From the IMG/VR virus record IMGVR_UViG_3300036045_000015, positions 1-50,740 of that record: a stretch of DNA of 50,740 nucleotides. One strand, written 5' to 3'. A model generated the notes under the pieces. That model did not search any database and had not been told where the DNA came from. It was given only the letters and a program-made list of their open reading frames with translations. Origin of the DNA: a virus. The position numbers and the translations under genes are program-made. Positions 1 through 50,740 of this stretch are shown here, piece after piece (the first letter of the stretch is position 1; each line of letters begins with the position of its first letter).

Positions 1-107
1 CGAATACACCAACGAATACACCAACGAATACACCAACGAATACACCAACGAATACACCAACGAATACACCAACGAATACACCAACGAATACACCAACGAA
101 TACACCT
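1..107 (+). repeat. 12-nt tandem repeat (Thr-Asn-Thr-Pro codons), left end
   Basis: Almost nine head-to-tail copies of ACGAATACACCA, read in frame as Thr-Asn-Thr-Pro. The last copy ends in CCT. The same repeat fills the right end of the window from 50604, so the assembly was opened inside one repeat and the true copy number is unknown. The encoded linker is of the kind common in secreted Chloroflexota proteins. Confidence 0.97.
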
Positions 108-212
108 GTAGCGCCACCAGCAGAAGCTACGCCAGAGGTGTCAGGGGCGTGGTTAGAGTGGCGCATTGAATTGAATATTGACCTAATTATTGAAAGGTGG
201 CAAAATGATTAA
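3..212 (+). CDS. C-terminal end of the beta-helix surface protein that begins at 48969 (partial)
   Basis: The frame enters at the left edge in the Thr-Asn-Thr-Pro repeat, continues through an Ala/Pro/Glu-rich stretch (VAPPAEATPEVSG) and ends with about 20 residues containing WLEWRIELNIDLIIERW before a TAA stop. It has no start of its own. It matches the frame of the open gene at the right edge when the window ends are overlapped by four bases, so I read it as the tail of that gene. The short hydrophobic and aromatic C-terminus could be an anchoring or capping segment. It overlaps the next gene by 8 nt, which suggests translational coupling with the glycoside hydrolase. The linkage depends on circularity, which the sequence supports but does not prove. 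Confidence 0.75.
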   Translation, partial: NTPTNTPTNTPTNTPTNTPTNTPTNTPTNTPTNTPVAPPAEATPEVSGAWLEWRIELNIDLIIERWQND

Positions 213-1218
213 GTACCCAGCCGGAACAAAATCTCGAATTTCGTTCAATTTTTTACAAGATAACGATGTTGACATGGGGCAAATTTATCGCCGAATGGCA
301 AAAATTCGCCCGACTGTAGCAATGGCGGTGCAGCGTTTTGATATTTTGGAGACGGTGAAAGCGGCGTCGCCGGGCACTATTTGTATTTACCGTGAAGCGT
401 TAACCGAGCTTTTTGTTCAAAACGAAAAAAGGGTAATCGCGGATGAGCAGGTGCATTTGTTTGAAGCCCCAGAAAGGCATATTGAGCGCCGCGCCCCTCA
501 CGCTTTGCAACATGATTATGTGCTTCATGTGAGCAACGAAGCAGGTGATAGCGAATATTTTAGGGAATGGACACTTCGCGCAATTAAACGTGCTACTGCC
601 CTAGAGGTTCGTGGTTGTTTTTTGAATTCTGCGCCCGGCACCCCGCATCATGATTTGTGGGGGCAAGGTGCTTTCGATGAAATTTTGCTGGCGCTTGCTG
701 AGGGCGGGCACTATCTTGGATGGCACAGCTATAGTAATGGCAAAGATTTTGCGGATGATCCGTTGTGGTTGTTTACCCGCATGAATTTTGCCATTAAGCG
801 AATGGAGCAGTTGGGAGTGTTTGTCCCTATTGTTGTCACCGAGCTAAATTTTGCCGAGCTTGCGGGTAAAGGTTGGCACGGCTGGAAGCGTTCTGGCAAG
901 AGCGGGCAGTGGTTTGCTCAGCAGCTTATCAAGGCGGATACTGACCCGAATTTGTTTGGTTTTATGAAGTATCTGTTAGGGTTTTGCGTATTTGGTTATG
1001 GCGATAGTGGCGGTTGGGAACCATTTGACGTGCAAAATGACGAAGATGTGTTTACGCCGCTTTATCCGTATACGTCGCCAATTTTATTGGCGGATTTTGA
1101 ACCCGAACCCGAACCCGAACCCGAACCCGAACCCGAACCTCCTACAACCCGAATTTGGTTTTTTGAGATTTTCGGTTATCGTATTAGCGTTGAACGGTTG
1201 ACAAAAACTGCTACTTGA
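205..1218 (+). CDS. putative clan GH-A glycoside hydrolase (virion or lysis enzyme)
   Basis: 337 aa. ATG at 205 is preceded by AAAGGTGG at a good distance; a TTG at 190 is possible but has no ribosome binding site. The protein looks like a TIM-barrel glycosidase: SNE around residue 112 fits the acid/base motif, GWHSYS near 172 fits the conserved His/Tyr strand, and IVVTEL with Glu213 fits the nucleophile strand. A (Glu-Pro)7 linker near residues 299-312 joins a short C-terminal tail of about 25 residues (IWFFEIFGYRISVE). There is no signal peptide. It follows a surface beta-helix protein and overlaps its end, so a role in degrading host surface polysaccharide or peptidoglycan is likely, but the substrate cannot be told. 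The catalytic pair is read by eye and should be checked by structure prediction. Confidence 0.6.
   Translation: MIKYPAGTKSRISFNFLQDNDVDMGQIYRRMAKIRPTVAMAVQRFDILETVKAASPGTICIYREALTELFVQNEKRVIADEQVHLFEAPERHIERRAPHALQHDYVLHVSNEAGDSEYFREWTLRAIKRATALEVRGCFLNSAPGTPHHDLWGQGAFDEILLALAEGGHYLGWHSYSNGKDFADDPLWLFTRMNFAIKRMEQLGVFVPIVVTELNFAELAGKGWHGWKRSGKSGQWFAQQLIKADTDPNLFGFMKYLLGFCVFGYGDSGGWEPFDVQNDEDVFTPLYPYTSPILLADFEPEPEPEPEPEPEPPTTRIWFFEIFGYRISVERLTKTAT
1099..1140 (+). repeat. GAACCC hexamer repeat encoding (Glu-Pro)7
   Basis: Seven exact copies of GAACCC inside the glycoside hydrolase gene encode a rigid acidic Glu-Pro linker between the catalytic domain and the C-terminal tail. Exact hexamer copies suggest recent expansion by slippage. 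Confidence 0.95.
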
Positions 1219-1243
1219 CAGATATTTCAAATATCGGTATGAT
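1215..1243 (+). promoter_or_regulatory. sigma70-like promoter with palindromic spacer
   Basis: TTGACA (1215-1220), 17-nt spacer, TATGAT (1238-1243). The spacer begins with the perfect 15-bp palindrome GATATTTCAAATATC. The -35 overlaps the stop codon of the upstream gene. Predicted start of transcription is near 1250. Confidence 0.8.
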
Positions 1244-1273
1244 TACCTCATTGAGCATAAAAGTGAGGTAATC
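1241..1273 (+). promoter_or_regulatory. inverted repeat overlapping -10 and ribosome binding site
   Basis: GATTACCTCA (1241-1250) and TGAGGTAATC (1264-1273) are perfect 10-bp arms around 13 nt. The right arm contains the GAGG ribosome binding site and touches the ATG at 1274. The left arm lies at or upstream of the predicted transcription start. Read-through RNA could hide the binding site in a hairpin; local transcripts would not. Confidence 0.7.
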
Positions 1274-1849
1274 ATGCTAACTAAGCCGCAAATCGAAATG
1301 TTGAAAACGGTTTTTGACCACCCCAGAAATCGTGTTAGAAGCAACCCTTATTCGTTGGATTTGTTATTTTCGAACACCCTTGATGCGCTGTTCCGCTATG
1401 GATATGTCGAAAAAAGAATGACGCCATCCGGTGTTATGTTAAATCTACGAGAAAACGTCTTTTTAACCGCTGCGGGCTATGAAGCAGCAGATAAAGCGGG
1501 GGTGTTTGACGAATTTTTAGAAACAATGGGGGGAAAGCGTAAAACCGCCCGGATTAAATGGTCAGAAATTGACCCACTTGGGAATTCAATGAATATAAAC
1601 TATGAGCCGCTTACGGTGTACCGCAAAGCGGGCGTGTTACCTGACGGTTTGCTTGTTGAAATTGCACATCAGCTGGATGTGCGTTATGAAATGGGGCTTG
1701 TTAATGAAGTTTTTGTTTTGCTTTCGGAGCCGATTAAGCAATACAGAACAAATTGGCATTCATCGTTTGCTTTTAGCCCAGAGTTAAATGAACCGCCACT
1801 TTACGTTGTACCGTCAATCTGGGTTCCACACAATATTTTGGGAGCGTAA
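1274..1849 (+). CDS. winged-helix-like protein of unknown function
   Basis: 191 aa, with ATG directly after GAGGTAATC. Residues about 1-80 read like a winged helix-turn-helix domain: LTKPQIEMLKTVFDHP, a second helix, then a hairpin ending in LTAAGYEAAD, as in MarR/PadR-like or phage wHTH proteins. The C-terminal 100 residues, which contain a LPDGLLVEIAHQL segment, are not recognised. It is the first gene after a strong consensus promoter with its own palindromes, so a regulatory role, including self-control, is reasonable but inferred. Base composition matches the neighbours. Confidence 0.6.
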   Translation: MLTKPQIEMLKTVFDHPRNRVRSNPYSLDLLFSNTLDALFRYGYVEKRMTPSGVMLNLRENVFLTAAGYEAADKAGVFDEFLETMGGKRKTARIKWSEIDPLGNSMNINYEPLTVYRKAGVLPDGLLVEIAHQLDVRYEMGLVNEVFVLLSEPIKQYRTNWHSSFAFSPELNEPPLYVVPSIWVPHNILGA

Positions 1850-1850
1850 A

Positions 1851-2156
1851 ATGCTGGGTTATGGTGGTGTTATAAGTGCGTTAGCATTATATACAGAAGA
1901 AACCGAACGTTGGGGCACCCCTATTTATTATGTTGTCGGGGTGGATTGCCGTAATATTGTAGTTGAAAAGAATGCCGTAGTTGTAGATATTGCTAACGGT
2001 CAACAACTGCCGTATGCGGTTGCTGAAAATAAAATTCGAACTTATCAGTTTAATTTCAAAAATACGAAAATTACGCTAATTCTCGTGGGCAACAGACTGC
2101 CCGAAAATGAGTTTGAAATCGAGCAAGATTTTCTGGATTATTGGTTTAGCGCTTGA
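1851..2156 (+). CDS. small hypothetical protein
   Basis: 101 aa. The chosen ATG follows GGGAGCG and lies 1 nt after the stop of the upstream gene; the frame is open further upstream but overlaps that gene and lacks a binding site. The product alternates hydrophobic beta strands (IYYVVGVDC, NIVVEKNAVVVDI, KITLILVGN), suggesting a compact beta domain. No membrane segment or signal peptide. Not recognised. It is probably cotranscribed with the winged-helix gene, and its 3' end overlaps the next promoter. Confidence 0.65.
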   Translation: MLGYGGVISALALYTEETERWGTPIYYVVGVDCRNIVVEKNAVVVDIANGQQLPYAVAENKIRTYQFNFKNTKITLILVGNRLPENEFEIEQDFLDYWFSA

Positions 2157-2181
2157 CATATGTAAAAATATGTGATAAGAT
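2153..2181 (+). promoter_or_regulatory. sigma70-like promoter of the structured RNA
   Basis: TTGACA (2153-2158), 17-nt spacer, TAAGAT (2176-2181). ACATAT and ATATGT (2156-2161 and 2168-2173) form a palindrome running from the -35 into the spacer. Predicted start is near 2188. Confidence 0.7.
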
Positions 2182-2187
2182 TGAAAC

Positions 2188-2353
2188 AAGTAAAAGAAAC
2201 AAGACGGGTACAATCGCCCGACCATTACCATGAGATGTAATGTGAGTTGGAAAAGTGCTAAACGGTAGCGAAGCTGCGAAGCTACCGCCGTCTCTTCTTA
2301 TCGCTGAGCCAAGTGCAGGCGAGTTTTCGGGCACCTTCAAGGTGCCCTTTTTT
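2188..2353 (+). ncRNA. candidate structured RNA or riboregulator leader
   Basis: About 165 nt of non-coding DNA between a consensus promoter and an intrinsic terminator. Hairpins visible by eye: CATTAC/GTAATG (2223-2228 with 2237-2242), a perfect 7-bp CGGTAGC/GCTACCG stem (2263-2269 with 2281-2287), and a possible enclosing stem AGACGG/CCGTCT (2202-2207 with 2288-2293), giving a multi-branch shape. An alternative short stem CGGG/CCCG (2205-2208 with 2217-2220) would compete with the enclosing one. I do not recognise 6S RNA, tmRNA, SRP RNA, RNase P or a common riboswitch. It could be a free small RNA or an attenuating leader for the secreted-protein gene at 2398. Confidence 0.55.
2329..2353 (+). 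terminator. intrinsic terminator
   Basis: GGGCACC, loop TTCAA, GGTGCCC, then six T residues. It ends the structured RNA and lies 45 nt before the next start codon. Confidence 0.9.
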
Positions 2354-2397
2354 GTATTTTTAAGTCTGCAATGTACAATTGTTAGGGAGTAATAATA

Positions 2398-3198
2398 GTG
2401 TATAGAAAAACTTTGCTGATTTTGACATTTTGTTTGGTACTTGTTTTTGTGCCCTTAAAAGTTTTGGCACAAAATGAAGTCGTGGTTCGTCATCATTGTT
2501 TTGACCGTCAATCGCAGACACACTATTTTCAAATTGAAAATTCTACTGATAGCGCCGTTGAATTTTTTGTATATGAGTGGGCACAAACTCCGCCCCGCCG
2601 TTATTTGGTTGCGGTAAAACTTGTGCCGCCACAAACGATTGATTATGTGCGCACACAGGGGGGCGGGCGCATAGATTTCGACACTGTTAATCGGCGTTAT
2701 GTTGTGTATGAAAATTTTCTTCCATCATGTTGGGCGGGTTTTCAACCTGTAGCGGTTTCAATACCGCAAGATACGGAGGACGAACCTATGTCATTTTCTT
2801 TTGCTGCGAGTGAGTGCTTACCCTTTATGCTGCCTGCGTTAGCGGGGTACACATATACAGTGATGTGGCGTACTCCGGTTGACGGGGGCGGTGCAGTTAT
2901 CGCGGCGTCGGGGGTTATCAGCAGTTACGGCGATGTTTCATTTGTGTTAGCGGCGGGGCGCTATCCTTCACAGCCAAATGCGCACGAGTTTACTGACATG
3001 CGGACAAATGAAGTTTTTGCCGCCTATAGCTACTATGATGTGTTTGTAGCAGATCAATTTGTAGCGACGGTTGTTCAACGTGCTTTGGGCGATTTTTCTA
3101 ATCCGCGTTGTTATCTGCTTGAAGGCGCGTATTCGCGTTTTGTTCAGCCTCGACAAACTTGGGAAACAACGCCAATTGCCCGTAAAAATGAGAACTAA
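2398..3198 (+). CDS. secreted protein of unknown function
   Basis: 266 aa with a GTG start preceded by AGGGAG. The N-terminus is a clear Sec signal peptide: basic YRK, a hydrophobic core LLILTFCLVLVFVPL, and a likely cleavage after VLA-Q near residue 24. The mature part is rich in Tyr, Val and Pro, has a few cysteines (among them one in RHHC and one in NPRCY) and looks like an all-beta domain; no catalytic motif is recognised. A phage protein exported across the host membrane could act at the cell surface, for example in superinfection exclusion or adhesion; that is inference. The upstream structured RNA and terminator may control its expression. Confidence 0.7.
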   Translation: MYRKTLLILTFCLVLVFVPLKVLAQNEVVVRHHCFDRQSQTHYFQIENSTDSAVEFFVYEWAQTPPRRYLVAVKLVPPQTIDYVRTQGGGRIDFDTVNRRYVVYENFLPSCWAGFQPVAVSIPQDTEDEPMSFSFAASECLPFMLPALAGYTYTVMWRTPVDGGGAVIAASGVISSYGDVSFVLAAGRYPSQPNAHEFTDMRTNEVFAAYSYYDVFVADQFVATVVQRALGDFSNPRCYLLEGAYSRFVQPRQTWETTPIARKNEN

Positions 3199-3202
3199 GG
3201 GC

Positions 3203-3231
3203 TTGACAGTCGAGCTAATTCGACGGATAAT
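3203..3231 (+). promoter_or_regulatory. sigma70-like promoter of the primase-helicase gene
   Basis: TTGACA (3203-3208), 17-nt spacer, GATAAT (3226-3231). The spacer is almost all palindrome, GTCGA-gctaat-TCGAC (3209-3224). Predicted start is near 3238, inside the loop of the overlapping terminator hairpin. Confidence 0.75.
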
Positions 3232-3262
3232 AGACGGACATTTAGTTCGTCTATTTTTTTTT
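3229..3262 (+). terminator. terminator overlapping the -10 of the next promoter
   Basis: AATAGACG (3229-3236) and CGTCTATT (3248-3255) form a stem followed by a run of T. It would end transcripts from the secreted-protein gene. RNA begun at the local promoter would start in the loop and lack the left arm, so it should pass. Confidence 0.65.
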
Positions 3263-3275
3263 GAAGGGAGGCGGC

Positions 3276-6200
3276 GTGGCATATCCACAATTTCCAATAC
3301 CAAAATATTTGCCTACCGCGCCGGGCAATTACCCCAAATACAGTTATGACGAACTTAACGCAATATTAATGGAACTTTCGGGGCTTGGTCTTCGAGTTCT
3401 GCCTAAAAAGCACGATAATAAGCTACCGCTTTGGCAGTTTTGGGATAAGGACGAAGCGCCCAAACAAGACTACAGCGCCACGTCGCTTATGCGTTACCAG
3501 CAGCGTTCTAACGTGTCGGGCTGGTGCGTTCAAACAGGCGAAATCAGTGGGCGGCTCATGGTTTTGGATTTTGACACTGAAGAAATTAAGCGGCACGGTA
3601 ATGACCCTTTACAGGTTTATGCTAACGTCCAAGAAATGTCCCCTACGTCTTTTGTGTTGGCTTCTCCGGCAAACGGGGTACATCTTTACTATCGTATTCC
3701 GGCTGAGTTCGGGGACATGCCCGGCAATGTCGCCCCTCCGGTTCGCGGTGTAGACACACGCGGCGAGGGGGGTCAAGTAGTGACATTGGGCGGATTTAAC
3801 CGATATGATGGCGGCGCTGCGTCTAAAAAAGGCGTTGTTGACGGGCATACTGCGACATACGAAAAACTAACTGATGGGCGGTACGAGGTAATACCGTTTA
3901 TGACCCGTGAGTTGTTTAATTGGGTGATGAGCGCTCATTTTAACCGCGCTGAAAAGCAGCGGAATGAGGCGGAAAACGCGGTTATATACAGTTCAAGCCC
4001 AGAAGCAGAAGCACGGTTAAGCATTCATCGTGCGCAGCCAAAAGAAAAACAAGTCGCTATTGTTATTGAGGCGTTGAACATCGTATTAAGCGCAATGACG
4101 CCTGAAACGCCCTATGAATATTGGTATAAAGTTTGGATGGCTGCTCATGAGGGCGCTCAAGGTGATCCTATTGTGCGCGATTATATACTTGGTCATCCTG
4201 TTCCTTATTGGCGCGACGGACATGAGGGTAAACGTCATTTTGTGCAGGCATGGAATAACCACAAGCAGCGCGATGGGGGCTATACCGCTGCCACTTTGTT
4301 TTATTTGGCGACTGAATATGGATGGATGCAGCAAACGGGCTACGAGATACCGGATGAATTATGCGAGTTGATTGATACCCCTCGTATTTCAGATTGGGCA
4401 GAAAAATTGGAAACTTTGCCTGAGCTAACTCTGCTAATGTCACAAACAGGGAGCGGAAAAACACAGAACCTAATTTGGATGTGGCATAAGCTCAGCCAAC
4501 CGAAAACGGTTGTGTTTGTGCCTTCAACAAAATTAGCAGCAGACTTAGTATTAACGCTTCGAAATGACGGGGTGCCAGCAGAGTTGTATATTGACCCTGC
4601 AACGGGTAAAACAAAAGCTCCTGAAGTCTTAAAAGCCGCCCATGTTTTGGTGACAACCTTGCAAACGTTTGGGAGAAAAGTTTGGGCGCGGGGGGCGAAT
4701 ATGGCGGATTACGGTTTAGTTTATATTGAGGAAAGCGACCAGCTAATACAACAGTTTGCGCGGGGCGGTAGCGGTATTTATTCCTCGCATGTGCGAGCGG
4801 ATGAGGCGAAATGGGGTTTTGAGGTTTTGCGGGCGGCACTCGAAAGTAGTGGCTACGTATGGGCGGTTGATGCGACCATGAGCAAAATCACGTTGACACT
4901 TTTTCAGGCAATGGCGCGAAGACCTGTTTCAGTAATTCGCAATACTCATGTGGCGTTAAAAGCGCCTGTAGCGATTTTAGCGTCTAAAGACGAAGCAATG
5001 ACAGTTATTCTATCGTCATTGCTACGCAACAAAAAAGTAGTTTTGGTCGCCGACACCGCTGCTGCCGCAAATGATACCGCCGAGATGATGCGCGGTTTGA
5101 TAGATAAGCGCATTATCAGTATTACAGCAGAGACCGAGCGGCAGCCGGAAGTTGTCCGTTTTATTTCCAACGCTAATGAAGAAGCAGCGAAGTACGATCT
5201 TGTTTGCTACAATTCGGTCATGGCGTCCGGTGTTAGTATCACTGCTGTTACGCCCGACGTTGTGGTGCAAATTGCTAACTATTTGCCGCCGCGTGTTAAC
5301 ATCCAGTTGTTAAATCGCTATCGTAAGCAAAAAGCGGTGTATGTTTACTATGGCAGCACAGACCGTATTTACTCTGAAGATGCTGGGGTGATTAAAAAAG
5401 CGGCGGAAAGACGATTGTCTTTAGAAGCGGCGCAGTTAGGTATTGAGGCAGCAGCGCGAACGCCTGATGCGCAGCTGCGGGCTGAGCTTACGGCGATGTC
5501 ACAAGCAGACGTACTTGCGCAGATGCGTTTTCCGGCGACATTTTATCGCGCGTTGCTTCGTCAGGACGGGCGTTATGTCCGCGATAGTGCTAAGCTTTTA
5601 GTCGCCCCCGCAATCGTGTTACGGGGAAAAGAAGTTCGCAAATTGCGGGCTGAACGAGTTGATTATATTCGGCGTAATTGGCGGTTAGTGCGTCCAGTTG
5701 ACAATGAAAATCCAGCAGACCCGGACATGACGCCGCTGCAAGTTGCTTTGGGGCAACGTCATGCGGAAATTGCCGTTGTCCTGAATGGGAATATTCCCAC
5801 AGATGTTGACGACGCAGAGATTGACCGAATTGTTAGCAGTTTTGAGCATAGGCTGTATGAGCTAGACATATTGACAGACGGTACCAATGTCGTTCAACGG
5901 GCGGAATGGCAAGTGCGAAGCGCTAATATGCCTGCGACGGATGTGAGAACACTGATCAGCCTTATGCGAGTGGTGTCAACTGTCAGCATAATGTTTGAGA
6001 GTTTCAACCAGCGTTTGTCTGCGTCATTAGTGGCTCAGCGTGTTCCCTTGTTTCTTGCAGAGATTGGCAAGGTTGTTAGTCAATTTGATGCGTTAGCAAT
6101 TCGAGATACGGATCGATATGAATACTTGAATAGTATTGCGGCGAGTAACAACGAACTTGCAGCGTTAGTTATGCGACGAATGTTGAAACTCGTGGGGCTG

Positions 6201-6473
6201 AAACTGAAAGTTGTTAACGACGGCACCGGAGCAGCAGAATGGTTTATTGCTAATGCTGAAGACGTGCAAAAGTTAATTCTTTGGAGGAATGGTAGCCTAA
6301 AGACACTTCAGTCGGCGTTAGCCGATGCTAGACGAAAAGTTGAACAGGTTCAGGAGCTTGCGGCACTTGTTCGGCGAATTGACCCCGTTGTGCTAAAAGA
6401 GTTGTATAATCGCGATCCGATGATGACAATTTCAACCGTTGTGGACATAGCATCCAGCAAAGAACATTTTTAG
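3276..6473 (+). CDS. primase-polymerase / superfamily 2 helicase fusion
   Basis: 1065 aa. GTG at 3276 is best placed after GGGAGG; a TTG at 3261 lies upstream of that site. Residues about 20-215 are a Prim-Pol domain: LDFD at 97-100 supplies the metal-binding acids, and HLYYR and RGVDTRGEGGQVV follow as in this family. About 250-355 resembles the PriCT linker domain, with WYKVWMAAHEG and HFVQAWN. From about 385 comes a helicase: Walker A SQTGSGKT, an EESDQ Walker B near 484, and a C-terminal RecA-like region with ASGVS and QLLNRYRK. This layout recalls origin-binding-protein-like helicases fused to primases in phages and plasmids. The last 350 residues are not assigned. It probably opens and primes the origin; no separate DnaB-type helicase was found. 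Confidence 0.85.
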   Translation: MAYPQFPIPKYLPTAPGNYPKYSYDELNAILMELSGLGLRVLPKKHDNKLPLWQFWDKDEAPKQDYSATSLMRYQQRSNVSGWCVQTGEISGRLMVLDFDTEEIKRHGNDPLQVYANVQEMSPTSFVLASPANGVHLYYRIPAEFGDMPGNVAPPVRGVDTRGEGGQVVTLGGFNRYDGGAASKKGVVDGHTATYEKLTDGRYEVIPFMTRELFNWVMSAHFNRAEKQRNEAENAVIYSSSPEAEARLSIHRAQPKEKQVAIVIEALNIVLSAMTPETPYEYWYKVWMAAHEGAQGDPIVRDYILGHPVPYWRDGHEGKRHFVQAWNNHKQRDGGYTAATLFYLATEYGWMQQTGYEIPDELCELIDTPRISDWAEKLETLPELTLLMSQTGSGKTQNLIWMWHKLSQPKTVVFVPSTKLAADLVLTLRNDGVPAELYIDPATGKTKAPEVLKAAHVLVTTLQTFGRKVWARGANMADYGLVYIEESDQLIQQFARGGSGIYSSHVRADEAKWGFEVLRAALESSGYVWAVDATMSKITLTLFQAMARRPVSVIRNTHVALKAPVAILASKDEAMTVILSSLLRNKKVVLVADTAAAANDTAEMMRGLIDKRIISITAETERQPEVVRFISNANEEAAKYDLVCYNSVMASGVSITAVTPDVVVQIANYLPPRVNIQLLNRYRKQKAVYVYYGSTDRIYSEDAGVIKKAAERRLSLEAAQLGIEAAARTPDAQLRAELTAMSQADVLAQMRFPATFYRALLRQDGRYVRDSAKLLVAPAIVLRGKEVRKLRAERVDYIRRNWRLVRPVDNENPADPDMTPLQVALGQRHAEIAVVLNGNIPTDVDDAEIDRIVSSFEHRLYELDILTDGTNVVQRAEWQVRSANMPATDVRTLISLMRVVSTVSIMFESFNQRLSASLVAQRVPLFLAEIGKVVSQFDALAIRDTDRYEYLNSIAASNNELAALVMRRMLKLVGLKLKVVNDGTGAAEWFIANAEDVQKLILWRNGSLKTLQSALADARRKVEQVQELAALVRRIDPVVLKELYNRDPMMTISTVVDIASSKEHF

Positions 6474-6475
6474 TA

Positions 6476-6505
6476 TTGACAAAACTCCTATTTTTTGGGT
6501 ATACT
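6476..6505 (+). promoter_or_regulatory. sigma70-like promoter
   Basis: TTGACA (6476-6481), 18-nt spacer, TATACT (6500-6505). The -10 begins the perfect palindrome TATACT-ttt-AGTATA (6500-6514), which spans the predicted start near 6512. Confidence 0.75.
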
Positions 6506-6531
6506 TTTAGTATATTCGTGAAATAGGAGTT
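6483..6531 (+). promoter_or_regulatory. inverted repeat sequestering the ribosome binding site
   Basis: Perfect 11-bp arms AACTCCTATTT (6483-6493, in the promoter spacer) and AAATAGGAGTT (6521-6531), which contains the AGGAG binding site for the ATG at 6539. RNA reading through from the helicase gene could form the stem; RNA started near 6512 cannot. Confidence 0.75.
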
Positions 6532-6538
6532 AGCCCTC

Positions 6539-6940
6539 ATGCAAGAAATTCAAGATGTGTTAAAAAATCGTAGTGGCGTTATTCATGTGGATATGGCGCG
6601 GCGCGGTAATTTGAAAACTGTAATAAAAAATTCTAATCTTGCTAAAAAAGTGTTATACGATTTGCGTTTTGTCGGCGATCAGGTTTACAAAATTAACCCC
6701 CGCACGGGCGGAATGGAGTTATTGCCGACTTTTCAATATGGTGAAATTCGTAGAACTTTGGCGTTATTCGGGCACGGGGAGCTATTGACAGTAATTGCGC
6801 GGGGTAAACGGCTTTTGGGGAACAGTTTAACAAAAACTGAAGTTACGTGTATTGATGTTACTGTCTATGAAATTATTAAAGGCGAAGATGGTTTTGAAAT
6901 CGCGCGTACTATCAATACCGATATGGAGATGTCAAGATGA
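6539..6940 (+). CDS. hypothetical protein
   Basis: 133 aa, ATG 9 nt after AGGAG. No recognised domain. The start is mixed helix (EIQDVLKNRSG), the middle basic (RRGNLKTVIKNSNLAKK) and the end strand-rich (EVTCIDVTVYEII). Soluble, no signal peptide. Its stop overlaps the start of the next gene by 4 nt (ATGA), so the two are translationally coupled. Placement after the replication helicase and under a regulated promoter suggests a replication or early role, which is inference only. Confidence 0.65.
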   Translation: MQEIQDVLKNRSGVIHVDMARRGNLKTVIKNSNLAKKVLYDLRFVGDQVYKINPRTGGMELLPTFQYGEIRRTLALFGHGELLTVIARGKRLLGNSLTKTEVTCIDVTVYEIIKGEDGFEIARTINTDMEMSR

Positions 6941-7626
6941 CAACTTTTGATAATGAAAGTTTGGCGCAAAAAACGTGGGTGCCTGTTTTTTATTATTTAC
7001 GTGCTGATGAAAAAATAGACGAGTATTTTGGTCAAAAATATGCGCCGATTTTTTCATTATTCGCGCCAAATGACAAACTAAACGTTCAAGCCAAAGTCGA
7101 AGATACAGGTTTTACAAGGGCTGATCAACGAATTATCGTGTACGGAATTGTGAAAACTAGGTCGGCAGAAAACAACCCGCCCGTTATTGTCGAATTTGAA
7201 GCGAGCGGCATTCGACTAGCTACTATTGGTATGTGGTTTGCAGAAATTATATGCCGCGATAATCTTAAACTAAAAGATGTAAAAACGTTAGTAGACGTAA
7301 AAGCAATGCGCTTTATTGAAAGCACCCCTGAAATGTCGTTTGGGTTTATCGCGGCGTTTTCGAGCTTAACACGCGGGCTTGACGCTGTTAGGGCTATCAC
7401 AAAGTTTTTAGAGGTGTCGTTGCAAGCCGTTCATTTATTCGAACCGGTGCTGGAAGTTTTAGATGAGCGTTCTATGCCCTATGATCGTATTGCGGGCGAA
7501 ATTGCTTGGGGCTTATACTCTATGGTTGAAGAATTTGGCGCTGTAACTGCTTTTACAGGGGATGAATGGTTTACTTTCGAGTTTGCTGAACACAAAAGTG
7601 AGGATGCAGATTATGTACCGGACTAA
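6937..7626 (+). CDS. hypothetical protein
   Basis: 229 aa starting in the ATGA overlap. The first 100 residues look beta-rich (FYYLRADEKIDEYFG, QRIIVYGIVKTR, PPVIVEFEASG); the second half is helical (FGFIAAFSSLTRGLDAVRAI, KFLEVSLQAVHLFEPVLEVL) and ends in an acidic tail. No family recognised and no membrane segment. Coupling to the genes on both sides by overlaps suggests one functional unit with the 133-aa protein and the nucleotide pyrophosphohydrolase. Confidence 0.65.
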   Translation: MTTFDNESLAQKTWVPVFYYLRADEKIDEYFGQKYAPIFSLFAPNDKLNVQAKVEDTGFTRADQRIIVYGIVKTRSAENNPPVIVEFEASGIRLATIGMWFAEIICRDNLKLKDVKTLVDVKAMRFIESTPEMSFGFIAAFSSLTRGLDAVRAITKFLEVSLQAVHLFEPVLEVLDERSMPYDRIAGEIAWGLYSMVEEFGAVTAFTGDEWFTFEFAEHKSEDADYVPD

Positions 7627-8146
7627 CGATAGCGGTTATCGGCGCACGTGGGGAACGGGGGCACAGCGTGATGTTGTCAAGGATAAGCCTGATTTTTTGA
7701 AATTTTTAGTCTTGCGAGCAATGATGTTAGAACAGGAGCGTTTGACAGGAATACCCTTTATTGTTGAAGCCGCAGGGGTGCCGTCTTTAACGCCAACTTT
7801 TGCACAATTGTACGATGATTATCGCCCTGATTTGTTGCCCGAAATCGCGCTTGAACGTTTGGCAATGCTGCTGGGGCGTGGCGCTAAAAAGTACGGAGAT
7901 CGAAATTGGGAATTGGGCATTCCTGTAGATGTGTTTGCTGCCTCTGCGTTGCGACACATGATGCAGTGGTTATTGGGAGATACTACTGAAGACCACGCCG
8001 CCGCTGTTCTTTTTAATATCGCAGCGGCTATGACCACTGAAGCGCGAGTTCAGGCGGGGGAACTGCCTTCAAGCCTTATTGGTTATTATGGTGTTTTGGG
8101 TAAACAAGTTGACTACGATAGTGATGATAGCTCTGTAAAGCCTTGA
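7613..8146 (+). CDS. MazZ-like dATP/dGTP diphosphohydrolase family protein
   Basis: 177 aa. ATG at 7613 after GTGAGG overlaps the previous gene by 14 nt; an earlier ATG at 7562 would overlap it much more. The core matches the phage family once called DUF5664 (dATP/dGTP diphosphohydrolase): LLPEIALERLAMLLGRGAKK, then KYGDRNWELG, then ASALRHMMQWLLGD and a following acidic TTEDHAA metal site. This MazG-like fold removes pyrophosphate from dNTPs; in some Z-genome phages its relative MazZ makes dGMP for 2-aminoadenine synthesis. No PurZ or DatZ gene is seen here, so pool adjustment or host-alarmone control is as likely. Its stop overlaps the next promoter. Confidence 0.7.
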   Translation: MYRTNDSGYRRTWGTGAQRDVVKDKPDFLKFLVLRAMMLEQERLTGIPFIVEAAGVPSLTPTFAQLYDDYRPDLLPEIALERLAMLLGRGAKKYGDRNWELGIPVDVFAASALRHMMQWLLGDTTEDHAAAVLFNIAAAMTTEARVQAGELPSSLIGYYGVLGKQVDYDSDDSSVKP

Positions 8147-8170
8147 CAAAGTAATAATGTAACTTAAACT
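8143..8170 (+). promoter_or_regulatory. sigma70-like promoter of the packaging genes
   Basis: TTGACA (8143-8148), 16-nt spacer, TAAACT (8165-8170). Predicted start near 8177 falls inside the first arm of the terminator stem that follows. Confidence 0.6.
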
Positions 8171-8172
8171 AT

Positions 8173-8197
8173 GGGGCGATAATTATCGCCCCTTTTT
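8173..8197 (+). terminator. terminator overlapping a transcription start
   Basis: Perfect 20-bp palindrome GGGGCGATAATTATCGCCCC followed by five T residues. It should end upstream RNA. Transcripts of the local promoter would begin within the first arm and form a shortened, weaker stem. Confidence 0.8.
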
Positions 8198-8214
8198 GTG
8201 TTGCTGGGGGCGCT

Positions 8215-8421
8215 ATGGAAAATTACGACAAATCGTCTGATTTAGATTTATTGGCGGCAGCGCGTCAAGAATTATTGTTGGCGCATATTGTCCGTATGAT
8301 CAACCGAGTTTTGTTTTCGTATGGGGCAAAATCTCGTCCTACGGAAGCAGCGGTAGAAGCGCGAATAGAATTGGAGCGGCACTATGGTAAAGAAGCAGTC
8401 AGGGATTGGTTCGGGTATTAA
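8215..8421 (+). CDS. small hypothetical protein upstream of terminase
   Basis: 68 aa, ATG after CTGGGGGCG. All-helical and charged: LDLLAAARQELLLAHIVRMINRVLF, then RPTEAAVEARIELERHYGKEAVRDWFGY. Not recognised. It overlaps the next gene by 38 nt. It is first in the packaging operon, so it could be a small packaging accessory or DNA-binding protein, but nothing in the sequence proves that. Confidence 0.6.
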   Translation: MENYDKSSDLDLLAAARQELLLAHIVRMINRVLFSYGAKSRPTEAAVEARIELERHYGKEAVRDWFGY

Positions 8422-8968
8422 GCCCAAAAATGTGTGGGATCGGCTTCCCGCCGAGAGCGATAAAGCTTTTCACGCTTTCAGCACTTATTTACAAATGCCC
8501 GTTGGCGCACGAAATAAGAGCGAAGTTGCTACTATGCTGGGCTACCAAAGTTTTTCATCGGTCATGCGTTGGTCGAGCGATTTTAATTGGGATGCGCGTG
8601 TCGGGGCGTATGATAGTCATATGCAGGCTCTTGCTCTTGAGACGCAAGCACAAAGCCGCACAGAAGCAGCCGAAAATGCTACTATGCAGCTGCTTATGGA
8701 GATTGATCAAGCCGCTAAATTAATGACCCGCGCCCATCGAATATTGCTTAACCGTATGGAAAACCCCGATGAATTTAAGATGCACGAATTAAAAACGTTT
8801 GTGGATAGTATGCGAAATCTTGACGATTTAAGGCGCAGAGCGTTGGGTATGCCTACGGTTTTTACCCGTCAAGTTGCCGATCAATTAGAGCCAGAAACGT
8901 TATTTGTAATCACCCAGCAAGGATCGCGCCCAGCCGGAGAGGTTGACGGTTATGGTGAAGACCAATAA
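8384..8968 (+). CDS. probable terminase small subunit
   Basis: 194 aa, ATG at 8384 after GAGCGG. An N-terminal helix-turn-helix is suggested by SEVATMLGYQSFSSVMRWS, followed by FNWDARVGAYDSH, a pattern seen in phage small terminases. A long helical region (residues 85-165) could form the oligomer core. It lies directly before the large subunit and overlaps it by 17 nt, the usual gene order. Its role would be recognition of packaging DNA. The assignment rests on position and the HTH-like segment. Confidence 0.65.
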   Translation: MVKKQSGIGSGIKPKNVWDRLPAESDKAFHAFSTYLQMPVGARNKSEVATMLGYQSFSSVMRWSSDFNWDARVGAYDSHMQALALETQAQSRTEAAENATMQLLMEIDQAAKLMTRAHRILLNRMENPDEFKMHELKTFVDSMRNLDDLRRRALGMPTVFTRQVADQLEPETLFVITQQGSRPAGEVDGYGEDQ

Positions 8969-10433
8969 AAAAGAACGTCCGTCTACAATTCCAAAAATAG
9001 ATTTTTCTCAAATGCCGCTGTACCCGTTACAGCGCGATATAGCCGACGACCCCGCCCGCTTCAAAGTAGTTGCAATTGGGAGGCAGGCGGGCAAGTCATT
9101 TTTAGCAAAATGGCTGGCGTTGAAATATGCTGCTAACGAAGGGCTGAAAGTTTGGTGGGTCGCACCGACGTATGAAACCGCGCGATCTCATTGGCTGGAT
9201 TTGCGGCGGATGTTAGAAGGTTTTCCTGTACGCAGCATTAATGTTGCTAGTCGAGAAATCACTTTTTGGTCTGGTGGAACGATTACTATTAGGTCGGGGC
9301 ATGAGCCGGAAAATCTGCGTGGCGGATCGTTGGATTTTATCATTTTAGACGAAGCCGCGTTTATGGATAGTTCCGTTTGGCTGCAAGTCTTACAGCCAAC
9401 GTTGACTGCTACAAGGGGGCGCGCGCTTATAATTTCTACGCCAAGAGGACGTAATTGGTTCTGGAACGTGTACACAATGGGTGCAGGCAATCATCCATTC
9501 TATAAGAGTTGGACAGCGCCTACAACGGTGTCGCCGTATCAGTCGAAAGAAGATTTAGATGTTTTACGAAAATCTGTTCCTGAAGTTGTTTGGCGTGAAG
9601 AATACCTTGCCGAATTTTTATCGGATGGCGGCGGCGTATTCACAAACGTAGAACGGGCGCAAGTAACCGATTTTGAAGATCGGCGTAAAGACCCTCTTGA
9701 AACTCTGATTATGGGTGTAGATGTAGGGGCAACCGATAATTACACTGCAATCACGATTATTAGCGAGACACGCGGCGAGCAAATTGCAGGTTACAGATTT
9801 AGAGGGCTAAGCCCTGTTTTGCAGGTGCAAGCGCTGCTTGATATTGTTTCGAAATACAAACCTCAGCATGTGAACGTTGAAATTAATGGAATTGGGCTAC
9901 CGCTTTGGCAATTGATGTACTTGGCGATGTCACGGATGTCTCTCGATACTATTGCAACTGATGATCTACTCGCCAGCTATACCGACGCTGATCGTGCAAA
10001 ACTTCAAGAAATTACGGGGGGAATTCGTAGCAACGGCGGTGCTGTGCATGAGACGGTCAATCGTTTTTATCATAACGGAACTCGTTATGAGGGGGTGCGA
10101 ATTGATAACGCGCTCAAGCGAGTGTTAGTTGAACGAACATCGGTAGCTATTGAATTTGGGCGCTTAAAACTGCTAAAGGCGGATGCTACTGAATATGGTC
10201 GGGTACAAGCAAATGAAATATCTACATTTATTCGTAAGCGGACGTTATCGGGGCTTGAGGTCACTTACATGGCGCAAGATGGGTCAACGGATGATACAAT
10301 TTCTGCGCTGATGCAGGCTATGCACACTGTAAAACTTACGAAAGCCGGGTACTCCGGTGCTGCGCGGTTAACAAACGGGCGGCAAGGCGACAAAAAGCGT
10401 AATCCTTTTTCTAAAAATAGTCGAGTTAAATAG
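8952..10433 (+). CDS. terL: terminase large subunit
   Basis: 493 aa. ATG at 8952 lies 9 nt after GGAGAGG; a TTG at 8943 is too close to that site. ATPase domain: Walker A GRQAGKS (43-49), Walker B FIILDEAAF with Asp133-Glu134, and the coupling motif STPRGRNWF. Nuclease domain: GVDVGATDN near 257 for the first metal-binding Asp, EINGIG in the middle, and STDDTISALMQAMH near the end. Length and layout are typical. It powers DNA entry into the prohead and cuts the concatemer. Family-level similarity (P22-, Sf6- or pac-type) cannot be settled by eye, so the packaging mode is open. Confidence 0.93.
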   Translation: MVKTNKKERPSTIPKIDFSQMPLYPLQRDIADDPARFKVVAIGRQAGKSFLAKWLALKYAANEGLKVWWVAPTYETARSHWLDLRRMLEGFPVRSINVASREITFWSGGTITIRSGHEPENLRGGSLDFIILDEAAFMDSSVWLQVLQPTLTATRGRALIISTPRGRNWFWNVYTMGAGNHPFYKSWTAPTTVSPYQSKEDLDVLRKSVPEVVWREEYLAEFLSDGGGVFTNVERAQVTDFEDRRKDPLETLIMGVDVGATDNYTAITIISETRGEQIAGYRFRGLSPVLQVQALLDIVSKYKPQHVNVEINGIGLPLWQLMYLAMSRMSLDTIATDDLLASYTDADRAKLQEITGGIRSNGGAVHETVNRFYHNGTRYEGVRIDNALKRVLVERTSVAIEFGRLKLLKADATEYGRVQANEISTFIRKRTLSGLEVTYMAQDGSTDDTISALMQAMHTVKLTKAGYSGAARLTNGRQGDKKRNPFSKNSRVK

Positions 10434-10442
10434 GAGATCAAC

Positions 10443-11954
10443 ATGCCAAGTGCTGTTAAATACTATCCTCCAAGTACGCCTGAACGTCAAAGACTTATGG
10501 TCGCCGCCTCTCAAGAGCGAGCGCAACGGGTAATGGACTATGAAAGAGCGTTACAATACTATTACGGTAATCACCCGCTGCCGATAACAGTCGAAGACAA
10601 TATGCCGGATGACAATGTAGTTATCAATATGGTGCGTATGGTCGGGGATCGGACTGCGCAGTTTTTGTTTCCAGAACCGCCTAAATTTGAGACAGACATT
10701 GACAGCTTAGAAGACACGGAAGAAGAAATTTGGCTAAGAGAGCTATTTGAAAAGTCTGGCGGTTTGGCGTTTTTCAACCGTTGGGCAGTTCGAGGTTATT
10801 TATCGGGGCATACATTTTTAAGAGTTATGCCGCCAAAGTTTCCCGGCGATCAACCGTTTTTGACGTTGTATGACCCGACCCAAGTTGTGCCCTATTGGGA
10901 TGCGGAAAACCCATCTATCGTATTGTGGTATGAATTGCGGTATGCAGTCGGCGAAGATTTTTACATGATTGATTTTTATCGCAAGGGGCTAAATAGCTGG
11001 GGCATTGATAAGTATATCAACCGTAATCGAGTAGATGGCGCGGGCGGCACATTCTATGAGCGCACCGTGCAGCAGCAGTCAATGCTTTTTCGAGCGTTGT
11101 GGTCTACGGATTTGGGTGCGGCGGGCTGGGAGTTGGTGCAGTTGGGCAATTGGGAAAGTAATTATCCCCCCATAATTGATGTGCCCCATCTCCCTGACCC
11201 CGATAAACCCTACGGTATGAGTGAAGTTGCTAATTTACGATTACAGGACACGATTAATCGCATATTCAGTTTGATGAACATGATTGTGCGTAAACATTCT
11301 ACACCTGTGGATGTTATTACGGGGGCAGATGTTGATGATGTAGATAACAGTACAGAAGATTTATTCGCTATTGCTTCGCCGGGCGCAAAAGTTACTCGTC
11401 TTGAGTTAAAGGGCGATCTTGCAGCAGTTGATCAAGCGCTAGAACGGGCTATTATCATGTATCTTGCCCTTGCCCGCGTAGTTTTGCTGCGCGGGGAAGT
11501 CGCAGATTTGCAGCGCGTTACAAATGCTTCAGTGAAGACCCTATTTTTAGATGCGCTTGCAAAGAACACACTTTTGTGGTCATCTTATAGCGCTGCCTTA
11601 AAAATAGCAGCAGCTACCGCGCTAGAGATTGGTTACGCAAATCGGCTAATTACAAATAATCCGGTAAACTTGGATATTCAAGTCGTGCGGGCAGAGCCGT
11701 TACCGACTGATATGCTGGAAGTCGCACAGATTAATGCAATGGGGATTACGGGCGGGTATATGTCTCGACAAGATGCTGCGACACGTTTGGGCTTAAATTG
11801 GGCGCGAACCTCGTCTGCGATAAAGGCAGAACATGATGTAATGATGGAACGTCAAGTCGCGGACGCCGCAATGATGCAAACTGTCAGCCCGAACCAATCG
11901 AATTCAGAGCAAAAAGAGCGTTCAAATGAGCAAAATGTTGACAATGAGAATTAG
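10443..11954 (+). CDS. portal protein
   Basis: 503 aa, ATG 4 nt after GGAGATCA. Typical portal start: a helical region, ALQYYYGNHP, then NVVINMVRMVGDRTAQFLF and FFNRWAVRGYLSGHTFLRVMP. The clip/stem part is followed by DPDKPYGMSEVANLRLQDTINRI and a long crown-like helical region. The end is Gln/Ser/Glu-rich and probably disordered. It forms the ring through which DNA enters and leaves the head. It follows terminase by 9 nt. A consensus promoter lies over its last codons. Confidence 0.9.
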   Translation: MPSAVKYYPPSTPERQRLMVAASQERAQRVMDYERALQYYYGNHPLPITVEDNMPDDNVVINMVRMVGDRTAQFLFPEPPKFETDIDSLEDTEEEIWLRELFEKSGGLAFFNRWAVRGYLSGHTFLRVMPPKFPGDQPFLTLYDPTQVVPYWDAENPSIVLWYELRYAVGEDFYMIDFYRKGLNSWGIDKYINRNRVDGAGGTFYERTVQQQSMLFRALWSTDLGAAGWELVQLGNWESNYPPIIDVPHLPDPDKPYGMSEVANLRLQDTINRIFSLMNMIVRKHSTPVDVITGADVDDVDNSTEDLFAIASPGAKVTRLELKGDLAAVDQALERAIIMYLALARVVLLRGEVADLQRVTNASVKTLFLDALAKNTLLWSSYSAALKIAAATALEIGYANRLITNNPVNLDIQVVRAEPLPTDMLEVAQINAMGITGGYMSRQDAATRLGLNWARTSSAIKAEHDVMMERQVADAAMMQTVSPNQSNSEQKERSNEQNVDNEN

Positions 11955-11965
11955 CAATCTATAAT
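11938..11965 (+). promoter_or_regulatory. strong consensus promoter of scaffold and capsid genes
   Basis: TTGACA (11938-11943), 16-nt spacer, TATAAT (11960-11965), overlapping the end of the portal gene. It would give the capsid operon high output; predicted start near 11972. Confidence 0.8.
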
Positions 11966-11971
11966 GCTTAT

Positions 11972-12147
11972 TTGTGGGGTTGTCCTGAACTTTTGGGGTG
12001 CAGGCGGGTGCTGTGCGCCCCAATACTTAGGATTAACGCCGCTGCCAACTGTTAATAGATATAGTTGGCAATTCATTAATACTTATATTTAGGGGGCGGC
12101 GAGTGCCGCCCTCTTTGGTTCGGGCGAGTGCCCAAAAGGAACCCCAA
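11972..12147 (+). promoter_or_regulatory. structured 5' leader of the scaffold gene
   Basis: About 175 nt without a gene. It holds TGCCAACT/AGTTGGCA (12043-12050 with 12063-12070), GGGCGGC-GAGT-GCCGCCC (12094-12111) and GGGC-GAGT-GCCC (12122-12133), two hairpins with the same GAGT loop. GGGGTT near the 5' end (11976-11981) can pair with AACCCC (12140-12145) beside the AAAGGA binding site. The layout suggests translational control of scaffold and capsid production; this is inferred from pairing only. Confidence 0.45.
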
Positions 12148-12729
12148 ATGCGCTACAAATTAGTTGACGAACAAGGTGTAGAAGTTCCGGCTGAAAGTGT
12201 GACATCTGAACATTTACGAGAGTTCAAGCCGTACCAAGAGGTTCTTGAGGAAAGCATTGAACGTCGTAAAGTTATTGCATCGCTCAAGGCAACGCAGAAT
12301 AAGCCGGAAAAATCCGCGCCAGAAGATGCAGAGCAAGTTAATTCTGCTGTTCCCGTTTTGCCAAAAGTTGAAATGTCAAAAGTCGAGGCTCCGTCTTTTG
12401 ACCCCAGTGCGCTGGTCGCTCAGCTAGAACGCGACATTACTGCAAAAGTTACGGCGGCGCTGGCAGCAGCAAAACAAGCTGAACAGGAACAAGAGCAACA
12501 AATGAATGGGCTGTTACGCGAATTTAAGCTGCCCGCTATAGCGCGTGAAGCACTTGCCCCTGTAGCTGACCCGAATGTTCGTCGGCAAATTGCAGACGCG
12601 CTTAGCCGTTCTGGATTACGTCACGATTATGTTGACGAAGGCGGGCAAAAAGAACCGCCGCAAGCTGAATTTTTAGCGAGGCTAGATAAACGGCTTAATT
12701 TGTCAGACGATAATAAACCATTCGGTTGA
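12148..12729 (+). CDS. capsid scaffold protein
   Basis: 193 aa, ATG after AAAGGA. Highly charged and Ala/Gln/Glu-rich. Residues about 90-130 form a coiled coil (LVAQLERDITAKVTAALAAAKQAEQ), followed by EQEQQMNGLLREFKLPAIAREAL and a helical C-terminus. This is the usual composition of phage scaffolds, and the gene lies between portal and major capsid as expected. It would guide capsid assembly and leave the prohead. A fused protease is not seen. An alternative upstream GTG at 12103 lies inside a hairpin and is unlikely. Confidence 0.75.
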   Translation: MRYKLVDEQGVEVPAESVTSEHLREFKPYQEVLEESIERRKVIASLKATQNKPEKSAPEDAEQVNSAVPVLPKVEMSKVEAPSFDPSALVAQLERDITAKVTAALAAAKQAEQEQEQQMNGLLREFKLPAIAREALAPVADPNVRRQIADALSRSGLRHDYVDEGGQKEPPQAEFLARLDKRLNLSDDNKPFG

Positions 12730-12777
12730 AAAATATCAAAAATTACATAAAAATAAATAAGTCAGTGAGGTTATTTT

Positions 12778-14028
12778 ATGGCTTACCCAAATGCAACTAA
12801 TCCGCAAAATTTGGCACAAATTTATGGGGGATTGAAAGATTTAATCCCGCATATGGAGGAACGCGCGTTTAAGTACGTTATGTACAGTCGCGTTTTGCCC
12901 GGACGTGTGACCCTCTATACTGATATGCCCGGCAGCTGGAATGTCCGCAAGTTTTCTGAATACGAACGTCCTCGCCGCGCTGTTTTGAAAAATGAAGGCG
13001 AGCGCGTTGAAGCGGCAAAAATGCGCCGTAAGCGAACAGTGCAAATTGAGCCGCAAGAATGGTCTGATGCTTATGAGATTACAGATCGTCGTTCGGGGAC
13101 GGATTTGGAAAATATTGCCGCCGATACGATTGAAGCATTGGGCGGTTCGTTAGGGCTTCGTCAAGAAAAATTGCTGTTCAAACAACTTCAGAGTAGCGCC
13201 TATGCAACGTTGGGCGATGGCACTGATCAATTTGCGTTGTATATGCAAATTGCGGGTCAGCAAGAGGCGGCAAAAAAAGGTTGGTCAGGTCAGTGGTTCA
13301 TGGCGCTGCATCCGTACCAGACTGTGGGCGTATTGACCGAATTGATTGATTTGACGAAAGCGGGTGTTCCTGCTTTCCGCAACGATTTTATCGCGCAATG
13401 GCGCATCGGCGGGTTTGGCAATCTTATTTTGATCGAGACGCCTTTATTGCCGCGCCACATTGTGTATAATTTGAACATCACAGCGGGGGCGGGTACGGGA
13501 GCGGATGGCGACACCTTCAAACTGTACTTGGGCACCAAAGATGATGGCACGGAAGCAATTACAGCGGAAATTACCGTTGATGCTACCGATGCCCCAGCAA
13601 TTGCGGATACAATTGATGCTATCGAAGCAGCATTAAACGCAGTGACCAATTTTCCTGATGGTTGGGTAGTTGGCGGTACTGCGTTAAATGCGCTTACTAT
13701 TACCCCGCCGTTGACATATTACGTAGATGCTGAGGATGAACTTCGTCTTGCTACTAATGAAGATGGAGACATTGACGGCACGATTAGCGCATCAAATATC
13801 ATTATCAGTGAAAATACTGCTACGGCTAAGGCGGTTATGTGGACACCTGAAACGGTTGCGCTTGATGTGCGCACTCCTATGACAATGGGCATGGAGATGT
13901 ATAACGAAGAAGGCTACATTCGTATGTTTGGAAAGCAAACGTATGGAGTTGAAGACCTTCGCGGTGATCGTCGTTTCCATGTTCATACGTTGGCTTATAG
14001 CCCGTTCAGCACAGCAGCACTCAGCTAA
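12778..14028 (+). CDS. major capsid protein with inserted beta domain
   Basis: 416 aa, ATG after GTGAGG. HK97-like fold features: an N-terminal helical part, an E-loop-like basic stretch (ERPRRAVLKNEGERVEAAKMRRKR), and the long spine helix around residues 108-138. P-domain strands continue through WFMALHPYQTVGVL and end with MGMEMYNEEGYIRMFGKQTYG. Residues about 242-345 look like an insertion: GDTFKLYLG, a short helix (IADTIDAIEAALNAV) and LTITPPL, the same pattern as in the tail tube protein. Such surface insertions often decorate capsids. Moderately large for an HK97-type subunit because of the insert. Confidence 0.85.
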   Translation: MAYPNATNPQNLAQIYGGLKDLIPHMEERAFKYVMYSRVLPGRVTLYTDMPGSWNVRKFSEYERPRRAVLKNEGERVEAAKMRRKRTVQIEPQEWSDAYEITDRRSGTDLENIAADTIEALGGSLGLRQEKLLFKQLQSSAYATLGDGTDQFALYMQIAGQQEAAKKGWSGQWFMALHPYQTVGVLTELIDLTKAGVPAFRNDFIAQWRIGGFGNLILIETPLLPRHIVYNLNITAGAGTGADGDTFKLYLGTKDDGTEAITAEITVDATDAPAIADTIDAIEAALNAVTNFPDGWVVGGTALNALTITPPLTYYVDAEDELRLATNEDGDIDGTISASNIIISENTATAKAVMWTPETVALDVRTPMTMGMEMYNEEGYIRMFGKQTYGVEDLRGDRRFHVHTLAYSPFSTAALS

Positions 14029-14047
14029 ATAATTAGGGGGGTAAATC

Positions 14048-14593
14048 ATGGCGCGAGCTACGATGTTAGGTTTAATTTCGGAACTGAGAATGTTGTCTAG
14101 TGCGGTAACAAACGATGTGTTTGACGGCGTGACTTACTGGACGGACGATCAACTCGAAGCCATTCTTGACCGAAATAGCGTCTATCACTTGCGCCACCCC
14201 CTAATAGTTCATCCGATTTATGAAGACGGGAGCATATCTTATCGTTATTGGCGGATAACCGACCATAATCGTAATCGTCGCGTTGAAGATGACCCCGAAA
14301 TTGTAAACTACTGGGGCGTGGTGCAGAACGAAGTAACCGTTGATGTGAATATGGGGATAGTGACATTTGATAACAGCCCATCGAAAAACGCAAAAATGTT
14401 CATCAATATGCGTGTTTTCTTTATGGCTGATGCGGTTGCAGAGGTGTGGGCGGCTAAGGCAGCGCAACGTGCGCCTTATGTAGATTTTCGCGCGGGGGTG
14501 CAGCGCGGTGCCATGCAGCAAGAGTATCAGCACTGCGTAGAGCAGCATAGATTGTGGCGGGCGCGGACAATGCGAGGTCATAAACGTCTATGA
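14048..14593 (+). CDS. head-tail connector (adaptor)
   Basis: 181 aa, ATG after GGGGGGTAA. Starts with helices (MLGLISELRMLSS) and contains WTDDQLEAILDRNS, a segment common in phage head-tail adaptors; it ends in a helical basic tail (EQHRLWRARTMRGHKRL). It follows the capsid gene and overlaps the next gene by 4 nt, the usual place of the adaptor that binds the portal. Assigned from position and this motif. Confidence 0.65.
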   Translation: MARATMLGLISELRMLSSAVTNDVFDGVTYWTDDQLEAILDRNSVYHLRHPLIVHPIYEDGSISYRYWRITDHNRNRRVEDDPEIVNYWGVVQNEVTVDVNMGIVTFDNSPSKNAKMFINMRVFFMADAVAEVWAAKAAQRAPYVDFRAGVQRGAMQQEYQHCVEQHRLWRARTMRGHKRL

Positions 14594-14994
14594 ATATTTC
14601 CGAACATGTTAATCGTTGGCGCACATTTACCAATACAAATTTATTGCCGTCTATTTGTAAAGTGCGCACTCCAAAACCAATAACTGAAGTTGACGAGATG
14701 GGCGTACCTGTTCGCGGTGACGTAGTTTACCGAACGTATGCCGATAGCGAAGATATACCTTGTCGAATTGACCCGTCTCGTGCTTTTCGACCTGAATACA
14801 CGCCGCTTCAAGCGATAGTCGCTGATGAATATGAGGTTCACTTTCCAGTTGGTTTTCTACCTCAACATGCTGATATTATTGAAACGGCAGATGGACGTTT
14901 GATGCGAATTCGTAAGATTACTGAAGCAGATACATTTGATGTAACAACGTATGTGTTAGCCTCGTATCTGTCTCTTACGGAGGTAAACGCATGA
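14590..14994 (+). CDS. head closure / neck protein
   Basis: 134 aa, starting in an ATGA overlap. Beta-rich, with a central EDIPCRIDPSRAFRPE and a later DEYEVHFPVGFLPQHADIIE segment typical of head-closure or stopper proteins (small beta-barrel; hydrolysable-looking strand pattern DGRLMRIRKI). Position between adaptor and the gp10-like protein supports this. No catalytic role expected. Confidence 0.6.
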   Translation: MNISEHVNRWRTFTNTNLLPSICKVRTPKPITEVDEMGVPVRGDVVYRTYADSEDIPCRIDPSRAFRPEYTPLQAIVADEYEVHFPVGFLPQHADIIETADGRLMRIRKITEADTFDVTTYVLASYLSLTEVNA

Positions 14995-15443
14995 GCTTAA
15001 ATATGCGGGTCAGGTTAGACCATAGCGGCACTATTCGAGCCGAGCGCAAAGCGTTACGTGTGGCAGATGCTACAACGCGGGAAATTGCGCAGTACATTGT
15101 CGAAGATATTCGCTCAAGCTGGTCGGCGCAAAGTCCGTCTAATGTTGGCAGCCCGCCCGCTGTAGACACCGGGAACTTAGATAGTTCGGTAAAGCTTGAA
15201 CGAACAGGACGCGATGAACGCGGGCGTTTTGCTAATGCTGCTAATACCGCTGTTCATTTTGTGCGTATTGACACTACACAAGGCAGCAATCCGGGCGGGC
15301 GAGGGCAATATGCTGCTGCTTTAGAAGACCCCGACTATTTTAACCGCCCGTATATGCGTCCAGCTGTCGAACGTGCGGCTGAGCATTTTGGCATAGCTTA
15401 TGCAGTTAATTGGGATAGCGCGGGGGGTGGTAACAATGGATAA
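14991..15443 (+). CDS. HK97 gp10-like tail completion protein
   Basis: 150 aa, starting in an ATGA overlap after GGAGG. The family signature is clear: an N-terminal helix, ARSSWSAQSPSN-like region with SPPAVDTGNLDSSVKLE, a strand-rich middle, then YAAALED and RPYMRPAVERAAE. These proteins join the neck to the tail. The C-terminus is Gly/Asn-rich. It overlaps the tail terminator gene by 8 nt. Confidence 0.8.
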   Translation: MSLNMRVRLDHSGTIRAERKALRVADATTREIAQYIVEDIRSSWSAQSPSNVGSPPAVDTGNLDSSVKLERTGRDERGRFANAANTAVHFVRIDTTQGSNPGGRGQYAAALEDPDYFNRPYMRPAVERAAEHFGIAYAVNWDSAGGGNNG

Positions 15444-15861
15444 CAGCCCTAATCAACTTGCAGTCAAAGCGATTATACGCACACTCAAAGCAAGCGCCGC
15501 TGTGATTTCTGCGTTAACCGATGCGGGCATAACTCGAATATTTTTTGAGCGAGCGCCCCAAGAAATGCCTTATCCCTATGTCGTTATTCGACACATGAGC
15601 GGGGGATTGCGTAATCATACAAAACAGCAGTTTTTTGATGGGATTTACCGCATTACGAGTTGGTCAAACGAAACAGGAATTTATGCAGTATCGGCATTTG
15701 TTGAAACAGCGCTTATAGACAAACCACTAGTAGTGACTGACCTGCCTATTACAGGAATGGGTTTAATTCAACAAACATTGCCAATTAGTAACACCTACTC
15801 ACGTCAAAATGAAATTATTTACGAAGATGGGGCGGATTATCGTATTCGCTTCAGTCTATAA
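15436..15861 (+). CDS. tail terminator protein (DUF3168-like)
   Basis: 141 aa from ATG at 15436, overlapping the previous gene; a further upstream ATG at 15400 is less likely. The pattern IIRTLKASAAVISALTD, then QEMPYPYVVIRH and a strand YRITSWSNE fits tail terminator proteins, which cap the tail tube and bind the neck. It directly precedes the tail tube gene, as in most siphoviruses. Confidence 0.75.
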   Translation: MDNSPNQLAVKAIIRTLKASAAVISALTDAGITRIFFERAPQEMPYPYVVIRHMSGGLRNHTKQQFFDGIYRITSWSNETGIYAVSAFVETALIDKPLVVTDLPITGMGLIQQTLPISNTYSRQNEIIYEDGADYRIRFSL

Positions 15862-15873
15862 GGGAGAAGTAAT

Positions 15874-16668
15874 ATGGCGCTGCCAATCGAAGATTATGTT
15901 ATTAGTTCAGATGTAGAAATTTGGTTTATGCCATTTGGCAACCGCAAAAAGAATGACGGCGTAGAAACTGAGCATGTGCAAGAGTTGCTGTTTCATCCGA
16001 ATGTGGACGGCGGTACTTTTCGTCTGCGCGTTAACGGCGAACAAACAGCGGACATCACTTTTAACACTACCGTTGCGACATTTCTAACTTCTATTAACAA
16101 CGCTCTCGATGCGTTGGAAATTTTAGACGCAGCGGAGATTGTAGCGACGGGTACGGCTAGTACCGCAATTACGCTTACGGGCGCTGATCCGGGCTATTAT
16201 CATATCTTGGTTGAAAATGTCGCTTTGACTGATAGTTCTGTTGCAGTTGAACCCAGCCTCGCCGTCCGTACTCGTGTAACTACTTACGGTTCGCTCTCCA
16301 TTCGTCTTGATGCTTATATGTCGTCTTTTGATATTGAGGATAGCGTAGATACAACTGATACCACGCCAATCAGCCAATTTTCAGCCGATGTAGTCGCCGT
16401 CAAAAACTCTGGCAGCTTCAGTGCAAAGTTGTTTGACGCTAATCAAGAATGGGGCTGGCTGTTTGCAGTTATGGATGTGGAAGGTTTGGAGGGGCGCATG
16501 GAGGTTTATAAGCAAGGTAAGTTTGATGGCACTCGCTATCGTGTTTTGGATGTATTGATCGAAAGCGCTAAGCAGAGCTACCCCGATCACGATAAGCTTG
16601 AAATTGATATTAGCGGTATGCGCAAGGGCGCGTATGTGGTTCCGCCAGAGAGCATCTACCGTATTTAG
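15874..16668 (+). CDS. major tail tube protein with inserted beta domain
   Basis: 264 aa, ATG after AGGGAGAAG. The N-terminal strand (DYVISSDVEIWFMPFG) and the C-terminal part (GSLSIRLDAYMSSFDIED, GSFSAKLFDANQEWGW, RVLDVLIESAKQ) fit a tail tube fold. Residues about 36-130 read as an insert: GGTFRLRVNGEQTADITF, helix FLTSINNALDALEIL, then IVATGTASTAITLTG. This resembles the insert in the major capsid protein, so both main virion surface proteins may display the same small domain. Confidence 0.75.
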   Translation: MALPIEDYVISSDVEIWFMPFGNRKKNDGVETEHVQELLFHPNVDGGTFRLRVNGEQTADITFNTTVATFLTSINNALDALEILDAAEIVATGTASTAITLTGADPGYYHILVENVALTDSSVAVEPSLAVRTRVTTYGSLSIRLDAYMSSFDIEDSVDTTDTTPISQFSADVVAVKNSGSFSAKLFDANQEWGWLFAVMDVEGLEGRMEVYKQGKFDGTRYRVLDVLIESAKQSYPDHDKLEIDISGMRKGAYVVPPESIYRI

Positions 16669-16720
16669 TAAGATCGTTGGCTTTATCATTAATTTTCAAT
16701 ACAAAAAAGGATAACCCACT

Positions 16721-17332
16721 ATGCCTTCTTTATACGGCGAATACCGTAACAAAATTAAAAGCGAGCAGGCGGCTAAGAAGCCGGATGAGCGCGTTGCCCG
16801 TGTACGCTTTAATCCAAACAGTTTGACTTTCGCTGAGTATCTTTTGTTAGATTACGCTTTTAGAAATGATTTCACAGCGGTTGTAGAGGCGCTTTTGCCA
16901 AAAACAATTGTCAGCTGGGATTTTGAAGTGAGCATGAGCCGCCCGGAAAACGCGGGGGATGACTGGAACGTGCTGCACAACTTGACATGGGAACAGTCAC
17001 TTGAGGTTCAAGGCGCGTTTATCCGGTTAGCTGCAAAATATCATGAACAGGTGCTAACGTCGCATGATATTGAAACGTATCGTTTACCCGTCACATGGCG
17101 TCATGCCGATGGGCAACATTTCAAGTCATTAATCAAACAAGCAGAAAAAGTTACTGGCTTGTTTGATGGAGAGTACCCGTATGAACAATGGGTTACAGAG
17201 ATGCTTGAAATTATGCGTCCTGCTGCTTTCGAGCCGCTTGTAGACGACGAAGAATTTGACTTTCATAATGGTACATTGACAATGCACCTTATTCGTCATG
17301 CAGTTGATCGAGCATTATCAGGAAAAAACTAG
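16721..17332 (+). CDS. tail assembly chaperone (G-like), with -1 frameshift site
   Basis: 203 aa, ATG after AAAAAGGATAA. Soluble helical protein with RFNPNSLTFAEYLLLDYA, in the position of the lambda G-type chaperone between tail tube and tape measure. The last codons are GGA AAA AAC TAG and contain the slippery heptamer A-AAA-AAC. A -1 slip there continues into the next frame and gives a longer G-T form, which binds the tape measure protein during tail assembly. The ratio of the two forms is set by slippage efficiency in the family. Confidence 0.8.
   Translation: MPSLYGEYRNKIKSEQAAKKPDERVARVRFNPNSLTFAEYLLLDYAFRNDFTAVVEALLPKTIVSWDFEVSMSRPENAGDDWNVLHNLTWEQSLEVQGAFIRLAAKYHEQVLTSHDIETYRLPVTWRHADGQHFKSLIKQAEKVTGLFDGEYPYEQWVTEMLEIMRPAAFEPLVDDEEFDFHNGTLTMHLIRHAVDRALSGKN
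17323..17329 (+). promoter_or_regulatory. -1 programmed frameshift heptamer AAAAAAC
   Basis: A AAA AAC in the zero frame, one codon before the TAG stop at 17330. A -1 shift yields LENRLYLSAVYHKPL and joins the downstream ORF without a stop. The heptamer form X XXY YYZ is canonical, and G/GT chaperones are a known conserved case. Confidence 0.8.
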
Positions 17333-17346
17333 AAAACCGTCTGTAT

Positions 17347-17565
17347 TTGTCGGCTGTTTATCATAAGCCCCTCGACCCCGCAACCGTATGGAGAATTATT
17401 CGTGTACGACTGTGGGAAAAGGGGCACACTTTTGAAAAAATAGATGCAATGTCTCTAAATGATATTGGAGATATTTTAGCCTATTGGAACGAAGTGAGAA
17501 TGATCGAAAACAGTCGGCGAAGCGCTAAGGCGGGGCGCTCACAAAAAAGTAAAAGTAAAAAATAA
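17347..17565 (+). CDS. tail chaperone extension (T-like part of G-T fusion)
   Basis: The ORF after the chaperone is open in the -1 frame from 17329, with no ATG and no clear ribosome binding site; the TTG at 17347 is the only local start and is weak. The sequence LDPATVWRIIRVRLWEKGHTF, SLNDIGDILAYWNEVRMIE and a Lys/Ser/Arg tail match the T domains of other phages. I therefore read it as expressed only by frameshifting from the previous gene, giving about 282 aa in total. An intrinsic terminator follows immediately. Confidence 0.75.
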   Translation: MSAVYHKPLDPATVWRIIRVRLWEKGHTFEKIDAMSLNDIGDILAYWNEVRMIENSRRSAKAGRSQKSKSKK

Positions 17566-17570
17566 TTAGA

Positions 17571-17603
17571 CGCCCGTTGACGATGGTCATCGGGCGCTTT
17601 TTT
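17571..17603 (+). terminator. intrinsic terminator between tail chaperones and tape measure
   Basis: CGCCCG-t-TGAC-gatg-GTCA-t-CGGGCG followed by six T residues, a strong stem. It lies inside the virion gene block, just before the tape measure gene, so part of the transcription may stop here and lower the supply of tail-tip genes relative to head and tube genes. Confidence 0.85.
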
Positions 17604-17619
17604 GGTAAAGGGTATACGT

Positions 17620-20600
17620 ATGGCAGAACGGGTCGCATATTTAGAGGCAGTTGTAGGCGCTGACATTACATCATTTCGGCGGGGAATGCGCGATGTTCGT
17701 AACGATTTAGGCATTCTTTCCGAAACTATTAAAGGTATCGGCGGTCTGGGGCGTACTCTGACTTTTGCCGTTTCTGCCCCATTGTTGGCGTTAGGTTCAT
17801 TTGCAGTAAATCAGGCGGCAGAATTTGACGCCGCTATGAGAAACATTAATAGTATCGCGCTACTCACTGAGGAACAATTTGCCAGCCTATCTCAGCGCGT
17901 TTTAGACTTTGGCAAAAATACCCGTGAAGGGGCTATTGGCGCAGCAGAGGCGCTTTATACTGTTTACAGCGCGGGCTTGTCGGGTGAGGACGCTTTTCAG
18001 TTAATGGAAGTATCAACCAAAACCGCTGAGGCGGGGTTAGCGGATATGACCGTGACAACTGAAGCATTGGCTACCGTATTGTTAAGCTATGGCGATACTA
18101 GCGAGGAAGCCGCATGGCGAGCATCCAACGCACTAACGACAATGGTGCAGTTGGGTGTGGGTTCAATGGAAAATTTTGCGGGGTCAATTTCAACGTTCTT
18201 ACCCGCCGCAAAATCTTTGGGCGTAGCTTTTGAAGAAACCTTCGCAGCACAGGCATTTTTAACTCAGCGCGGTTTTAGCGCAGCAGAGGCAGCAGTTCGT
18301 GTCAATGCAGTAATGCGCGACATGATCCAGCCAACTCAAGCAATGAAGGCAGCTTTTCAAGAGTTGGGTGTAGACGGGGCTGAAGCGCTTATTACCAAGT
18401 TTGGGGGCTTAACAGAAGCGGTAATAGCGCTGGCGGGTACAACTGACGGCTCACAAGCAGCGATGGCGGAATTGTTTGATGAAACTAGGTCGCGTCAATT
18501 TGTTACCAGCGTAGTAAACGATATTGATGCGTGGCGCGAGAGTTATGCGCTGTTCATGAGTTCTATGGACGGCTCAACAATGAAAGCATGGGAGGAACAG
18601 ACAAAATCATTTTCGTATCAGTTTGACCTTGCAAAAGCGGCGCTTAGTGCGGCGGCGATTACTATTGGTAGCGAACTGCTTCCAGTCTTAACGCCTGCAA
18701 TTCAAGGGTTTACAGAAGGGTTTATCATCCTAACGGAGCTTAACCCGCAGCTGATCGAATTAGGCATCGGTGTTGCGGCGGTAGCAATCGCCTTACCCCC
18801 ACTTGTTTGGTTGCTTAGCAGTTTGGTCAGCCCTATTGGGATAGTCACAACTGGGGTTATTGCATTAAGTCGAGTGTTTGCCACAAACTTTCAAGGCATT
18901 CTTGACGTAATTAACGAAGTCGCTCCCGGCGTTGCCTTGAATATCTTTAGGCTAAAAACTGCCGTTGAACAATTTTTTGGGGTGCTGCTGGGTACTGGGG
19001 ATCAAGCTGCGGACGCAGTTAGCGAAGCGGGGTTAGCCAGCACTGCTATTATTGATGCGTTTAAGGGCGCTGGTTCTCTATTTACGGTTAGTGAGGGAGA
19101 CAGCCTGTGGCAAATTTGGTACGATCATTATCGGGGGCAATACGCCACATTTGCTGAGTTTGTTGAACGTAACGGTTTTGACGCGAATGAGATTATCGTT
19201 CCCGGTCAAGTTTTGCGAATTGGAGCATCTGCGCCAATTGACCCAGCAACGCTAGGGGCATGGGTACTCGAACAGCAAGCAGCGATTGTTTCAGCAGTAG
19301 AAAACGCGCAAGCGGAAATCGAAGTTGAAAAGTTTTTCCGCTTAACGGGCGCTGACGAAGCTGCAAAAAACATGGATAATTTTGCTGCGAGTTTGCCTCC
19401 GAACCCGAACACGCTTGCTGGACGTTTTCAAATTGCCGTTGAAGAAGTCTTACCGCGTATTCTTACACATTTTAGAAGTTTAGTCAGCAGTGTTGGGCGC
19501 TGGATTATCAACACGGGGCTGCCAATGATGTGGGGGTATACGCGCCAGTTAGTCGGGGGGCTAATGACGTGGGCAGCAAGTGAAGGTATCCCCGCTGTTT
19601 TAGATTTCATTGGTAGATTGTTTCAGGGCGCGGCGGGGCAGCTTGATGACGGCGTAGTTAGCAGCCACATGAACAAATTTACTCGTGCTTTTAGACGGTT
19701 TTTCTCAGGCGACATCATTGGCGCGATTGGAACTTTTGCGCCTGAACTCGCGGGGTCAATGGGGACGCTGTTTGCCAACGCCGATCTTACTGAAGCTGTG
19801 ACGAACTTTAGTAACCGTGCCGGAGAATTTGTTTCGGCTTTTGGGGCTTGGCTTGAAGACGAAGGCTTGGATACTATTGCGTATAGCATTGGTTATCTTG
19901 GGGGGCGCATCGGTGCTTTGGTCGGGCAACTGATTGGTAGCATTTGGGGCTTCTTTACGGAGGGAAGCAGCGGCGAAACTGGTGCGCAAAACCTGACAAC
20001 TAACTTGGGAGAGGCGCTTCAGTCTGGTATGCAGGGAGCATCGGATGCGATGTTTGATGCGGGCGTAACGAACCCCGTAGATCGTTTTTTCACTGGGCTA
20101 GTTGGGATGCTAATTGCCCCCGCTGTTATTGGGGGGTTTATGCAAGGCTTAATAACGCGCGGTTTCGGTGCTGCCGTTATGGGCGCAATAAGCGGCGCTA
20201 TTAACGCGGCAATGTGGGCGGGCGGTAGGCTTATGGCGTTAGGACGAGTGTTAATGGGCGGTATTGGTTCTGCGATGGCAATGGTGTCAGGGGGGGCGGT
20301 TGGAGCGGCTGGGCTAATTCCAGCTGCGGGGACGTTTATATCCGGGCTAATTACGGCGATTGGCAACGTGCCCGTGCGATTACAGTTGCTTGCAATAAGT
20401 CTTCGAGGCTTTATTGGCTCAATTGCTGCGGCGTTAGGCTTGGGCACAATTTCCTTTAGCGGTATTGCTACGGCGATTATGGCGGGCGTTAGCAGTGCAA
20501 TGGGGTTAATTTCAGCGGGGGCGACGGCGGTAGTCGGGGCGGCGACTAGTCTAATGGGGGCTATCGGGGCGGCGATTACGGCACTTCCGGTTTTTCCGTT

Positions 20601-21858
20601 AGTATTGGGCACACTATTGATTGCGGGTGCGGCGGCAATCATTTTGTCTGATGAATTTCGCGATAACATTGCCGTTCCCATAACAAACGCAGTTAACGAT
20701 ATTATGGGGACTGAATTTGCCACAATTGACGCCAACTTCTTTGCAGAACAAATGCAAAAAGGCTTTTTAGATTTAACGCAAAACCCAGCGTTTAGAGGTT
20801 TTGGTGCAGAATTTCAAGCTGAGTTTGGAATTGCCCCAACACTTCGAGTTACACAAGAGCAATATGACACGCTGCTTACAGAATGGCAAGCCGCTTTTGG
20901 AGACCAGCCGTTTCCCTTAGACGTTCAAGTTGTGCCCACAATCGAGGAAACAGGCGTTTTTGCGGGTGTACAAAAAGTCATGGAAGCAGGGTTTAGCTTC
21001 TTTGCGCCAGTTACACTTAGTGCTGAAAATCCGTTAGCAGGCAATCCATTAGACGGCGCGACGTTTGCGCCCGATGTTGAAGCAACGCAAATGGCGACTA
21101 TTCAGACGGCGGACGCAGTAGCACAAGCGCCAGAAGTTCAAGCAGCATTTGAGACGGCGGGGCAAACACTCGGTGAGGGTATCATGGCGGGGCTAGATCA
21201 AGCCATGCAAACCGCAATTGCCAATGGGGAAACTTTTAGCGCCGAAACTTGGGCGACTGATTTGTTATTACCAATTGAAACACAATTCAACCGAATGTTT
21301 GGAATTCCTGATGGTGTCGTACCCGTTATCATGGGAGCCTTCGTTGCTGATTTGTCTGCACATGTACAGACTATCATTGATGAAATGCTGAGACTTTCAG
21401 GAGATACGTTAACAGAATTTACCGCGTATCGTGAGGGCATTCTAAACGAAATCAATCCGATAATTCAGGGCTTTAACGACCTAACGTTCGCAATTCGTGA
21501 GACGGGGGCAGCGATGATTGCTTTACCGCAAGGTACAGTTAACTTTAATGCTGGCACAACCGCCCCCGCCGCTGACGATGATGGGGGCGGCGCTGATTTC
21601 GGTTTTAGCGGTATCTACCGAGTGCCGAGAGATAACTATCCGGCTGTTCTCCATGATGACGAAATGGTGTTATCGCGGCAAGAGGCAAATGCCTATAGAG
21701 AGCAGCAATCCGAACCGACAATCAGCGGTGATACGTTAGCGTATGGGGGGAGCGGAATGGGCGGCGGTTCAACTGTTAATAACATCAACGTTTACGGAAT
21801 GCAAAACGTAGACGCATTTTTGGCAGAACTGAAGCGTAGAGGGATTAACCTACAATGA
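17620..21858 (+). CDS. tape measure protein with internal LysM domain
   Basis: 1412 aa. ATG at 17620 after AAAGGG; a TTG at 17602 lies in the terminator T-run. N-terminal part (residues 1-330) is a TP901-type tape measure region: FRRGMRDVRNDLG, AVNQAAEFDAAMRNI, GAIGAAEALYTVYSAGLSG. Residues about 486-533 form a LysM peptidoglycan-binding motif, with SEGDSLWQIWYDHY, FVERNGFDANEIIVPGQVLRI split over two strands. Several hydrophobic Gly/Ala-rich segments (about 830-1010) could cross a membrane during DNA entry. The product sets tail length; by the common rule of about 0.15 nm per residue, near 210 nm. LysM could help the tail tip pass the wall. Confidence 0.9.
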   Translation: MAERVAYLEAVVGADITSFRRGMRDVRNDLGILSETIKGIGGLGRTLTFAVSAPLLALGSFAVNQAAEFDAAMRNINSIALLTEEQFASLSQRVLDFGKNTREGAIGAAEALYTVYSAGLSGEDAFQLMEVSTKTAEAGLADMTVTTEALATVLLSYGDTSEEAAWRASNALTTMVQLGVGSMENFAGSISTFLPAAKSLGVAFEETFAAQAFLTQRGFSAAEAAVRVNAVMRDMIQPTQAMKAAFQELGVDGAEALITKFGGLTEAVIALAGTTDGSQAAMAELFDETRSRQFVTSVVNDIDAWRESYALFMSSMDGSTMKAWEEQTKSFSYQFDLAKAALSAAAITIGSELLPVLTPAIQGFTEGFIILTELNPQLIELGIGVAAVAIALPPLVWLLSSLVSPIGIVTTGVIALSRVFATNFQGILDVINEVAPGVALNIFRLKTAVEQFFGVLLGTGDQAADAVSEAGLASTAIIDAFKGAGSLFTVSEGDSLWQIWYDHYRGQYATFAEFVERNGFDANEIIVPGQVLRIGASAPIDPATLGAWVLEQQAAIVSAVENAQAEIEVEKFFRLTGADEAAKNMDNFAASLPPNPNTLAGRFQIAVEEVLPRILTHFRSLVSSVGRWIINTGLPMMWGYTRQLVGGLMTWAASEGIPAVLDFIGRLFQGAAGQLDDGVVSSHMNKFTRAFRRFFSGDIIGAIGTFAPELAGSMGTLFANADLTEAVTNFSNRAGEFVSAFGAWLEDEGLDTIAYSIGYLGGRIGALVGQLIGSIWGFFTEGSSGETGAQNLTTNLGEALQSGMQGASDAMFDAGVTNPVDRFFTGLVGMLIAPAVIGGFMQGLITRGFGAAVMGAISGAINAAMWAGGRLMALGRVLMGGIGSAMAMVSGGAVGAAGLIPAAGTFISGLITAIGNVPVRLQLLAISLRGFIGSIAAALGLGTISFSGIATAIMAGVSSAMGLISAGATAVVGAATSLMGAIGAAITALPVFPLVLGTLLIAGAAAIILSDEFRDNIAVPITNAVNDIMGTEFATIDANFFAEQMQKGFLDLTQNPAFRGFGAEFQAEFGIAPTLRVTQEQYDTLLTEWQAAFGDQPFPLDVQVVPTIEETGVFAGVQKVMEAGFSFFAPVTLSAENPLAGNPLDGATFAPDVEATQMATIQTADAVAQAPEVQAAFETAGQTLGEGIMAGLDQAMQTAIANGETFSAETWATDLLLPIETQFNRMFGIPDGVVPVIMGAFVADLSAHVQTIIDEMLRLSGDTLTEFTAYREGILNEINPIIQGFNDLTFAIRETGAAMIALPQGTVNFNAGTTAPAADDDGGGADFGFSGIYRVPRDNYPAVLHDDEMVLSRQEANAYREQQSEPTISGDTLAYGGSGMGGGSTVNNINVYGMQNVDAFLAELKRRGINLQ

Positions 21859-24800
21859 GCATTATTCAATCGAGAGTGTTGGTTGACTGGGATGGGGACG
21901 GGTATGTTAATGCTGGCGTCTCGTTAGACGCGCCAGCAAACATTTTTCCATCCAGTCCTTATTTCGTACAAGCGCATGTTCGAGGCATTCAAAATATCAG
22001 CGGCGATACATTAGTTGAAAATGTATTGAGTGAAAATGAATATGGGTTATGCCAATTTGTTGTGCCAATGGGCTGGACGGGTTCAGAAAACTACGCTACT
22101 CAAGTTGAATTTGGGCTAAATTATGTTCGCAACACAGCGGGGGATACGCCCTATGATAAACGGGCGTACCCCATTCAAGTTGTGGAGGGGCAAAAGTATG
22201 CGCTTCGATTGTACGCAAAGTCAATCGGAAACATTATGCGATTAACGCTGAATGTGTATTTGCGCGAGAATTTTACCAATGTTTCAACTCTTGTGGGCAC
22301 GGCACAAAAAATCGTTAATACGGACGGCTATTTGCCTATCGGGGTTGCTTTTGAAACAGCGGCGAACGGGGGGTTGTACGGGGTAATTACCGCCGAGATT
22401 GAAGATGGATTAGGGGGATACACGCCTATCGGCTTGAACAAACTAGGCACGGTTGAAGTTACGGGTTTTGATTTACGCGATAATGGCGCAGCGGACGGGG
22501 GCAGTAACCCATTTCATCTTTGGCAGGCGGGGGGTGTATCAAACGCATATGACGATATAACGTCCTATGTTTTAAGCGCAGCGGGTAAATCTGGTCGGCA
22601 AGATTTTGCGGCTACAGTTCCTTATGAAGGAACTCTCAGCCTAAATGTTAACAACACAACCCGTATTTTTTCGCCAGCAAATCAAAGTTCGCCCTTGAAT
22701 GGCTTGATGCTTGAAGGGCGTAGAGTGGTTGTTCAGGCGCGGGATGGCGCAGATGCCAATTGGGTCACGTTTTGGTCGGGCTGGACAAAATCGTATGATG
22801 TGATTGCGGGGTTAACAAGCAACCAACAAATGAGCATCGAAGCCGTTCAAGGCTTAGAACGGCTGAGAGTTGGCGGCTTTGGGGGCGCGGGCGGCGGTAT
22901 CGTTGATACGACAATAGACCAAGTTGTCAGAACACTAGTAACATTTAGTGGCTATCGCCCAGCCGGATCACCGTATATTTTGCAGTTTAATAAAACACGT
23001 TTTGATAATAATGCTATCATCACAGGCGACGAAGGTATTTTTGCTGAGATAGAGCAGGGGCTAGAACCGCTGAGTGAAGTAGGGCTAAACTGGTCGCCCG
23101 AAACTCCGCTGTTAACTGCCCTCGAAGAAGTGCTATCACATGAAAATGCACAAATGTGGATTGATCGTCAAGGCAAAATTCATGTCGTTAATCGAGAGCA
23201 TTATGTACCACTAAATCGGCGGCGCGATACCGAGAATGGTTTGTATGCTGCTGAGGTGGGGGAGTTGCTGAACCTTATACCTGAGCCGCTTGATCTACAA
23301 ACTATGATACGAAACTTTGAAACAAGTGTAGGCACAATGTTTGCCACAACAAACCTCTATGCTGATTATGGGCTGCAATATGTACGGTTAACTTGTAATT
23401 CACCAGCGGCGTACCCATATGTTTTCAAATTTGGTGAATGGTATAACAGCAACAATATTTTTGTTCAACGTGTTTTTGAGATTGAACCAAATACCCAATA
23501 CACATTTAGTCTTTATGCAAAATCACAACAATATCTATTAGGCGCAACGCTGCGTTTTCAGTCATGGAACGGTACAAGCTATACCCAAGTCGGCACTCAG
23601 TCTTTTACATTTAGCAGCATGACACCCGATAGTAACGGCTATTACCAATTGTATGTCACGGGGACGACAACCGCCGATGCTACTCATGCGCGGCTAGATT
23701 TTGTTATTGCATCCAGCGATAAATCCGCCGACTTTCCAATTGCCCGCGTTACGGGGCTAATGATGACAGCGGGTGCCGCCGTACCAAGTAAATTTAACGA
23801 TGGTACTCAAGTTCCAAATGAATTAAACCTCGACCTTGCTGTATTTACAGGAGCGCGGTATCGTTATGGAGCAAACGTCATTAATAAAATTGACATCAAG
23901 GGGGCAGCAGAGGAACGAGAAACAAATGTAGTTGTCTGGGAAAGTCCAAATTACATTGAAATTTCTCAGGCGCGGGGACGAGTTCGTAATGAACCGCCTT
24001 CGTGGGTTACTATTCCTCTCGAATTTCGTTTTGAAGGCGGCGACGTAAAACGAGTAGTAAATTTAGAGAATTATATTGACCAAATCGAATTAGAAGGCTT
24101 CAAGTCGGCGTACCAGCAGCTTAACCGCCGTAACTACGCTGATCCCGTTGATGCTGATTATCTAAAGCGCTATGTAAAAGTCCAGCTATTGCGCACATCT
24201 ACAGGCTATAATTTGTATCTACGAAATAGCGGGCAATCGCCTTTATTTGTAAAAGCTAAACTGCGTGGTGACGTTGTTAAAGGCGGAGAACAGCCTATCT
24301 ACAGTTATAGCTACAACGAAGGCATCGAAGAAACTGGTACTGTATATCGTGAAACAATCACTTTACCAAATATTCAAACTAGCGAGGAAGCAGAGACATA
24401 TGCACAGTACATTTTTAATCGGCAAGGTAAACCACGTGGAGAGTTCTACACATTAACAGTTGTAACTGATGCGGGCGGATTTAGCGAAATTGTAAACCGC
24501 ACAATTGGCGATGTGCTGACAATTAGCGAAAGTCAAAGTGGCGAGGTAAAAAGTCCGCATATTATTGTCGGCGAGGAATTTGAACTGTTCGCGGGTCGCT
24601 TTCAGTTTACATATATGTTATCGGCGCTGGATAACACGCAATACGCCACTATTGGAGACGCCTTAACTGCTGCTGACCCGTCATTTGCTGAGTTCGGTTA
24701 CGATAACTTACCGCTGTACCCAACTGCGGGGGCGAATGCCGCAATCATCGGGCGGCAAAATTTGCTAAATAATAGCGCCCCCGTTTATGAAATTGATCTT

Positions 24801-25844
24801 GGGGGTTCAGAAATTGCAACTGTCATGGTCGGCGGCATTTACGCGGCGGGGCAGCCGATACTAATCGGCACCCCAACTGTAGCTGGGGCTGCGTCAACGA
24901 CACTTCTGCCTTCGTTAGAATATGCAGAATGGCGAAACGATGGGGTTAACTTTAACCATACGCCCCAAAACCGCGTTGCTGTTAGGCTGTTAGGCGCATA
25001 TGGCGGCGGTAATTATGTTGAGTTACCCCTAACTATAAAAAATGCTCCTAATGACGGTTCGCTGTTAAGCAGTATTCTTACCATTTCATTTGACCTTATT
25101 TTAGGGGGCGAAAACACTGAAGACATCGAAGTAGTGGTACTCGATAGTACAAAAACTGTTACAATCTTTAGCGCGGTTGTGCCAAACAGTATGGCAATTA
25201 CGAAAAATATACGAATTGTAATACCGGGAAGTTTTTTGTCGGGTATTAGCCCCATGTACTTACGTTTAAGCGCGGGCAATACAGGCGGTGCAGCAGATGT
25301 TTTGATAACAAATGTGTGGGGGCACGGCAACACTAGTAGCGTACTGATGACTGCGCCGAGCGCTACTTATGCGCATAATACGTATACCAAAACAACAGGA
25401 CTAGACATTTACTACCCCACCAATGATGGCACCGCTTTGTTTTCAAATTCGGAGGTATCAGACGCAACAGAATGTTCAGCAGTTTTTTATGTTGATTTTG
25501 ATGTAGACGATTTGCCTGATGAGGTTTATTATCGAGTAGCGCGTAGCACAACTTGGAAAAGGTTAATTGATAATATTGATGCTAACGGCAAGCTCATTGT
25601 ACCTTTAGAGAATACTTCTGTCAGCGGTACTTGGTTTGGGGGCGGTATTGAGTTTATGCGTAAGCCGCCAACAGCGGATATTCTCGGCAGCACAGCTAGT
25701 CCGCGTTCAAAACACGCACGAGCAAATAATGAAAAACAAAAGTTTTACCTTATGCACTTTGGGGTATATTTGAACGAGATTGCCGCATTGAATTACAATC
25801 AGATTGTTAACAAGTCGAACCGTCGTCCGTTGTTATATATTTAG
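21855..25844 (+). CDS. tail tip / receptor-binding protein with carbohydrate-binding-like inserts
   Basis: 1329 aa, starting in an ATGA overlap with the tape measure gene. The core resembles phage baseplate proteins that begin DWDGDGYVNAG and continue with ITSYVLSAAGKSGRQDF, GTLSLNVNNTTRIFSPAN and SPLNGLMLEGRRVVVQA. Three jelly-roll-like blocks are inserted or appended: about residues 40-220 (VVEGQKYALRLYAKS), 485-650 (IEPNTQYTFSLYAKSQQ) and 1015-1160. The YxFSLYAKS pattern is typical of CBM4/9-like modules. A tail protein with several sugar-binding domains would fit adhesion to a polysaccharide-rich surface. The C-terminus is not recognised. Confidence 0.75.
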   Translation: MSIIQSRVLVDWDGDGYVNAGVSLDAPANIFPSSPYFVQAHVRGIQNISGDTLVENVLSENEYGLCQFVVPMGWTGSENYATQVEFGLNYVRNTAGDTPYDKRAYPIQVVEGQKYALRLYAKSIGNIMRLTLNVYLRENFTNVSTLVGTAQKIVNTDGYLPIGVAFETAANGGLYGVITAEIEDGLGGYTPIGLNKLGTVEVTGFDLRDNGAADGGSNPFHLWQAGGVSNAYDDITSYVLSAAGKSGRQDFAATVPYEGTLSLNVNNTTRIFSPANQSSPLNGLMLEGRRVVVQARDGADANWVTFWSGWTKSYDVIAGLTSNQQMSIEAVQGLERLRVGGFGGAGGGIVDTTIDQVVRTLVTFSGYRPAGSPYILQFNKTRFDNNAIITGDEGIFAEIEQGLEPLSEVGLNWSPETPLLTALEEVLSHENAQMWIDRQGKIHVVNREHYVPLNRRRDTENGLYAAEVGELLNLIPEPLDLQTMIRNFETSVGTMFATTNLYADYGLQYVRLTCNSPAAYPYVFKFGEWYNSNNIFVQRVFEIEPNTQYTFSLYAKSQQYLLGATLRFQSWNGTSYTQVGTQSFTFSSMTPDSNGYYQLYVTGTTTADATHARLDFVIASSDKSADFPIARVTGLMMTAGAAVPSKFNDGTQVPNELNLDLAVFTGARYRYGANVINKIDIKGAAEERETNVVVWESPNYIEISQARGRVRNEPPSWVTIPLEFRFEGGDVKRVVNLENYIDQIELEGFKSAYQQLNRRNYADPVDADYLKRYVKVQLLRTSTGYNLYLRNSGQSPLFVKAKLRGDVVKGGEQPIYSYSYNEGIEETGTVYRETITLPNIQTSEEAETYAQYIFNRQGKPRGEFYTLTVVTDAGGFSEIVNRTIGDVLTISESQSGEVKSPHIIVGEEFELFAGRFQFTYMLSALDNTQYATIGDALTAADPSFAEFGYDNLPLYPTAGANAAIIGRQNLLNNSAPVYEIDLGGSEIATVMVGGIYAAGQPILIGTPTVAGAASTTLLPSLEYAEWRNDGVNFNHTPQNRVAVRLLGAYGGGNYVELPLTIKNAPNDGSLLSSILTISFDLILGGENTEDIEVVVLDSTKTVTIFSAVVPNSMAITKNIRIVIPGSFLSGISPMYLRLSAGNTGGAADVLITNVWGHGNTSSVLMTAPSATYAHNTYTKTTGLDIYYPTNDGTALFSNSEVSDATECSAVFYVDFDVDDLPDEVYYRVARSTTWKRLIDNIDANGKLIVPLENTSVSGTWFGGGIEFMRKPPTADILGSTASPRSKHARANNEKQKFYLMHFGVYLNEIAALNYNQIVNKSNRRPLLYI

Positions 25845-25854
25845 GAGATAGCTT

Positions 25855-26370
25855 ATGAGTTGGTTTACGCCGACACTATTAACCCCTCGATCTGCATTAT
25901 CGGCGCGGCGCTACAATAAAGAAATCGTGGGCAATTTAGAATACTTAAAATCACACAACTTACGATATGTCGAGCAACGAAATGTGTCAAACATTGCGGT
26001 TAACTCTGCCACTTGGGTCAACGGCGGTTTGGGCTTTTTAATTTCTAATTTTCCAAGTAATGGCGGGTTGCTGGAAGTGGGCTTAAAAACAGAAATTGAA
26101 AGTGCTGATTTTTGGGCAGCTTTTGATGTCAGAGTTAACGGCGCAAATTATTTTTCGTCAGGCACGACAACGCCGCTGACAAATGGCATTTTCCGTACCG
26201 AACCGACAAGCGCCCGCGTATTGGGAGTGTATTTTACTTATGTAGACACTTTAGGTATTGCACTTAACGCGGGGAGCGTATTTTCTCTTGAGCTAATGGT
26301 TAAAACGCAAGGCAGCGTAACATTCAATCTACTTGGTAACATTAGCCAGTTTTGGGCAAAGGAATACTAA
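25855..26370 (+). CDS. minor tail protein A (paralog of next gene)
   Basis: 171 aa, ATG after GGAGATAGC. Begins SWFTPTLLTPRSALSARRYN and then EIVGNLEYLKSHN, the pattern seen at the start of many phage tail fibre proteins. The rest is a beta sandwich-like region (FWAAFDVRVNGANYFSSGTT). It is about the same length as the next gene and shares its plan, so the two probably arose by duplication. No trypsin-like or hydrolase motif. Likely a virion decoration or fibre base. Confidence 0.65.
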   Translation: MSWFTPTLLTPRSALSARRYNKEIVGNLEYLKSHNLRYVEQRNVSNIAVNSATWVNGGLGFLISNFPSNGGLLEVGLKTEIESADFWAAFDVRVNGANYFSSGTTTPLTNGIFRTEPTSARVLGVYFTYVDTLGIALNAGSVFSLELMVKTQGSVTFNLLGNISQFWAKEY

Positions 26371-26372
26371 TC

Positions 26373-26900
26373 ATGGCGTGGAATTCCCCCGTTGAAGCGT
26401 TACCGGGCGGCGTTATTAGCGCCGATTTCTGGAACCAACAAATTCGAGACAATCTTGTCTATTTGAAATCGGGCAACATGACAATGATACAAGGTAAAAC
26501 GGGTGCAGCAGTCACATTCACAAGCGTGAGTTTCGCCGCTATTGACGACGATATTTTTTCGTTAGGAATTGAACTAGATGAGCCATCAGCGGTGCAGTTT
26601 ATGGCAACGTTGCCCGTGCAAGTGTCTACAGCAAACAATTTCGCATATTTTGATGTACTTGTGGACGGGGCTACGTACCTATCGTCGGGCACTTCAACGC
26701 CGGAGGTCGGTGGAATTAGCTACAACCGTATTGCTACAATTACATCAGTGCTAATAAATTGGGTTAGCAACATTCTACCCGCTGGGGTGCATACTTTTGC
26801 GTTACGTGGAAAGTTTTCTGGAACAGGAAACTTTTCATTAGCGACGGACGTTGCGCCCTTTCAAATGCGCCTAAAAGACGTAGGACAAGTATTGACATAA
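26373..26900 (+). CDS. minor tail protein B (paralog of previous gene)
   Basis: 175 aa, ATG at 26373, 2 nt after the preceding stop and following AAAGGA. It opens AWNSPVEALPGGVISADFWN and IRDNLVYLKSGN, the fibre-type start shared with its neighbour, followed by a matching FAYFDVLVDGATYLSSGTST strand pair. Sequence identity with the paralog is low outside these segments. A promoter lies over its last codons. Probably part of the tail tip or fibre. Confidence 0.65.
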   Translation: MAWNSPVEALPGGVISADFWNQQIRDNLVYLKSGNMTMIQGKTGAAVTFTSVSFAAIDDDIFSLGIELDEPSAVQFMATLPVQVSTANNFAYFDVLVDGATYLSSGTSTPEVGGISYNRIATITSVLINWVSNILPAGVHTFALRGKFSGTGNFSLATDVAPFQMRLKDVGQVLT

Positions 26901-26920
26901 AGCCATTTTAGGAGTACAAT
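26892..26920 (+). promoter_or_regulatory. sigma70-like promoter
   Basis: TTGACA (26892-26897), 17-nt spacer, TACAAT (26915-26920). GTATTG (26889-26894) and CAATAC (26917-26922) are inverted copies framing it, and a 13-bp palindrome AGTAAAAATTACT lies at 26936-26948 before the binding site. Confidence 0.75.
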
Positions 26921-26960
26921 ACGCGCTGATAGGCAAGTAAAAATTACTAAAAGGTGAGCT

Positions 26961-27461
26961 ATGGGTATTCAAACGCTTCTGACAACGTTAATCGAGTTTC
27001 TTATTGACGGTGCGGGCTACCTGCTATTGGTGCTGGCACTTGGGCTGGTTAGCTTAGTATTGACAGCAGTCGCGAAAAATGTGCTAGTTCAACGGTTTAT
27101 GCCGTTTTTCGAAGATATTCTTCAAACTGCTTTTGATGCAGCAATCAGCGTCGAAAATGGCAATATCAGCCAAGAGGACTATAATAAAGCTGTGCAGCGA
27201 GCAGAAAAGTCGGGGCGTAACTGGAAAATGGAATACGTATTGATGCGGGCAGAAGCTACGACCCGCGCATTGGGCGGCATGATTTACGGCGATGGGCGTA
27301 ATCCTATTCGAGCGCTGCTTGGGGTTGTTGTGCCCGGCATCAATATTGGGCGCATTGTGGACGCAGTTGAACGTTATCTAATTGACAGTGACTATTTTCC
27401 AGATCATCCGAAAATTTCCCCGCCAGATACGGAAGAAACTTCGACACTTACTTTAGTATAA
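26961..27461 (+). CDS. holin-like membrane protein
   Basis: 166 aa, ATG after AAAAGGTGAG. A hydrophobic segment at residues 17-40 (GYLLLVLALGLVSLVLTAVA) is one membrane span, preceded by an amphipathic start. A helical cytosolic part follows (SQEDYNKAVQRAEKSGRNWK), and a second weaker hydrophobic patch around 117-130 (ALLGVVVPGINIG). The C-terminus is acidic. Size and layout resemble phage holins of the small tail-adjacent type, and it precedes a lysis-region gene block. Function inferred from topology and position. Confidence 0.55.
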   Translation: MGIQTLLTTLIEFLIDGAGYLLLVLALGLVSLVLTAVAKNVLVQRFMPFFEDILQTAFDAAISVENGNISQEDYNKAVQRAEKSGRNWKMEYVLMRAEATTRALGGMIYGDGRNPIRALLGVVVPGINIGRIVDAVERYLIDSDYFPDHPKISPPDTEETSTLTLV

Positions 27462-27479
27462 CGAGTTAAAGGACAACCC

Positions 27480-28565
27480 ATGAGCGATTTTGAATTTTTG
27501 CGCCGTCATCTAACAACGGGTGAACGCGGCGAACGCTTGGCTGAATTTTTTAATGTTACCCCTAGCGCGGCTAGGGGTCAACTGAGCAGAGCATATAATT
27601 CGCCAATGAACCGTCGTGCGGGTTTTGAAATCTTACGAAACACAACCCCACTAACATCAACCACGCAGCGCTTAATTGACGAAACCGTTACGACGAATAA
27701 AACTGCCTTCGAGGAACGATTGCAAAAAGATGCACTTGAAGGCGGATATAAGCGATTGTTTTGGTTTGGCGATTTACACTGGGGTGGCAGCGGGGGAGCG
27801 CGGCTAGACACTCTGGAACTTGCATTTATGATCGCTGAAGATGCAAAAGCAGATTATTGGACGGCGCTTAATGATTTTTTTGATCACGCACAGTACAGTC
27901 GGCACGAAGACCGACGTACTTTGTCTGAAAAAATCTGGGATGCTGACCCCGCATTAGCTGGCAGAACCTTTGCATTTACCGTTGCGCAAATGAAAGCAGT
28001 CGCGCCTAACAGCCGCCCACTTGATCTTTGGGGCAACCATGACCGCTGGGCGCTGTTATCATATTACCAGCGGCAAGACGGCAGCAATGATTACGCGATA
28101 GCCTCGTTCTTTATCACACTACGCAACGCGGGCGTGGATGTGACCCACTTCGATCCTTATCGAGAAAACGTTATTAAACTATCGCCGGGCTTAAAAATTG
28201 TACACGGCATTAGCGCGTCAGGAAATGACCACAGTGTTGGAAAAGCCACGATTGAGGCGTTGGCAGGGAGCGCAGAAACAGGAGATAGCGGAATTTCGTA
28301 CAACACCGCATCGGGGCATGTTCACCGAGATTTCATCACCGACTACGCCGGAGTTCGTCATTATAATTTTGGAACATTGGGCACACTGCACCCGAATTAC
28401 TTAAAGCACAAGCCGAATAAGTGGCAGTGGGGCGTAGGCGTCATTGACTACGATCCGGCTGGGCGCACCGTACAGGGGGAGCCAATTCGATTTGTAGCGC
28501 AAGGAAAACGCCTAACCGCTACATGGCGTGGTAAACACTATGAAACAGCGTTGGACGATAACTAA
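27480..28565 (+). CDS. calcineurin-like metallophosphoesterase with N-terminal HTH
   Basis: 361 aa, ATG after AAAGGACAACCC. Residues 1-60 suggest a helix-turn-helix (LAEFFNVTPSAARGQLSRAY). From about 90 comes the phosphoesterase core: GDLHWG with Asp98 and His100, LNDFFDH as the second metal site, GNHDRW near 184-189, VHGISA, and GHVH near 279-282. All metal ligands look present. The typical second-motif GDxxD is changed to LNDFFD. These enzymes cut phosphodiesters in nucleic acids or cyclic nucleotides; cleavage of host signalling nucleotides or of DNA ends are both possible. A strong terminator follows. Confidence 0.8.
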   Translation: MSDFEFLRRHLTTGERGERLAEFFNVTPSAARGQLSRAYNSPMNRRAGFEILRNTTPLTSTTQRLIDETVTTNKTAFEERLQKDALEGGYKRLFWFGDLHWGGSGGARLDTLELAFMIAEDAKADYWTALNDFFDHAQYSRHEDRRTLSEKIWDADPALAGRTFAFTVAQMKAVAPNSRPLDLWGNHDRWALLSYYQRQDGSNDYAIASFFITLRNAGVDVTHFDPYRENVIKLSPGLKIVHGISASGNDHSVGKATIEALAGSAETGDSGISYNTASGHVHRDFITDYAGVRHYNFGTLGTLHPNYLKHKPNKWQWGVGVIDYDPAGRTVQGEPIRFVAQGKRLTATWRGKHYETALDDN

Positions 28566-28573
28566 CAAATCGT

Positions 28574-28605
28574 GGGGGTGGATTGACCGCCCCCTATTTT
28601 ATTTT
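28574..28605 (+). terminator. intrinsic terminator at end of virion block
   Basis: GGGGGTGG, 5-nt loop, CCGCCCCC, then TATTTTATTTT. It ends the late transcript after the phosphoesterase gene. Confidence 0.85.
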
Positions 28606-28622
28606 GAAAAGGACTTATTAGC

Positions 28623-29042
28623 GTGGAACCTACATCAGTATTTGAGTTAAGTGCTGGATTAGTCGTTTTGTGGCTAACATTACACCTAATTCGAACCGTC
28701 TTCGACTTTTTAGGGAAAAGAAATGTCACAATCGAAAACACTAACGACGGGCTGCTGACATTGGTGCAGTCGTTATTATCTGATTTTCGGGCTATTTTGG
28801 ACAGACTTGTGACAACACAGCAAGATATTGCAAATGTCATCTCTCGAATAAGCGAAACACAAAAAACATTAATTGAAAATACTATTCAAGATGCTAAACG
28901 ACATGCAGAAATTATTTCAAGATTAGACGCGGTGTCAGGTCTATTAGACACGCTAATCTCTAAAACAAACGAGAACGCTTGTTCTGCCCCCAACGTCAAT
29001 TCGGGGGGTGCAATTGACGAAAAAACCGCCCTCGACAATTAA
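28623..29042 (+). CDS. membrane-anchored coiled-coil protein (lysis-like)
   Basis: 139 aa with a GTG start after AAAAGGA. One membrane helix near residues 9-30 (SAGLVVLWLTLHLIRTVFDFL), then about 85 residues of coiled coil with TLVQSLLSDFRAILDRLVTTQ and SETQKTLIENTIQDAKRHAE. The C-terminus is Asn/Ala-rich. One-span plus coiled coil is the layout of inner-membrane spanins and some holins or anti-holins. It lies between a terminator and a long inverted repeat and may be expressed by read-through, since no promoter is seen before it. Confidence 0.55.
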   Translation: MEPTSVFELSAGLVVLWLTLHLIRTVFDFLGKRNVTIENTNDGLLTLVQSLLSDFRAILDRLVTTQQDIANVISRISETQKTLIENTIQDAKRHAEIISRLDAVSGLLDTLISKTNENACSAPNVNSGGAIDEKTALDN

Positions 29043-29055
29043 TCCTCAATTATTT

Positions 29056-29147
29056 GATATAGTAAACCAAACTACTCGACCAGAAAAGTGCCAAAAAACT
29101 ATAGTTTTATTGCGCTTTTCTGGTCGAGTAGTTTGGTTTACTATATC
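29056..29147. repeat. perfect 33-bp inverted repeat
   Basis: Arms 29056-29088 and 29115-29147 are perfect complements around 26 nt; the loop itself contains the palindrome AAAACTATAGTTTT (29095-29108). Almost the whole 92 bp can fold into one hairpin. No T-run follows; the -35 of the next promoter begins on the very next base. TTTGGTTTACTA of the right arm recurs near 39901. Function unknown: protein-binding site, RNase III substrate or barrier to read-through. Confidence 0.95.
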
Positions 29148-29176
29148 TTGACAAGCCGTCATTTTGATGGTAGTAT
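29148..29176 (+). promoter_or_regulatory. sigma70-like promoter abutting the 33-bp inverted repeat
   Basis: TTGACA (29148-29153), 17-nt spacer, TAGTAT (29171-29176). The spacer carries CCGTCA-ttt-TGATGG, a palindrome with one mismatch. Predicted start is near 29183. Confidence 0.75.
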
Positions 29177-29178
29177 TA

Positions 29179-29203
29179 AGACCCCAACTATTTTAGGAGG
29201 TCT
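29179..29203 (+). promoter_or_regulatory. short hairpin over the ribosome binding site
   Basis: AGACC(CC) at 29179-29185 can pair with (GG)A-GGTCT ending at 29203, covering the AGGAGG site (29195-29200) of the ATG at 29206. The left arm straddles the predicted transcription start, so only upstream RNA would carry it in full. Confidence 0.5.
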
Positions 29204-29205
29204 AT

Positions 29206-29760
29206 ATGGAAAAATGGGCAAAACCAAATAGCAACGCCCCGTATCAAGTTTCTGATCTTGGGGGCATTCGTTTGTTGAGGCGGGATGGCAGCTATGAGAC
29301 GCTTCGTCCCCAATTTAGAGATGGCGGTTGGTATATCCGCATTAGCTACGAGGGATTTCGTGAACAGCGGTTACTCGCCCGTGCGGTGCTTATGGCATTT
29401 AGCCCCCGTGCCGATGGTTGGGATTACCCGGTTAGCTACATTAATGGCGATAAATCAGATAACAGACTTGTAAATTTGCGCTGGGGGGCGGTAAATGGGC
29501 GGCGCAAGCTGACTGTCGATCAAGTTATCGAAGCGCGTCAACGAATTTTATCGGGCGAACACATTAAAGCGATTGCGCCTGAGTACGATGTAACCAACGA
29601 AGCCTTGAGGTTAGCGGTGCTGGGTATTACTTACGCCGATGCACCTATAAGTGAGTACCAGCGTGAATTAGTCGCAGAAAAACTTGCAGCAAATCGAAAA
29701 GAAGGTCAGCGTATTGGGGGCAGAAAAGGGTTAGGTGTCAAAAAACCTAGATTTTGGTGA
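29206..29760 (+). CDS. HNH-endonuclease-like protein with altered active site
   Basis: 184 aa, ATG after a perfect AGGAGG. The layout is that of phage NUMOD4/HNH homing endonucleases: an N-terminal YQVSDLGGIR strand, a LLARAVLMAF helix, then YPVSYINGDKSDNRLVNLRW, and a C-terminal HTH-like part. In the usual motif the first strand reads VNHIDGN; here the His is replaced by Tyr (VSYINGD), so the catalytic base may be missing. The Asn and the NLxW end are kept. It may be an inactive DNA-binding relic or a protein repurposed for regulation. It sits alone between promoters, typical of a mobile HNH gene. Confidence 0.75.
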   Translation: MEKWAKPNSNAPYQVSDLGGIRLLRRDGSYETLRPQFRDGGWYIRISYEGFREQRLLARAVLMAFSPRADGWDYPVSYINGDKSDNRLVNLRWGAVNGRRKLTVDQVIEARQRILSGEHIKAIAPEYDVTNEALRLAVLGITYADAPISEYQRELVAEKLAANRKEGQRIGGRKGLGVKKPRFW

Positions 29761-29789
29761 TTGACACATCCTAAAAAACAAAGTATGAT
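29735..29789 (+). promoter_or_regulatory. sigma70-like promoter inside an inverted repeat
   Basis: TTGACA (29761-29766), 17-nt spacer, TATGAT (29784-29789). GTGTCAA (29735-29741) and TTGACAC (29761-29767) are inverted copies 19 nt apart, so the second arm contains the whole -35. Confidence 0.7.
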
Positions 29790-29819
29790 TTCTAAGTAAA
29801 CAAATCAAGAGAGGAAAAC

Positions 29820-30989
29820 ATGAGCAAAACAAAAATTTCACACTCTGAAATGTACGCATTAAAAACATGCCCCCGTCGCTGGGCGTATCAATATAAAGAA
29901 CGTCTGCAACGAAAGGGTAAACGCAGTACATACAACATGCTTGTCGGCAGTGCTGTTCACGCGGGCTTAGCCGCCGCGCTGCGTGAAGTTTTTGTTCGTC
30001 AAAAGACTGATGCAAAAAACTTAAGCTATCCGATTAACGCAGCTGAGATTTTGAAGGCGGGTGTTGTTGGTGTCCAAGAATGGCAGATGGCAGAAAATTC
30101 GAAAGTTGACATCAATTTAACGTGGGCGAATGATATTTTAATTGACATTAGCAGCGCTGCATATATCGCTAAAAGTGTGCTGACATATCAATTACCCCAA
30201 TTTGATTTTGATAATGTGTGGTATGTTCTGTCAATTTTTGACGTTTTGGGCGAGGGTTACTCCCCAGATGAGCCGTTTATTGAATACCCCTTCGAATGGG
30301 CTTTACCGGGTTCATTTTTTTTGAAGGGCGCAATTGACGCTGCACTTTACAACGCCGAAGATGGGCGCAGCTATATCATTGACTGGAAAGTGCGGGGCGT
30401 TATTGGCTCAGCACAGCAAGCTGAAATGGACGGGCAGCTGCCGTTATACCTTGCCGCGCTGGTATACAATCGTTATGGAGACGTGAGTAAGGGGGATGAA
30501 TGGGCGATAGCCATGTGGGAATTGTTAAATGAAGTACCTCGCCCCGCTGCGCTTACGACTAAACTTGTGCCGTCATTAACAAAGCAAAAAACAACGTGGG
30601 ATGTTTGGGCGGAAAGCATTCGAGTTGCGGGGTTCAACCCTGAAAGCTACCGGGCGCAAATGGAGGGGAAGCTTCGTAGTCCTGAAACTTATCGGCGTAT
30701 GACAATTATACCGCGCAGCCCAGCGCTGCTTGAAGATGCCTTGCAAACAGCGGGGGCGTGGGCGTCATTAGCAAAACAATACACTGAAAATTCTGCCACG
30801 TCATCTGCATTGGCGGTTTACAACTACATGACGTGCCAAATGTGCCCATACAAGCTGCTGTGCAATGCGCAGCGTCATGGTGATAATGTGGATTATCTGC
30901 TTGCGACTGAATTCGAGGTCGCTCCAAGTGTTGAATACCCCGAATATCAAGAATATTCCGAATACCCTGAAAACGAAGAAGGCAACTAA
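29820..30989 (+). CDS. Cas4/RecB-like PD-(D/E)XK nuclease with iron-sulfur cysteines
   Basis: 389 aa, ATG after GAGAGGAAAAC. N-terminal SHSEMYALKTCPRRWAYQY is the typical start of Cas4/AddB/RecB-type nucleases. The catalytic part has the VHAGLAAALRE helix with the conserved His, FFLKGAIDAALY with the metal-binding Asp, IIDWKVRG as the D/E-x-K strand, and QAEMDGQLPLYLAAL as motif QxxxY. Four cysteines (Cys17 and three in MTCQMCPYKLLC) are placed as in the Fe-S staple. It degrades or processes DNA ends, probably in phage recombination, with the ATPase and ssDNA-binding genes that follow. The C-terminus is a repetitive Glu/Tyr/Pro tail. Confidence 0.85.
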   Translation: MSKTKISHSEMYALKTCPRRWAYQYKERLQRKGKRSTYNMLVGSAVHAGLAAALREVFVRQKTDAKNLSYPINAAEILKAGVVGVQEWQMAENSKVDINLTWANDILIDISSAAYIAKSVLTYQLPQFDFDNVWYVLSIFDVLGEGYSPDEPFIEYPFEWALPGSFFLKGAIDAALYNAEDGRSYIIDWKVRGVIGSAQQAEMDGQLPLYLAALVYNRYGDVSKGDEWAIAMWELLNEVPRPAALTTKLVPSLTKQKTTWDVWAESIRVAGFNPESYRAQMEGKLRSPETYRRMTIIPRSPALLEDALQTAGAWASLAKQYTENSATSSALAVYNYMTCQMCPYKLLCNAQRHGDNVDYLLATEFEVAPSVEYPEYQEYSEYPENEEGN

Positions 30990-30998
30990 ATTCAGATT

Positions 30999-31033
30999 GC
31001 GGGCTTGACATAAGCCCGCTTATGCTATATACT
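30999..31033 (+). promoter_or_regulatory. sigma70-like promoter embedded in two nested palindromes
   Basis: TTGACA (31005-31010), 17-nt spacer, TATACT (31028-31033). CATAAGC-CC-GCTTATG (31009-31024) fills the -35 end and spacer, and GCGGGCTT (30999-31006) pairs with AAGCCCGC (31012-31019) around the -35. The two hairpins exclude each other. Confidence 0.8.
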
Positions 31034-31069
31034 TTTCTGTATCGCTTAAATACAAAAAGGGTAATGCAC

Positions 31070-31693
31070 ATGCCGCCACAAACACTAGTTTTTGCTGCAA
31101 GCACCCCCGTGCAATCTACACTTGTAATCGGGGAACCAAAATCAGGAAAAACAACCTTCGCTGGAAAGCAAGCGCGGGAAACTGTCAGCGAAAGTGGGCA
31201 AATTTTTCTTGTGTCTTTTGGTACGCCGACACATCTTGACGGAGTTCAACGTTTGGTCGTTACAAACAAGGTTGAAGCCAACGGGCTGCGTCAAGTGCTG
31301 CGCGATGTAAAATCGCCAAATTCGGCGCTGATCCTTGATAATTTAGTCGCCTTTCGTGATATTCTAGTAGACGCTGAAGTCGAAAATGCAAAAGATGTTC
31401 GTCGCGTGTACGGCGAGGTTGGCGTAAATATGCTTAATACGCTGCGCGAAGCTTTCCAACTTTTTGGGGGGCGTGTTTGGGCAACGTCCGGCTTGACCGC
31501 TGAGCCAAACGCTAACGGCGTTTTGACGCCTCATCATGATTTGAACCCCGATCTTGTGCGGCGGTTAATCCCCGCCTTCGCCAACGTGCGGTTCACGTAT
31601 TATGACGCTGTGCGTAAGGTTTTCGATGTTCAGGAAAACTCAGCGATGGCAGCAGCATTTATGCGCAATCCAGTCACAACATTAAAATCATAA
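31070..31693 (+). CDS. P-loop ATPase (Sak4/RecA-like)
   Basis: 207 aa. ATG at 31070 lies 8 nt after AAAAAGGG; ATG 31064 is too close, and 31022 lies inside the promoter. Walker A is GEPKSGKTT near residues 20-28; Walker B is ALILDNL near 83-89. Further on, TLREAFQLFGGRVWATSG fits the sensor strand of AAA_24/RecA-like phage ATPases. Such proteins (Sak4-like) help anneal or load recombinases on ssDNA with an SSB partner, and the next gene looks like an ssDNA-binding protein. Exact subfamily is uncertain. Confidence 0.7.
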   Translation: MPPQTLVFAASTPVQSTLVIGEPKSGKTTFAGKQARETVSESGQIFLVSFGTPTHLDGVQRLVVTNKVEANGLRQVLRDVKSPNSALILDNLVAFRDILVDAEVENAKDVRRVYGEVGVNMLNTLREAFQLFGGRVWATSGLTAEPNANGVLTPHHDLNPDLVRRLIPAFANVRFTYYDAVRKVFDVQENSAMAAAFMRNPVTTLKS

Positions 31694-31703
31694 ATTTTGG
31701 TGC

Positions 31704-31732
31704 TTGACTGCATTTGAAAAACGCAGTACAAT
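31704..31732 (+). promoter_or_regulatory. sigma70-like promoter with palindromic spacer
   Basis: TTGACT (31704-31709), 17-nt spacer, TACAAT (31727-31732). ACTGCATTT-gaa-AAACGCAGT (31707-31727) is an inverted repeat with one mismatch in nine pairs, filling the spacer. Confidence 0.75.
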
Positions 31733-31764
31733 AACGAATATAAATTAAAAAAGGGAGAAACACA

Positions 31765-32550
31765 ATGCGTGTAGCAAATCAGTACGATGTTACGTTCGAA
31801 ATGAATGAAACCGAGTTACAGCCCCGTCGTTTGTTGACGCCCGATACATACCCCGCAGTTATCACTAGCGCAGAGGCGAAAAATTGGGCATCGAAGCAGC
31901 AAGTAACGTACATGAAGTACATTCTCAATCTCGATGTGCTAGGGAAAGCTGACGAAGCACTGACAACTGTACTTACAACTATTCGTAAAGAAGTTACAGT
32001 TGGCGCAATTAACAGCAATGGCGAATTGTACTCGCCGAACCCGGAATACCCCCCAATTTGGGGCGGGCAAAATGGAGCGAAATATGTTTTAAGTGCTGCT
32101 GGCGTTTTGCGTAGTGGAGTGCCGTTAAGCGTCTCGTTAGCGAACTTCACAGTTAATCAGTTGGTTGGGCGCGTTGTCCGCGTTATGACGAATTACGGCG
32201 GCTATATTCGCGGGGTCGCTGGGGAATATGACCGTGCGGCGTTAGATAAGCTGTTTTTGGATTGGAACGGCGTTGCACTTTCGTCCGACCCCAACGAGGC
32301 GCAAATTCAGGTTAAAGACTGGAATATCGCAAACGGCTATCCTGAAGTCGCAACACGCGAAAAGCCCGCCTTGACGCTTAAGAATGTTGCTACAGGGTTC
32401 TTTAAGCCGATGCAGCAAGATATTGACGCGCACGATTTTGTCGTCGGTCATCTGCCTGAAGGCAACCCGGTTGTTTTCCAAAGTGAGGCGCAGTATCTAC
32501 TAGCTGTGCAACTGCACCAAATGGGCGAAGTTCAAACCCCTAATTTTTAG
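31765..32550 (+). CDS. probable ssDNA-binding protein
   Basis: 261 aa, ATG after AAAAGGGAGAAAC. The first half reads like an OB-fold-type phage protein: LTPDTYPAVITSAEAKNW, MKYILNLDVLG, then LANFTVNQLVGRVVRVMTNY followed by GGYIRGVAGEYD. This order (a strand that begins GxYPAxI, then a VGRxVRV strand) is seen in DUF669-like ssDNA-binding proteins of phages. No acidic tail of the classical SSB type. Position between the P-loop ATPase and DNA polymerase supports a role in replication or recombination. The assignment is tentative. Confidence 0.5.
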   Translation: MRVANQYDVTFEMNETELQPRRLLTPDTYPAVITSAEAKNWASKQQVTYMKYILNLDVLGKADEALTTVLTTIRKEVTVGAINSNGELYSPNPEYPPIWGGQNGAKYVLSAAGVLRSGVPLSVSLANFTVNQLVGRVVRVMTNYGGYIRGVAGEYDRAALDKLFLDWNGVALSSDPNEAQIQVKDWNIANGYPEVATREKPALTLKNVATGFFKPMQQDIDAHDFVVGHLPEGNPVVFQSEAQYLLAVQLHQMGEVQTPNF

Positions 32551-32565
32551 AATATATTTCTTTGG

Positions 32566-32598
32566 CAGCATCGGCATTAGCCGATGCTGTTTTTTTTT
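32566..32598 (+). terminator. intrinsic terminator
   Basis: CAGCATCGGC-atta-GCCGATGCTG followed by nine T residues, a textbook terminator. The DNA polymerase promoter starts 5 nt later. Confidence 0.95.
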
Positions 32599-32603
32599 GC
32601 TTA

Positions 32604-32633
32604 TTGACACAGCGCCAGCCTCTATGCTAAAAT
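32604..32633 (+). promoter_or_regulatory. sigma70-like promoter of the DNA polymerase operon
   Basis: TTGACA (32604-32609), 18-nt spacer, TAAAAT (32628-32633). Unlike most promoters here it has no clear palindrome, but a strong separate terminator lies immediately upstream. Confidence 0.7.
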
Positions 32634-32657
32634 AGAAAAAAGCAAAGTGAGGGAACT

Positions 32658-35045
32658 ATGACAACCATTGTAAATGTTGCTGATCGTCCACAATTTGACG
32701 CGCTTCTAAAAGAGCTAAGTACCAGCCCGATTATTGTTTTTGACACCGAGACAACGGGGCTTGACTGGCACAAAGATCATTGGATGGTGTCAATGTCATT
32801 TTATTTCCCTGAAAGTGATACAGGCTATAATGTGCCTTTTCGACATGGGATGCGTTTTAACGAAGACCAACGGCGGGCGAATTTATCTAACTGGGCATCA
32901 GAAGTTGCGGGGCTTAGCTGGACGCGCACGGAAAAACTGGAATGGTTCTTTGAGCATTGGTTTGCGCAGTACCATGAGCAAATTATTTGGGGTAACTTGC
33001 CGCTACACTGGCTAACTGAGATTAGCGCAGTATGGGGGCGCGATGATGCGCTTTACATGGGGCATAACGTAAAATTTGACTTGCATGTGTTATCTCGTGA
33101 AGGTTTTAACACCCCGCCCCGCGTTTATGATACGCGCGTAACGGCATTTCATGTCTGGGAGGACTGGAACCGCACTCCATTTTCTATGGTTAATCTGGGG
33201 GGCGACACCGAAATTGGCAGTGTAGGTTTGAAGTGGCAAGCCGATTTTTGGGGGCTTTATCAAAAGGGAGAAGCGAACGGCGAACTCGAATTAGGCAGCA
33301 GTTTGCGTGAAATGGTGCAAAGCATGGTCGAGTTTGCTATTAACAACCCCGACGAAACACTTTTACCGTTCCTACGTAAAAAAGTTGAACTTCATAATTT
33401 AACCGCTGCTGACTGTGATAAGCTGCGCGAGACCCTGATTAAAAAATTTACGGCAATTGTTTTGAAAACGGGCAGCAAATCACAAGCGAACCTATGGCGA
33501 TTGACAGCAGATCAGGTTGCTTATTATGCGGTCATGGACACTGTTTTGACGTGGCGGCTCTATAAGCGGCTCGATGAGAACATTGTGCTGTGGGGGCAAA
33601 GCGCGGTTCATGCTCAAAAACAGCAAGAGATGCTAGAGTTGAGCTACCGCATGGAAAGAAACGGCATTTTAGTTGATATTGACCGCCTAGAGGAACAAAT
33701 GGAGCGCTATGCTGCGCGTGTGCAAAAACTGGTCGCAGATATGCAAGCGCTGCTCCCCGCTGAATTGGGCGAAGATGCGATTAGGGACTTTAATCCCGGC
33801 TCTCCAAAACAATTAATCGCAGTATTCGAATACATGGGTGTACCATTGAAGAATACCGATGCAGAAACGTTACGCCAATACAAAGACTATCCCTTCGTAA
33901 AACTGCTGATTAGCTATCGTAACAGCATTAAGGCGATGAAAACATACTTGTCAAGATGGCGTGATGCACGAGACCATGAAGGCGTTGTACACCCCACTAT
34001 GAATAGTGTTGGTACGGTATCGGGGCGCTGGTCATCATCGGGGGGCGGGGGCAATGCGCAAAACATTCCTGACCGTAAGGGTTATGAGTTGAAGCGGGTG
34101 TTTGTGCCGCCGAATAGTGATTGGTTATTTTTAGCAGTAGACTACGGTCAACTCGAAGCGCGTATCGCTTCATGGATTGCTGAGGATATGCACAAATTCG
34201 ATAGCAACCAAACCATGCTGCGTTTATTTAATGACGGCACTGATATGCACAGCTATACTCGTGACCGGATAGACGTTCGTAACATTCTTTATCCAAATAT
34301 GAGCAGCAGTGATATTTTGATTGCGCGTGGCTATAATCCGGCTAAACTTAACCAAACTGATTGGGATACAAAAGTTGCTGAGGAACTTCGTCAAGTTGCG
34401 AAGACGATGAATTTTGGGCTATTATACAGCGGCGGTAAACGTATGCTGTCTAAACTGCTGCAAATTGACGCAGACCGTGCGGATGTTTTGGTTCAGGAGT
34501 GGCGACGGCTTTTTCCCGCTTTTCCTAGAGCGAACAAGTATTTTGAAAGACAAGCGCTGGAACTACGGGCTGCCCCCAGCGGTTTTGGCAAGCATTATCA
34601 GTATGTGCAAAAACCAATTGTCACACACGATAACAATTTTAGCACGGGCGGCGGTGTACGTAAATTTCATATGTACCCAACCGCGCTGCGTTTAGCGCAT
34701 GGAGGCGTCATTAATCAGCGTGAATGGAAAGCGCAAAAAGCATGGAATAACATAGTTCAGGGCATTAGCGGAGAAATTTGTGTGGCGTCGGGGTTAGAAA
34801 TTGCGAGAGAATTCTCAAATGAAATTCTAAGACCTTTTGCGCAAATTCATGACGCGCTCGAACTTGTTGTTCATCGCAGCCATTTGCATATTGTGCCGCG
34901 TCTGCTGGACATTATGCAAAACTGGCAAACAAACCCACGTTTAACCGTAGACGCCAGCGCCAGCCTTGACAATTGGCACGACTTACGTAAAATTGGTAAC
35001 TTAGATGAATGGATTGCCAGTAACGGAGAGAGTGGATATAAATGA
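32658..35045 (+). CDS. family A DNA polymerase with 3'-5' exonuclease domain
   Basis: 795 aa, ATG after GTGAGGG. Exonuclease: VFDTETTGLDW near 26-36, GHNVKFDLHV, and YYAVMDTVLTW for Exo III. Polymerase: motif A FLAVDYGQLEARIAS near 490, motif B RQVAKTMNFGLLYS near 577 with the usual Lys and Phe, motif C QIHDALELVV near 729. In most family A enzymes motif C is HDE; here it is HDA, so the Glu after the essential Asp is Ala. SVGTVSGRWSS and NIPDRKGYELKR also fit. No 5'-3' exonuclease domain. It overlaps the methylase gene by 4 nt. It should be the phage replicase, using proofreading. Confidence 0.93.
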   Translation: MTTIVNVADRPQFDALLKELSTSPIIVFDTETTGLDWHKDHWMVSMSFYFPESDTGYNVPFRHGMRFNEDQRRANLSNWASEVAGLSWTRTEKLEWFFEHWFAQYHEQIIWGNLPLHWLTEISAVWGRDDALYMGHNVKFDLHVLSREGFNTPPRVYDTRVTAFHVWEDWNRTPFSMVNLGGDTEIGSVGLKWQADFWGLYQKGEANGELELGSSLREMVQSMVEFAINNPDETLLPFLRKKVELHNLTAADCDKLRETLIKKFTAIVLKTGSKSQANLWRLTADQVAYYAVMDTVLTWRLYKRLDENIVLWGQSAVHAQKQQEMLELSYRMERNGILVDIDRLEEQMERYAARVQKLVADMQALLPAELGEDAIRDFNPGSPKQLIAVFEYMGVPLKNTDAETLRQYKDYPFVKLLISYRNSIKAMKTYLSRWRDARDHEGVVHPTMNSVGTVSGRWSSSGGGGNAQNIPDRKGYELKRVFVPPNSDWLFLAVDYGQLEARIASWIAEDMHKFDSNQTMLRLFNDGTDMHSYTRDRIDVRNILYPNMSSSDILIARGYNPAKLNQTDWDTKVAEELRQVAKTMNFGLLYSGGKRMLSKLLQIDADRADVLVQEWRRLFPAFPRANKYFERQALELRAAPSGFGKHYQYVQKPIVTHDNNFSTGGGVRKFHMYPTALRLAHGGVINQREWKAQKAWNNIVQGISGEICVASGLEIAREFSNEILRPFAQIHDALELVVHRSHLHIVPRLLDIMQNWQTNPRLTVDASASLDNWHDLRKIGNLDEWIASNGESGYK

Positions 35046-35929
35046 ATTCAGTCAAACCGCCGCTAAAATGGGCGGGCAGCAAACGATGGCTGACGCCGTT
35101 CATATCGTTCATATGGTACTCACTTGAAAAACCATATGTGTACGCCCCATTTGCAGGCAGCTTAGCACCTGAACATTTAATCGGGGTGCCAAACGTCGTG
35201 TTTTCGGATAACATAGAGGCGTTACACTACTTTCAACAATGGGTGCGGCTAGGCGGGTTATTCGATTTAAGTTACGGCGTTTATCACGATAACACGCTGG
35301 AAGCGTTTAATCGCGCTAAAAAAGCGTACAATTGTTTAATACAAACGGGTTCAAAACAAACTCCTATTGATAAGCTACACACCGGAAAACTGCTATACAC
35401 CCTAAATCGTCGTGCTTTCAACGGTTTGATCCGCCATAACCGTAAAGGTGAATTCAATGTGCCGTTCGGAAAATACAAACAAGTACAGTACATCACCAAT
35501 TGGGAACCTTATCGTCAACTCTACGCTGGATGGCGGTGGGCGGGTAACGACTACATCCATACGTTACGTTGGGCAGTCGGCACCAATACCTTAAACCAAA
35601 ATAAGCTGATTGTGGCTGACCCGCCGTATTATGGTGGATTTGTCGGTTATTCTGGTCGCGGCTTTAATGCGGGCGATCAAAAAATCCTTGCAAAAATGTT
35701 AGGGGCTATTGCTACGCGCGGTGTTCCAATTATTGCAACAAATAGTGCCCATCAAGATATGCTTGATCTTTACCAAGCCAACGGATTTCAGGTAACACGG
35801 CTCGATGCTCCTAGAAGCATTGCAGCCGCAGCGAACAAACGAGTAAAACAAGTAGAAGCTATTTTTACTCGAAACATTTCACTGGAACTTTTGCAAGCAG
35901 CATTGGAGGCTCAAAATGGACGACGATAA
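35042..35929 (+). CDS. dam: Dam-like DNA adenine N6-methyltransferase
   Basis: 295 aa, starting in the ATGA overlap. PPLKWAGSKRWL at the N-terminus and YAPFAGSLAPEHL form the SAM-binding region; VADPPYYGG near 194 is the DPPY catalytic motif; NRKGEFNVPFGKY is characteristic of the Dam group. The Gly-rich motif I is altered (FAGSLA rather than FxGSGA). The target site cannot be told, although GATC is common in the family. Cotranscribed with the DNA polymerase, it could modify phage DNA as it is made and protect it from host restriction. No cognate restriction enzyme is seen nearby. Confidence 0.85.
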   Translation: MNSVKPPLKWAGSKRWLTPFISFIWYSLEKPYVYAPFAGSLAPEHLIGVPNVVFSDNIEALHYFQQWVRLGGLFDLSYGVYHDNTLEAFNRAKKAYNCLIQTGSKQTPIDKLHTGKLLYTLNRRAFNGLIRHNRKGEFNVPFGKYKQVQYITNWEPYRQLYAGWRWAGNDYIHTLRWAVGTNTLNQNKLIVADPPYYGGFVGYSGRGFNAGDQKILAKMLGAIATRGVPIIATNSAHQDMLDLYQANGFQVTRLDAPRSIAAAANKRVKQVEAIFTRNISLELLQAALEAQNGRR

Positions 35930-36113
35930 TCGTAAACTTGCTATTGTAACAACGGGAGAACACGCTGGAAGATTAGTGCTTGTGCCTGTTAATTTGGGCG
36001 ATTATTCCGTTTACCCCTGCACACTGCTAAAACCGGACGAAAGTTTGCCGGGCGGCATGGTTAAAGATAAAGTAATTGCACTGCTGGCGTCGTCGTTTAG
36101 ATTAGTGGAGTAG
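35916..36113 (+). CDS. small hypothetical protein
   Basis: 65 aa, ATG at 35916 after GGAGGCTCAAA, overlapping the methylase by 14 nt. Beta-rich: RKLAIVTTGEHAGRLVLVPVNLGDY, then MVKDKVIALLASSFRLVE. Possibly a small SH3-like or beta-barrel fold, as in KOW-like modules, but no family is recognised. It is part of the polymerase operon, with the next gene starting 3 nt after its stop. Confidence 0.65.
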   Translation: MDDDNRKLAIVTTGEHAGRLVLVPVNLGDYSVYPCTLLKPDESLPGGMVKDKVIALLASSFRLVE

Positions 36114-36116
36114 AAA

Positions 36117-36440
36117 ATGCCAAGAAAAAATGAAAGCAAAATTGTAGATGAACTGAAAGAATGGGCGCGAAATAAAAACGGGGAACTGACGAAATATCAT
36201 GGTTCCCCGCAATCACGGCGCGGCGAACCTGACCTTGATGGATTTGTCGAACATCTAGGGCGCACCGTTCATGTAAAATTCGAAGTCAAAATACCCGGCG
36301 AAGAATTGCGATTGTTACAAAAACACCGCCTAAACGTTTATCAAAAAGCAGGCTATTGCGCAGGCGTAGTAACATGCGTCGAAGACGCTGAGGGCATGGT
36401 TGACGATTGGGTTAGGGCGGGCAAATGGCTATCCAATTAA
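36117..36440 (+). CDS. VRR-NUC domain nuclease
   Basis: 107 aa. Signature of the VRR-NUC type PD-(D/E)XK fold: an N-terminal helix (ESKIVDELKEWARN), RRGEPDLDGFVE with the metal-binding Asp, VKFEVKIPGEE as the E-x-K strand, and LRLLQKHRLNVYQKAGYCAGVV. All catalytic residues appear intact. In phages this small nuclease commonly sits beside a SNF2-like helicase, as here, and is thought to resolve or trim DNA structures. It overlaps the helicase gene by 16 nt. Confidence 0.85.
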   Translation: MPRKNESKIVDELKEWARNKNGELTKYHGSPQSRRGEPDLDGFVEHLGRTVHVKFEVKIPGEELRLLQKHRLNVYQKAGYCAGVVTCVEDAEGMVDDWVRAGKWLSN

Positions 36441-37819
36441 GAGTAGCACTTTGGCAGCATCAACGGGCAATGGTTGATTTTGCTTGCGAAACCCCCGCCG
36501 TACTTTGGGCGGCGGGGGTTGGCACGGGCAAAACGCTTTCGGCAATCGAGGTTGCACGGCGAGTTAACGCTCGCCGTATTTTAGTTATCACACTTAAAAA
36601 TGCGCGAACATTTGTATGGGCAAGAGAAATTGACGCAAACGTTGAAGGATTAAAGTATTTCGTAGTTGATGGCAAAAACGCGCAGACTAAAATTGAGCTA
36701 ACGGATAAAGCATTAAAAGATAGTACAGATGAGCCTATCGTCATTATCACAAATTACGAAACAGCACGGGCGCTGCCATTGGCACGATGGAACTTTGATC
36801 TTGCCATTGCCGACGAAAGTCATATGCTGCAAGCATACGATAGTGTGGCGTCCAATAAATTGGCGCAAGAATGCTGGAACATCCCGCATAAAATTGCAAT
36901 GACCGGAACGCCCTATAGCGATAGACCGTTATCAGTCTACGGTCAAATGCGCTGGCTGTACCCCGACCAAAAAAGGGGCAACTCCCCCTACCTAAGCTGT
37001 AGCATTCTGGGGAGCTATACTAATTTTTTTAGGAACTACACAATAAGCCGCATGGTCGGGGTTGTCCCTATTGTCGAAAAATACATTAACCAAGAGGGGC
37101 TGTCAAATGTTCTGCGTCCATATGTCCTGCATGTAGACCGCCATAAAGTGCTGACCCTTCCAGAAAAACAACACGTTGAAATTTTTGTTGACCCATCACC
37201 CGCACAGCGTAAAGCAATGGCAGAAATGCACCGAGAACTTATCACGCATATTTCTGATAAAGCGGTAACTGCTGCCAATGTTATGGTGAGGTCGGGGCGG
37301 TTGATGGCACTAGCAAACGGTCACAGCATCAGCGAGGACGGCGTGGAAGTTCATCTGCCTAATAACCCGAAAGCAGACGCGGTTGAAGAATTAGTTACAA
37401 TGGCGGGCATTGAACCCGTTGTGATTTTTACGACATTTAAGGCAGACATAACAGCACTGTACGAACGGTTGGTAAAAAAGGGGCTAACCGTTAGCCGATT
37501 GTCTGGCGACTATAATGAATTTGTCACATGGGATGCAGGCAATACACAAATTCTAATTGCTAACTATGCTGCTGGAAGCGCTGCGCTAAAAATGACCCGT
37601 GCGCGAATAACAATATTCTTTGGAATGGGCAACAGCCAAAGAAATTTGCAGCAAGCAATGGGGCGCACGGATAGACCCGGTGCCGATACTAGCCGCAGCG
37701 TGGTTTACTATTATGTTTTGCTGCGAGACAGTATTGACATATTGATAAAAAAAGCGCATAATGATAAACACGAATGGTCACAATATCTGCTAGACAACGT
37801 AAAGCAATTAGGGGGATGA
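36425..37819 (+). CDS. SNF2-like superfamily 2 helicase
   Basis: 464 aa, ATG at 36425 after GGGCGGGCAA. RVALWQHQRAMVDF (Q-like motif), GVGTGKTLSAIE (Walker A, near 31-39), IADESHMLQ (DESH box), AMTGTPYSDRPLSVYG (motif III), then VIFTTFKADITALYERL, SGDYNEF, and QAMGRTDRPG (motif VI). This is the standard phage SNF2 set, with length typical. Works as a DNA translocase, probably in recombination or fork repair with the VRR-NUC nuclease. The next gene starts 2 nt after the stop. Confidence 0.9.
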   Translation: MAIQLRVALWQHQRAMVDFACETPAVLWAAGVGTGKTLSAIEVARRVNARRILVITLKNARTFVWAREIDANVEGLKYFVVDGKNAQTKIELTDKALKDSTDEPIVIITNYETARALPLARWNFDLAIADESHMLQAYDSVASNKLAQECWNIPHKIAMTGTPYSDRPLSVYGQMRWLYPDQKRGNSPYLSCSILGSYTNFFRNYTISRMVGVVPIVEKYINQEGLSNVLRPYVLHVDRHKVLTLPEKQHVEIFVDPSPAQRKAMAEMHRELITHISDKAVTAANVMVRSGRLMALANGHSISEDGVEVHLPNNPKADAVEELVTMAGIEPVVIFTTFKADITALYERLVKKGLTVSRLSGDYNEFVTWDAGNTQILIANYAAGSAALKMTRARITIFFGMGNSQRNLQQAMGRTDRPGADTSRSVVYYYVLLRDSIDILIKKAHNDKHEWSQYLLDNVKQLGG

Positions 37820-37820
37820 C

Positions 37821-38471
37821 ATGGAATTTGTTTCTGAACTTACTAATAAGCTAATCAGCAGCGTAACCGTATTTTACGAGAATTGGGATCAAGAAATTGA
37901 CTACCTTATCCCCAATATCCAGGATCGTATCATTGCGCAGCGCAGCGTTTTGATGGAAGAATTAGAAGAAGCAATGAGCGCCTATCGTCGCGCGTATGGT
38001 GAACTTCCATCAGACATTCTACGAGTAGAAGTCCTGAAAGAACTTGCTGATGTTTTATTTAGCGCAGCGTATCTCACATTACTGTTACTAGTTGCTGCTG
38101 AGGAAGATTTGGCATTTGACATCTTAAGAGACAAATGCAAGCCTCTTTCTAGTATCAGCAAAAGTACCCATTTTCAGTCGCTAAACGCCCTAATGTTCAA
38201 TTATGAATTATCGTTAACTCAATTAGCCACAACTCTCGACAATAGTCAATTGGTGTTTGTCGCTTCAAAGTTGATTAGTGAGACGCTGTTTGTGATTACG
38301 AATATTCCCGCTGATTTTAAGTATTCAATACGCGGGGGTCAAGCATGGAGTGACCAATACGAAACCGTTTGTGTCATGTGGGGTAAACTGCATGAGAATG
38401 AACTCAAAAATCATGAGACACATTACGTTGATGAAAAAGGTAAAGTGCGTCGCCGTTTACGCTGGGCTTGA
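37821..38471 (+). CDS. MazG-like nucleotide pyrophosphohydrolase
   Basis: 216 aa, ATG after GGGGGATGAC. The EExxE...ExxD signature is present: LMEELEEAMSAYRR followed by LKELADVLFSAAYL, the all-alpha NTP-PPase core that binds magnesium. A second region (residues 110-216) is helical and ends in a basic tail. The family hydrolyses dNTPs or NTPs to monophosphates; phage MazG proteins are linked to nucleotide supply and to host starvation signalling. It is the second NTP-PPase in this genome, besides the MazZ-like gene. Its stop overlaps the next promoter. Confidence 0.75.
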   Translation: MEFVSELTNKLISSVTVFYENWDQEIDYLIPNIQDRIIAQRSVLMEELEEAMSAYRRAYGELPSDILRVEVLKELADVLFSAAYLTLLLLVAAEEDLAFDILRDKCKPLSSISKSTHFQSLNALMFNYELSLTQLATTLDNSQLVFVASKLISETLFVITNIPADFKYSIRGGQAWSDQYETVCVMWGKLHENELKNHETHYVDEKGKVRRRLRWA

Positions 38472-38497
38472 CAATACCGCCTTAGTTATAGTAAAAT
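38468..38497 (+). promoter_or_regulatory. sigma70-like promoter
   Basis: TTGACA (38468-38473), 18-nt spacer, TAAAAT (38492-38497). Short inverted copies TTAGTT (38482-38487) and AACTAA (38507-38512) span the -10. Confidence 0.65.
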
Positions 38498-38544
38498 AAA
38501 AGTTCCAACTAACGAAACATATTTAATCAGGAGAAAAAGACCGC

Positions 38545-39771
38545 ATGAACCAAATTGCGCCACTTCGTCAAGTCGAATGGCAAGCAACAAAGAAACTTAC
38601 AGAAGATCAATGGCGGGCAGAAATACTTGGTAAACGCCCTAATCGTCGGGCAGCTGCAAAGCTGTTAACAGAGCGCGTCAATGTAACGCTGCTCGAATGG
38701 ATGGCATTTGCCGCCTTAGTTGTATTGACAATTTTTACATCGCTAAAGGTGTTCACTGCGACGGTGCCGATTGCAACTACGCTTGCGGAAAGTCTGGCGC
38801 AAACAACGGCAATTAACAATTGGGTGATGACGCTGTTTATTGGCAGTGCGGGCATGACATCAGTTATGTTGGCGACCCCCGCCTTGATTTATTTTAAGGT
38901 TATGGACGCGACGGATAAGCGGTTTATCAATAAACCGCAATTGATCGTCATTGGTAGCGAATATAATCGTATGGGGCGCATCACTCGCACTATTGCTAAT
39001 TTTGTCAATCTGAATGTCATCAGTTACTATTTTCCGGCATTGTTGGTATACGCCATTTCAGGGTATTTACTCTATGTCAGTTTGCATGGCGATTATCAGA
39101 ACGAGTTTGATAAGCTAATTCTCGTTATCGCGGTTATTGCCGAAATCGCGCTTGCATACTTGGTCAGCGACATTTTGGAGAAATACCAACGCCGTGCAGG
39201 TTTAGTCACTGAAAAATTAGACCTGATGATCGAAAAATGGGAAACACGCGAAAAGGGGATGGCAGCAGATAACGAGTATCTTGCACTTCTTTACCAAAAC
39301 ATTTTCACTGCTTTACTCGAAGTTCGGCGCGATATTCGAGACAAGCAAGTACGAAAAAATGTACGAGTAAATGCGTGGCTTGAAATTGAAACCCCAGAAA
39401 TTAGAGAAGCAGCCGTTAAAGACGAATACCGCCGCCATGCTGTGGGGTCGCAAAATTTTACGCAATTTGTCATCGGGGGGATGAACCCCCCACTGAATGA
39501 AAAAGTTGAGGCAATTGCATATGCTGTAACACCTACGGGCGCTGCCCCCGTTGTGACAGAGGAACTACCCACAAAACGCCCTACTCCAACTGGGGGCTGG
39601 ACGGTTGAAAGTTTAGCCTTAGATATGGTTCGGAGCGGCACGTTCAAATATATTCAAGAGCATCCGCATTCCCGGACGCCATATCATGCAATCAGCAAAG
39701 TTTACGAAAATGTAGGTCGAGGTGAGTTTCGCACTGAAGCCCTAAAGCGGGCAAGTGAGCTATCTCGTTAA
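38545..39771 (+). CDS. multi-span membrane protein of unknown function
   Basis: 408 aa, ATG after AGGAGAAAAAG. Four membrane helices are visible: about 48-70 (LLEWMAFAALVVLTIFTSL), 92-118, 155-178 (YYFPALLVYAISGYLLYVSL) and 188-208 (LILVIAVIAEIALAYLVSDI). The cytosolic C-terminal half has a coiled-coil-like region (EKWETREKGMAADNEYLAL), a Pro/Thr-rich linker (PTKRPTPTGGW) and a final helical domain. No transport or nuclease motif. Its own promoter and a long inverted repeat behind it set it apart from the replication block. A role in superinfection exclusion or host membrane change is possible but unproven. Confidence 0.7.
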   Translation: MNQIAPLRQVEWQATKKLTEDQWRAEILGKRPNRRAAAKLLTERVNVTLLEWMAFAALVVLTIFTSLKVFTATVPIATTLAESLAQTTAINNWVMTLFIGSAGMTSVMLATPALIYFKVMDATDKRFINKPQLIVIGSEYNRMGRITRTIANFVNLNVISYYFPALLVYAISGYLLYVSLHGDYQNEFDKLILVIAVIAEIALAYLVSDILEKYQRRAGLVTEKLDLMIEKWETREKGMAADNEYLALLYQNIFTALLEVRRDIRDKQVRKNVRVNAWLEIETPEIREAAVKDEYRRHAVGSQNFTQFVIGGMNPPLNEKVEAIAYAVTPTGAAPVVTEELPTKRPTPTGGWTVESLALDMVRSGTFKYIQEHPHSRTPYHAISKVYENVGRGEFRTEALKRASELSR

Positions 39772-39786
39772 ACATAAAGATTTATA

Positions 39787-39866
39787 AGTTGCAACTAGCA
39801 TTTTTTACCGGAGAAATTAAGCACTTTATTTGAAAAATTTCTTCTTTCAAAATGCTAGTTGCAACT
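39787..39866. repeat. perfect 18-bp inverted repeat with internal palindromes
   Basis: AGTTGCAACTAGCATTTT (39787-39804) and its exact complement (39849-39866) flank 44 nt. Each arm contains the 10-bp palindrome AGTTGCAACT, so there are two identical operator-like sites with centres 70 bp apart. The interior also has GAAATT/AATTTC pairing. The gap from 39772 to 39933 holds no gene and no obvious TTGACA promoter. Confidence 0.95.
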
Positions 39867-39933
39867 AACAATTGAAAATAAACGATAAAATTCAAGACTT
39901 TTTGGTTTACTACTTAAAATATCGAGGATGATT

Positions 39934-40368
39934 ATGGTCGTATCTTTACTATTTGGTGTCTTTATCGGCTGGCTGTCGCTATTATGCGTAACTATTGCCT
40001 TTAGCCGTTATAGAAACAAATTATCAAAAGCGCTGAGGATTGACCCGTTTGGCAGCAGCTACATTTATTTTTGGCAATCCGTTAAAGACCCCCTATCTGT
40101 TAAAATTGGGCGAACCAATAATCTTATACGACGTATGGACACCTTCCAAACCGCACAAGCTGAACCTATCCGCTTATTATGTGCTATAGAGGTGAAAGAT
40201 AACCGTTATTCAGAGAAATGGCTTCACGATTGTTTTGAAAACAGTCGGGTACGGCGCGACGGAGAATGGTTCTACCTAACCCCCAAACTTGCAATACTGA
40301 TGTGGGCGATACGAGATAGCGAGTTAACAGAGCGCGTTAGACGGCACATCAACGAAACAGGCAGTTGA
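39934..40368 (+). CDS. membrane-anchored GIY-YIG (T5orf172-like) protein
   Basis: 144 aa. ATG at 39934 is 6 nt after GAGG; ATG 39928 is too close. Residues 2-24 form a membrane helix (VVSLLFGVFIGWLSLLCVTI). The rest is a GIY-YIG fold of the T5orf172/MUG113 type: SSYIYFWQS, VKIGRTNNLIRRMDTF with the catalytic Arg, then YSEKWLHDCFENSRVRRDGEW with the Glu and the GEWF end. The active-site residues appear to be kept. A nuclease domain tied to the membrane is unusual for phages and could act on incoming DNA at the cell surface, which would suit superinfection exclusion. This is inference. Confidence 0.7.
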   Translation: MVVSLLFGVFIGWLSLLCVTIAFSRYRNKLSKALRIDPFGSSYIYFWQSVKDPLSVKIGRTNNLIRRMDTFQTAQAEPIRLLCAIEVKDNRYSEKWLHDCFENSRVRRDGEWFYLTPKLAILMWAIRDSELTERVRRHINETGS

Positions 40369-40394
40369 CATTGACCAACGTGATATGGTATGAT
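40365..40394 (+). promoter_or_regulatory. sigma70-like promoter
   Basis: TTGACA (40365-40370), 18-nt spacer, TATGAT (40389-40394). The -35 overlaps the stop codon of the GIY-YIG gene. No palindrome seen. Confidence 0.7.
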
Positions 40395-40465
40395 CCCCTT
40401 GATGACAAAAACAAAGCCGCTATTTGCATATGCGTTGAAATAATAAAATCTTGAAGGATAGAACG

Positions 40466-40753
40466 ATGAACAAACAAACCGTAATTCCGCATACTGACAA
40501 ATGTGAATGCGCCCACTGCGCCCTTAAAAACGACGCGCCAAACATAATTCGCAGCAGCATTAGTTTTCGAAAGTCATCCTTAGTTGCTCTACACGAGGTC
40601 GTGGCTCTTGAAAAAATTAATAACCAATGGTTCGTGTTTGTCGAAATTCGTTGGACACACGATAACGGCATGAAAGAAACAGCAGACCGGATTTACAAAT
40701 TAGCGGAGTGGCGTGAATTAGTGGAAGCGGGGTTGAACGCCTCGAAGCAATGA
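40466..40753 (+). CDS. small protein with Cys cluster
   Basis: 95 aa, ATG at 40466 after GAAGGATAGAACG. The N-terminus has HTDKCECAHC, three cysteines and a histidine that could bind a metal ion. The rest is a mixed helix and strand domain (LVALHEVVALEKINNQWFVFVEIRW). Family not recognised. It heads the run of small genes that extends to 45887 and has its own promoter. A small metal-binding protein in this position may act on host proteins, but the sequence does not show how. Confidence 0.6.
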   Translation: MNKQTVIPHTDKCECAHCALKNDAPNIIRSSISFRKSSLVALHEVVALEKINNQWFVFVEIRWTHDNGMKETADRIYKLAEWRELVEAGLNASKQ

Positions 40754-40813
40754 GGACGCGCCTAACCCCGCCCCATTTGTTTTAGCTTAGCTATTTGCAT
40801 ATAGGATAAAATC

Positions 40814-41299
40814 ATGAACCACCATACTCTATTAAACCAAATTCGCACGAAACGGACTGCTGCTGCTGCTAACCCGTATCAGACAAACAAAATGGCGATT
40901 GCTGTTCATCCGCACCCTGAAAGGCTGCGCAGACCGCTGCCGATACTACCAGATAACCACCAAACTCATGAAACAATTCGTGAACTGTTCAATCGTCGGG
41001 CAGAAATTGCCTTTAGGCTCAATACCAAAAAATCAACCCCCGCAGATGAGATGGATTATGAAAAATTAACGGAAAAAATGGCGAAACTTGTGGCGCATAA
41101 TAGGGGCTACCAATTGGAAGATATGGACGAAAATAAAGCAAAAGGAATTTTTGCGTCTGTCGGGGATCGGGGCAAAACTCCTGAACTTGCCGCCGTAATT
41201 GCAAACTATGTCTGGGTATTGGATGAGCTATCTGATACGTGGTTCGGCGAGGACGAATTAACTGATACTTTGCTTGATGACGACGAAGTGGATATTTAG
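40814..41299 (+). CDS. hypothetical protein
   Basis: 161 aa, ATG at 40814; a weak AGGATAA precedes it. The N-terminus is basic and Pro/His-rich, the centre helical (ETIRELFNRRAEIAFRLN, YEKLTEKMAKLVAHNRGYQ), and the end strongly acidic (DELTDTLLDDDEVDI). No recognised domain. The charge split could suit binding to nucleic acid at one end and protein at the other. A strong terminator follows, so it closes the transcription unit that starts at the 40365 promoter. Confidence 0.6.
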   Translation: MNHHTLLNQIRTKRTAAAANPYQTNKMAIAVHPHPERLRRPLPILPDNHQTHETIRELFNRRAEIAFRLNTKKSTPADEMDYEKLTEKMAKLVAHNRGYQLEDMDENKAKGIFASVGDRGKTPELAAVIANYVWVLDELSDTWFGEDELTDTLLDDDEVDI

Positions 41300-41305
41300 C
41301 CACAG

Positions 41306-41358
41306 AATAAATGGCGTTGTGTTTTACGATAATTATGACACGACGCCATTTATTTTTT
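41306..41358 (+). terminator. long intrinsic terminator
   Basis: AATAAATGGCGT-t-GTGT and ACAC-g-ACGCCATTTATT pair around an AT-rich loop, followed by TTTTTT. The AT symmetry may make it work in both directions. Confidence 0.85.
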
Positions 41359-41544
41359 ATATTCAGCAAAAAAAACAAAATCTTATATAGAATATTTATA
41401 CGCCCCTTACTTAGCTTCTATAGTAATTTTTCCCCCGTAATAAAAGTTCCTAATTATATATACAATATATTCCAACCTCGAAATTCGACATAACTTTCGA
41501 AGGTCTTTTCAAAACTGCGCATCACGCATGGCGCACAATAACCG
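41359..41544. other. AT-rich gene-free spacer
   Basis: Very AT-rich stretch after the terminator, including TAATAAAAGTTCCTAAT near 41433-41449. That is close to the AATAAAAGTTCTTAAT core of the direct repeats at 46797 and 46858. No gene is supported. TGCGC and GCGCA pair shortly before the iterons. Confidence 0.5.
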
Positions 41545-41634
41545 CGAATAAATGTCAAGCGAATAAACGCGGTACGAATATACGTCAGGCAAATAAATGT
41601 GGCACAAATAAATGTGATACGAATAAAAATAAAT
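41545..41634. repeat. six tandem 15-bp iterons
   Basis: Six head-to-tail units of exactly 15 bp beginning at 41545, 41560, 41575, 41590, 41605 and 41620. Consensus is CRAATAAAYGTSRNR, best seen as CAAATAAATGTGGCA and CAAATAAATGTGATA. Non-coding in the + frames because of stops; the array ends 3 bp before the shared box and 24 bp before the -35 of the next promoter. Candidate initiator or activator binding array. Confidence 0.85.
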
Positions 41635-41637
41635 TTG

Positions 41638-41688
41638 TGAATTTTGCGTAAATTGCTCTTGACACGAATTTGCTTTTCGAATTATGAT
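41638..41688 (+). promoter_or_regulatory. early promoter 1 with 17-bp upstream box
   Basis: Box TGAATTTTGCGTAAATT (41638-41654), 4 nt, TTGACA (41659-41664), 18-nt spacer, TATGAT (41683-41688). The same box at the same distance precedes the -35 at 42684. The leader contains AACTCACTGAGAGG (41711-41724), shared with the 43132 gene. Confidence 0.8.
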
Positions 41689-41734
41689 GAGGACATCACA
41701 TGAAAATTTCAACTCACTGAGAGGCAGCACAAAA

Positions 41735-41953
41735 ATGACAACACTAGAGAAAACCATTCTGGCGACAATTGGCACAATCAAGATGACCAATGCAGAGGGA
41801 ACATGGGTAGTAAACGAAGACTATGAGCGCGAACTTGCAAAGTTTATCGCGGGCTACGTTGATATGAAAGATGTCCTGAACAAATCAAAAGAATTCAAAC
41901 AGGCGGTGAACTACGCTCGTACCGCTTTAGCTCCCGCGTTCGTTTTGGTGTAG
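41735..41953 (+). CDS. small early-type hypothetical protein
   Basis: 72 aa, ATG 10 nt after GAGAGG in a leader shared with the gene at 43132; the open frame extends further upstream into the promoter, which is not translated. Mostly helical: TTLEKTILATIGTIKMT, ELAKFIAGYVDMKDVLN, NYARTALAPAF. No recognised family. Located directly behind iterons and a box-containing promoter, so probably expressed early. Its stop lies 2 nt before the next gene. Confidence 0.65.
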   Translation: MTTLEKTILATIGTIKMTNAEGTWVVNEDYERELAKFIAGYVDMKDVLNKSKEFKQAVNYARTALAPAFVLV

Positions 41954-41955
41954 CT

Positions 41956-42423
41956 ATGTTAAAACAAAATTATCTGCGCCTAATTCAACTAGCAAAAAAA
42001 TCATACGTGCTAGGCACAATCGGCGAACATTTTGCCATGCTGCAATTAAATGTATACGGTCAATTAAAAACAACGCATATCGCCACAAACAGGGAAAAAC
42101 TAGGCGATATTCGTTTAGCGGGCACTGACATCACGATTGAAATCAAGACGGCACGATTGGCTAAGGACGGGCGCTGGACATTCACAATCTATAAAAAGGG
42201 GTCACAATCGTGCCATAACGCTGATTACGTACTGCTCCAATGCTTTAATGACGAGGGTTTGGCGCAACTCTACTTAATCCCAAGAGAAGCGGTTGGAACA
42301 GCACACACGATTAAAATCACTCGTAGCTACATGGGAAAATATGCCGTGTACAAGACCAGCTATGCAGCAGCCGCTAACTATTTGAAAAACATGCACCTAA
42401 CAGACGAAAGGAAAACAGCATGA
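41956..42423 (+). CDS. PD-(D/E)XK endonuclease-like protein
   Basis: 155 aa, ATG at 41956. GTIGEHFAMLQLNVYG (helix with the conserved Glu), LGDIRLAGTDITIEIKTARL (Asp, then E-x-K), and a strand with NADYVLLQCFNDEG and LYLIPREA match group-I-intron-type PD-(D/E)XK endonucleases such as the I-SspI kind. All three catalytic residues appear present. No fused DNA-binding domain. It may cut host or rival phage DNA, or be a homing enzyme without an intron; no intron is visible. It overlaps the next gene by 4 nt. Confidence 0.75.
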   Translation: MLKQNYLRLIQLAKKSYVLGTIGEHFAMLQLNVYGQLKTTHIATNREKLGDIRLAGTDITIEIKTARLAKDGRWTFTIYKKGSQSCHNADYVLLQCFNDEGLAQLYLIPREAVGTAHTIKITRSYMGKYAVYKTSYAAAANYLKNMHLTDERKTA

Positions 42424-42665
42424 ACCAAATCGAAATGATCAATCACGAATATCGTACCGAAACATTTCTGATGCTCGCAAAGAGTTACAATGTCCATATC
42501 GAAAGTGACGTGGTACTTGTAGTTGTGTCGGATAAAAATCAGCCAAACACATTCTCGATTAAGTCCTACAAATCACTTGGACATGCAATTCGCTTTTTTA
42601 ATCGTATGAAGCGCGAGGGCTGCCACGTCGGTTTAATTGGTAAGGGCATAATCATGCAATTCTGA
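42420..42665 (+). CDS. small hypothetical protein
   Basis: 81 aa, starting in the ATGA overlap. Helix then strands: MINHEYRTETFLMLAKSYNV, VVLVVVSDKNQPNTFSIKSY, a helix LGHAIRFFNRMKREG and a final CHVGLIGKGI strand. Looks like a small alpha/beta domain. Family not recognised. Translational coupling with the endonuclease suggests a partner or immunity role, which is speculative. Confidence 0.6.
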   Translation: MNQIEMINHEYRTETFLMLAKSYNVHIESDVVLVVVSDKNQPNTFSIKSYKSLGHAIRFFNRMKREGCHVGLIGKGIIMQF

Positions 42666-42711
42666 ATTTTGCGTAAATTCATATTGACAAGTGCCCCCAT
42701 CTTGATATACG
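42663..42711 (+). promoter_or_regulatory. early promoter 2 with 17-bp upstream box
   Basis: Identical box TGAATTTTGCGTAAATT (42663-42679), 4 nt, TTGACA (42684-42689), then a weak -10, TATACG with a 16-nt spacer (42706-42711). Box and -35 spacing equal that of the promoter at 41659. Confidence 0.7.
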
Positions 42712-42776
42712 CTAACGACATCGTACAAATGCAAATTCAAAAAACACACTCTAAGAGAGAGAGAGAAAGAAACACA

Positions 42777-43019
42777 ATGGAAATTATCGTTCGCACTAAC
42801 AGCTATAGCCTTGAAGATTTGCGCAGCGAGGTTGAAGACCTGCTTAACGAAGCGCTAGGGGCTGATGACAGCTTCGTATATTTGTCGCATTTTGAAAATG
42901 ATGACGAAGCGAAACAATTTTTGTCCGCCGCCTGCACTATGTTGACAGTGCTGGAAAGCCAGCCCGACAAGCAAGGTGAATTGGCAGCGGCAATTCTCAA
43001 GGTAATCGGAGAGGAATAG
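42777..43019 (+). CDS. small acidic hypothetical protein
   Basis: 80 aa from ATG at 42777, preceded by a long purine run (AAGAGAGAGAGAGAAAG) that can serve as binding site; the frame upstream covers the promoter and is not translated. Acidic: SLEDLRSEVEDLLNEALGAD, then YLSHFENDDEAKQFLSA and helical end. No recognised family; small acidic early phage proteins are often host-protein or DNA mimics, a possibility only. Confidence 0.6.
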   Translation: MEIIVRTNSYSLEDLRSEVEDLLNEALGADDSFVYLSHFENDDEAKQFLSAACTMLTVLESQPDKQGELAAAILKVIGEE

Positions 43020-43091
43020 AATTTACGCAATTTTCACAAATCACTCATCATAGGTCTTGACACAATGTACCATTATGACCTATGATGAGTG
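43020..43091 (+). promoter_or_regulatory. early promoter 3: reversed box and 15-bp inverted repeat
   Basis: AATTTACGCAATTTTCA (43020-43036) is the box in reverse with two mismatches. CACTCATCATAGGTC (43042-43056) and GACCTATGATGAGTG (43077-43091) are perfect arms. TTGACA (43057-43062) begins the loop and TATGAT (43081-43086, 18-nt spacer) lies within the right arm. RNA starts near 43093. Confidence 0.85.
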
Positions 43092-43131
43092 TGTAAGACG
43101 AAATTTTAACTCACTGAGAGGATAAACACCG

Positions 43132-43518
43132 ATGAAACCGTATGTCGCCAAAACCAAAATTGATGTTTATGACGCCGATGGAAATTATCTTGATTTGTCA
43201 ATTTTAGAAATTGATGAGCAATCGGTTGTTTTGGTCGCACATGGCACACCGCAAGGTTTTATCGTAGACGGTGAAAATAATGTTTACACTGCTATGGAAT
43301 TGAACGCCATTGTACGTCACTATTATCCGCAAGTAAACGAAATCGGTTTAATCGCCTGTCATCCGGCAAACGTTGCTGCCCGTAACCTTGATTTAGCAAC
43401 GTGGGATATTGAAATCTTTGGCGATTGGTCTGATGAAACCATGCTTGAAATTGATACATATGAGGATAAAAGCGTTCGCTTTAATTTTTACCCAGTAGCG
43501 CCAGAACACACTATTTAG
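43132..43518 (+). CDS. hypothetical protein with clan CD-like His/Cys motifs
   Basis: 128 aa, ATG 10 nt after GAGAGG in the shared AACTCACTGAGAGG leader. A central core reads VVLVAHGTPQGF (His37), then a helix AMELNAIVRHYY, then EIGLIACHPANVAAR (Cys76). Order and spacing of HG and a following strand ending in xAC recall clan CD cysteine peptidases and their DUF4347-like relatives, which are otherwise much larger. The N-terminal 30 residues form strands. If active, it could cut a host protein; without more sequence evidence that is a hypothesis. Confidence 0.55.
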   Translation: MKPYVAKTKIDVYDADGNYLDLSILEIDEQSVVLVAHGTPQGFIVDGENNVYTAMELNAIVRHYYPQVNEIGLIACHPANVAARNLDLATWDIEIFGDWSDETMLEIDTYEDKSVRFNFYPVAPEHTI

Positions 43519-43554
43519 GTAATCGTATAACGCAAAAGCGTAGGGAGCAACATC

Positions 43555-43968
43555 ATGAACACTATGAACATTGATAGAGTAGCAAATGACGCAGCAAAGA
43601 GCGGCGTTCGGTTCGCGGGAATTGGTGGACAAACGCACAAAGTCGAAATCTATGTGCCTAGCACTTTCGGGGCAAAAGCACTAGAGCCAGATGCGCACGA
43701 ATTCTTGGTTACACGCACTATGCAGCAGTTTTTCGACTTGTTTGGTAATGCTATTCGAGTTTTCGCTACCGGACTAAATGCCGAAAACGAGAGCAACGGC
43801 GCTGAAAACATCAGCATCGTATCGGCGCACGTCCACACCAATGATTTGCCGAAATTGGCTGAGGTCTTTCAAATTGCTGCCATGCTCGCTTATTTTCTGA
43901 ACAAAGATGCGATTATGGTCGCCTATTCAAGTCAGGCGGGCAATCGCGCTTGGTTTGTTCAAGCTTAA
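43555..43968 (+). CDS. hypothetical protein
   Basis: 137 aa, ATG at 43555 after AGGGAGCAACATC. A mixed alpha/beta domain: SGVRFAGIGGQTHKVEIYVP, RTMQQFFDLFGNAIRVFATG, ISIVSAHVHTNDLPKLAEVF, FLNKDAIMVAYSS. The pattern of two strands and helices could be a small ferredoxin-like fold. No recognised family. Follows the clan CD-like gene by about 36 nt in the same operon. Confidence 0.65.
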   Translation: MNTMNIDRVANDAAKSGVRFAGIGGQTHKVEIYVPSTFGAKALEPDAHEFLVTRTMQQFFDLFGNAIRVFATGLNAENESNGAENISIVSAHVHTNDLPKLAEVFQIAAMLAYFLNKDAIMVAYSSQAGNRAWFVQA

Positions 43969-43977
43969 GGGGGCTAT

Positions 43978-44298
43978 ATGGATAACGAACAATACACTGT
44001 ACATGTCCTGTTTCGACGGTTAACGCTGGAAGATAATTCGCAAGTGTGGGCAATCTTTCCATTCGAATTGGCGGATATGTCTGGTAACGTCACCGTATTT
44101 GACACACACACATCACACGGGGCGGGTAATCTGGCGCATATGCTCGAAATCACACATCCGATTTCACCCGAAGATCATGAAAAGTTACCCGCGCTTAAAC
44201 GAACAATCCGCGAAATGGCACTAGGCTACGGCTATGTCATTAAGGAAGTTGACGAACATACGGCGCGGCTATCACGCTATTTTAGCTCTAACCGATAA
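43978..44298 (+). CDS. hypothetical protein
   Basis: 106 aa, ATG after AAGGGGGCTAT, 9 nt behind the previous stop. Beta-rich N-terminus (YTVHVLFRRLTLEDNSQVW), then VFDTHTSHGAGNLAHML and a C-terminal helix (KLPALKRTIREMALGYGYV). No recognised family. Part of the same small-gene operon. Confidence 0.6.
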   Translation: MDNEQYTVHVLFRRLTLEDNSQVWAIFPFELADMSGNVTVFDTHTSHGAGNLAHMLEITHPISPEDHEKLPALKRTIREMALGYGYVIKEVDEHTARLSRYFSSNR

Positions 44299-44325
44299 TA
44301 ACTGACAAACTAGGAGATAACGAAC

Positions 44326-44730
44326 ATGACAAAGTACAAAGCACAAATCAACCCACGTCAAGAAATGAAGGAAAAAACGATTGCGAAGGGGACTACCGCC
44401 CACGTAACGGCGAAAAATGTCAGTATTGGTGAACAGCCAGTTTCGATGATGTACGAAACGGTTATCCGCTATCATTGGACGGATATACTAACTGTCTATG
44501 CAAGCGATTTAACAAATGATGTCTATGTGCAAATTTGCACGAATGGTTGGCGGACTGCAACAACCAAACGCCGCATCAACGATATGCTGCGCATGATGGG
44601 GGTTAAAGCGTATATCTATCAGCAGCGCGGCGATTGGTATCTTGTCTACACCGACAGCGACGGCAAAAATCATGAGGAACGTTTCTTTGAGGCGTCGGGC
44701 GACATTATTGTCCAAAGTATTCGCCTCTAA
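44326..44730 (+). CDS. hypothetical protein, paralog A
   Basis: 134 aa, ATG after TAGGAGATAACGAAC. Begins TKYKAQINPRQEMKEKTIAK and has YETVIRYHWTDILTVYASD, TATTKRRINDMLRMMGVKAYI and WYLVYTDSDGK. The next gene has the same plan and many of the same residues, so they are tandem duplicates that have diverged. Alpha/beta, no membrane segment. Function unknown; repeated small early genes often diversify against variable host targets. Confidence 0.65.
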   Translation: MTKYKAQINPRQEMKEKTIAKGTTAHVTAKNVSIGEQPVSMMYETVIRYHWTDILTVYASDLTNDVYVQICTNGWRTATTKRRINDMLRMMGVKAYIYQQRGDWYLVYTDSDGKNHEERFFEASGDIIVQSIRL

Positions 44731-44762
44731 CGAAAAATATCCTAAAGGCTGAGGTAAACCAC

Positions 44763-45170
44763 ATGACAAAATATTGTAAGCAAGTTAATCCGCGTCAAGC
44801 AATGAAGAAAACAACAATTGCGAACGCTACAACTGCCCGCGTCGAAAATTCAACACTGTATACGGAAAACGGCGGGGGGCAAATCTACAAAACCACGATT
44901 TGCTATCGTGGGCTGGACATTCTTATGGTTTGGACAAATACGAGTAATCTTGATGTGGTCGCAAGCATCCGTATCGGAGAACTGCGTACTAGTGCGCTAA
45001 AACGCCGCTTGAACGATATGTTTAACATGATGACGCTCAAGGCGCAGATTGTTGAACGTGATCATGAGTGGCGGCTAATCTATACGGCATGGAATGGAGA
45101 AGTCCGAAACATACCGATCCGAGAAACAACTGACATTTGTGTACAAGGGGCGAATGAAAATGAAGATTGA
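44763..45170 (+). CDS. hypothetical protein, paralog B
   Basis: 135 aa, ATG after GCTGAGGTAAACC. Shares TKYCKQVNPRQAMKKTTIAN with paralog A, then YKTTICYRGLDILMVW, ALKRRLNDMFNMMTLKAQI and WRLIYTAWNGE. The order of matching segments is unchanged, and the most conserved part is the K/TxRRxNDMxxMM helix. It overlaps the next gene by 11 nt. Confidence 0.65.
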   Translation: MTKYCKQVNPRQAMKKTTIANATTARVENSTLYTENGGGQIYKTTICYRGLDILMVWTNTSNLDVVASIRIGELRTSALKRRLNDMFNMMTLKAQIVERDHEWRLIYTAWNGEVRNIPIRETTDICVQGANENED

Positions 45171-45714
45171 TGATTTGCACGTCGGGGATCGTATCGTTTG
45201 TAATCAGTTTGTGTATACGTCTTCAAATGGTAAAACGGGCAATTACGCAACTGGCACATTCTTCGAAATCGTGGACATCAACGCCGAAACAAACACTATT
45301 GACATTCTTGCACCGGACGGCTTACGCTGGAAAGTTTGGGCGAATAGCCAATATTTCATTACTGTTTCGGAAGCGCTAAATGAGCTAAGGGAGCAAAAGA
45401 GCATGATCAACGAAATTCCGGCAACTTTTAATGGTCGCGCTGTTATTCAAGGCGTTTGGGCTACTGTCAACCTCGCTACAGAACGCGCCTTACTGAATTA
45501 CGAACTACTGTCAGAGGATGAAATTGAGATGCAAAGTGAACGCGCTTATCCGCACCTCTACACACTTCACCCTGATGAAATTAGGGCGCTGTCTGCGGAC
45601 GATGCCTTAAACTTGCCTGATGATGAACTCGAAGCATTTGAAGCACTACAAAACTTTGCGCACCAACTGCCAGCATACATTCAATATTTGATGATCACTG
45701 TTACACGCCGATGA
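45160..45714 (+). CDS. hypothetical protein with N-terminal beta-barrel-like domain
   Basis: 184 aa. ATG at 45160 is 9 nt after AGGGG; ATG 45154 is nearer the site and less likely. Residues 1-75 are strand-rich (DLHVGDRIVCNQFVYTSS, FFEIVDINAETNTIDILAPD, WKVWANSQYF), similar in plan to small KOW or SH3-like barrels. The C-terminal half is acidic and helical (ALSADDALNLPDDELEAFEAL). No family recognised. Overlaps the next small membrane gene by 4 nt. Confidence 0.6.
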   Translation: MKIDDLHVGDRIVCNQFVYTSSNGKTGNYATGTFFEIVDINAETNTIDILAPDGLRWKVWANSQYFITVSEALNELREQKSMINEIPATFNGRAVIQGVWATVNLATERALLNYELLSEDEIEMQSERAYPHLYTLHPDEIRALSADDALNLPDDELEAFEALQNFAHQLPAYIQYLMITVTRR

Positions 45715-45887
45715 TTGAACTGCTGGTAATCCTAATCATTAGCGCGATAGAACCAATTGCAGGGGTAATGCTGTTTTTCGTCTTGTCATGGCTGCGCAAT
45801 ACTAATGGAGGGGGCAAAAGAAAAAAGACCAAACTAGGCTATTGGAATATGGGGCGCGGTAAGTCGCGTAATTGGTTTAGACGCTAA
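45711..45887 (+). CDS. 58-aa single-span membrane protein
   Basis: Starts in the ATGA overlap with the preceding stop. A hydrophobic N-terminal part (IELLVILIISAIEPIAGVML, then FFVLSWL) spans the membrane once or as a hairpin, and the C-terminus is basic (KRKKTKLGYW, RGKSRNWFRR), so the tail should be cytosolic. Too short for the usual cut-off but supported by overlap, composition and position at the end of the operon before a terminator. Could be a small membrane effector or holin-like peptide. Confidence 0.65.
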   Translation: MIELLVILIISAIEPIAGVMLFFVLSWLRNTNGGGKRKKTKLGYWNMGRGKSRNWFRR

Positions 45888-45896
45888 CTAATAGAT

Positions 45897-45927
45897 GAGA
45901 CAGCCAAAAAATGGTTGTCTCATTTTT
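45897..45927 (+). terminator. intrinsic terminator of the small-gene operon
   Basis: GAGACAGCC and GGTTGTCTC pair around 7 nt (one G-U pair), followed by ATTTTTATT. Confidence 0.85.
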
Positions 45928-45963
45928 ATTATTGATATACCATATGGGGTATAGGCAGCTAAG

Positions 45964-45997
45964 TTATCCCACATCCGTGTGGGATAATGTGTGATAA
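45964..45997. repeat. three DnaA-box-like 10-mers
   Basis: TTATCCCACA (45964-45973), its inverted copy TGTGGGATAA (45978-45987), and TGTGTGATAA (45988-45997). All fit TTATC[C/A]CACA, one base longer than the DnaA consensus TTATCCACA. The first pair makes a hairpin with a 4-nt loop. Confidence 0.6.
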
Positions 45998-46327
45998 CAA
46001 GGTTATGCTAAAAATAATGTTTTGACCCACTAAAAATAAATTTAGGCTGGTCTAAAAATTTCATAGAAACGGGCTACATTCTGTACAAAACACTACACCC
46101 TGTACATTATCGTACAAACGACATTCAGCCCAGTTGCATCCGAACCAAGCACCGAAAAAAACTACATTCGATGACCATACCGTTGGCACTTAGTAACAAG
46201 CCTACAGAATTATTTTACCCCAGCGTCAATCGGGCTGGCATACATACGAATGACATTTGCTTAAATCGCTAAAATAGGGCTTATTTCGCGAAATAAGGGC
46301 ATTTTTGTGATTAAGGTGTATTCATAC

Positions 46328-46480
46328 ATGTACTGCTGTAAAATCGAAAATTGTGCCTATAACATAGGCAAATTGTGGCGCTGTAGTATGTGTTGTGCTG
46401 CTGTGCATTGTAGTATGTGTGCTGATGTTAGTTTGTGTGCTGATGTTCGGGCTGTTGTTCGGATGAATAATGTTGTTTAG
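46328..46480 (+). CDS. candidate 50-aa cysteine-rich protein
   Basis: ATG at 46328, 9 nt after AAGGTG, to TAG at 46478. Nine cysteines in 50 residues (positions 3, 4, 9, 19, 22, 23, 28, 31, 37), with CSMCC, HCSMC and LCADV, as in a small zinc-binding knuckle. Two direct repeats of the DNA fall exactly in this frame, at 27 and 18 nt, so they repeat CSMC and CADV. That favours coding, but the same repeats could belong to an origin. No promoter is clear. Low but real support. Confidence 0.35.
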   Translation: MYCCKIENCAYNIGKLWRCSMCCAAVHCSMCADVSLCADVRAVVRMNNVV

Positions 46481-46637
46481 TATATTATCTTTTGATGTGA
46501 TATTTTTTGATATATTATGATTTATTTTATTCTGATGTGTGTTATTCGGATGATGTAATTAATTACAGCCCTTAACCCCCCACTAATAGATGCTCATGCA
46601 CCCGCTGGCGATCTTCCAATTTTCCAAAAAACAGTTC

Positions 46638-46760
46638 GTTTGTAAATTGTAACACTTGAATAAAAAGTGTTACTCCACTCCAAAATTGCAAAAAACATAA
46701 TATATAATGGGGATTTTGAAGCGATTAACACTTTTTATTCAAGTGTTACAATTTACAAAC
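46638..46760. repeat. perfect 35-bp inverted repeat
   Basis: Arms 46638-46672 and 46726-46760 are perfect complements around 53 AT-rich nt. Each arm also contains an internal palindrome AACACTT-gaataaa-AAGTGTT, so each arm can fold alone. It begins GTTTGTAAATTGTAACACTT. It lies inside the origin-like region. Confidence 0.95.
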
Positions 46761-46796
46761 CTTTTCTTTTTGGCGCATTTTCACCGTATTTCGTGT

Positions 46797-46906
46797 ATTT
46801 CGTGAATAAAAGTTCTTAATCCACTCGAAACGTGTCGAAAAACTAGGGCATTTGGAGATTTCGTGAATAAAAGTTCTTAATCCGCGCAAAAGTTGCAGAA
46901 AAACTA
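46797..46906. repeat. two 49-bp direct repeats, 61-bp period
   Basis: Copies 46797-46845 and 46858-46906 share an identical 26-bp start (ATTTCGTGAATAAAAGTTCT, then TAATCC) and an identical end GAAAAACTA, with a variable middle. A related AATAAAAGTTCCTAAT lies near 41433. Position just before the next promoter suggests a paired binding site. Confidence 0.85.
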
Positions 46907-46917
46907 ATTCAAGCTAC

Positions 46918-46946
46918 TTGACACGCTTGCGATTAGCTACTATACT
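46918..46946 (+). promoter_or_regulatory. sigma70-like promoter
   Basis: TTGACA (46918-46923), 17-nt spacer, TATACT (46941-46946). No palindrome; the 49-bp direct repeats lie directly upstream and may hold activator or initiator sites. Confidence 0.8.
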
Positions 46947-46975
46947 GAAACGATATTCGAGAGATGGAGGCGATA

Positions 46976-47350
46976 ATGAAGACTAAAAAAGAAAAAGTGC
47001 TAATCCAAATACCAACCGAGAATGGTTTTCGGATTTTTTGTTCTGAAAATAACAGCACCGATGATATTAAATGGCGCAGTCATGTTTATACCGATACGGA
47101 AAGCGGGCTTATTTGGCGGCTGGGCGTAGACGATGACGGCTATTGGGCATTCGTCCGCCCAAATGCGGCTTCGTCGGGCTATTTTACGCCGACGCGCAGC
47201 ACATTTTTTGAGGCTCGCCGTGATGCGGAGGCGCTTTTATGTTGGCTGTTTTTTGCTGAGCCTATGCCGTTCATTATGGAGATGTACAACGGCTTTTATT
47301 TCCTTGAAGATGTTGACAGAGAGGTTAGTGATGAGCAAAGCAAGGGGTAA
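46976..47350 (+). CDS. hypothetical protein
   Basis: 124 aa. ATG at 46976 is 5 nt after GGAGG; ATG 46964 lies before the site. Basic start (KTKKEKVLIQIP), then a mixed strand and helix domain with WRLGVDDDGYWAFVRP and FFEARRDAEALLCWLFF, ending acidic. No recognised domain. First gene of a four-gene operon; it overlaps the HTH gene by 20 nt. Confidence 0.65.
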   Translation: MKTKKEKVLIQIPTENGFRIFCSENNSTDDIKWRSHVYTDTESGLIWRLGVDDDGYWAFVRPNAASSGYFTPTRSTFFEARRDAEALLCWLFFAEPMPFIMEMYNGFYFLEDVDREVSDEQSKG

Positions 47351-48206
47351 ACGGGCGCGGGGGTACAGTGCCCGTACTTGGGCGACGTATGGGGGGCTTA
47401 ATCCGCAACTGCTGCCGCCGTTAGTTTCGAGAGTGCAGTGGGATCGGGTGCCATTTACGCTAACCCGTGACGTGGACGGAGTGCTGGTTAATAATCGCGT
47501 TTTCGGTTTTGCTCAGTTGAAGCAGCAGTTTGAGGGCATGTCTGTAAACTCGCTGCGGTCTTATCTGAATAAAACTTCGAGTGTGGTGCGTTTTGGTAAT
47601 GCGGTTATTTATGGGCAGTATGGTTTTTTGGGGCTTGCACGTCAGCATTTTTCGCCGAACACTTCACGTTATCGCATCCGCGCGACAAACGAACATGAGG
47701 TGGTTCGCATTTTTGAAGATGCTCAACTTGCTGGCAAACATTTTGGTGTTAGCGCCAATACCGTTTTGCGGCGTGGCAGAGATTTGGGGGCATTGCCCGA
47801 TGCGGACGGCGAGTATTGGACGTTTGAAATTCAAGCGCCATTGAAAGACTACGATGCGTTCTACCGTTTACGAGATTACGCACTTGCGTTGCTGCTGCTT
47901 CGTAAATGGTATTTGAATTTGTGCCCTGATGACGAAATGACGCTCGATATGAACGAGAGCATTTTTTCAAATAGCACAATTTTTCGGCAATTTTCAAACG
48001 AGTTTTATTGCAGTATCGTCGAGGCTGTGCGGGCGGTTCGGCAGCTTTCCCCGTTGGTCGTTGATTTTAATAGAAGCTATTTGCATACTATTATGCAGAG
48101 CGTAGCGGATGGCGTTGATTTAGCTGTTAACCCAGTTGACGCCGAGAGCCTTGCCCGCACTGTTGTGTTAAATGCGGTCAAAAGTGGCATTTTTGCACAA
48201 TCGTAG
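47331..48206 (+). CDS. putative DNA-binding protein with two HTH-like segments
   Basis: 291 aa. ATG at 47331 after GAGAGG; the frame upstream is open but overlaps the previous gene fully. The N-terminus is basic and disordered-looking (SKARGKRARGYSARTWATY). HTH-like segments: FAQLKQQFEGMSVNSLRSYL near 60-80 and AQLAGKHFGVSANTVLRRGR near 130-150, the second like a NUMOD1 or resolvase-type HTH. The rest is helical. The gene lies next to the repeat-rich origin-like region, so it is the best local candidate for an origin- or operator-binding protein. This is an inference from position and HTH pattern. Confidence 0.6.
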   Translation: MSKARGKRARGYSARTWATYGGLNPQLLPPLVSRVQWDRVPFTLTRDVDGVLVNNRVFGFAQLKQQFEGMSVNSLRSYLNKTSSVVRFGNAVIYGQYGFLGLARQHFSPNTSRYRIRATNEHEVVRIFEDAQLAGKHFGVSANTVLRRGRDLGALPDADGEYWTFEIQAPLKDYDAFYRLRDYALALLLLRKWYLNLCPDDEMTLDMNESIFSNSTIFRQFSNEFYCSIVEAVRAVRQLSPLVVDFNRSYLHTIMQSVADGVDLAVNPVDAESLARTVVLNAVKSGIFAQS

Positions 48207-48243
48207 TTCATGTGATGTTGACATATCGGATAAGGATGATAAC

Positions 48244-48543
48244 ATGGATAATGAAAAAAGTAAAGCCGCGCCGCTATACCCGGTAAATGTGTTAACGTTG
48301 ACTAGTCCTGTAACTGTGAAGGTGTCGGGGCGTCAATATCATCTGTCAGTGGGTGATCAGTTAGGGGTTGCGCGATGGGGGGTTCGTAAAAATATTCAGT
48401 GGTTTGAATGTTACCGCGCGGGGGTGCAGCCTCCATTGATTATTTTGGGGCGCGGGCATAAGATCGACACCGCCATAATGTCAGATAATGATATGCGTCA
48501 GTTGTTTGGTCGCCGTTTGAAGTTATTGGAGGCAGTGCGATGA
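48244..48543 (+). CDS. hypothetical protein
   Basis: 99 aa, ATG after AAGGATGATAAC; the frame upstream overlaps the HTH gene and is not used. Strand-rich: PVNVLTLTSPVTVKVSGRQY, HLSVGDQLGVARWGV, PPLIILGRGHKIDTAIMS. Probably a small beta barrel. Not recognised. A TTGACA upstream has no -10, so this gene is read with the operon. Its end overlaps the next gene by 4 nt. Confidence 0.6.
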   Translation: MDNEKSKAAPLYPVNVLTLTSPVTVKVSGRQYHLSVGDQLGVARWGVRKNIQWFECYRAGVQPPLIILGRGHKIDTAIMSDNDMRQLFGRRLKLLEAVR

Positions 48544-48917
48544 TGACACCGGAGCAATTGTTTGAAAAATTGTCGGCTACAGAACGTAAACCGAGATGGT
48601 GGGTCGGGTATTCGTTATTGTTAACAGATTTTATTCACGAGAGGGATGTGCTTACAGGTAAAATGTATCAAGATTTAAGAGCCGTGAAAGAATGGTACGC
48701 CCAGAATGGGGAATACAGCTGCCTAGATGCGCTTAATTCGTTGGCATTTGCTTTGTTTAACGCTTCGCAGTATTCTGATACGGTAATTCTGTTTGATAAC
48801 TATACAAGTCCTTTAGTAAATTACGCAACCGCTGCGAGACTTTTAACGAAAGCGGTATGGAACTACAATCTTTGGGATGAAGATTGTGTTCAAAGGTACA
48901 TTCAACAAAATCCATAA
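48540..48917 (+). CDS. hypothetical helical protein
   Basis: 125 aa, ATG 7 nt after GGAGG. Mostly helical: TPEQLFEKLSATERK, WVGYSLLLTDFIHERDVLTG, YSCLDALNSLAFALFN, ATAARLLTKAVWNYNLW. Trp-rich. No recognised family or membrane segment. Last gene of the operon, closed by an intrinsic terminator. Confidence 0.6.
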   Translation: MMTPEQLFEKLSATERKPRWWVGYSLLLTDFIHERDVLTGKMYQDLRAVKEWYAQNGEYSCLDALNSLAFALFNASQYSDTVILFDNYTSPLVNYATAARLLTKAVWNYNLWDEDCVQRYIQQNP

Positions 48918-48924
48918 AGTGTGC

Positions 48925-48953
48925 AAAAGACGGGTGTATCGCCCGTCTTTTTA
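48925..48953 (+). terminator. intrinsic terminator
   Basis: AAAAGACGGG and CCCGTCTTTT pair around 7 nt, continuing into a T-rich run. It lies 16 nt before the beta-helix gene, for which I see no promoter. Confidence 0.9.
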
Positions 48954-48968
48954 TTTTGGAGGATATTT

Positions 48969-50740
48969 ATGAGAATTGCAAACATACGAGATTTAACAGC
49001 GGGTTTTGTGGTAGTTTTTGTGCTTTTATTGGGGCTGTTGCTGCTAAACGCCGAACAGGTAATTCAGCTATCGGGGTATGGTGCGCAGCAAGTTTCTGTT
49101 CCGACGTTTGTAGTTGGCGGTTCGGGGGGCTACCCGACGATTGCCGCAGCTTTAACGGCAGCTGCGGGGTCGCCCAGCGCTGTTATCGAGATTTCTTCGG
49201 GAGTTTATCGAGAGCAGGTTAGCTTGTCTGGGCGTTCCGGTATCACGCTGCGGGGCATGGGGGCGGTTACGATCAGCGCTTTCAATGTTATCAGCGCCCC
49301 AACGCTGCACAGCACGGGGGTTTACCGCGTCCCGTTGACGCTTAATTTGGGTCTGGCTGATCCGAATTCGGTGTGGAGTAATGTGACTGTCGCAGTTCCG
49401 GCGCGGCAGCGAATGCACGTTTGGGTTGCTCAGGTTCGTTTACGTCCTGTTACGCAGTTGCCCGCTGACGGGGAATATTGGCACGATACGGCGAATGGCG
49501 TATTGTATGTTAACCCCGTTGGTACCTTAGTGCCAACGGAGGTGGAAGTATCGGCGCGGGAATACGGGCTTATTGCCGAAAATGCTCAGGATATTCAAAT
49601 TGAGAATTTGGCTATTGAGGGGTGCGCTAGTCGGGTTCAAGGGGGCTGTGTTCAGTTTCGGAGAACAGATAATATCTATATGCGTGATGTGACTGTCACG
49701 CGCAGCGGTTACAGCGGCTTTGACTTTTATGATACGGACAATGTTGAGTTGTCCAATTTAACTGCCAATCGCAACGGGGTACGTGACTTCGGGGTGCAGC
49801 GGGCGGAGAATTTGGCGCTTATTGGATTTGAGTTTACCAATACGGGCTGGAAGATTACTGAGAGTGAGCCGCGTCCGGTAGAGAGTAGTTCGCCGCTTAT
49901 TGCTTGGGATGGCGGTAATAAGATTTTGTTTTGTTGGGATTGCGTTTTTGAGAATGGCGTTGTGGACGACATTCGCGGTATTGGAATGTGGTTTGACTTT
50001 GATAATCAAAGAACGGTATTACGGAATTCGCGGATTACTGATGCCGAGCTTGCGGGCGTATTTGTCGAAGCGAATTGTACGGTGTCGGGGGGCTACAGTG
50101 TTTCGTTGCAGCAAGTATTTATTGAACATGGGCTGCCCGGCATGAGTACGCGCGGGGACAATGCTTATTGGGGCGCGTTGTTTATTACGGGAACGGACGG
50201 GGCGCTGTTTGAAGACGTTTATATTCGTTCGGGGGGTCGTAATGGGGTTATGATCACTAATCCTGACCGGACGGTGCAAACTAAAATTGGCACGACTTGT
50301 CAGACGGGTAATCGGAATAATGTGTTTCGTCGTTTAACGGTTGAACAGGTGAGTAACGGGTTTACAAACGCAGCGCTCATTCAAATGGCGTATGGGGGTA
50401 ACGGATATTACGCCACCACCGAGTTTGATGAAACTATTGTTGACCCGCTTTCCGGCAACTCGCAGCCGTTAATGCTGGAATTTGTATCGAGACCATTAAA
50501 TACGTTTGTCAGTTTGATTAAGCCCGGCAGTGACGTTGCGATTATGGATGCACAATTGCCACAAAGTACACCCCCAGTTTTACAAACTGCAACGCCAACG
50601 GCAACGAATACACCAACGAATACACCAACGAATACACCAACGAATACACCAACGAATACACCAACGAATACACCAACGAATACACCAACGAATACACCAA
50701 CGAATACACCAACGAATACACCAACGAATACACCAACGAA
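48969..50740 (+). CDS. secreted/virion beta-helix protein, N-terminal part (runs off the window)
   Basis: At least 590 codons, open to the right edge; the end lies at 3-212 if the molecule is circular. ATG after GGAGGATATTT. The N-terminus has a hydrophobic helix (AGFVVVFVLLLGLLLL), then VPTFVVGGSGGYPTIAAALT, as in pectin-lyase-like right-handed beta-helices. Repeating short strands follow (IQIENLAIEGC, NIYMRDVTVTRSG, NVELSNLTANRNG, GALFEDVYIRSGGRNG), the ladder of such folds. From residue 546 the Thr-Asn-Thr-Pro repeat forms a long extended linker. It is the kind of protein that acts as depolymerase, adhesin or tailspike. The signal-like helix is unusual for a tailspike, so export or membrane anchoring in the host is also possible. 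Confidence 0.8.
   Translation, partial: MRIANIRDLTAGFVVVFVLLLGLLLLNAEQVIQLSGYGAQQVSVPTFVVGGSGGYPTIAAALTAAAGSPSAVIEISSGVYREQVSLSGRSGITLRGMGAVTISAFNVISAPTLHSTGVYRVPLTLNLGLADPNSVWSNVTVAVPARQRMHVWVAQVRLRPVTQLPADGEYWHDTANGVLYVNPVGTLVPTEVEVSAREYGLIAENAQDIQIENLAIEGCASRVQGGCVQFRRTDNIYMRDVTVTRSGYSGFDFYDTDNVELSNLTANRNGVRDFGVQRAENLALIGFEFTNTGWKITESEPRPVESSSPLIAWDGGNKILFCWDCVFENGVVDDIRGIGMWFDFDNQRTVLRNSRITDAELAGVFVEANCTVSGGYSVSLQQVFIEHGLPGMSTRGDNAYWGALFITGTDGALFEDVYIRSGGRNGVMITNPDRTVQTKIGTTCQTGNRNNVFRRLTVEQVSNGFTNAALIQMAYGGNGYYATTEFDETIVDPLSGNSQPLMLEFVSRPLNTFVSLIKPGSDVAIMDAQLPQSTPPVLQTATPTATNTPTNTPTNTPTNTPTNTPTNTPTNTPTNTPTNTPTNTPTNTPT
50604..50740 (+). repeat. 12-nt tandem repeat (Thr-Asn-Thr-Pro codons), right end
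   Basis: About 11.4 exact copies of ACGAATACACCA reach the window edge, in frame with the beta-helix gene. Together with the repeat at the left end they mark the opening point of the molecule. Confidence 0.97.

Follow-up and report, generated by a model that had tools for sequence, protein, structure and literature searches.

A short, terminated and folded RNA predicted ahead of a secreted-protein gene in a phage genome, most likely a phage small RNA

What is made from the stretch at positions 2188-2353 of the virus record IMGVR_UViG_3300036045_000015, where a promoter is followed within a short distance by a terminator and only then by a gene for a putatively secreted protein, and what might the product do? 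The window analysed here, i.e., the whole stretch of 50,740 bases, is that entire record. Its start (1-109) and end (50600-50740) are made of an identical 12-nt tandem repeat encoding TNTP units, the terminal 100 bases are the same at both ends, and a gene that starts at 48969 and encodes a right-handed beta-helix protein runs across the junction; given this 100-base overlap and the gene spanning it, the genome can be taken to close as a circle. It codes for terminase, portal, polymerase, helicase and primase-like proteins and, to judge from sequence comparisons, is the circular genome of an orphan phage with no close kin. Among its 13 terminase relatives in the genome collection the best six, at 32-46% identity, all come from Anaerolineae contigs, so that the host class is probably Anaerolineae, an assignment that is likely and not proven.

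The elements bearing on transcription of the locus and its flanks are:

1851-2156, + strand: upstream open reading frame (ORF) with no assigned function, ending within the -35 element of the promoter
2153-2181, + strand: sigma70-type extended-minus-10 promoter TTGACA-17-TAAGAT, from sequence and a whole-window scan (TTGACA 2153-2158; spacer of 17 nt; TG 2173-2174; TAAGAT 2176-2181)
2188-2353, + strand: predicted terminated transcript of about 160-166 nt, its start placed by prediction and its end by the U-run
2329-2353, + strand: intrinsic terminator with an 8 bp stem (2329-2336/2340-2347), a loop of 3 and U6 at 2348-2353
2352-2379, + strand: weak promoter-like site TTGTAT-16-TACAAT, 8 of 12 matches, sole candidate for a promoter of gene 2398's own
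2384-2389, + strand: Shine-Dalgarno-like AGGGAG of gene 2398, read directly
2398-3198, + strand: ORF of 266 aa with a GTG start and a signal-peptide-like N-terminal segment (the secreted-protein gene)

The consensus promoter claimed in an earlier note on this DNA is borne out both by its elements and by the set to which it belongs. At a scan cut-off of at least 11 (matches out of 12, plus 1 for TG), equally stringent sites in the whole window number 19 on the + strand and one on the - strand, where 1.2 (sd 1.1) per strand are expected from 30 Markov sequences, and the recognised phage genes lie on the same + strand. This strand-specific excess, matching the orientation of the recognised genes, indicates that the 19 sites represent a real promoter class and that promoter 2153 is very probably functional. 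Its -35 shares bases with the stop codon that ends the upstream ORF, and transcription would start at about 2188, 7 nt past the -10. When 17 of the 19 promoters are tabulated against hand-chosen start codons, with 46725 (lying among repeats, with a further promoter between it and the gene) and 48218 (with its predicted start past the nearest ATG) left out, a start codon lies 11-52 nt past 15 of these 17; the exceptions are 11938, at 176 nt, and 2153, at 210 nt with the terminator in between.

That terminator is far beyond chance. Its hairpin has an energy of -13.8 kcal/mol, and none of 500 shuffles of segment 2327-2353 folds equally well (z -5.3). Hairpin-plus-T-run sites at -12 or below occur eight times on the + strand and once on the - strand, where Markov sequence gives 0.5 per strand, two of the eight (29989 and 36579) being inside genes. 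From the end of the U-run at 2353 to the GTG at 2398 there is a gap of 44 nt, in keeping with the terminator that had been placed 45 nt before the secreted-protein gene.

Between the two signals the RNA is predicted to adopt the following structures:

2194-2299, + strand: predicted three-way junction, from thermodynamics only (outer stem 2194-2198/2295-2299; closing stem 2202-2207/2288-2293; P2 2208-2258; P3 2263-2269/2281-2287)
2205-2220, + strand: alternative hairpin CGGG-N8-CCCG, which excludes the closing stem and is disfavoured by the pair probabilities
2301-2322, + strand: small fourth hairpin, z -1.34 alone

The minimum-energy and centroid structures concur on the junction, with pair probabilities of 0.77-1.0 overall. 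The prediction upholds both the claim of at least two firm hairpins, with 2263-2287 at 0.95-1.0 and P2 at 0.84-0.98, and the closing stem, raised earlier as a possibility and now at 0.92-1.0. Of the mutually exclusive alternative proposed along with it, the hairpin itself exists, but it is rare (probability 0.002-0.023) and costs 4.9 kcal/mol. With its terminator the whole RNA reaches a minimum free energy of -55.1 (z -3.17; in a repeat run z -3.06, with 2 of 500 shuffles equally good), and the junction core at 2202-2293 has z -2.98, equalled by one of 500 dinucleotide shuffles. The body without the terminator folds only moderately better than its shuffles (z -2.14; 11 of 500 dinucleotide shuffles equally good) and is unremarkable for this genome, because 10.4% of 675 sliding windows scanned genome-wide with 40 shuffles each reach z of -2 or below (4.4% reach -3 or below); the minus strand of the stretch also folds, with z -2.61. 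An inverted repeat, 2144-2154/2253-2263, would give RNA initiated farther upstream a strong alternative fold (z -4.05); it was rejected, its 5' arm falling outside a transcript from 2188 and about 0.3 such repeats being expected by chance on a hand estimate.

The earlier note had offered two roles for this RNA, and the one it called a riboswitch-like attenuator is not borne out. A metabolite-sensing device controlling the secreted-protein gene would suit the junction fold, the terminator and the same-strand downstream gene with no consensus promoter, and the existence of an alternative hairpin, though disfavoured, also speaks for it. An attenuator, however, needs an antiterminator, and ligand-free thermodynamics predicts no stable one competing with the terminator: while the 3' arm of the terminator is not yet made, its 5' arm pairs with upstream sequence at a mean of 0.352 vs 0.598 in shuffles, and it is paired at least as much in 283 of the 300 shuffles made of that upstream sequence. 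The low probability of the alternative hairpin and the lack of any Rfam riboswitch match argue the same way, making such a device very improbable. In a model of the RNA free of ligand and protein the sequence looks built to terminate, and since the terminator arm is kept free of upstream pairing a discrete RNA is favoured over a riboswitch.

The other role, a new phage small RNA, is partly supported, for the anatomy fits: a non-coding sequence flanked by its own promoter and a strong terminator, with a compact predicted fold. Across the window no Rfam covariance model matches at the gathering score; allowing E up to 10 brings only sub-threshold matches, the top ones driven by the terminator hairpin (e.g., isrD at 19.2 of 37 bits and MicA at 20.5 of 41), so that membership of a known Rfam family is rejected and the RNA stays unrecognised, as first described. 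No tRNA or tmRNA was found. None of the ORFs of at least 6 codons starting in 2188-2397 has a Shine-Dalgarno sequence that convinces by eye, and a leader peptide was rejected on this ground for ORFs of 12, 8, 45 and 16 codons; of the ORFs that cover this sequence, the longest two (64 aa, on the minus strand, and 45 aa) are without a PHROGs match. The best duplexes with 55 phage start regions are equalled or bettered by 59 of 200 shuffled RNAs, in an antisense test confined to those regions and weak since its unconstrained duplex model favours long pairings.

Taken together, there is good support for the locus being a transcription unit whose product, a short RNA with a predicted fold and a terminator at its end, most likely functions as a phage small RNA. 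Promoter 2153 would drive a short unit ending at terminator 2348 and yielding a non-coding RNA of about 160-166 nt; most initiations would halt at 2348-2353, leaving a compact molecule of three-way junction, small hairpin and terminator hairpin that might act in trans on some partner, while a minority of polymerases might read through to provide the mRNA for secreted protein 2398. In this full form, with action in trans and gene 2398 served by read-through, the proposal is tentative, at somewhat less than an even chance. It is argued for by the distance of promoter 2153 from any gene and the terminator within that distance, where nearly all usable promoters sit close to a start codon; by the strength of the terminator hairpin, its free arm and the fold of the junction core; and by the lack of tRNA, tmRNA, Rfam or PHROGs matches and of a convincing ORF. 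Against it stand the moderate body fold, of a kind common genome-wide, the lack of a homologue in the collections searched, duplexes with phage start regions that do not rise above those of shuffled RNAs, and the adjacent same-strand gene with no consensus promoter, which suggests a leader role; the candidate may prove ordinary. Phages do make trans-acting small RNAs, e.g., PreS/LPR1 and 6S of lambda and VpdS of VP882, and the likeness lies in a short, phage-made non-coding RNA; those RNAs have been observed as transcripts, their partners have been studied and several of them need Hfq, whereas the present one is predicted from sequence (PMC12197685). Within the limited literature collection searched, no small RNA of an Anaerolineae phage was found.

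The alternatives turn on gene 2398, an ORF with no Pfam, PHROGs or clear PDB match. It has no consensus promoter but just the 8-of-12 site at 2352-2379, and by the sequence transcription into it must cross the terminator unless that weak site is used. The main rival, doubtful yet to be taken seriously, is an ordinary gene boundary, at which the terminator at 2348 closes the upstream operon (1274-2156), promoter 2153 through a leaky terminator or the weak site serves gene 2398, and the RNA in between is functionless. No other terminator lies between that operon and 2329, and the body fold is of moderate significance only; terminators also stand directly before genes elsewhere (3254, 8193, 17598 and 48948, and likewise 32590, all 21-68 nt before hand-chosen gene starts). 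For three of these a promoter is present: 3203, 32604, and TTGACA-16-TAAACT just upstream of 8193 (10 of 12, by eye). As a separate observation, the promoters at 3203-3255 and about 8143-8192 overlap the preceding gene's terminator; RNA initiated there would begin inside the hairpin and so escape it. At an ordinary boundary, however, a near-consensus promoter ahead of a strong terminator would waste initiations, 15 of 17 usable promoters start much nearer their gene, and both P3 and the closing stem are firmly predicted.

The terminated product of the lambda PR' promoter is 6S RNA, of about 194 nt, and a terminator likewise lies here between promoter 2153 and a gene with no consensus promoter of its own, the weak 8-of-12 site aside. 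A leader gated by antitermination would give a short terminated RNA until a factor modifying RNA polymerase, or the RNA itself as in HK022 put, permits passage of 2348 and later terminators; this is unlikely, and a shade more so in the extended form in which a factor or put-like fold passes 2348, 17598 and 48948 and the leader at 11972-12147 is the late-operon counterpart. The order of promoter, short RNA, terminator and gene speaks for such a leader, as do the terminators at 17598 (before the tape-measure gene) and 48948 (before the beta-helix gene), which like 2348 have no promoter of at least 9 of 12 in the stretch checked. The promoter spacer also contains ATATGT twice (2158-2163 and 2168-2173), a 6-bp direct repeat 10 bp apart, though a direct repeat of at least 6 in 19 nt has a chance of 0.009, which comes to about 0.15 for all 17 promoters, and this one was noticed post hoc. 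There is a TACAAT at +22, farther from the start than is usual for Q pauses, and among the Pfam matches of the 28 ORFs scanned there is no Q-like or other antitermination gene. Repeat and TACAAT loosely resemble the Q-binding element and -10-like pause site as described for such promoters (PMC6606751). The likeness to lambda PR'-tR'-Q extends to the promoter, the short terminated RNA and the gene behind the terminator with no consensus promoter of its own, and the difference is that here there is no recognised Q gene, no convincing pause or Q-binding element, and one gene before the next terminator (PMC6606751). HK022 put is similar in being a structured RNA that adjoins a phage promoter and precedes terminators; it is described as about 70 nt with two stem-loops (PMC9378689), whereas the RNA here has 139 nt, and the three-way junction predicted for it spans 106 nt.

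Relatives might have helped to choose between a small RNA acting in trans and these alternatives, and no homologue of the RNA was found in the IMG/VR, phage or plasmid collections or in 396 genomes of the class of one Anaerolineae genome (G002, the genome behind Anaerolineae locus L087). In exact-word scans of IMG/VR viral contigs the primase, secreted protein, portal and capsid are without relatives, and the terminase has only distant ones, none sharing other genes; such pattern scans may miss relatives below about 70% protein identity, by estimate. Scans of the same contigs with RNA patterns gave 2, 2 and 25 loci, rejected as chance after blastn, protein comparison and a covariance model. 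Among phage records the terminase, polymerase and helicase have distant relatives only, the capsid, portal and primase none, and the RNA stretch two weak matches; in plasmids it has no match. In the genome contigs the portal is without relatives and was not found in 5 of the terminase-matching genomes, and the 13 terminase matches share no other genes. Over the 396 genomes a single-sequence covariance model (R1) gave one match of 20.6 bits (E 0.0756 per genome; 0.0061 for the same locus when 21 loci were searched), taken as chance over that number of genomes, as were short DNA matches in 26 of 396, the best at E 7e-4 over 26 nt of the terminator. The secreted protein has a match in none of the 396 and the primase in two, both weak and local. 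Should the transcript be made, a bacterial class that has received little study would have a phage with a non-coding RNA; should it gate gene 2398, one secreted-protein gene would be seen to be controlled by a terminator. Being a lone sequence with no relatives, it resolves no open question alone.

Several other elements of the genome deserve mention. At 11938-12147 a 12-of-12 promoter, TTGACA-16-TATAAT, is followed by a 176-nt non-coding leader and a gene start at 12148, upstream of the capsid-position gene. By its predicted folding (z -6.25; 0 of 200 shuffles equally good) the leader at 11972-12147, which has no Rfam match at the gathering score, is a stronger structured-RNA candidate than 2188-2353. 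The stretch GTGCAGGCG common to both was rejected as evidence, 9 of 120 shuffles being equally good. A 46-nt inverted repeat, 93% complementary and with no spacer, occupies 29056-29147 (window z -17.8) and ends exactly where promoter 29148, which serves an HNH-endonuclease-like gene, begins. Around promoter 43057 a perfect 15-nt inverted repeat (43042-43091), its second arm over the -10, is operator-like, and the leaders at 41700-41725 and 43102-43122 (approximate coordinates) have in common, ahead of the start codon, a stretch resembling AATTT(C/T)AACTCACTGAGAGG. Finally, the AT-rich non-coding region 46600-46900, with a 58-nt inverted repeat of 83% plus diverged copies, is a candidate replication origin.

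Follow-up and report, generated by a model that had tools for sequence, protein, structure and literature searches.

The window, that is, the whole stretch of DNA that was analysed, is a 50,740-bp virus record from IMG/VR and represents a tailed phage that encodes a large terminase (PHROG match, 6.6e-39), a DNA polymerase and helicases, with nearly every gene located on the + strand. Close relatives were found neither in phages (megablast of 30-50.7 kb against 50,697 phage records, without a near match at the DNA level, and blastn of 41.3-44 kb), nor in plasmids (blastn of 41.3-43.6 kb), nor in IMG/VR scans with the proteins encoded at 43132, 36425, 44326 and 32658. The relatives of the large terminase (TerL) show only about 22-46% identity; because the best of them (32-46%) are encoded in several contigs of Anaerolineae MAGs (L096-L101), the phage is likely to have a host among the Anaerolineae (Chloroflexota). 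The record terminates with CAACGAATACAC repeated perfectly 11.6 times (50602-50740; T-N-T-P if translated), an array that may have caused a break in the assembly.

The promoters considered here, P1, P2 and P3, lie together at the head of a single terminator-bounded block of about ten small ORFs (~41.3-45.9 kb), the main features of which are the following:

41306-41354, + strand: terminator-like hairpin with 17-nt arms and a T-rich tail, which ends the preceding gene block
41544-41633: some six direct repeats of 15 bp each, (A/G)C(G/A)AATA(A/T)A..., adjoining box copy 1
41735-41953, + strand: first gene of unit 1, a 72-aa orphan ORF without a family match
41956-42423, + strand: unit 1 ORF of 155 aa (pI 9.6) without a family match
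42420-42665, + strand: unit 1 ORF of 81 aa without a family match
42777-43019, + strand: sole gene of unit 2, an acidic 80-aa orphan ORF
43132-43518, + strand: first gene of unit 3, an acidic 128-aa orphan ORF
45893-45925, + strand: terminator-like hairpin (14 bp), which ends the P1-P3 block

Searches of Pfam and PHROGs gave no family match for nearly all ORFs of the block, and no DNA-binding transcription regulator was recognized by these two resources among the ORFs tested, most of which are orphans. The 155-aa ORF contains a stretch, GDIRL..TIEIKTARL, that by eye only resembles the PD-(D/E)XK core. Farther downstream, the genes at 44326 and 44763 (44326-45170) are tandem paralogues of 134 and 135 aa with 40% amino acid identity, and the former matches PF23790 (Kyanoviridae Gp96, 4.6e-6, just at the cut-off) and phrog_554 (1.9e-9). 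Judging from gene type and position only, the genes of the block may be early genes.

Two further stretches border these genes. At 41355-41633, an AT-rich stretch is followed by the six or so direct repeats, a layout resembling that of an iteron-type replication origin. Past the terminal hairpin, a long region without clear genes (45990-46960) contains several repeats, some inverted and some direct (46638-46672/46726-46760; TTTCGTGAATAAAAGTTCTTAATCC at 46798 and 46859) ahead of the promoter at 46918.

The promoters themselves, numbered with TTGACA set as -35 to -30, are accompanied by a 17-bp box and, in two units, by a common leader:

41638-41654, + strand: box copy 1, TGAATTTTGCGTAAATT, exact, at -56 to -40 of P1
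41659-41688, + strand: P1, TTGACA-N18-TATGAT
41711-41724, + strand: leader AACTCACTGAGAGG of unit 1, with an SD-like end, 10 nt upstream of ATG 41735
42663-42679, + strand: box copy 2, identical TGAATTTTGCGTAAATT, exact, at -56 to -40 of P2
42684-42711, + strand: P2, TTGACA-N16-TATACG, with TGn preceding the -10
43020-43036, - strand: box copy 3, inverted, with two mismatches to TGAATTTTGCGTAAATT, at -72 to -56 of P3
43042-43056 and 43077-43091, unstranded: perfect 15-nt inverted repeat with arms on either side of the -35 of P3, overlapping its -10
43057-43086, + strand: P3, TTGACA-N18-TATGAT
43108-43121, + strand: leader AACTCACTGAGAGG of unit 3, 10 nt upstream of ATG 43132

The first-pass annotation had described an identical box 4 bp ahead of the -35 elements at 41659 and 42684 and an inverted copy with two mismatches upstream of 43057, and had noted that two of the three units share a leader at an equal distance from the ATG. 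The coordinates and both exact copies are confirmed, the inverted copy was located with a gap of 20 bp to its -35, compared with 4 bp at both P1 and P2, and the leader turned out to belong to units 1 and 3. The interval 41638-43036 runs from the first box to the third, such that P3 falls just past its end. The TGA of box copy 2 doubles as the stop codon of the ORF at 42420-42665. Copy 3 keeps 15 of the 17 box positions, including all four G/C positions, and its likeness to copy 1 extends over 22 nt (20/22); across all three copies the GCG core is invariant, within an invariant 11-mer, TTGCGTAAATT.

The recurrence of the box is clearly not due to chance. Under a third-order Markov model, 0.07 sites with two or fewer mismatches are expected per window compared to the three observed, and the two exact sites have no counterpart in 100 simulations; in 1000 draws of 47 random 60-mers from the window, the longest word shared at the same offset did not exceed 13 nt, as against 17 for the box. 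Within the phage, the box is confined to P1-P3. TTGACA occurs 47 times on the + strand versus 15 times on the - strand, where the base composition predicts about 14, and a promoter scan yielded approximately 20 plausible + strand promoters of the TTGACA type that are spread across the entire window. The other 17 or so of these lack the box, with at least five mismatches each, which is the background level. Being present at only three of about 20 promoters, the box is an added element of one block rather than a general part of the phage promoters, which lends support to the original proposal of a small set of box-bearing promoters.

That proposal would have been undermined had the box been frequent elsewhere, and no such frequency was observed in the window, in IMG/VR or in Anaerolineae genomes. 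In IMG/VR, TTGCGTAAATT-N4-TTGACA is found in seven stretches representing five distinct contexts, none of which (0/7) contains the full box or the TGAAT extension, and the leader AACTCACTGAGAGG followed by ATG is found in four stretches with unrelated contexts. Just one further exact copy of the 17-mer exists in IMG/VR (L004); it falls inside a coding ORF, the phage in question has unrelated structural genes, and the match was dismissed as chance. Among the 396 genomes of the class to which G004, the Anaerolineae MAG containing L099, belongs, the box-TTGACA arrangement has no exact match and 15 matches with one mismatch, close to the approximately 10 estimated from random composition (the backward control gave 2); hence no host regulon is apparent, and the arrangement is not a host signature. 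Nor does the box rise above background in the whole genomes of six TerL-bearing MAGs and of L005, and no repeated upstream word of at least 11 nt was detected at the TTGACA sites of the TerL loci. A search of Rfam gave no match.

The comparison of the three units shows which of their parts are conserved. P1 and P2 share the box (17/17) and the -35 (6/6) in full, with only 1/4 identical positions in the linker, 6/16 in the spacer and 17/39 in the upstream flank, and the genes downstream of P1, P2 and P3 are unrelated to one another. It is therefore unlikely that the promoter as a whole was duplicated recently, and the P1/P2 pattern speaks for selection on the box, although with three copies this is an argument and not a proof. 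P3 retains the leader and the -10 of P1 (TATGATGAG) and carries its box inverted and 16 bp farther off, so that box and leader behave independently. The likeness of the leaders of units 1 and 3 reaches 20/21; within the window, AACTCACTGAGAGG occurs at 41711 and 43108 only, without a further copy at two or fewer mismatches, and the P2 leader differs from it in being purine-rich.

Alternatively, the boxes and leaders might be short homologies that were left by, or used for, the shuffling of small-gene modules. Copies 2 and 3 indeed flank unit 2 as 21-nt inverted repeats (42660-43041), and the tandem paralogues at 44326 and 44763 indicate that duplication does occur in this block. However, no target-site duplication is seen around 42660-43041, the equal 4-bp gap to the -35 at P1 and P2 would not be expected of junction scars, and the lack of relationship among the genes behind the promoters also speaks against such an origin, which we consider improbable.

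The position of the box at P1 and P2 calls for comparison with the UP element, known from rrnB P1 and from the early promoters of phage T4, which are UP/-35/TGn/-10 promoters (PMC2988021). Under this explanation, the box offers two AT tracts, AATTTT at -54 to -49 and TAAATT at -45 to -40, which would directly bind the alpha C-terminal domains of host RNA polymerase and strengthen P1 and P2, whereas copy 3 would be a relic or a weak element; the phage would then merely strengthen two promoters in the usual way. As in UP elements, the P1 and P2 boxes are AT-rich, two-tract sequences just upstream of the -35 of strong TTGACA promoters, inside the UP window of -58 to -37 (PMC2613000), and the UP score of the box (9) is in the 98th percentile of the window positions. 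Nevertheless, the in-register match to the 17-bp UP consensus, AAAWWTWTTTTNNNAAA (PMC2412878), covers only 7 of the 14 specified positions, and the box-less promoters at 26892, 29148 and 46918 of the same phage reach an equal score. Furthermore, the box differs from UP elements in its identity over 17 bp across promoters. Exact retention of the GCG core is unexpected of an UP element, as is a third copy that is inverted and, being located 16 bp farther upstream, lies outside the UP window, at a distance where such an element would not act in its normal way. Thus, of the initial suggestion of an activator or an UP-like element, the latter part fits P1 and P2 in position and AT tracts and does not fit P3. 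Overall, an UP-type element is conceivable, if rather unlikely.

We prefer, tentatively and at somewhat less than an even chance, to view the box as a putative site for one sequence-specific DNA-binding protein that would co-regulate P1-P3, most likely by activation. This reading is favoured by the invariant GCG core, the confinement to three promoters and the displaced inverted copy; in particular, the preservation of all four G/C positions in the latter suggests that individual bases are read, and not simply a high A/T content. Counting against it are the small number of copies, three in one genome, the lack of a recognized regulator gene and the UP-like position at P1 and P2. Helical phase does not decide the matter: between P1/P2 and P3, the box is shifted by 16 bp centre to centre (~1.5 helical turns) and the invariant TTGCGTAAATT alone by 22 bp (~2 turns), which makes conservation of the face of the helix ambiguous.

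According to the proposed scheme, a single protein of phage or host origin would bind the box and co-regulate the three sigma70-type promoters of the block, occupying positions around -48 of P1 and P2 and, facing the other way, around -64 of P3. The bound protein would touch host RNA polymerase either at sigma region 4 or at the alpha C-terminal domain; this contact would most likely raise transcription. P3 could be subject to additional control of its own through the 15-bp inverted repeat, a candidate operator. Since the repeat would form a hairpin (-24.4 kcal/mol) in RNA that reads through from P2, a role at the RNA level is also possible.

Perfect inverted repeats with arms of at least 12 nt and loops of up to 45 nt number five in the window, and three of these, each with its own sequence, adjoin promoters (1239-1275, 29068-29135 and 43042-43091). 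The promoter at 1215 has its -10 overlapped by the 12-nt repeat at 1239-1275, which continues beyond it and is unrelated in sequence to the P3 repeat; at 29056-29147, the right arm of a 33-nt perfect inverted repeat reaches the -35 of the TTGACA promoter at 29148, which precedes an HNH-type gene (29206). Between the genes at 38545-39771 and 39928-40368 lies another perfect inverted repeat of 18 nt, AGTTGCAACTAGCATTTT, whose loop measures 44 nt (39787-39866).

The same sequence evidence that suggests a protein site is also compatible with a repressor or lytic-timing site, at which the bound protein would turn P1-P3 off later in infection, and the operator-like repeat across the core promoter of P3 would suit this function. 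However, at P1 and P2 the box lies entirely upstream of the -35, which is unusual for a simple repressor, and no repressor gene was recognized, so that repression appears quite unlikely. A more specific form of the preferred reading is also unlikely: a dedicated phage regulator of a new family, encoded among the orphan ORFs, would recognize the box whichever way it points and govern a takeover operon of an Anaerolineae phage, with a second regulator at P3. Should a protein indeed read the box, P1-P3 would form a compact regulon with three promoters; the phage lineage concerned is close to Anaerolineae, from which the searches made found no characterized phage promoter. The box could be used as bait for finding its regulator.

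Promoter boxes of a similar kind are common in phages. The box described here resembles the activator boxes of T4 MotA, P2 Ogr and lambda CII in being a short site common to promoters that use host RNA polymerase. The sites of the P2 Ogr and lambda CII activators are TGT-N12-ACA and TTGC-N6-TTGC around the -35, respectively. Both motifs are absent at P1-P3 (interval searched: 80 bp ahead of the -35 start to 15 bp past it), TTGC-N5-TTGC being present at P1 alone; consensus sites for CRP and IHF are absent from the three promoters as well. The T4 MotA box takes the place of the -35 and is centred around -30 (PMC2988021); unlike these middle promoters, P1, P2 and P3 all have a perfect TTGACA. Based on the features tested (the perfect -35 and the absent motifs), a site of the MotA, Ogr or CII type was rejected.

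Another system for comparison is that of the cluster K mycobacteriophages, in which many copies of the SAS, GGGATAGGAGCCC, with two or fewer mismatches, precede start codons, and the ESAS consists of imperfect inverted repeats of 17 bp that are separated at each site by a spacer of 4-13 bp (PMC3203893). The phage studied here differs in that its sequences are unrelated to these, there are only two leader and three box copies, the leader is tied to recognizable promoters, and each promoter has a single box copy instead of a 17-bp inverted-repeat pair. As with SAS/ESAS (PMC3203893), a short start-proximal sequence (here AACTCACTGAGAGG) is combined at some genes with a longer upstream element, and the arrangement is confined to non-structural genes. 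The observed box is real, a small finding of a known kind, the phage promoter box.
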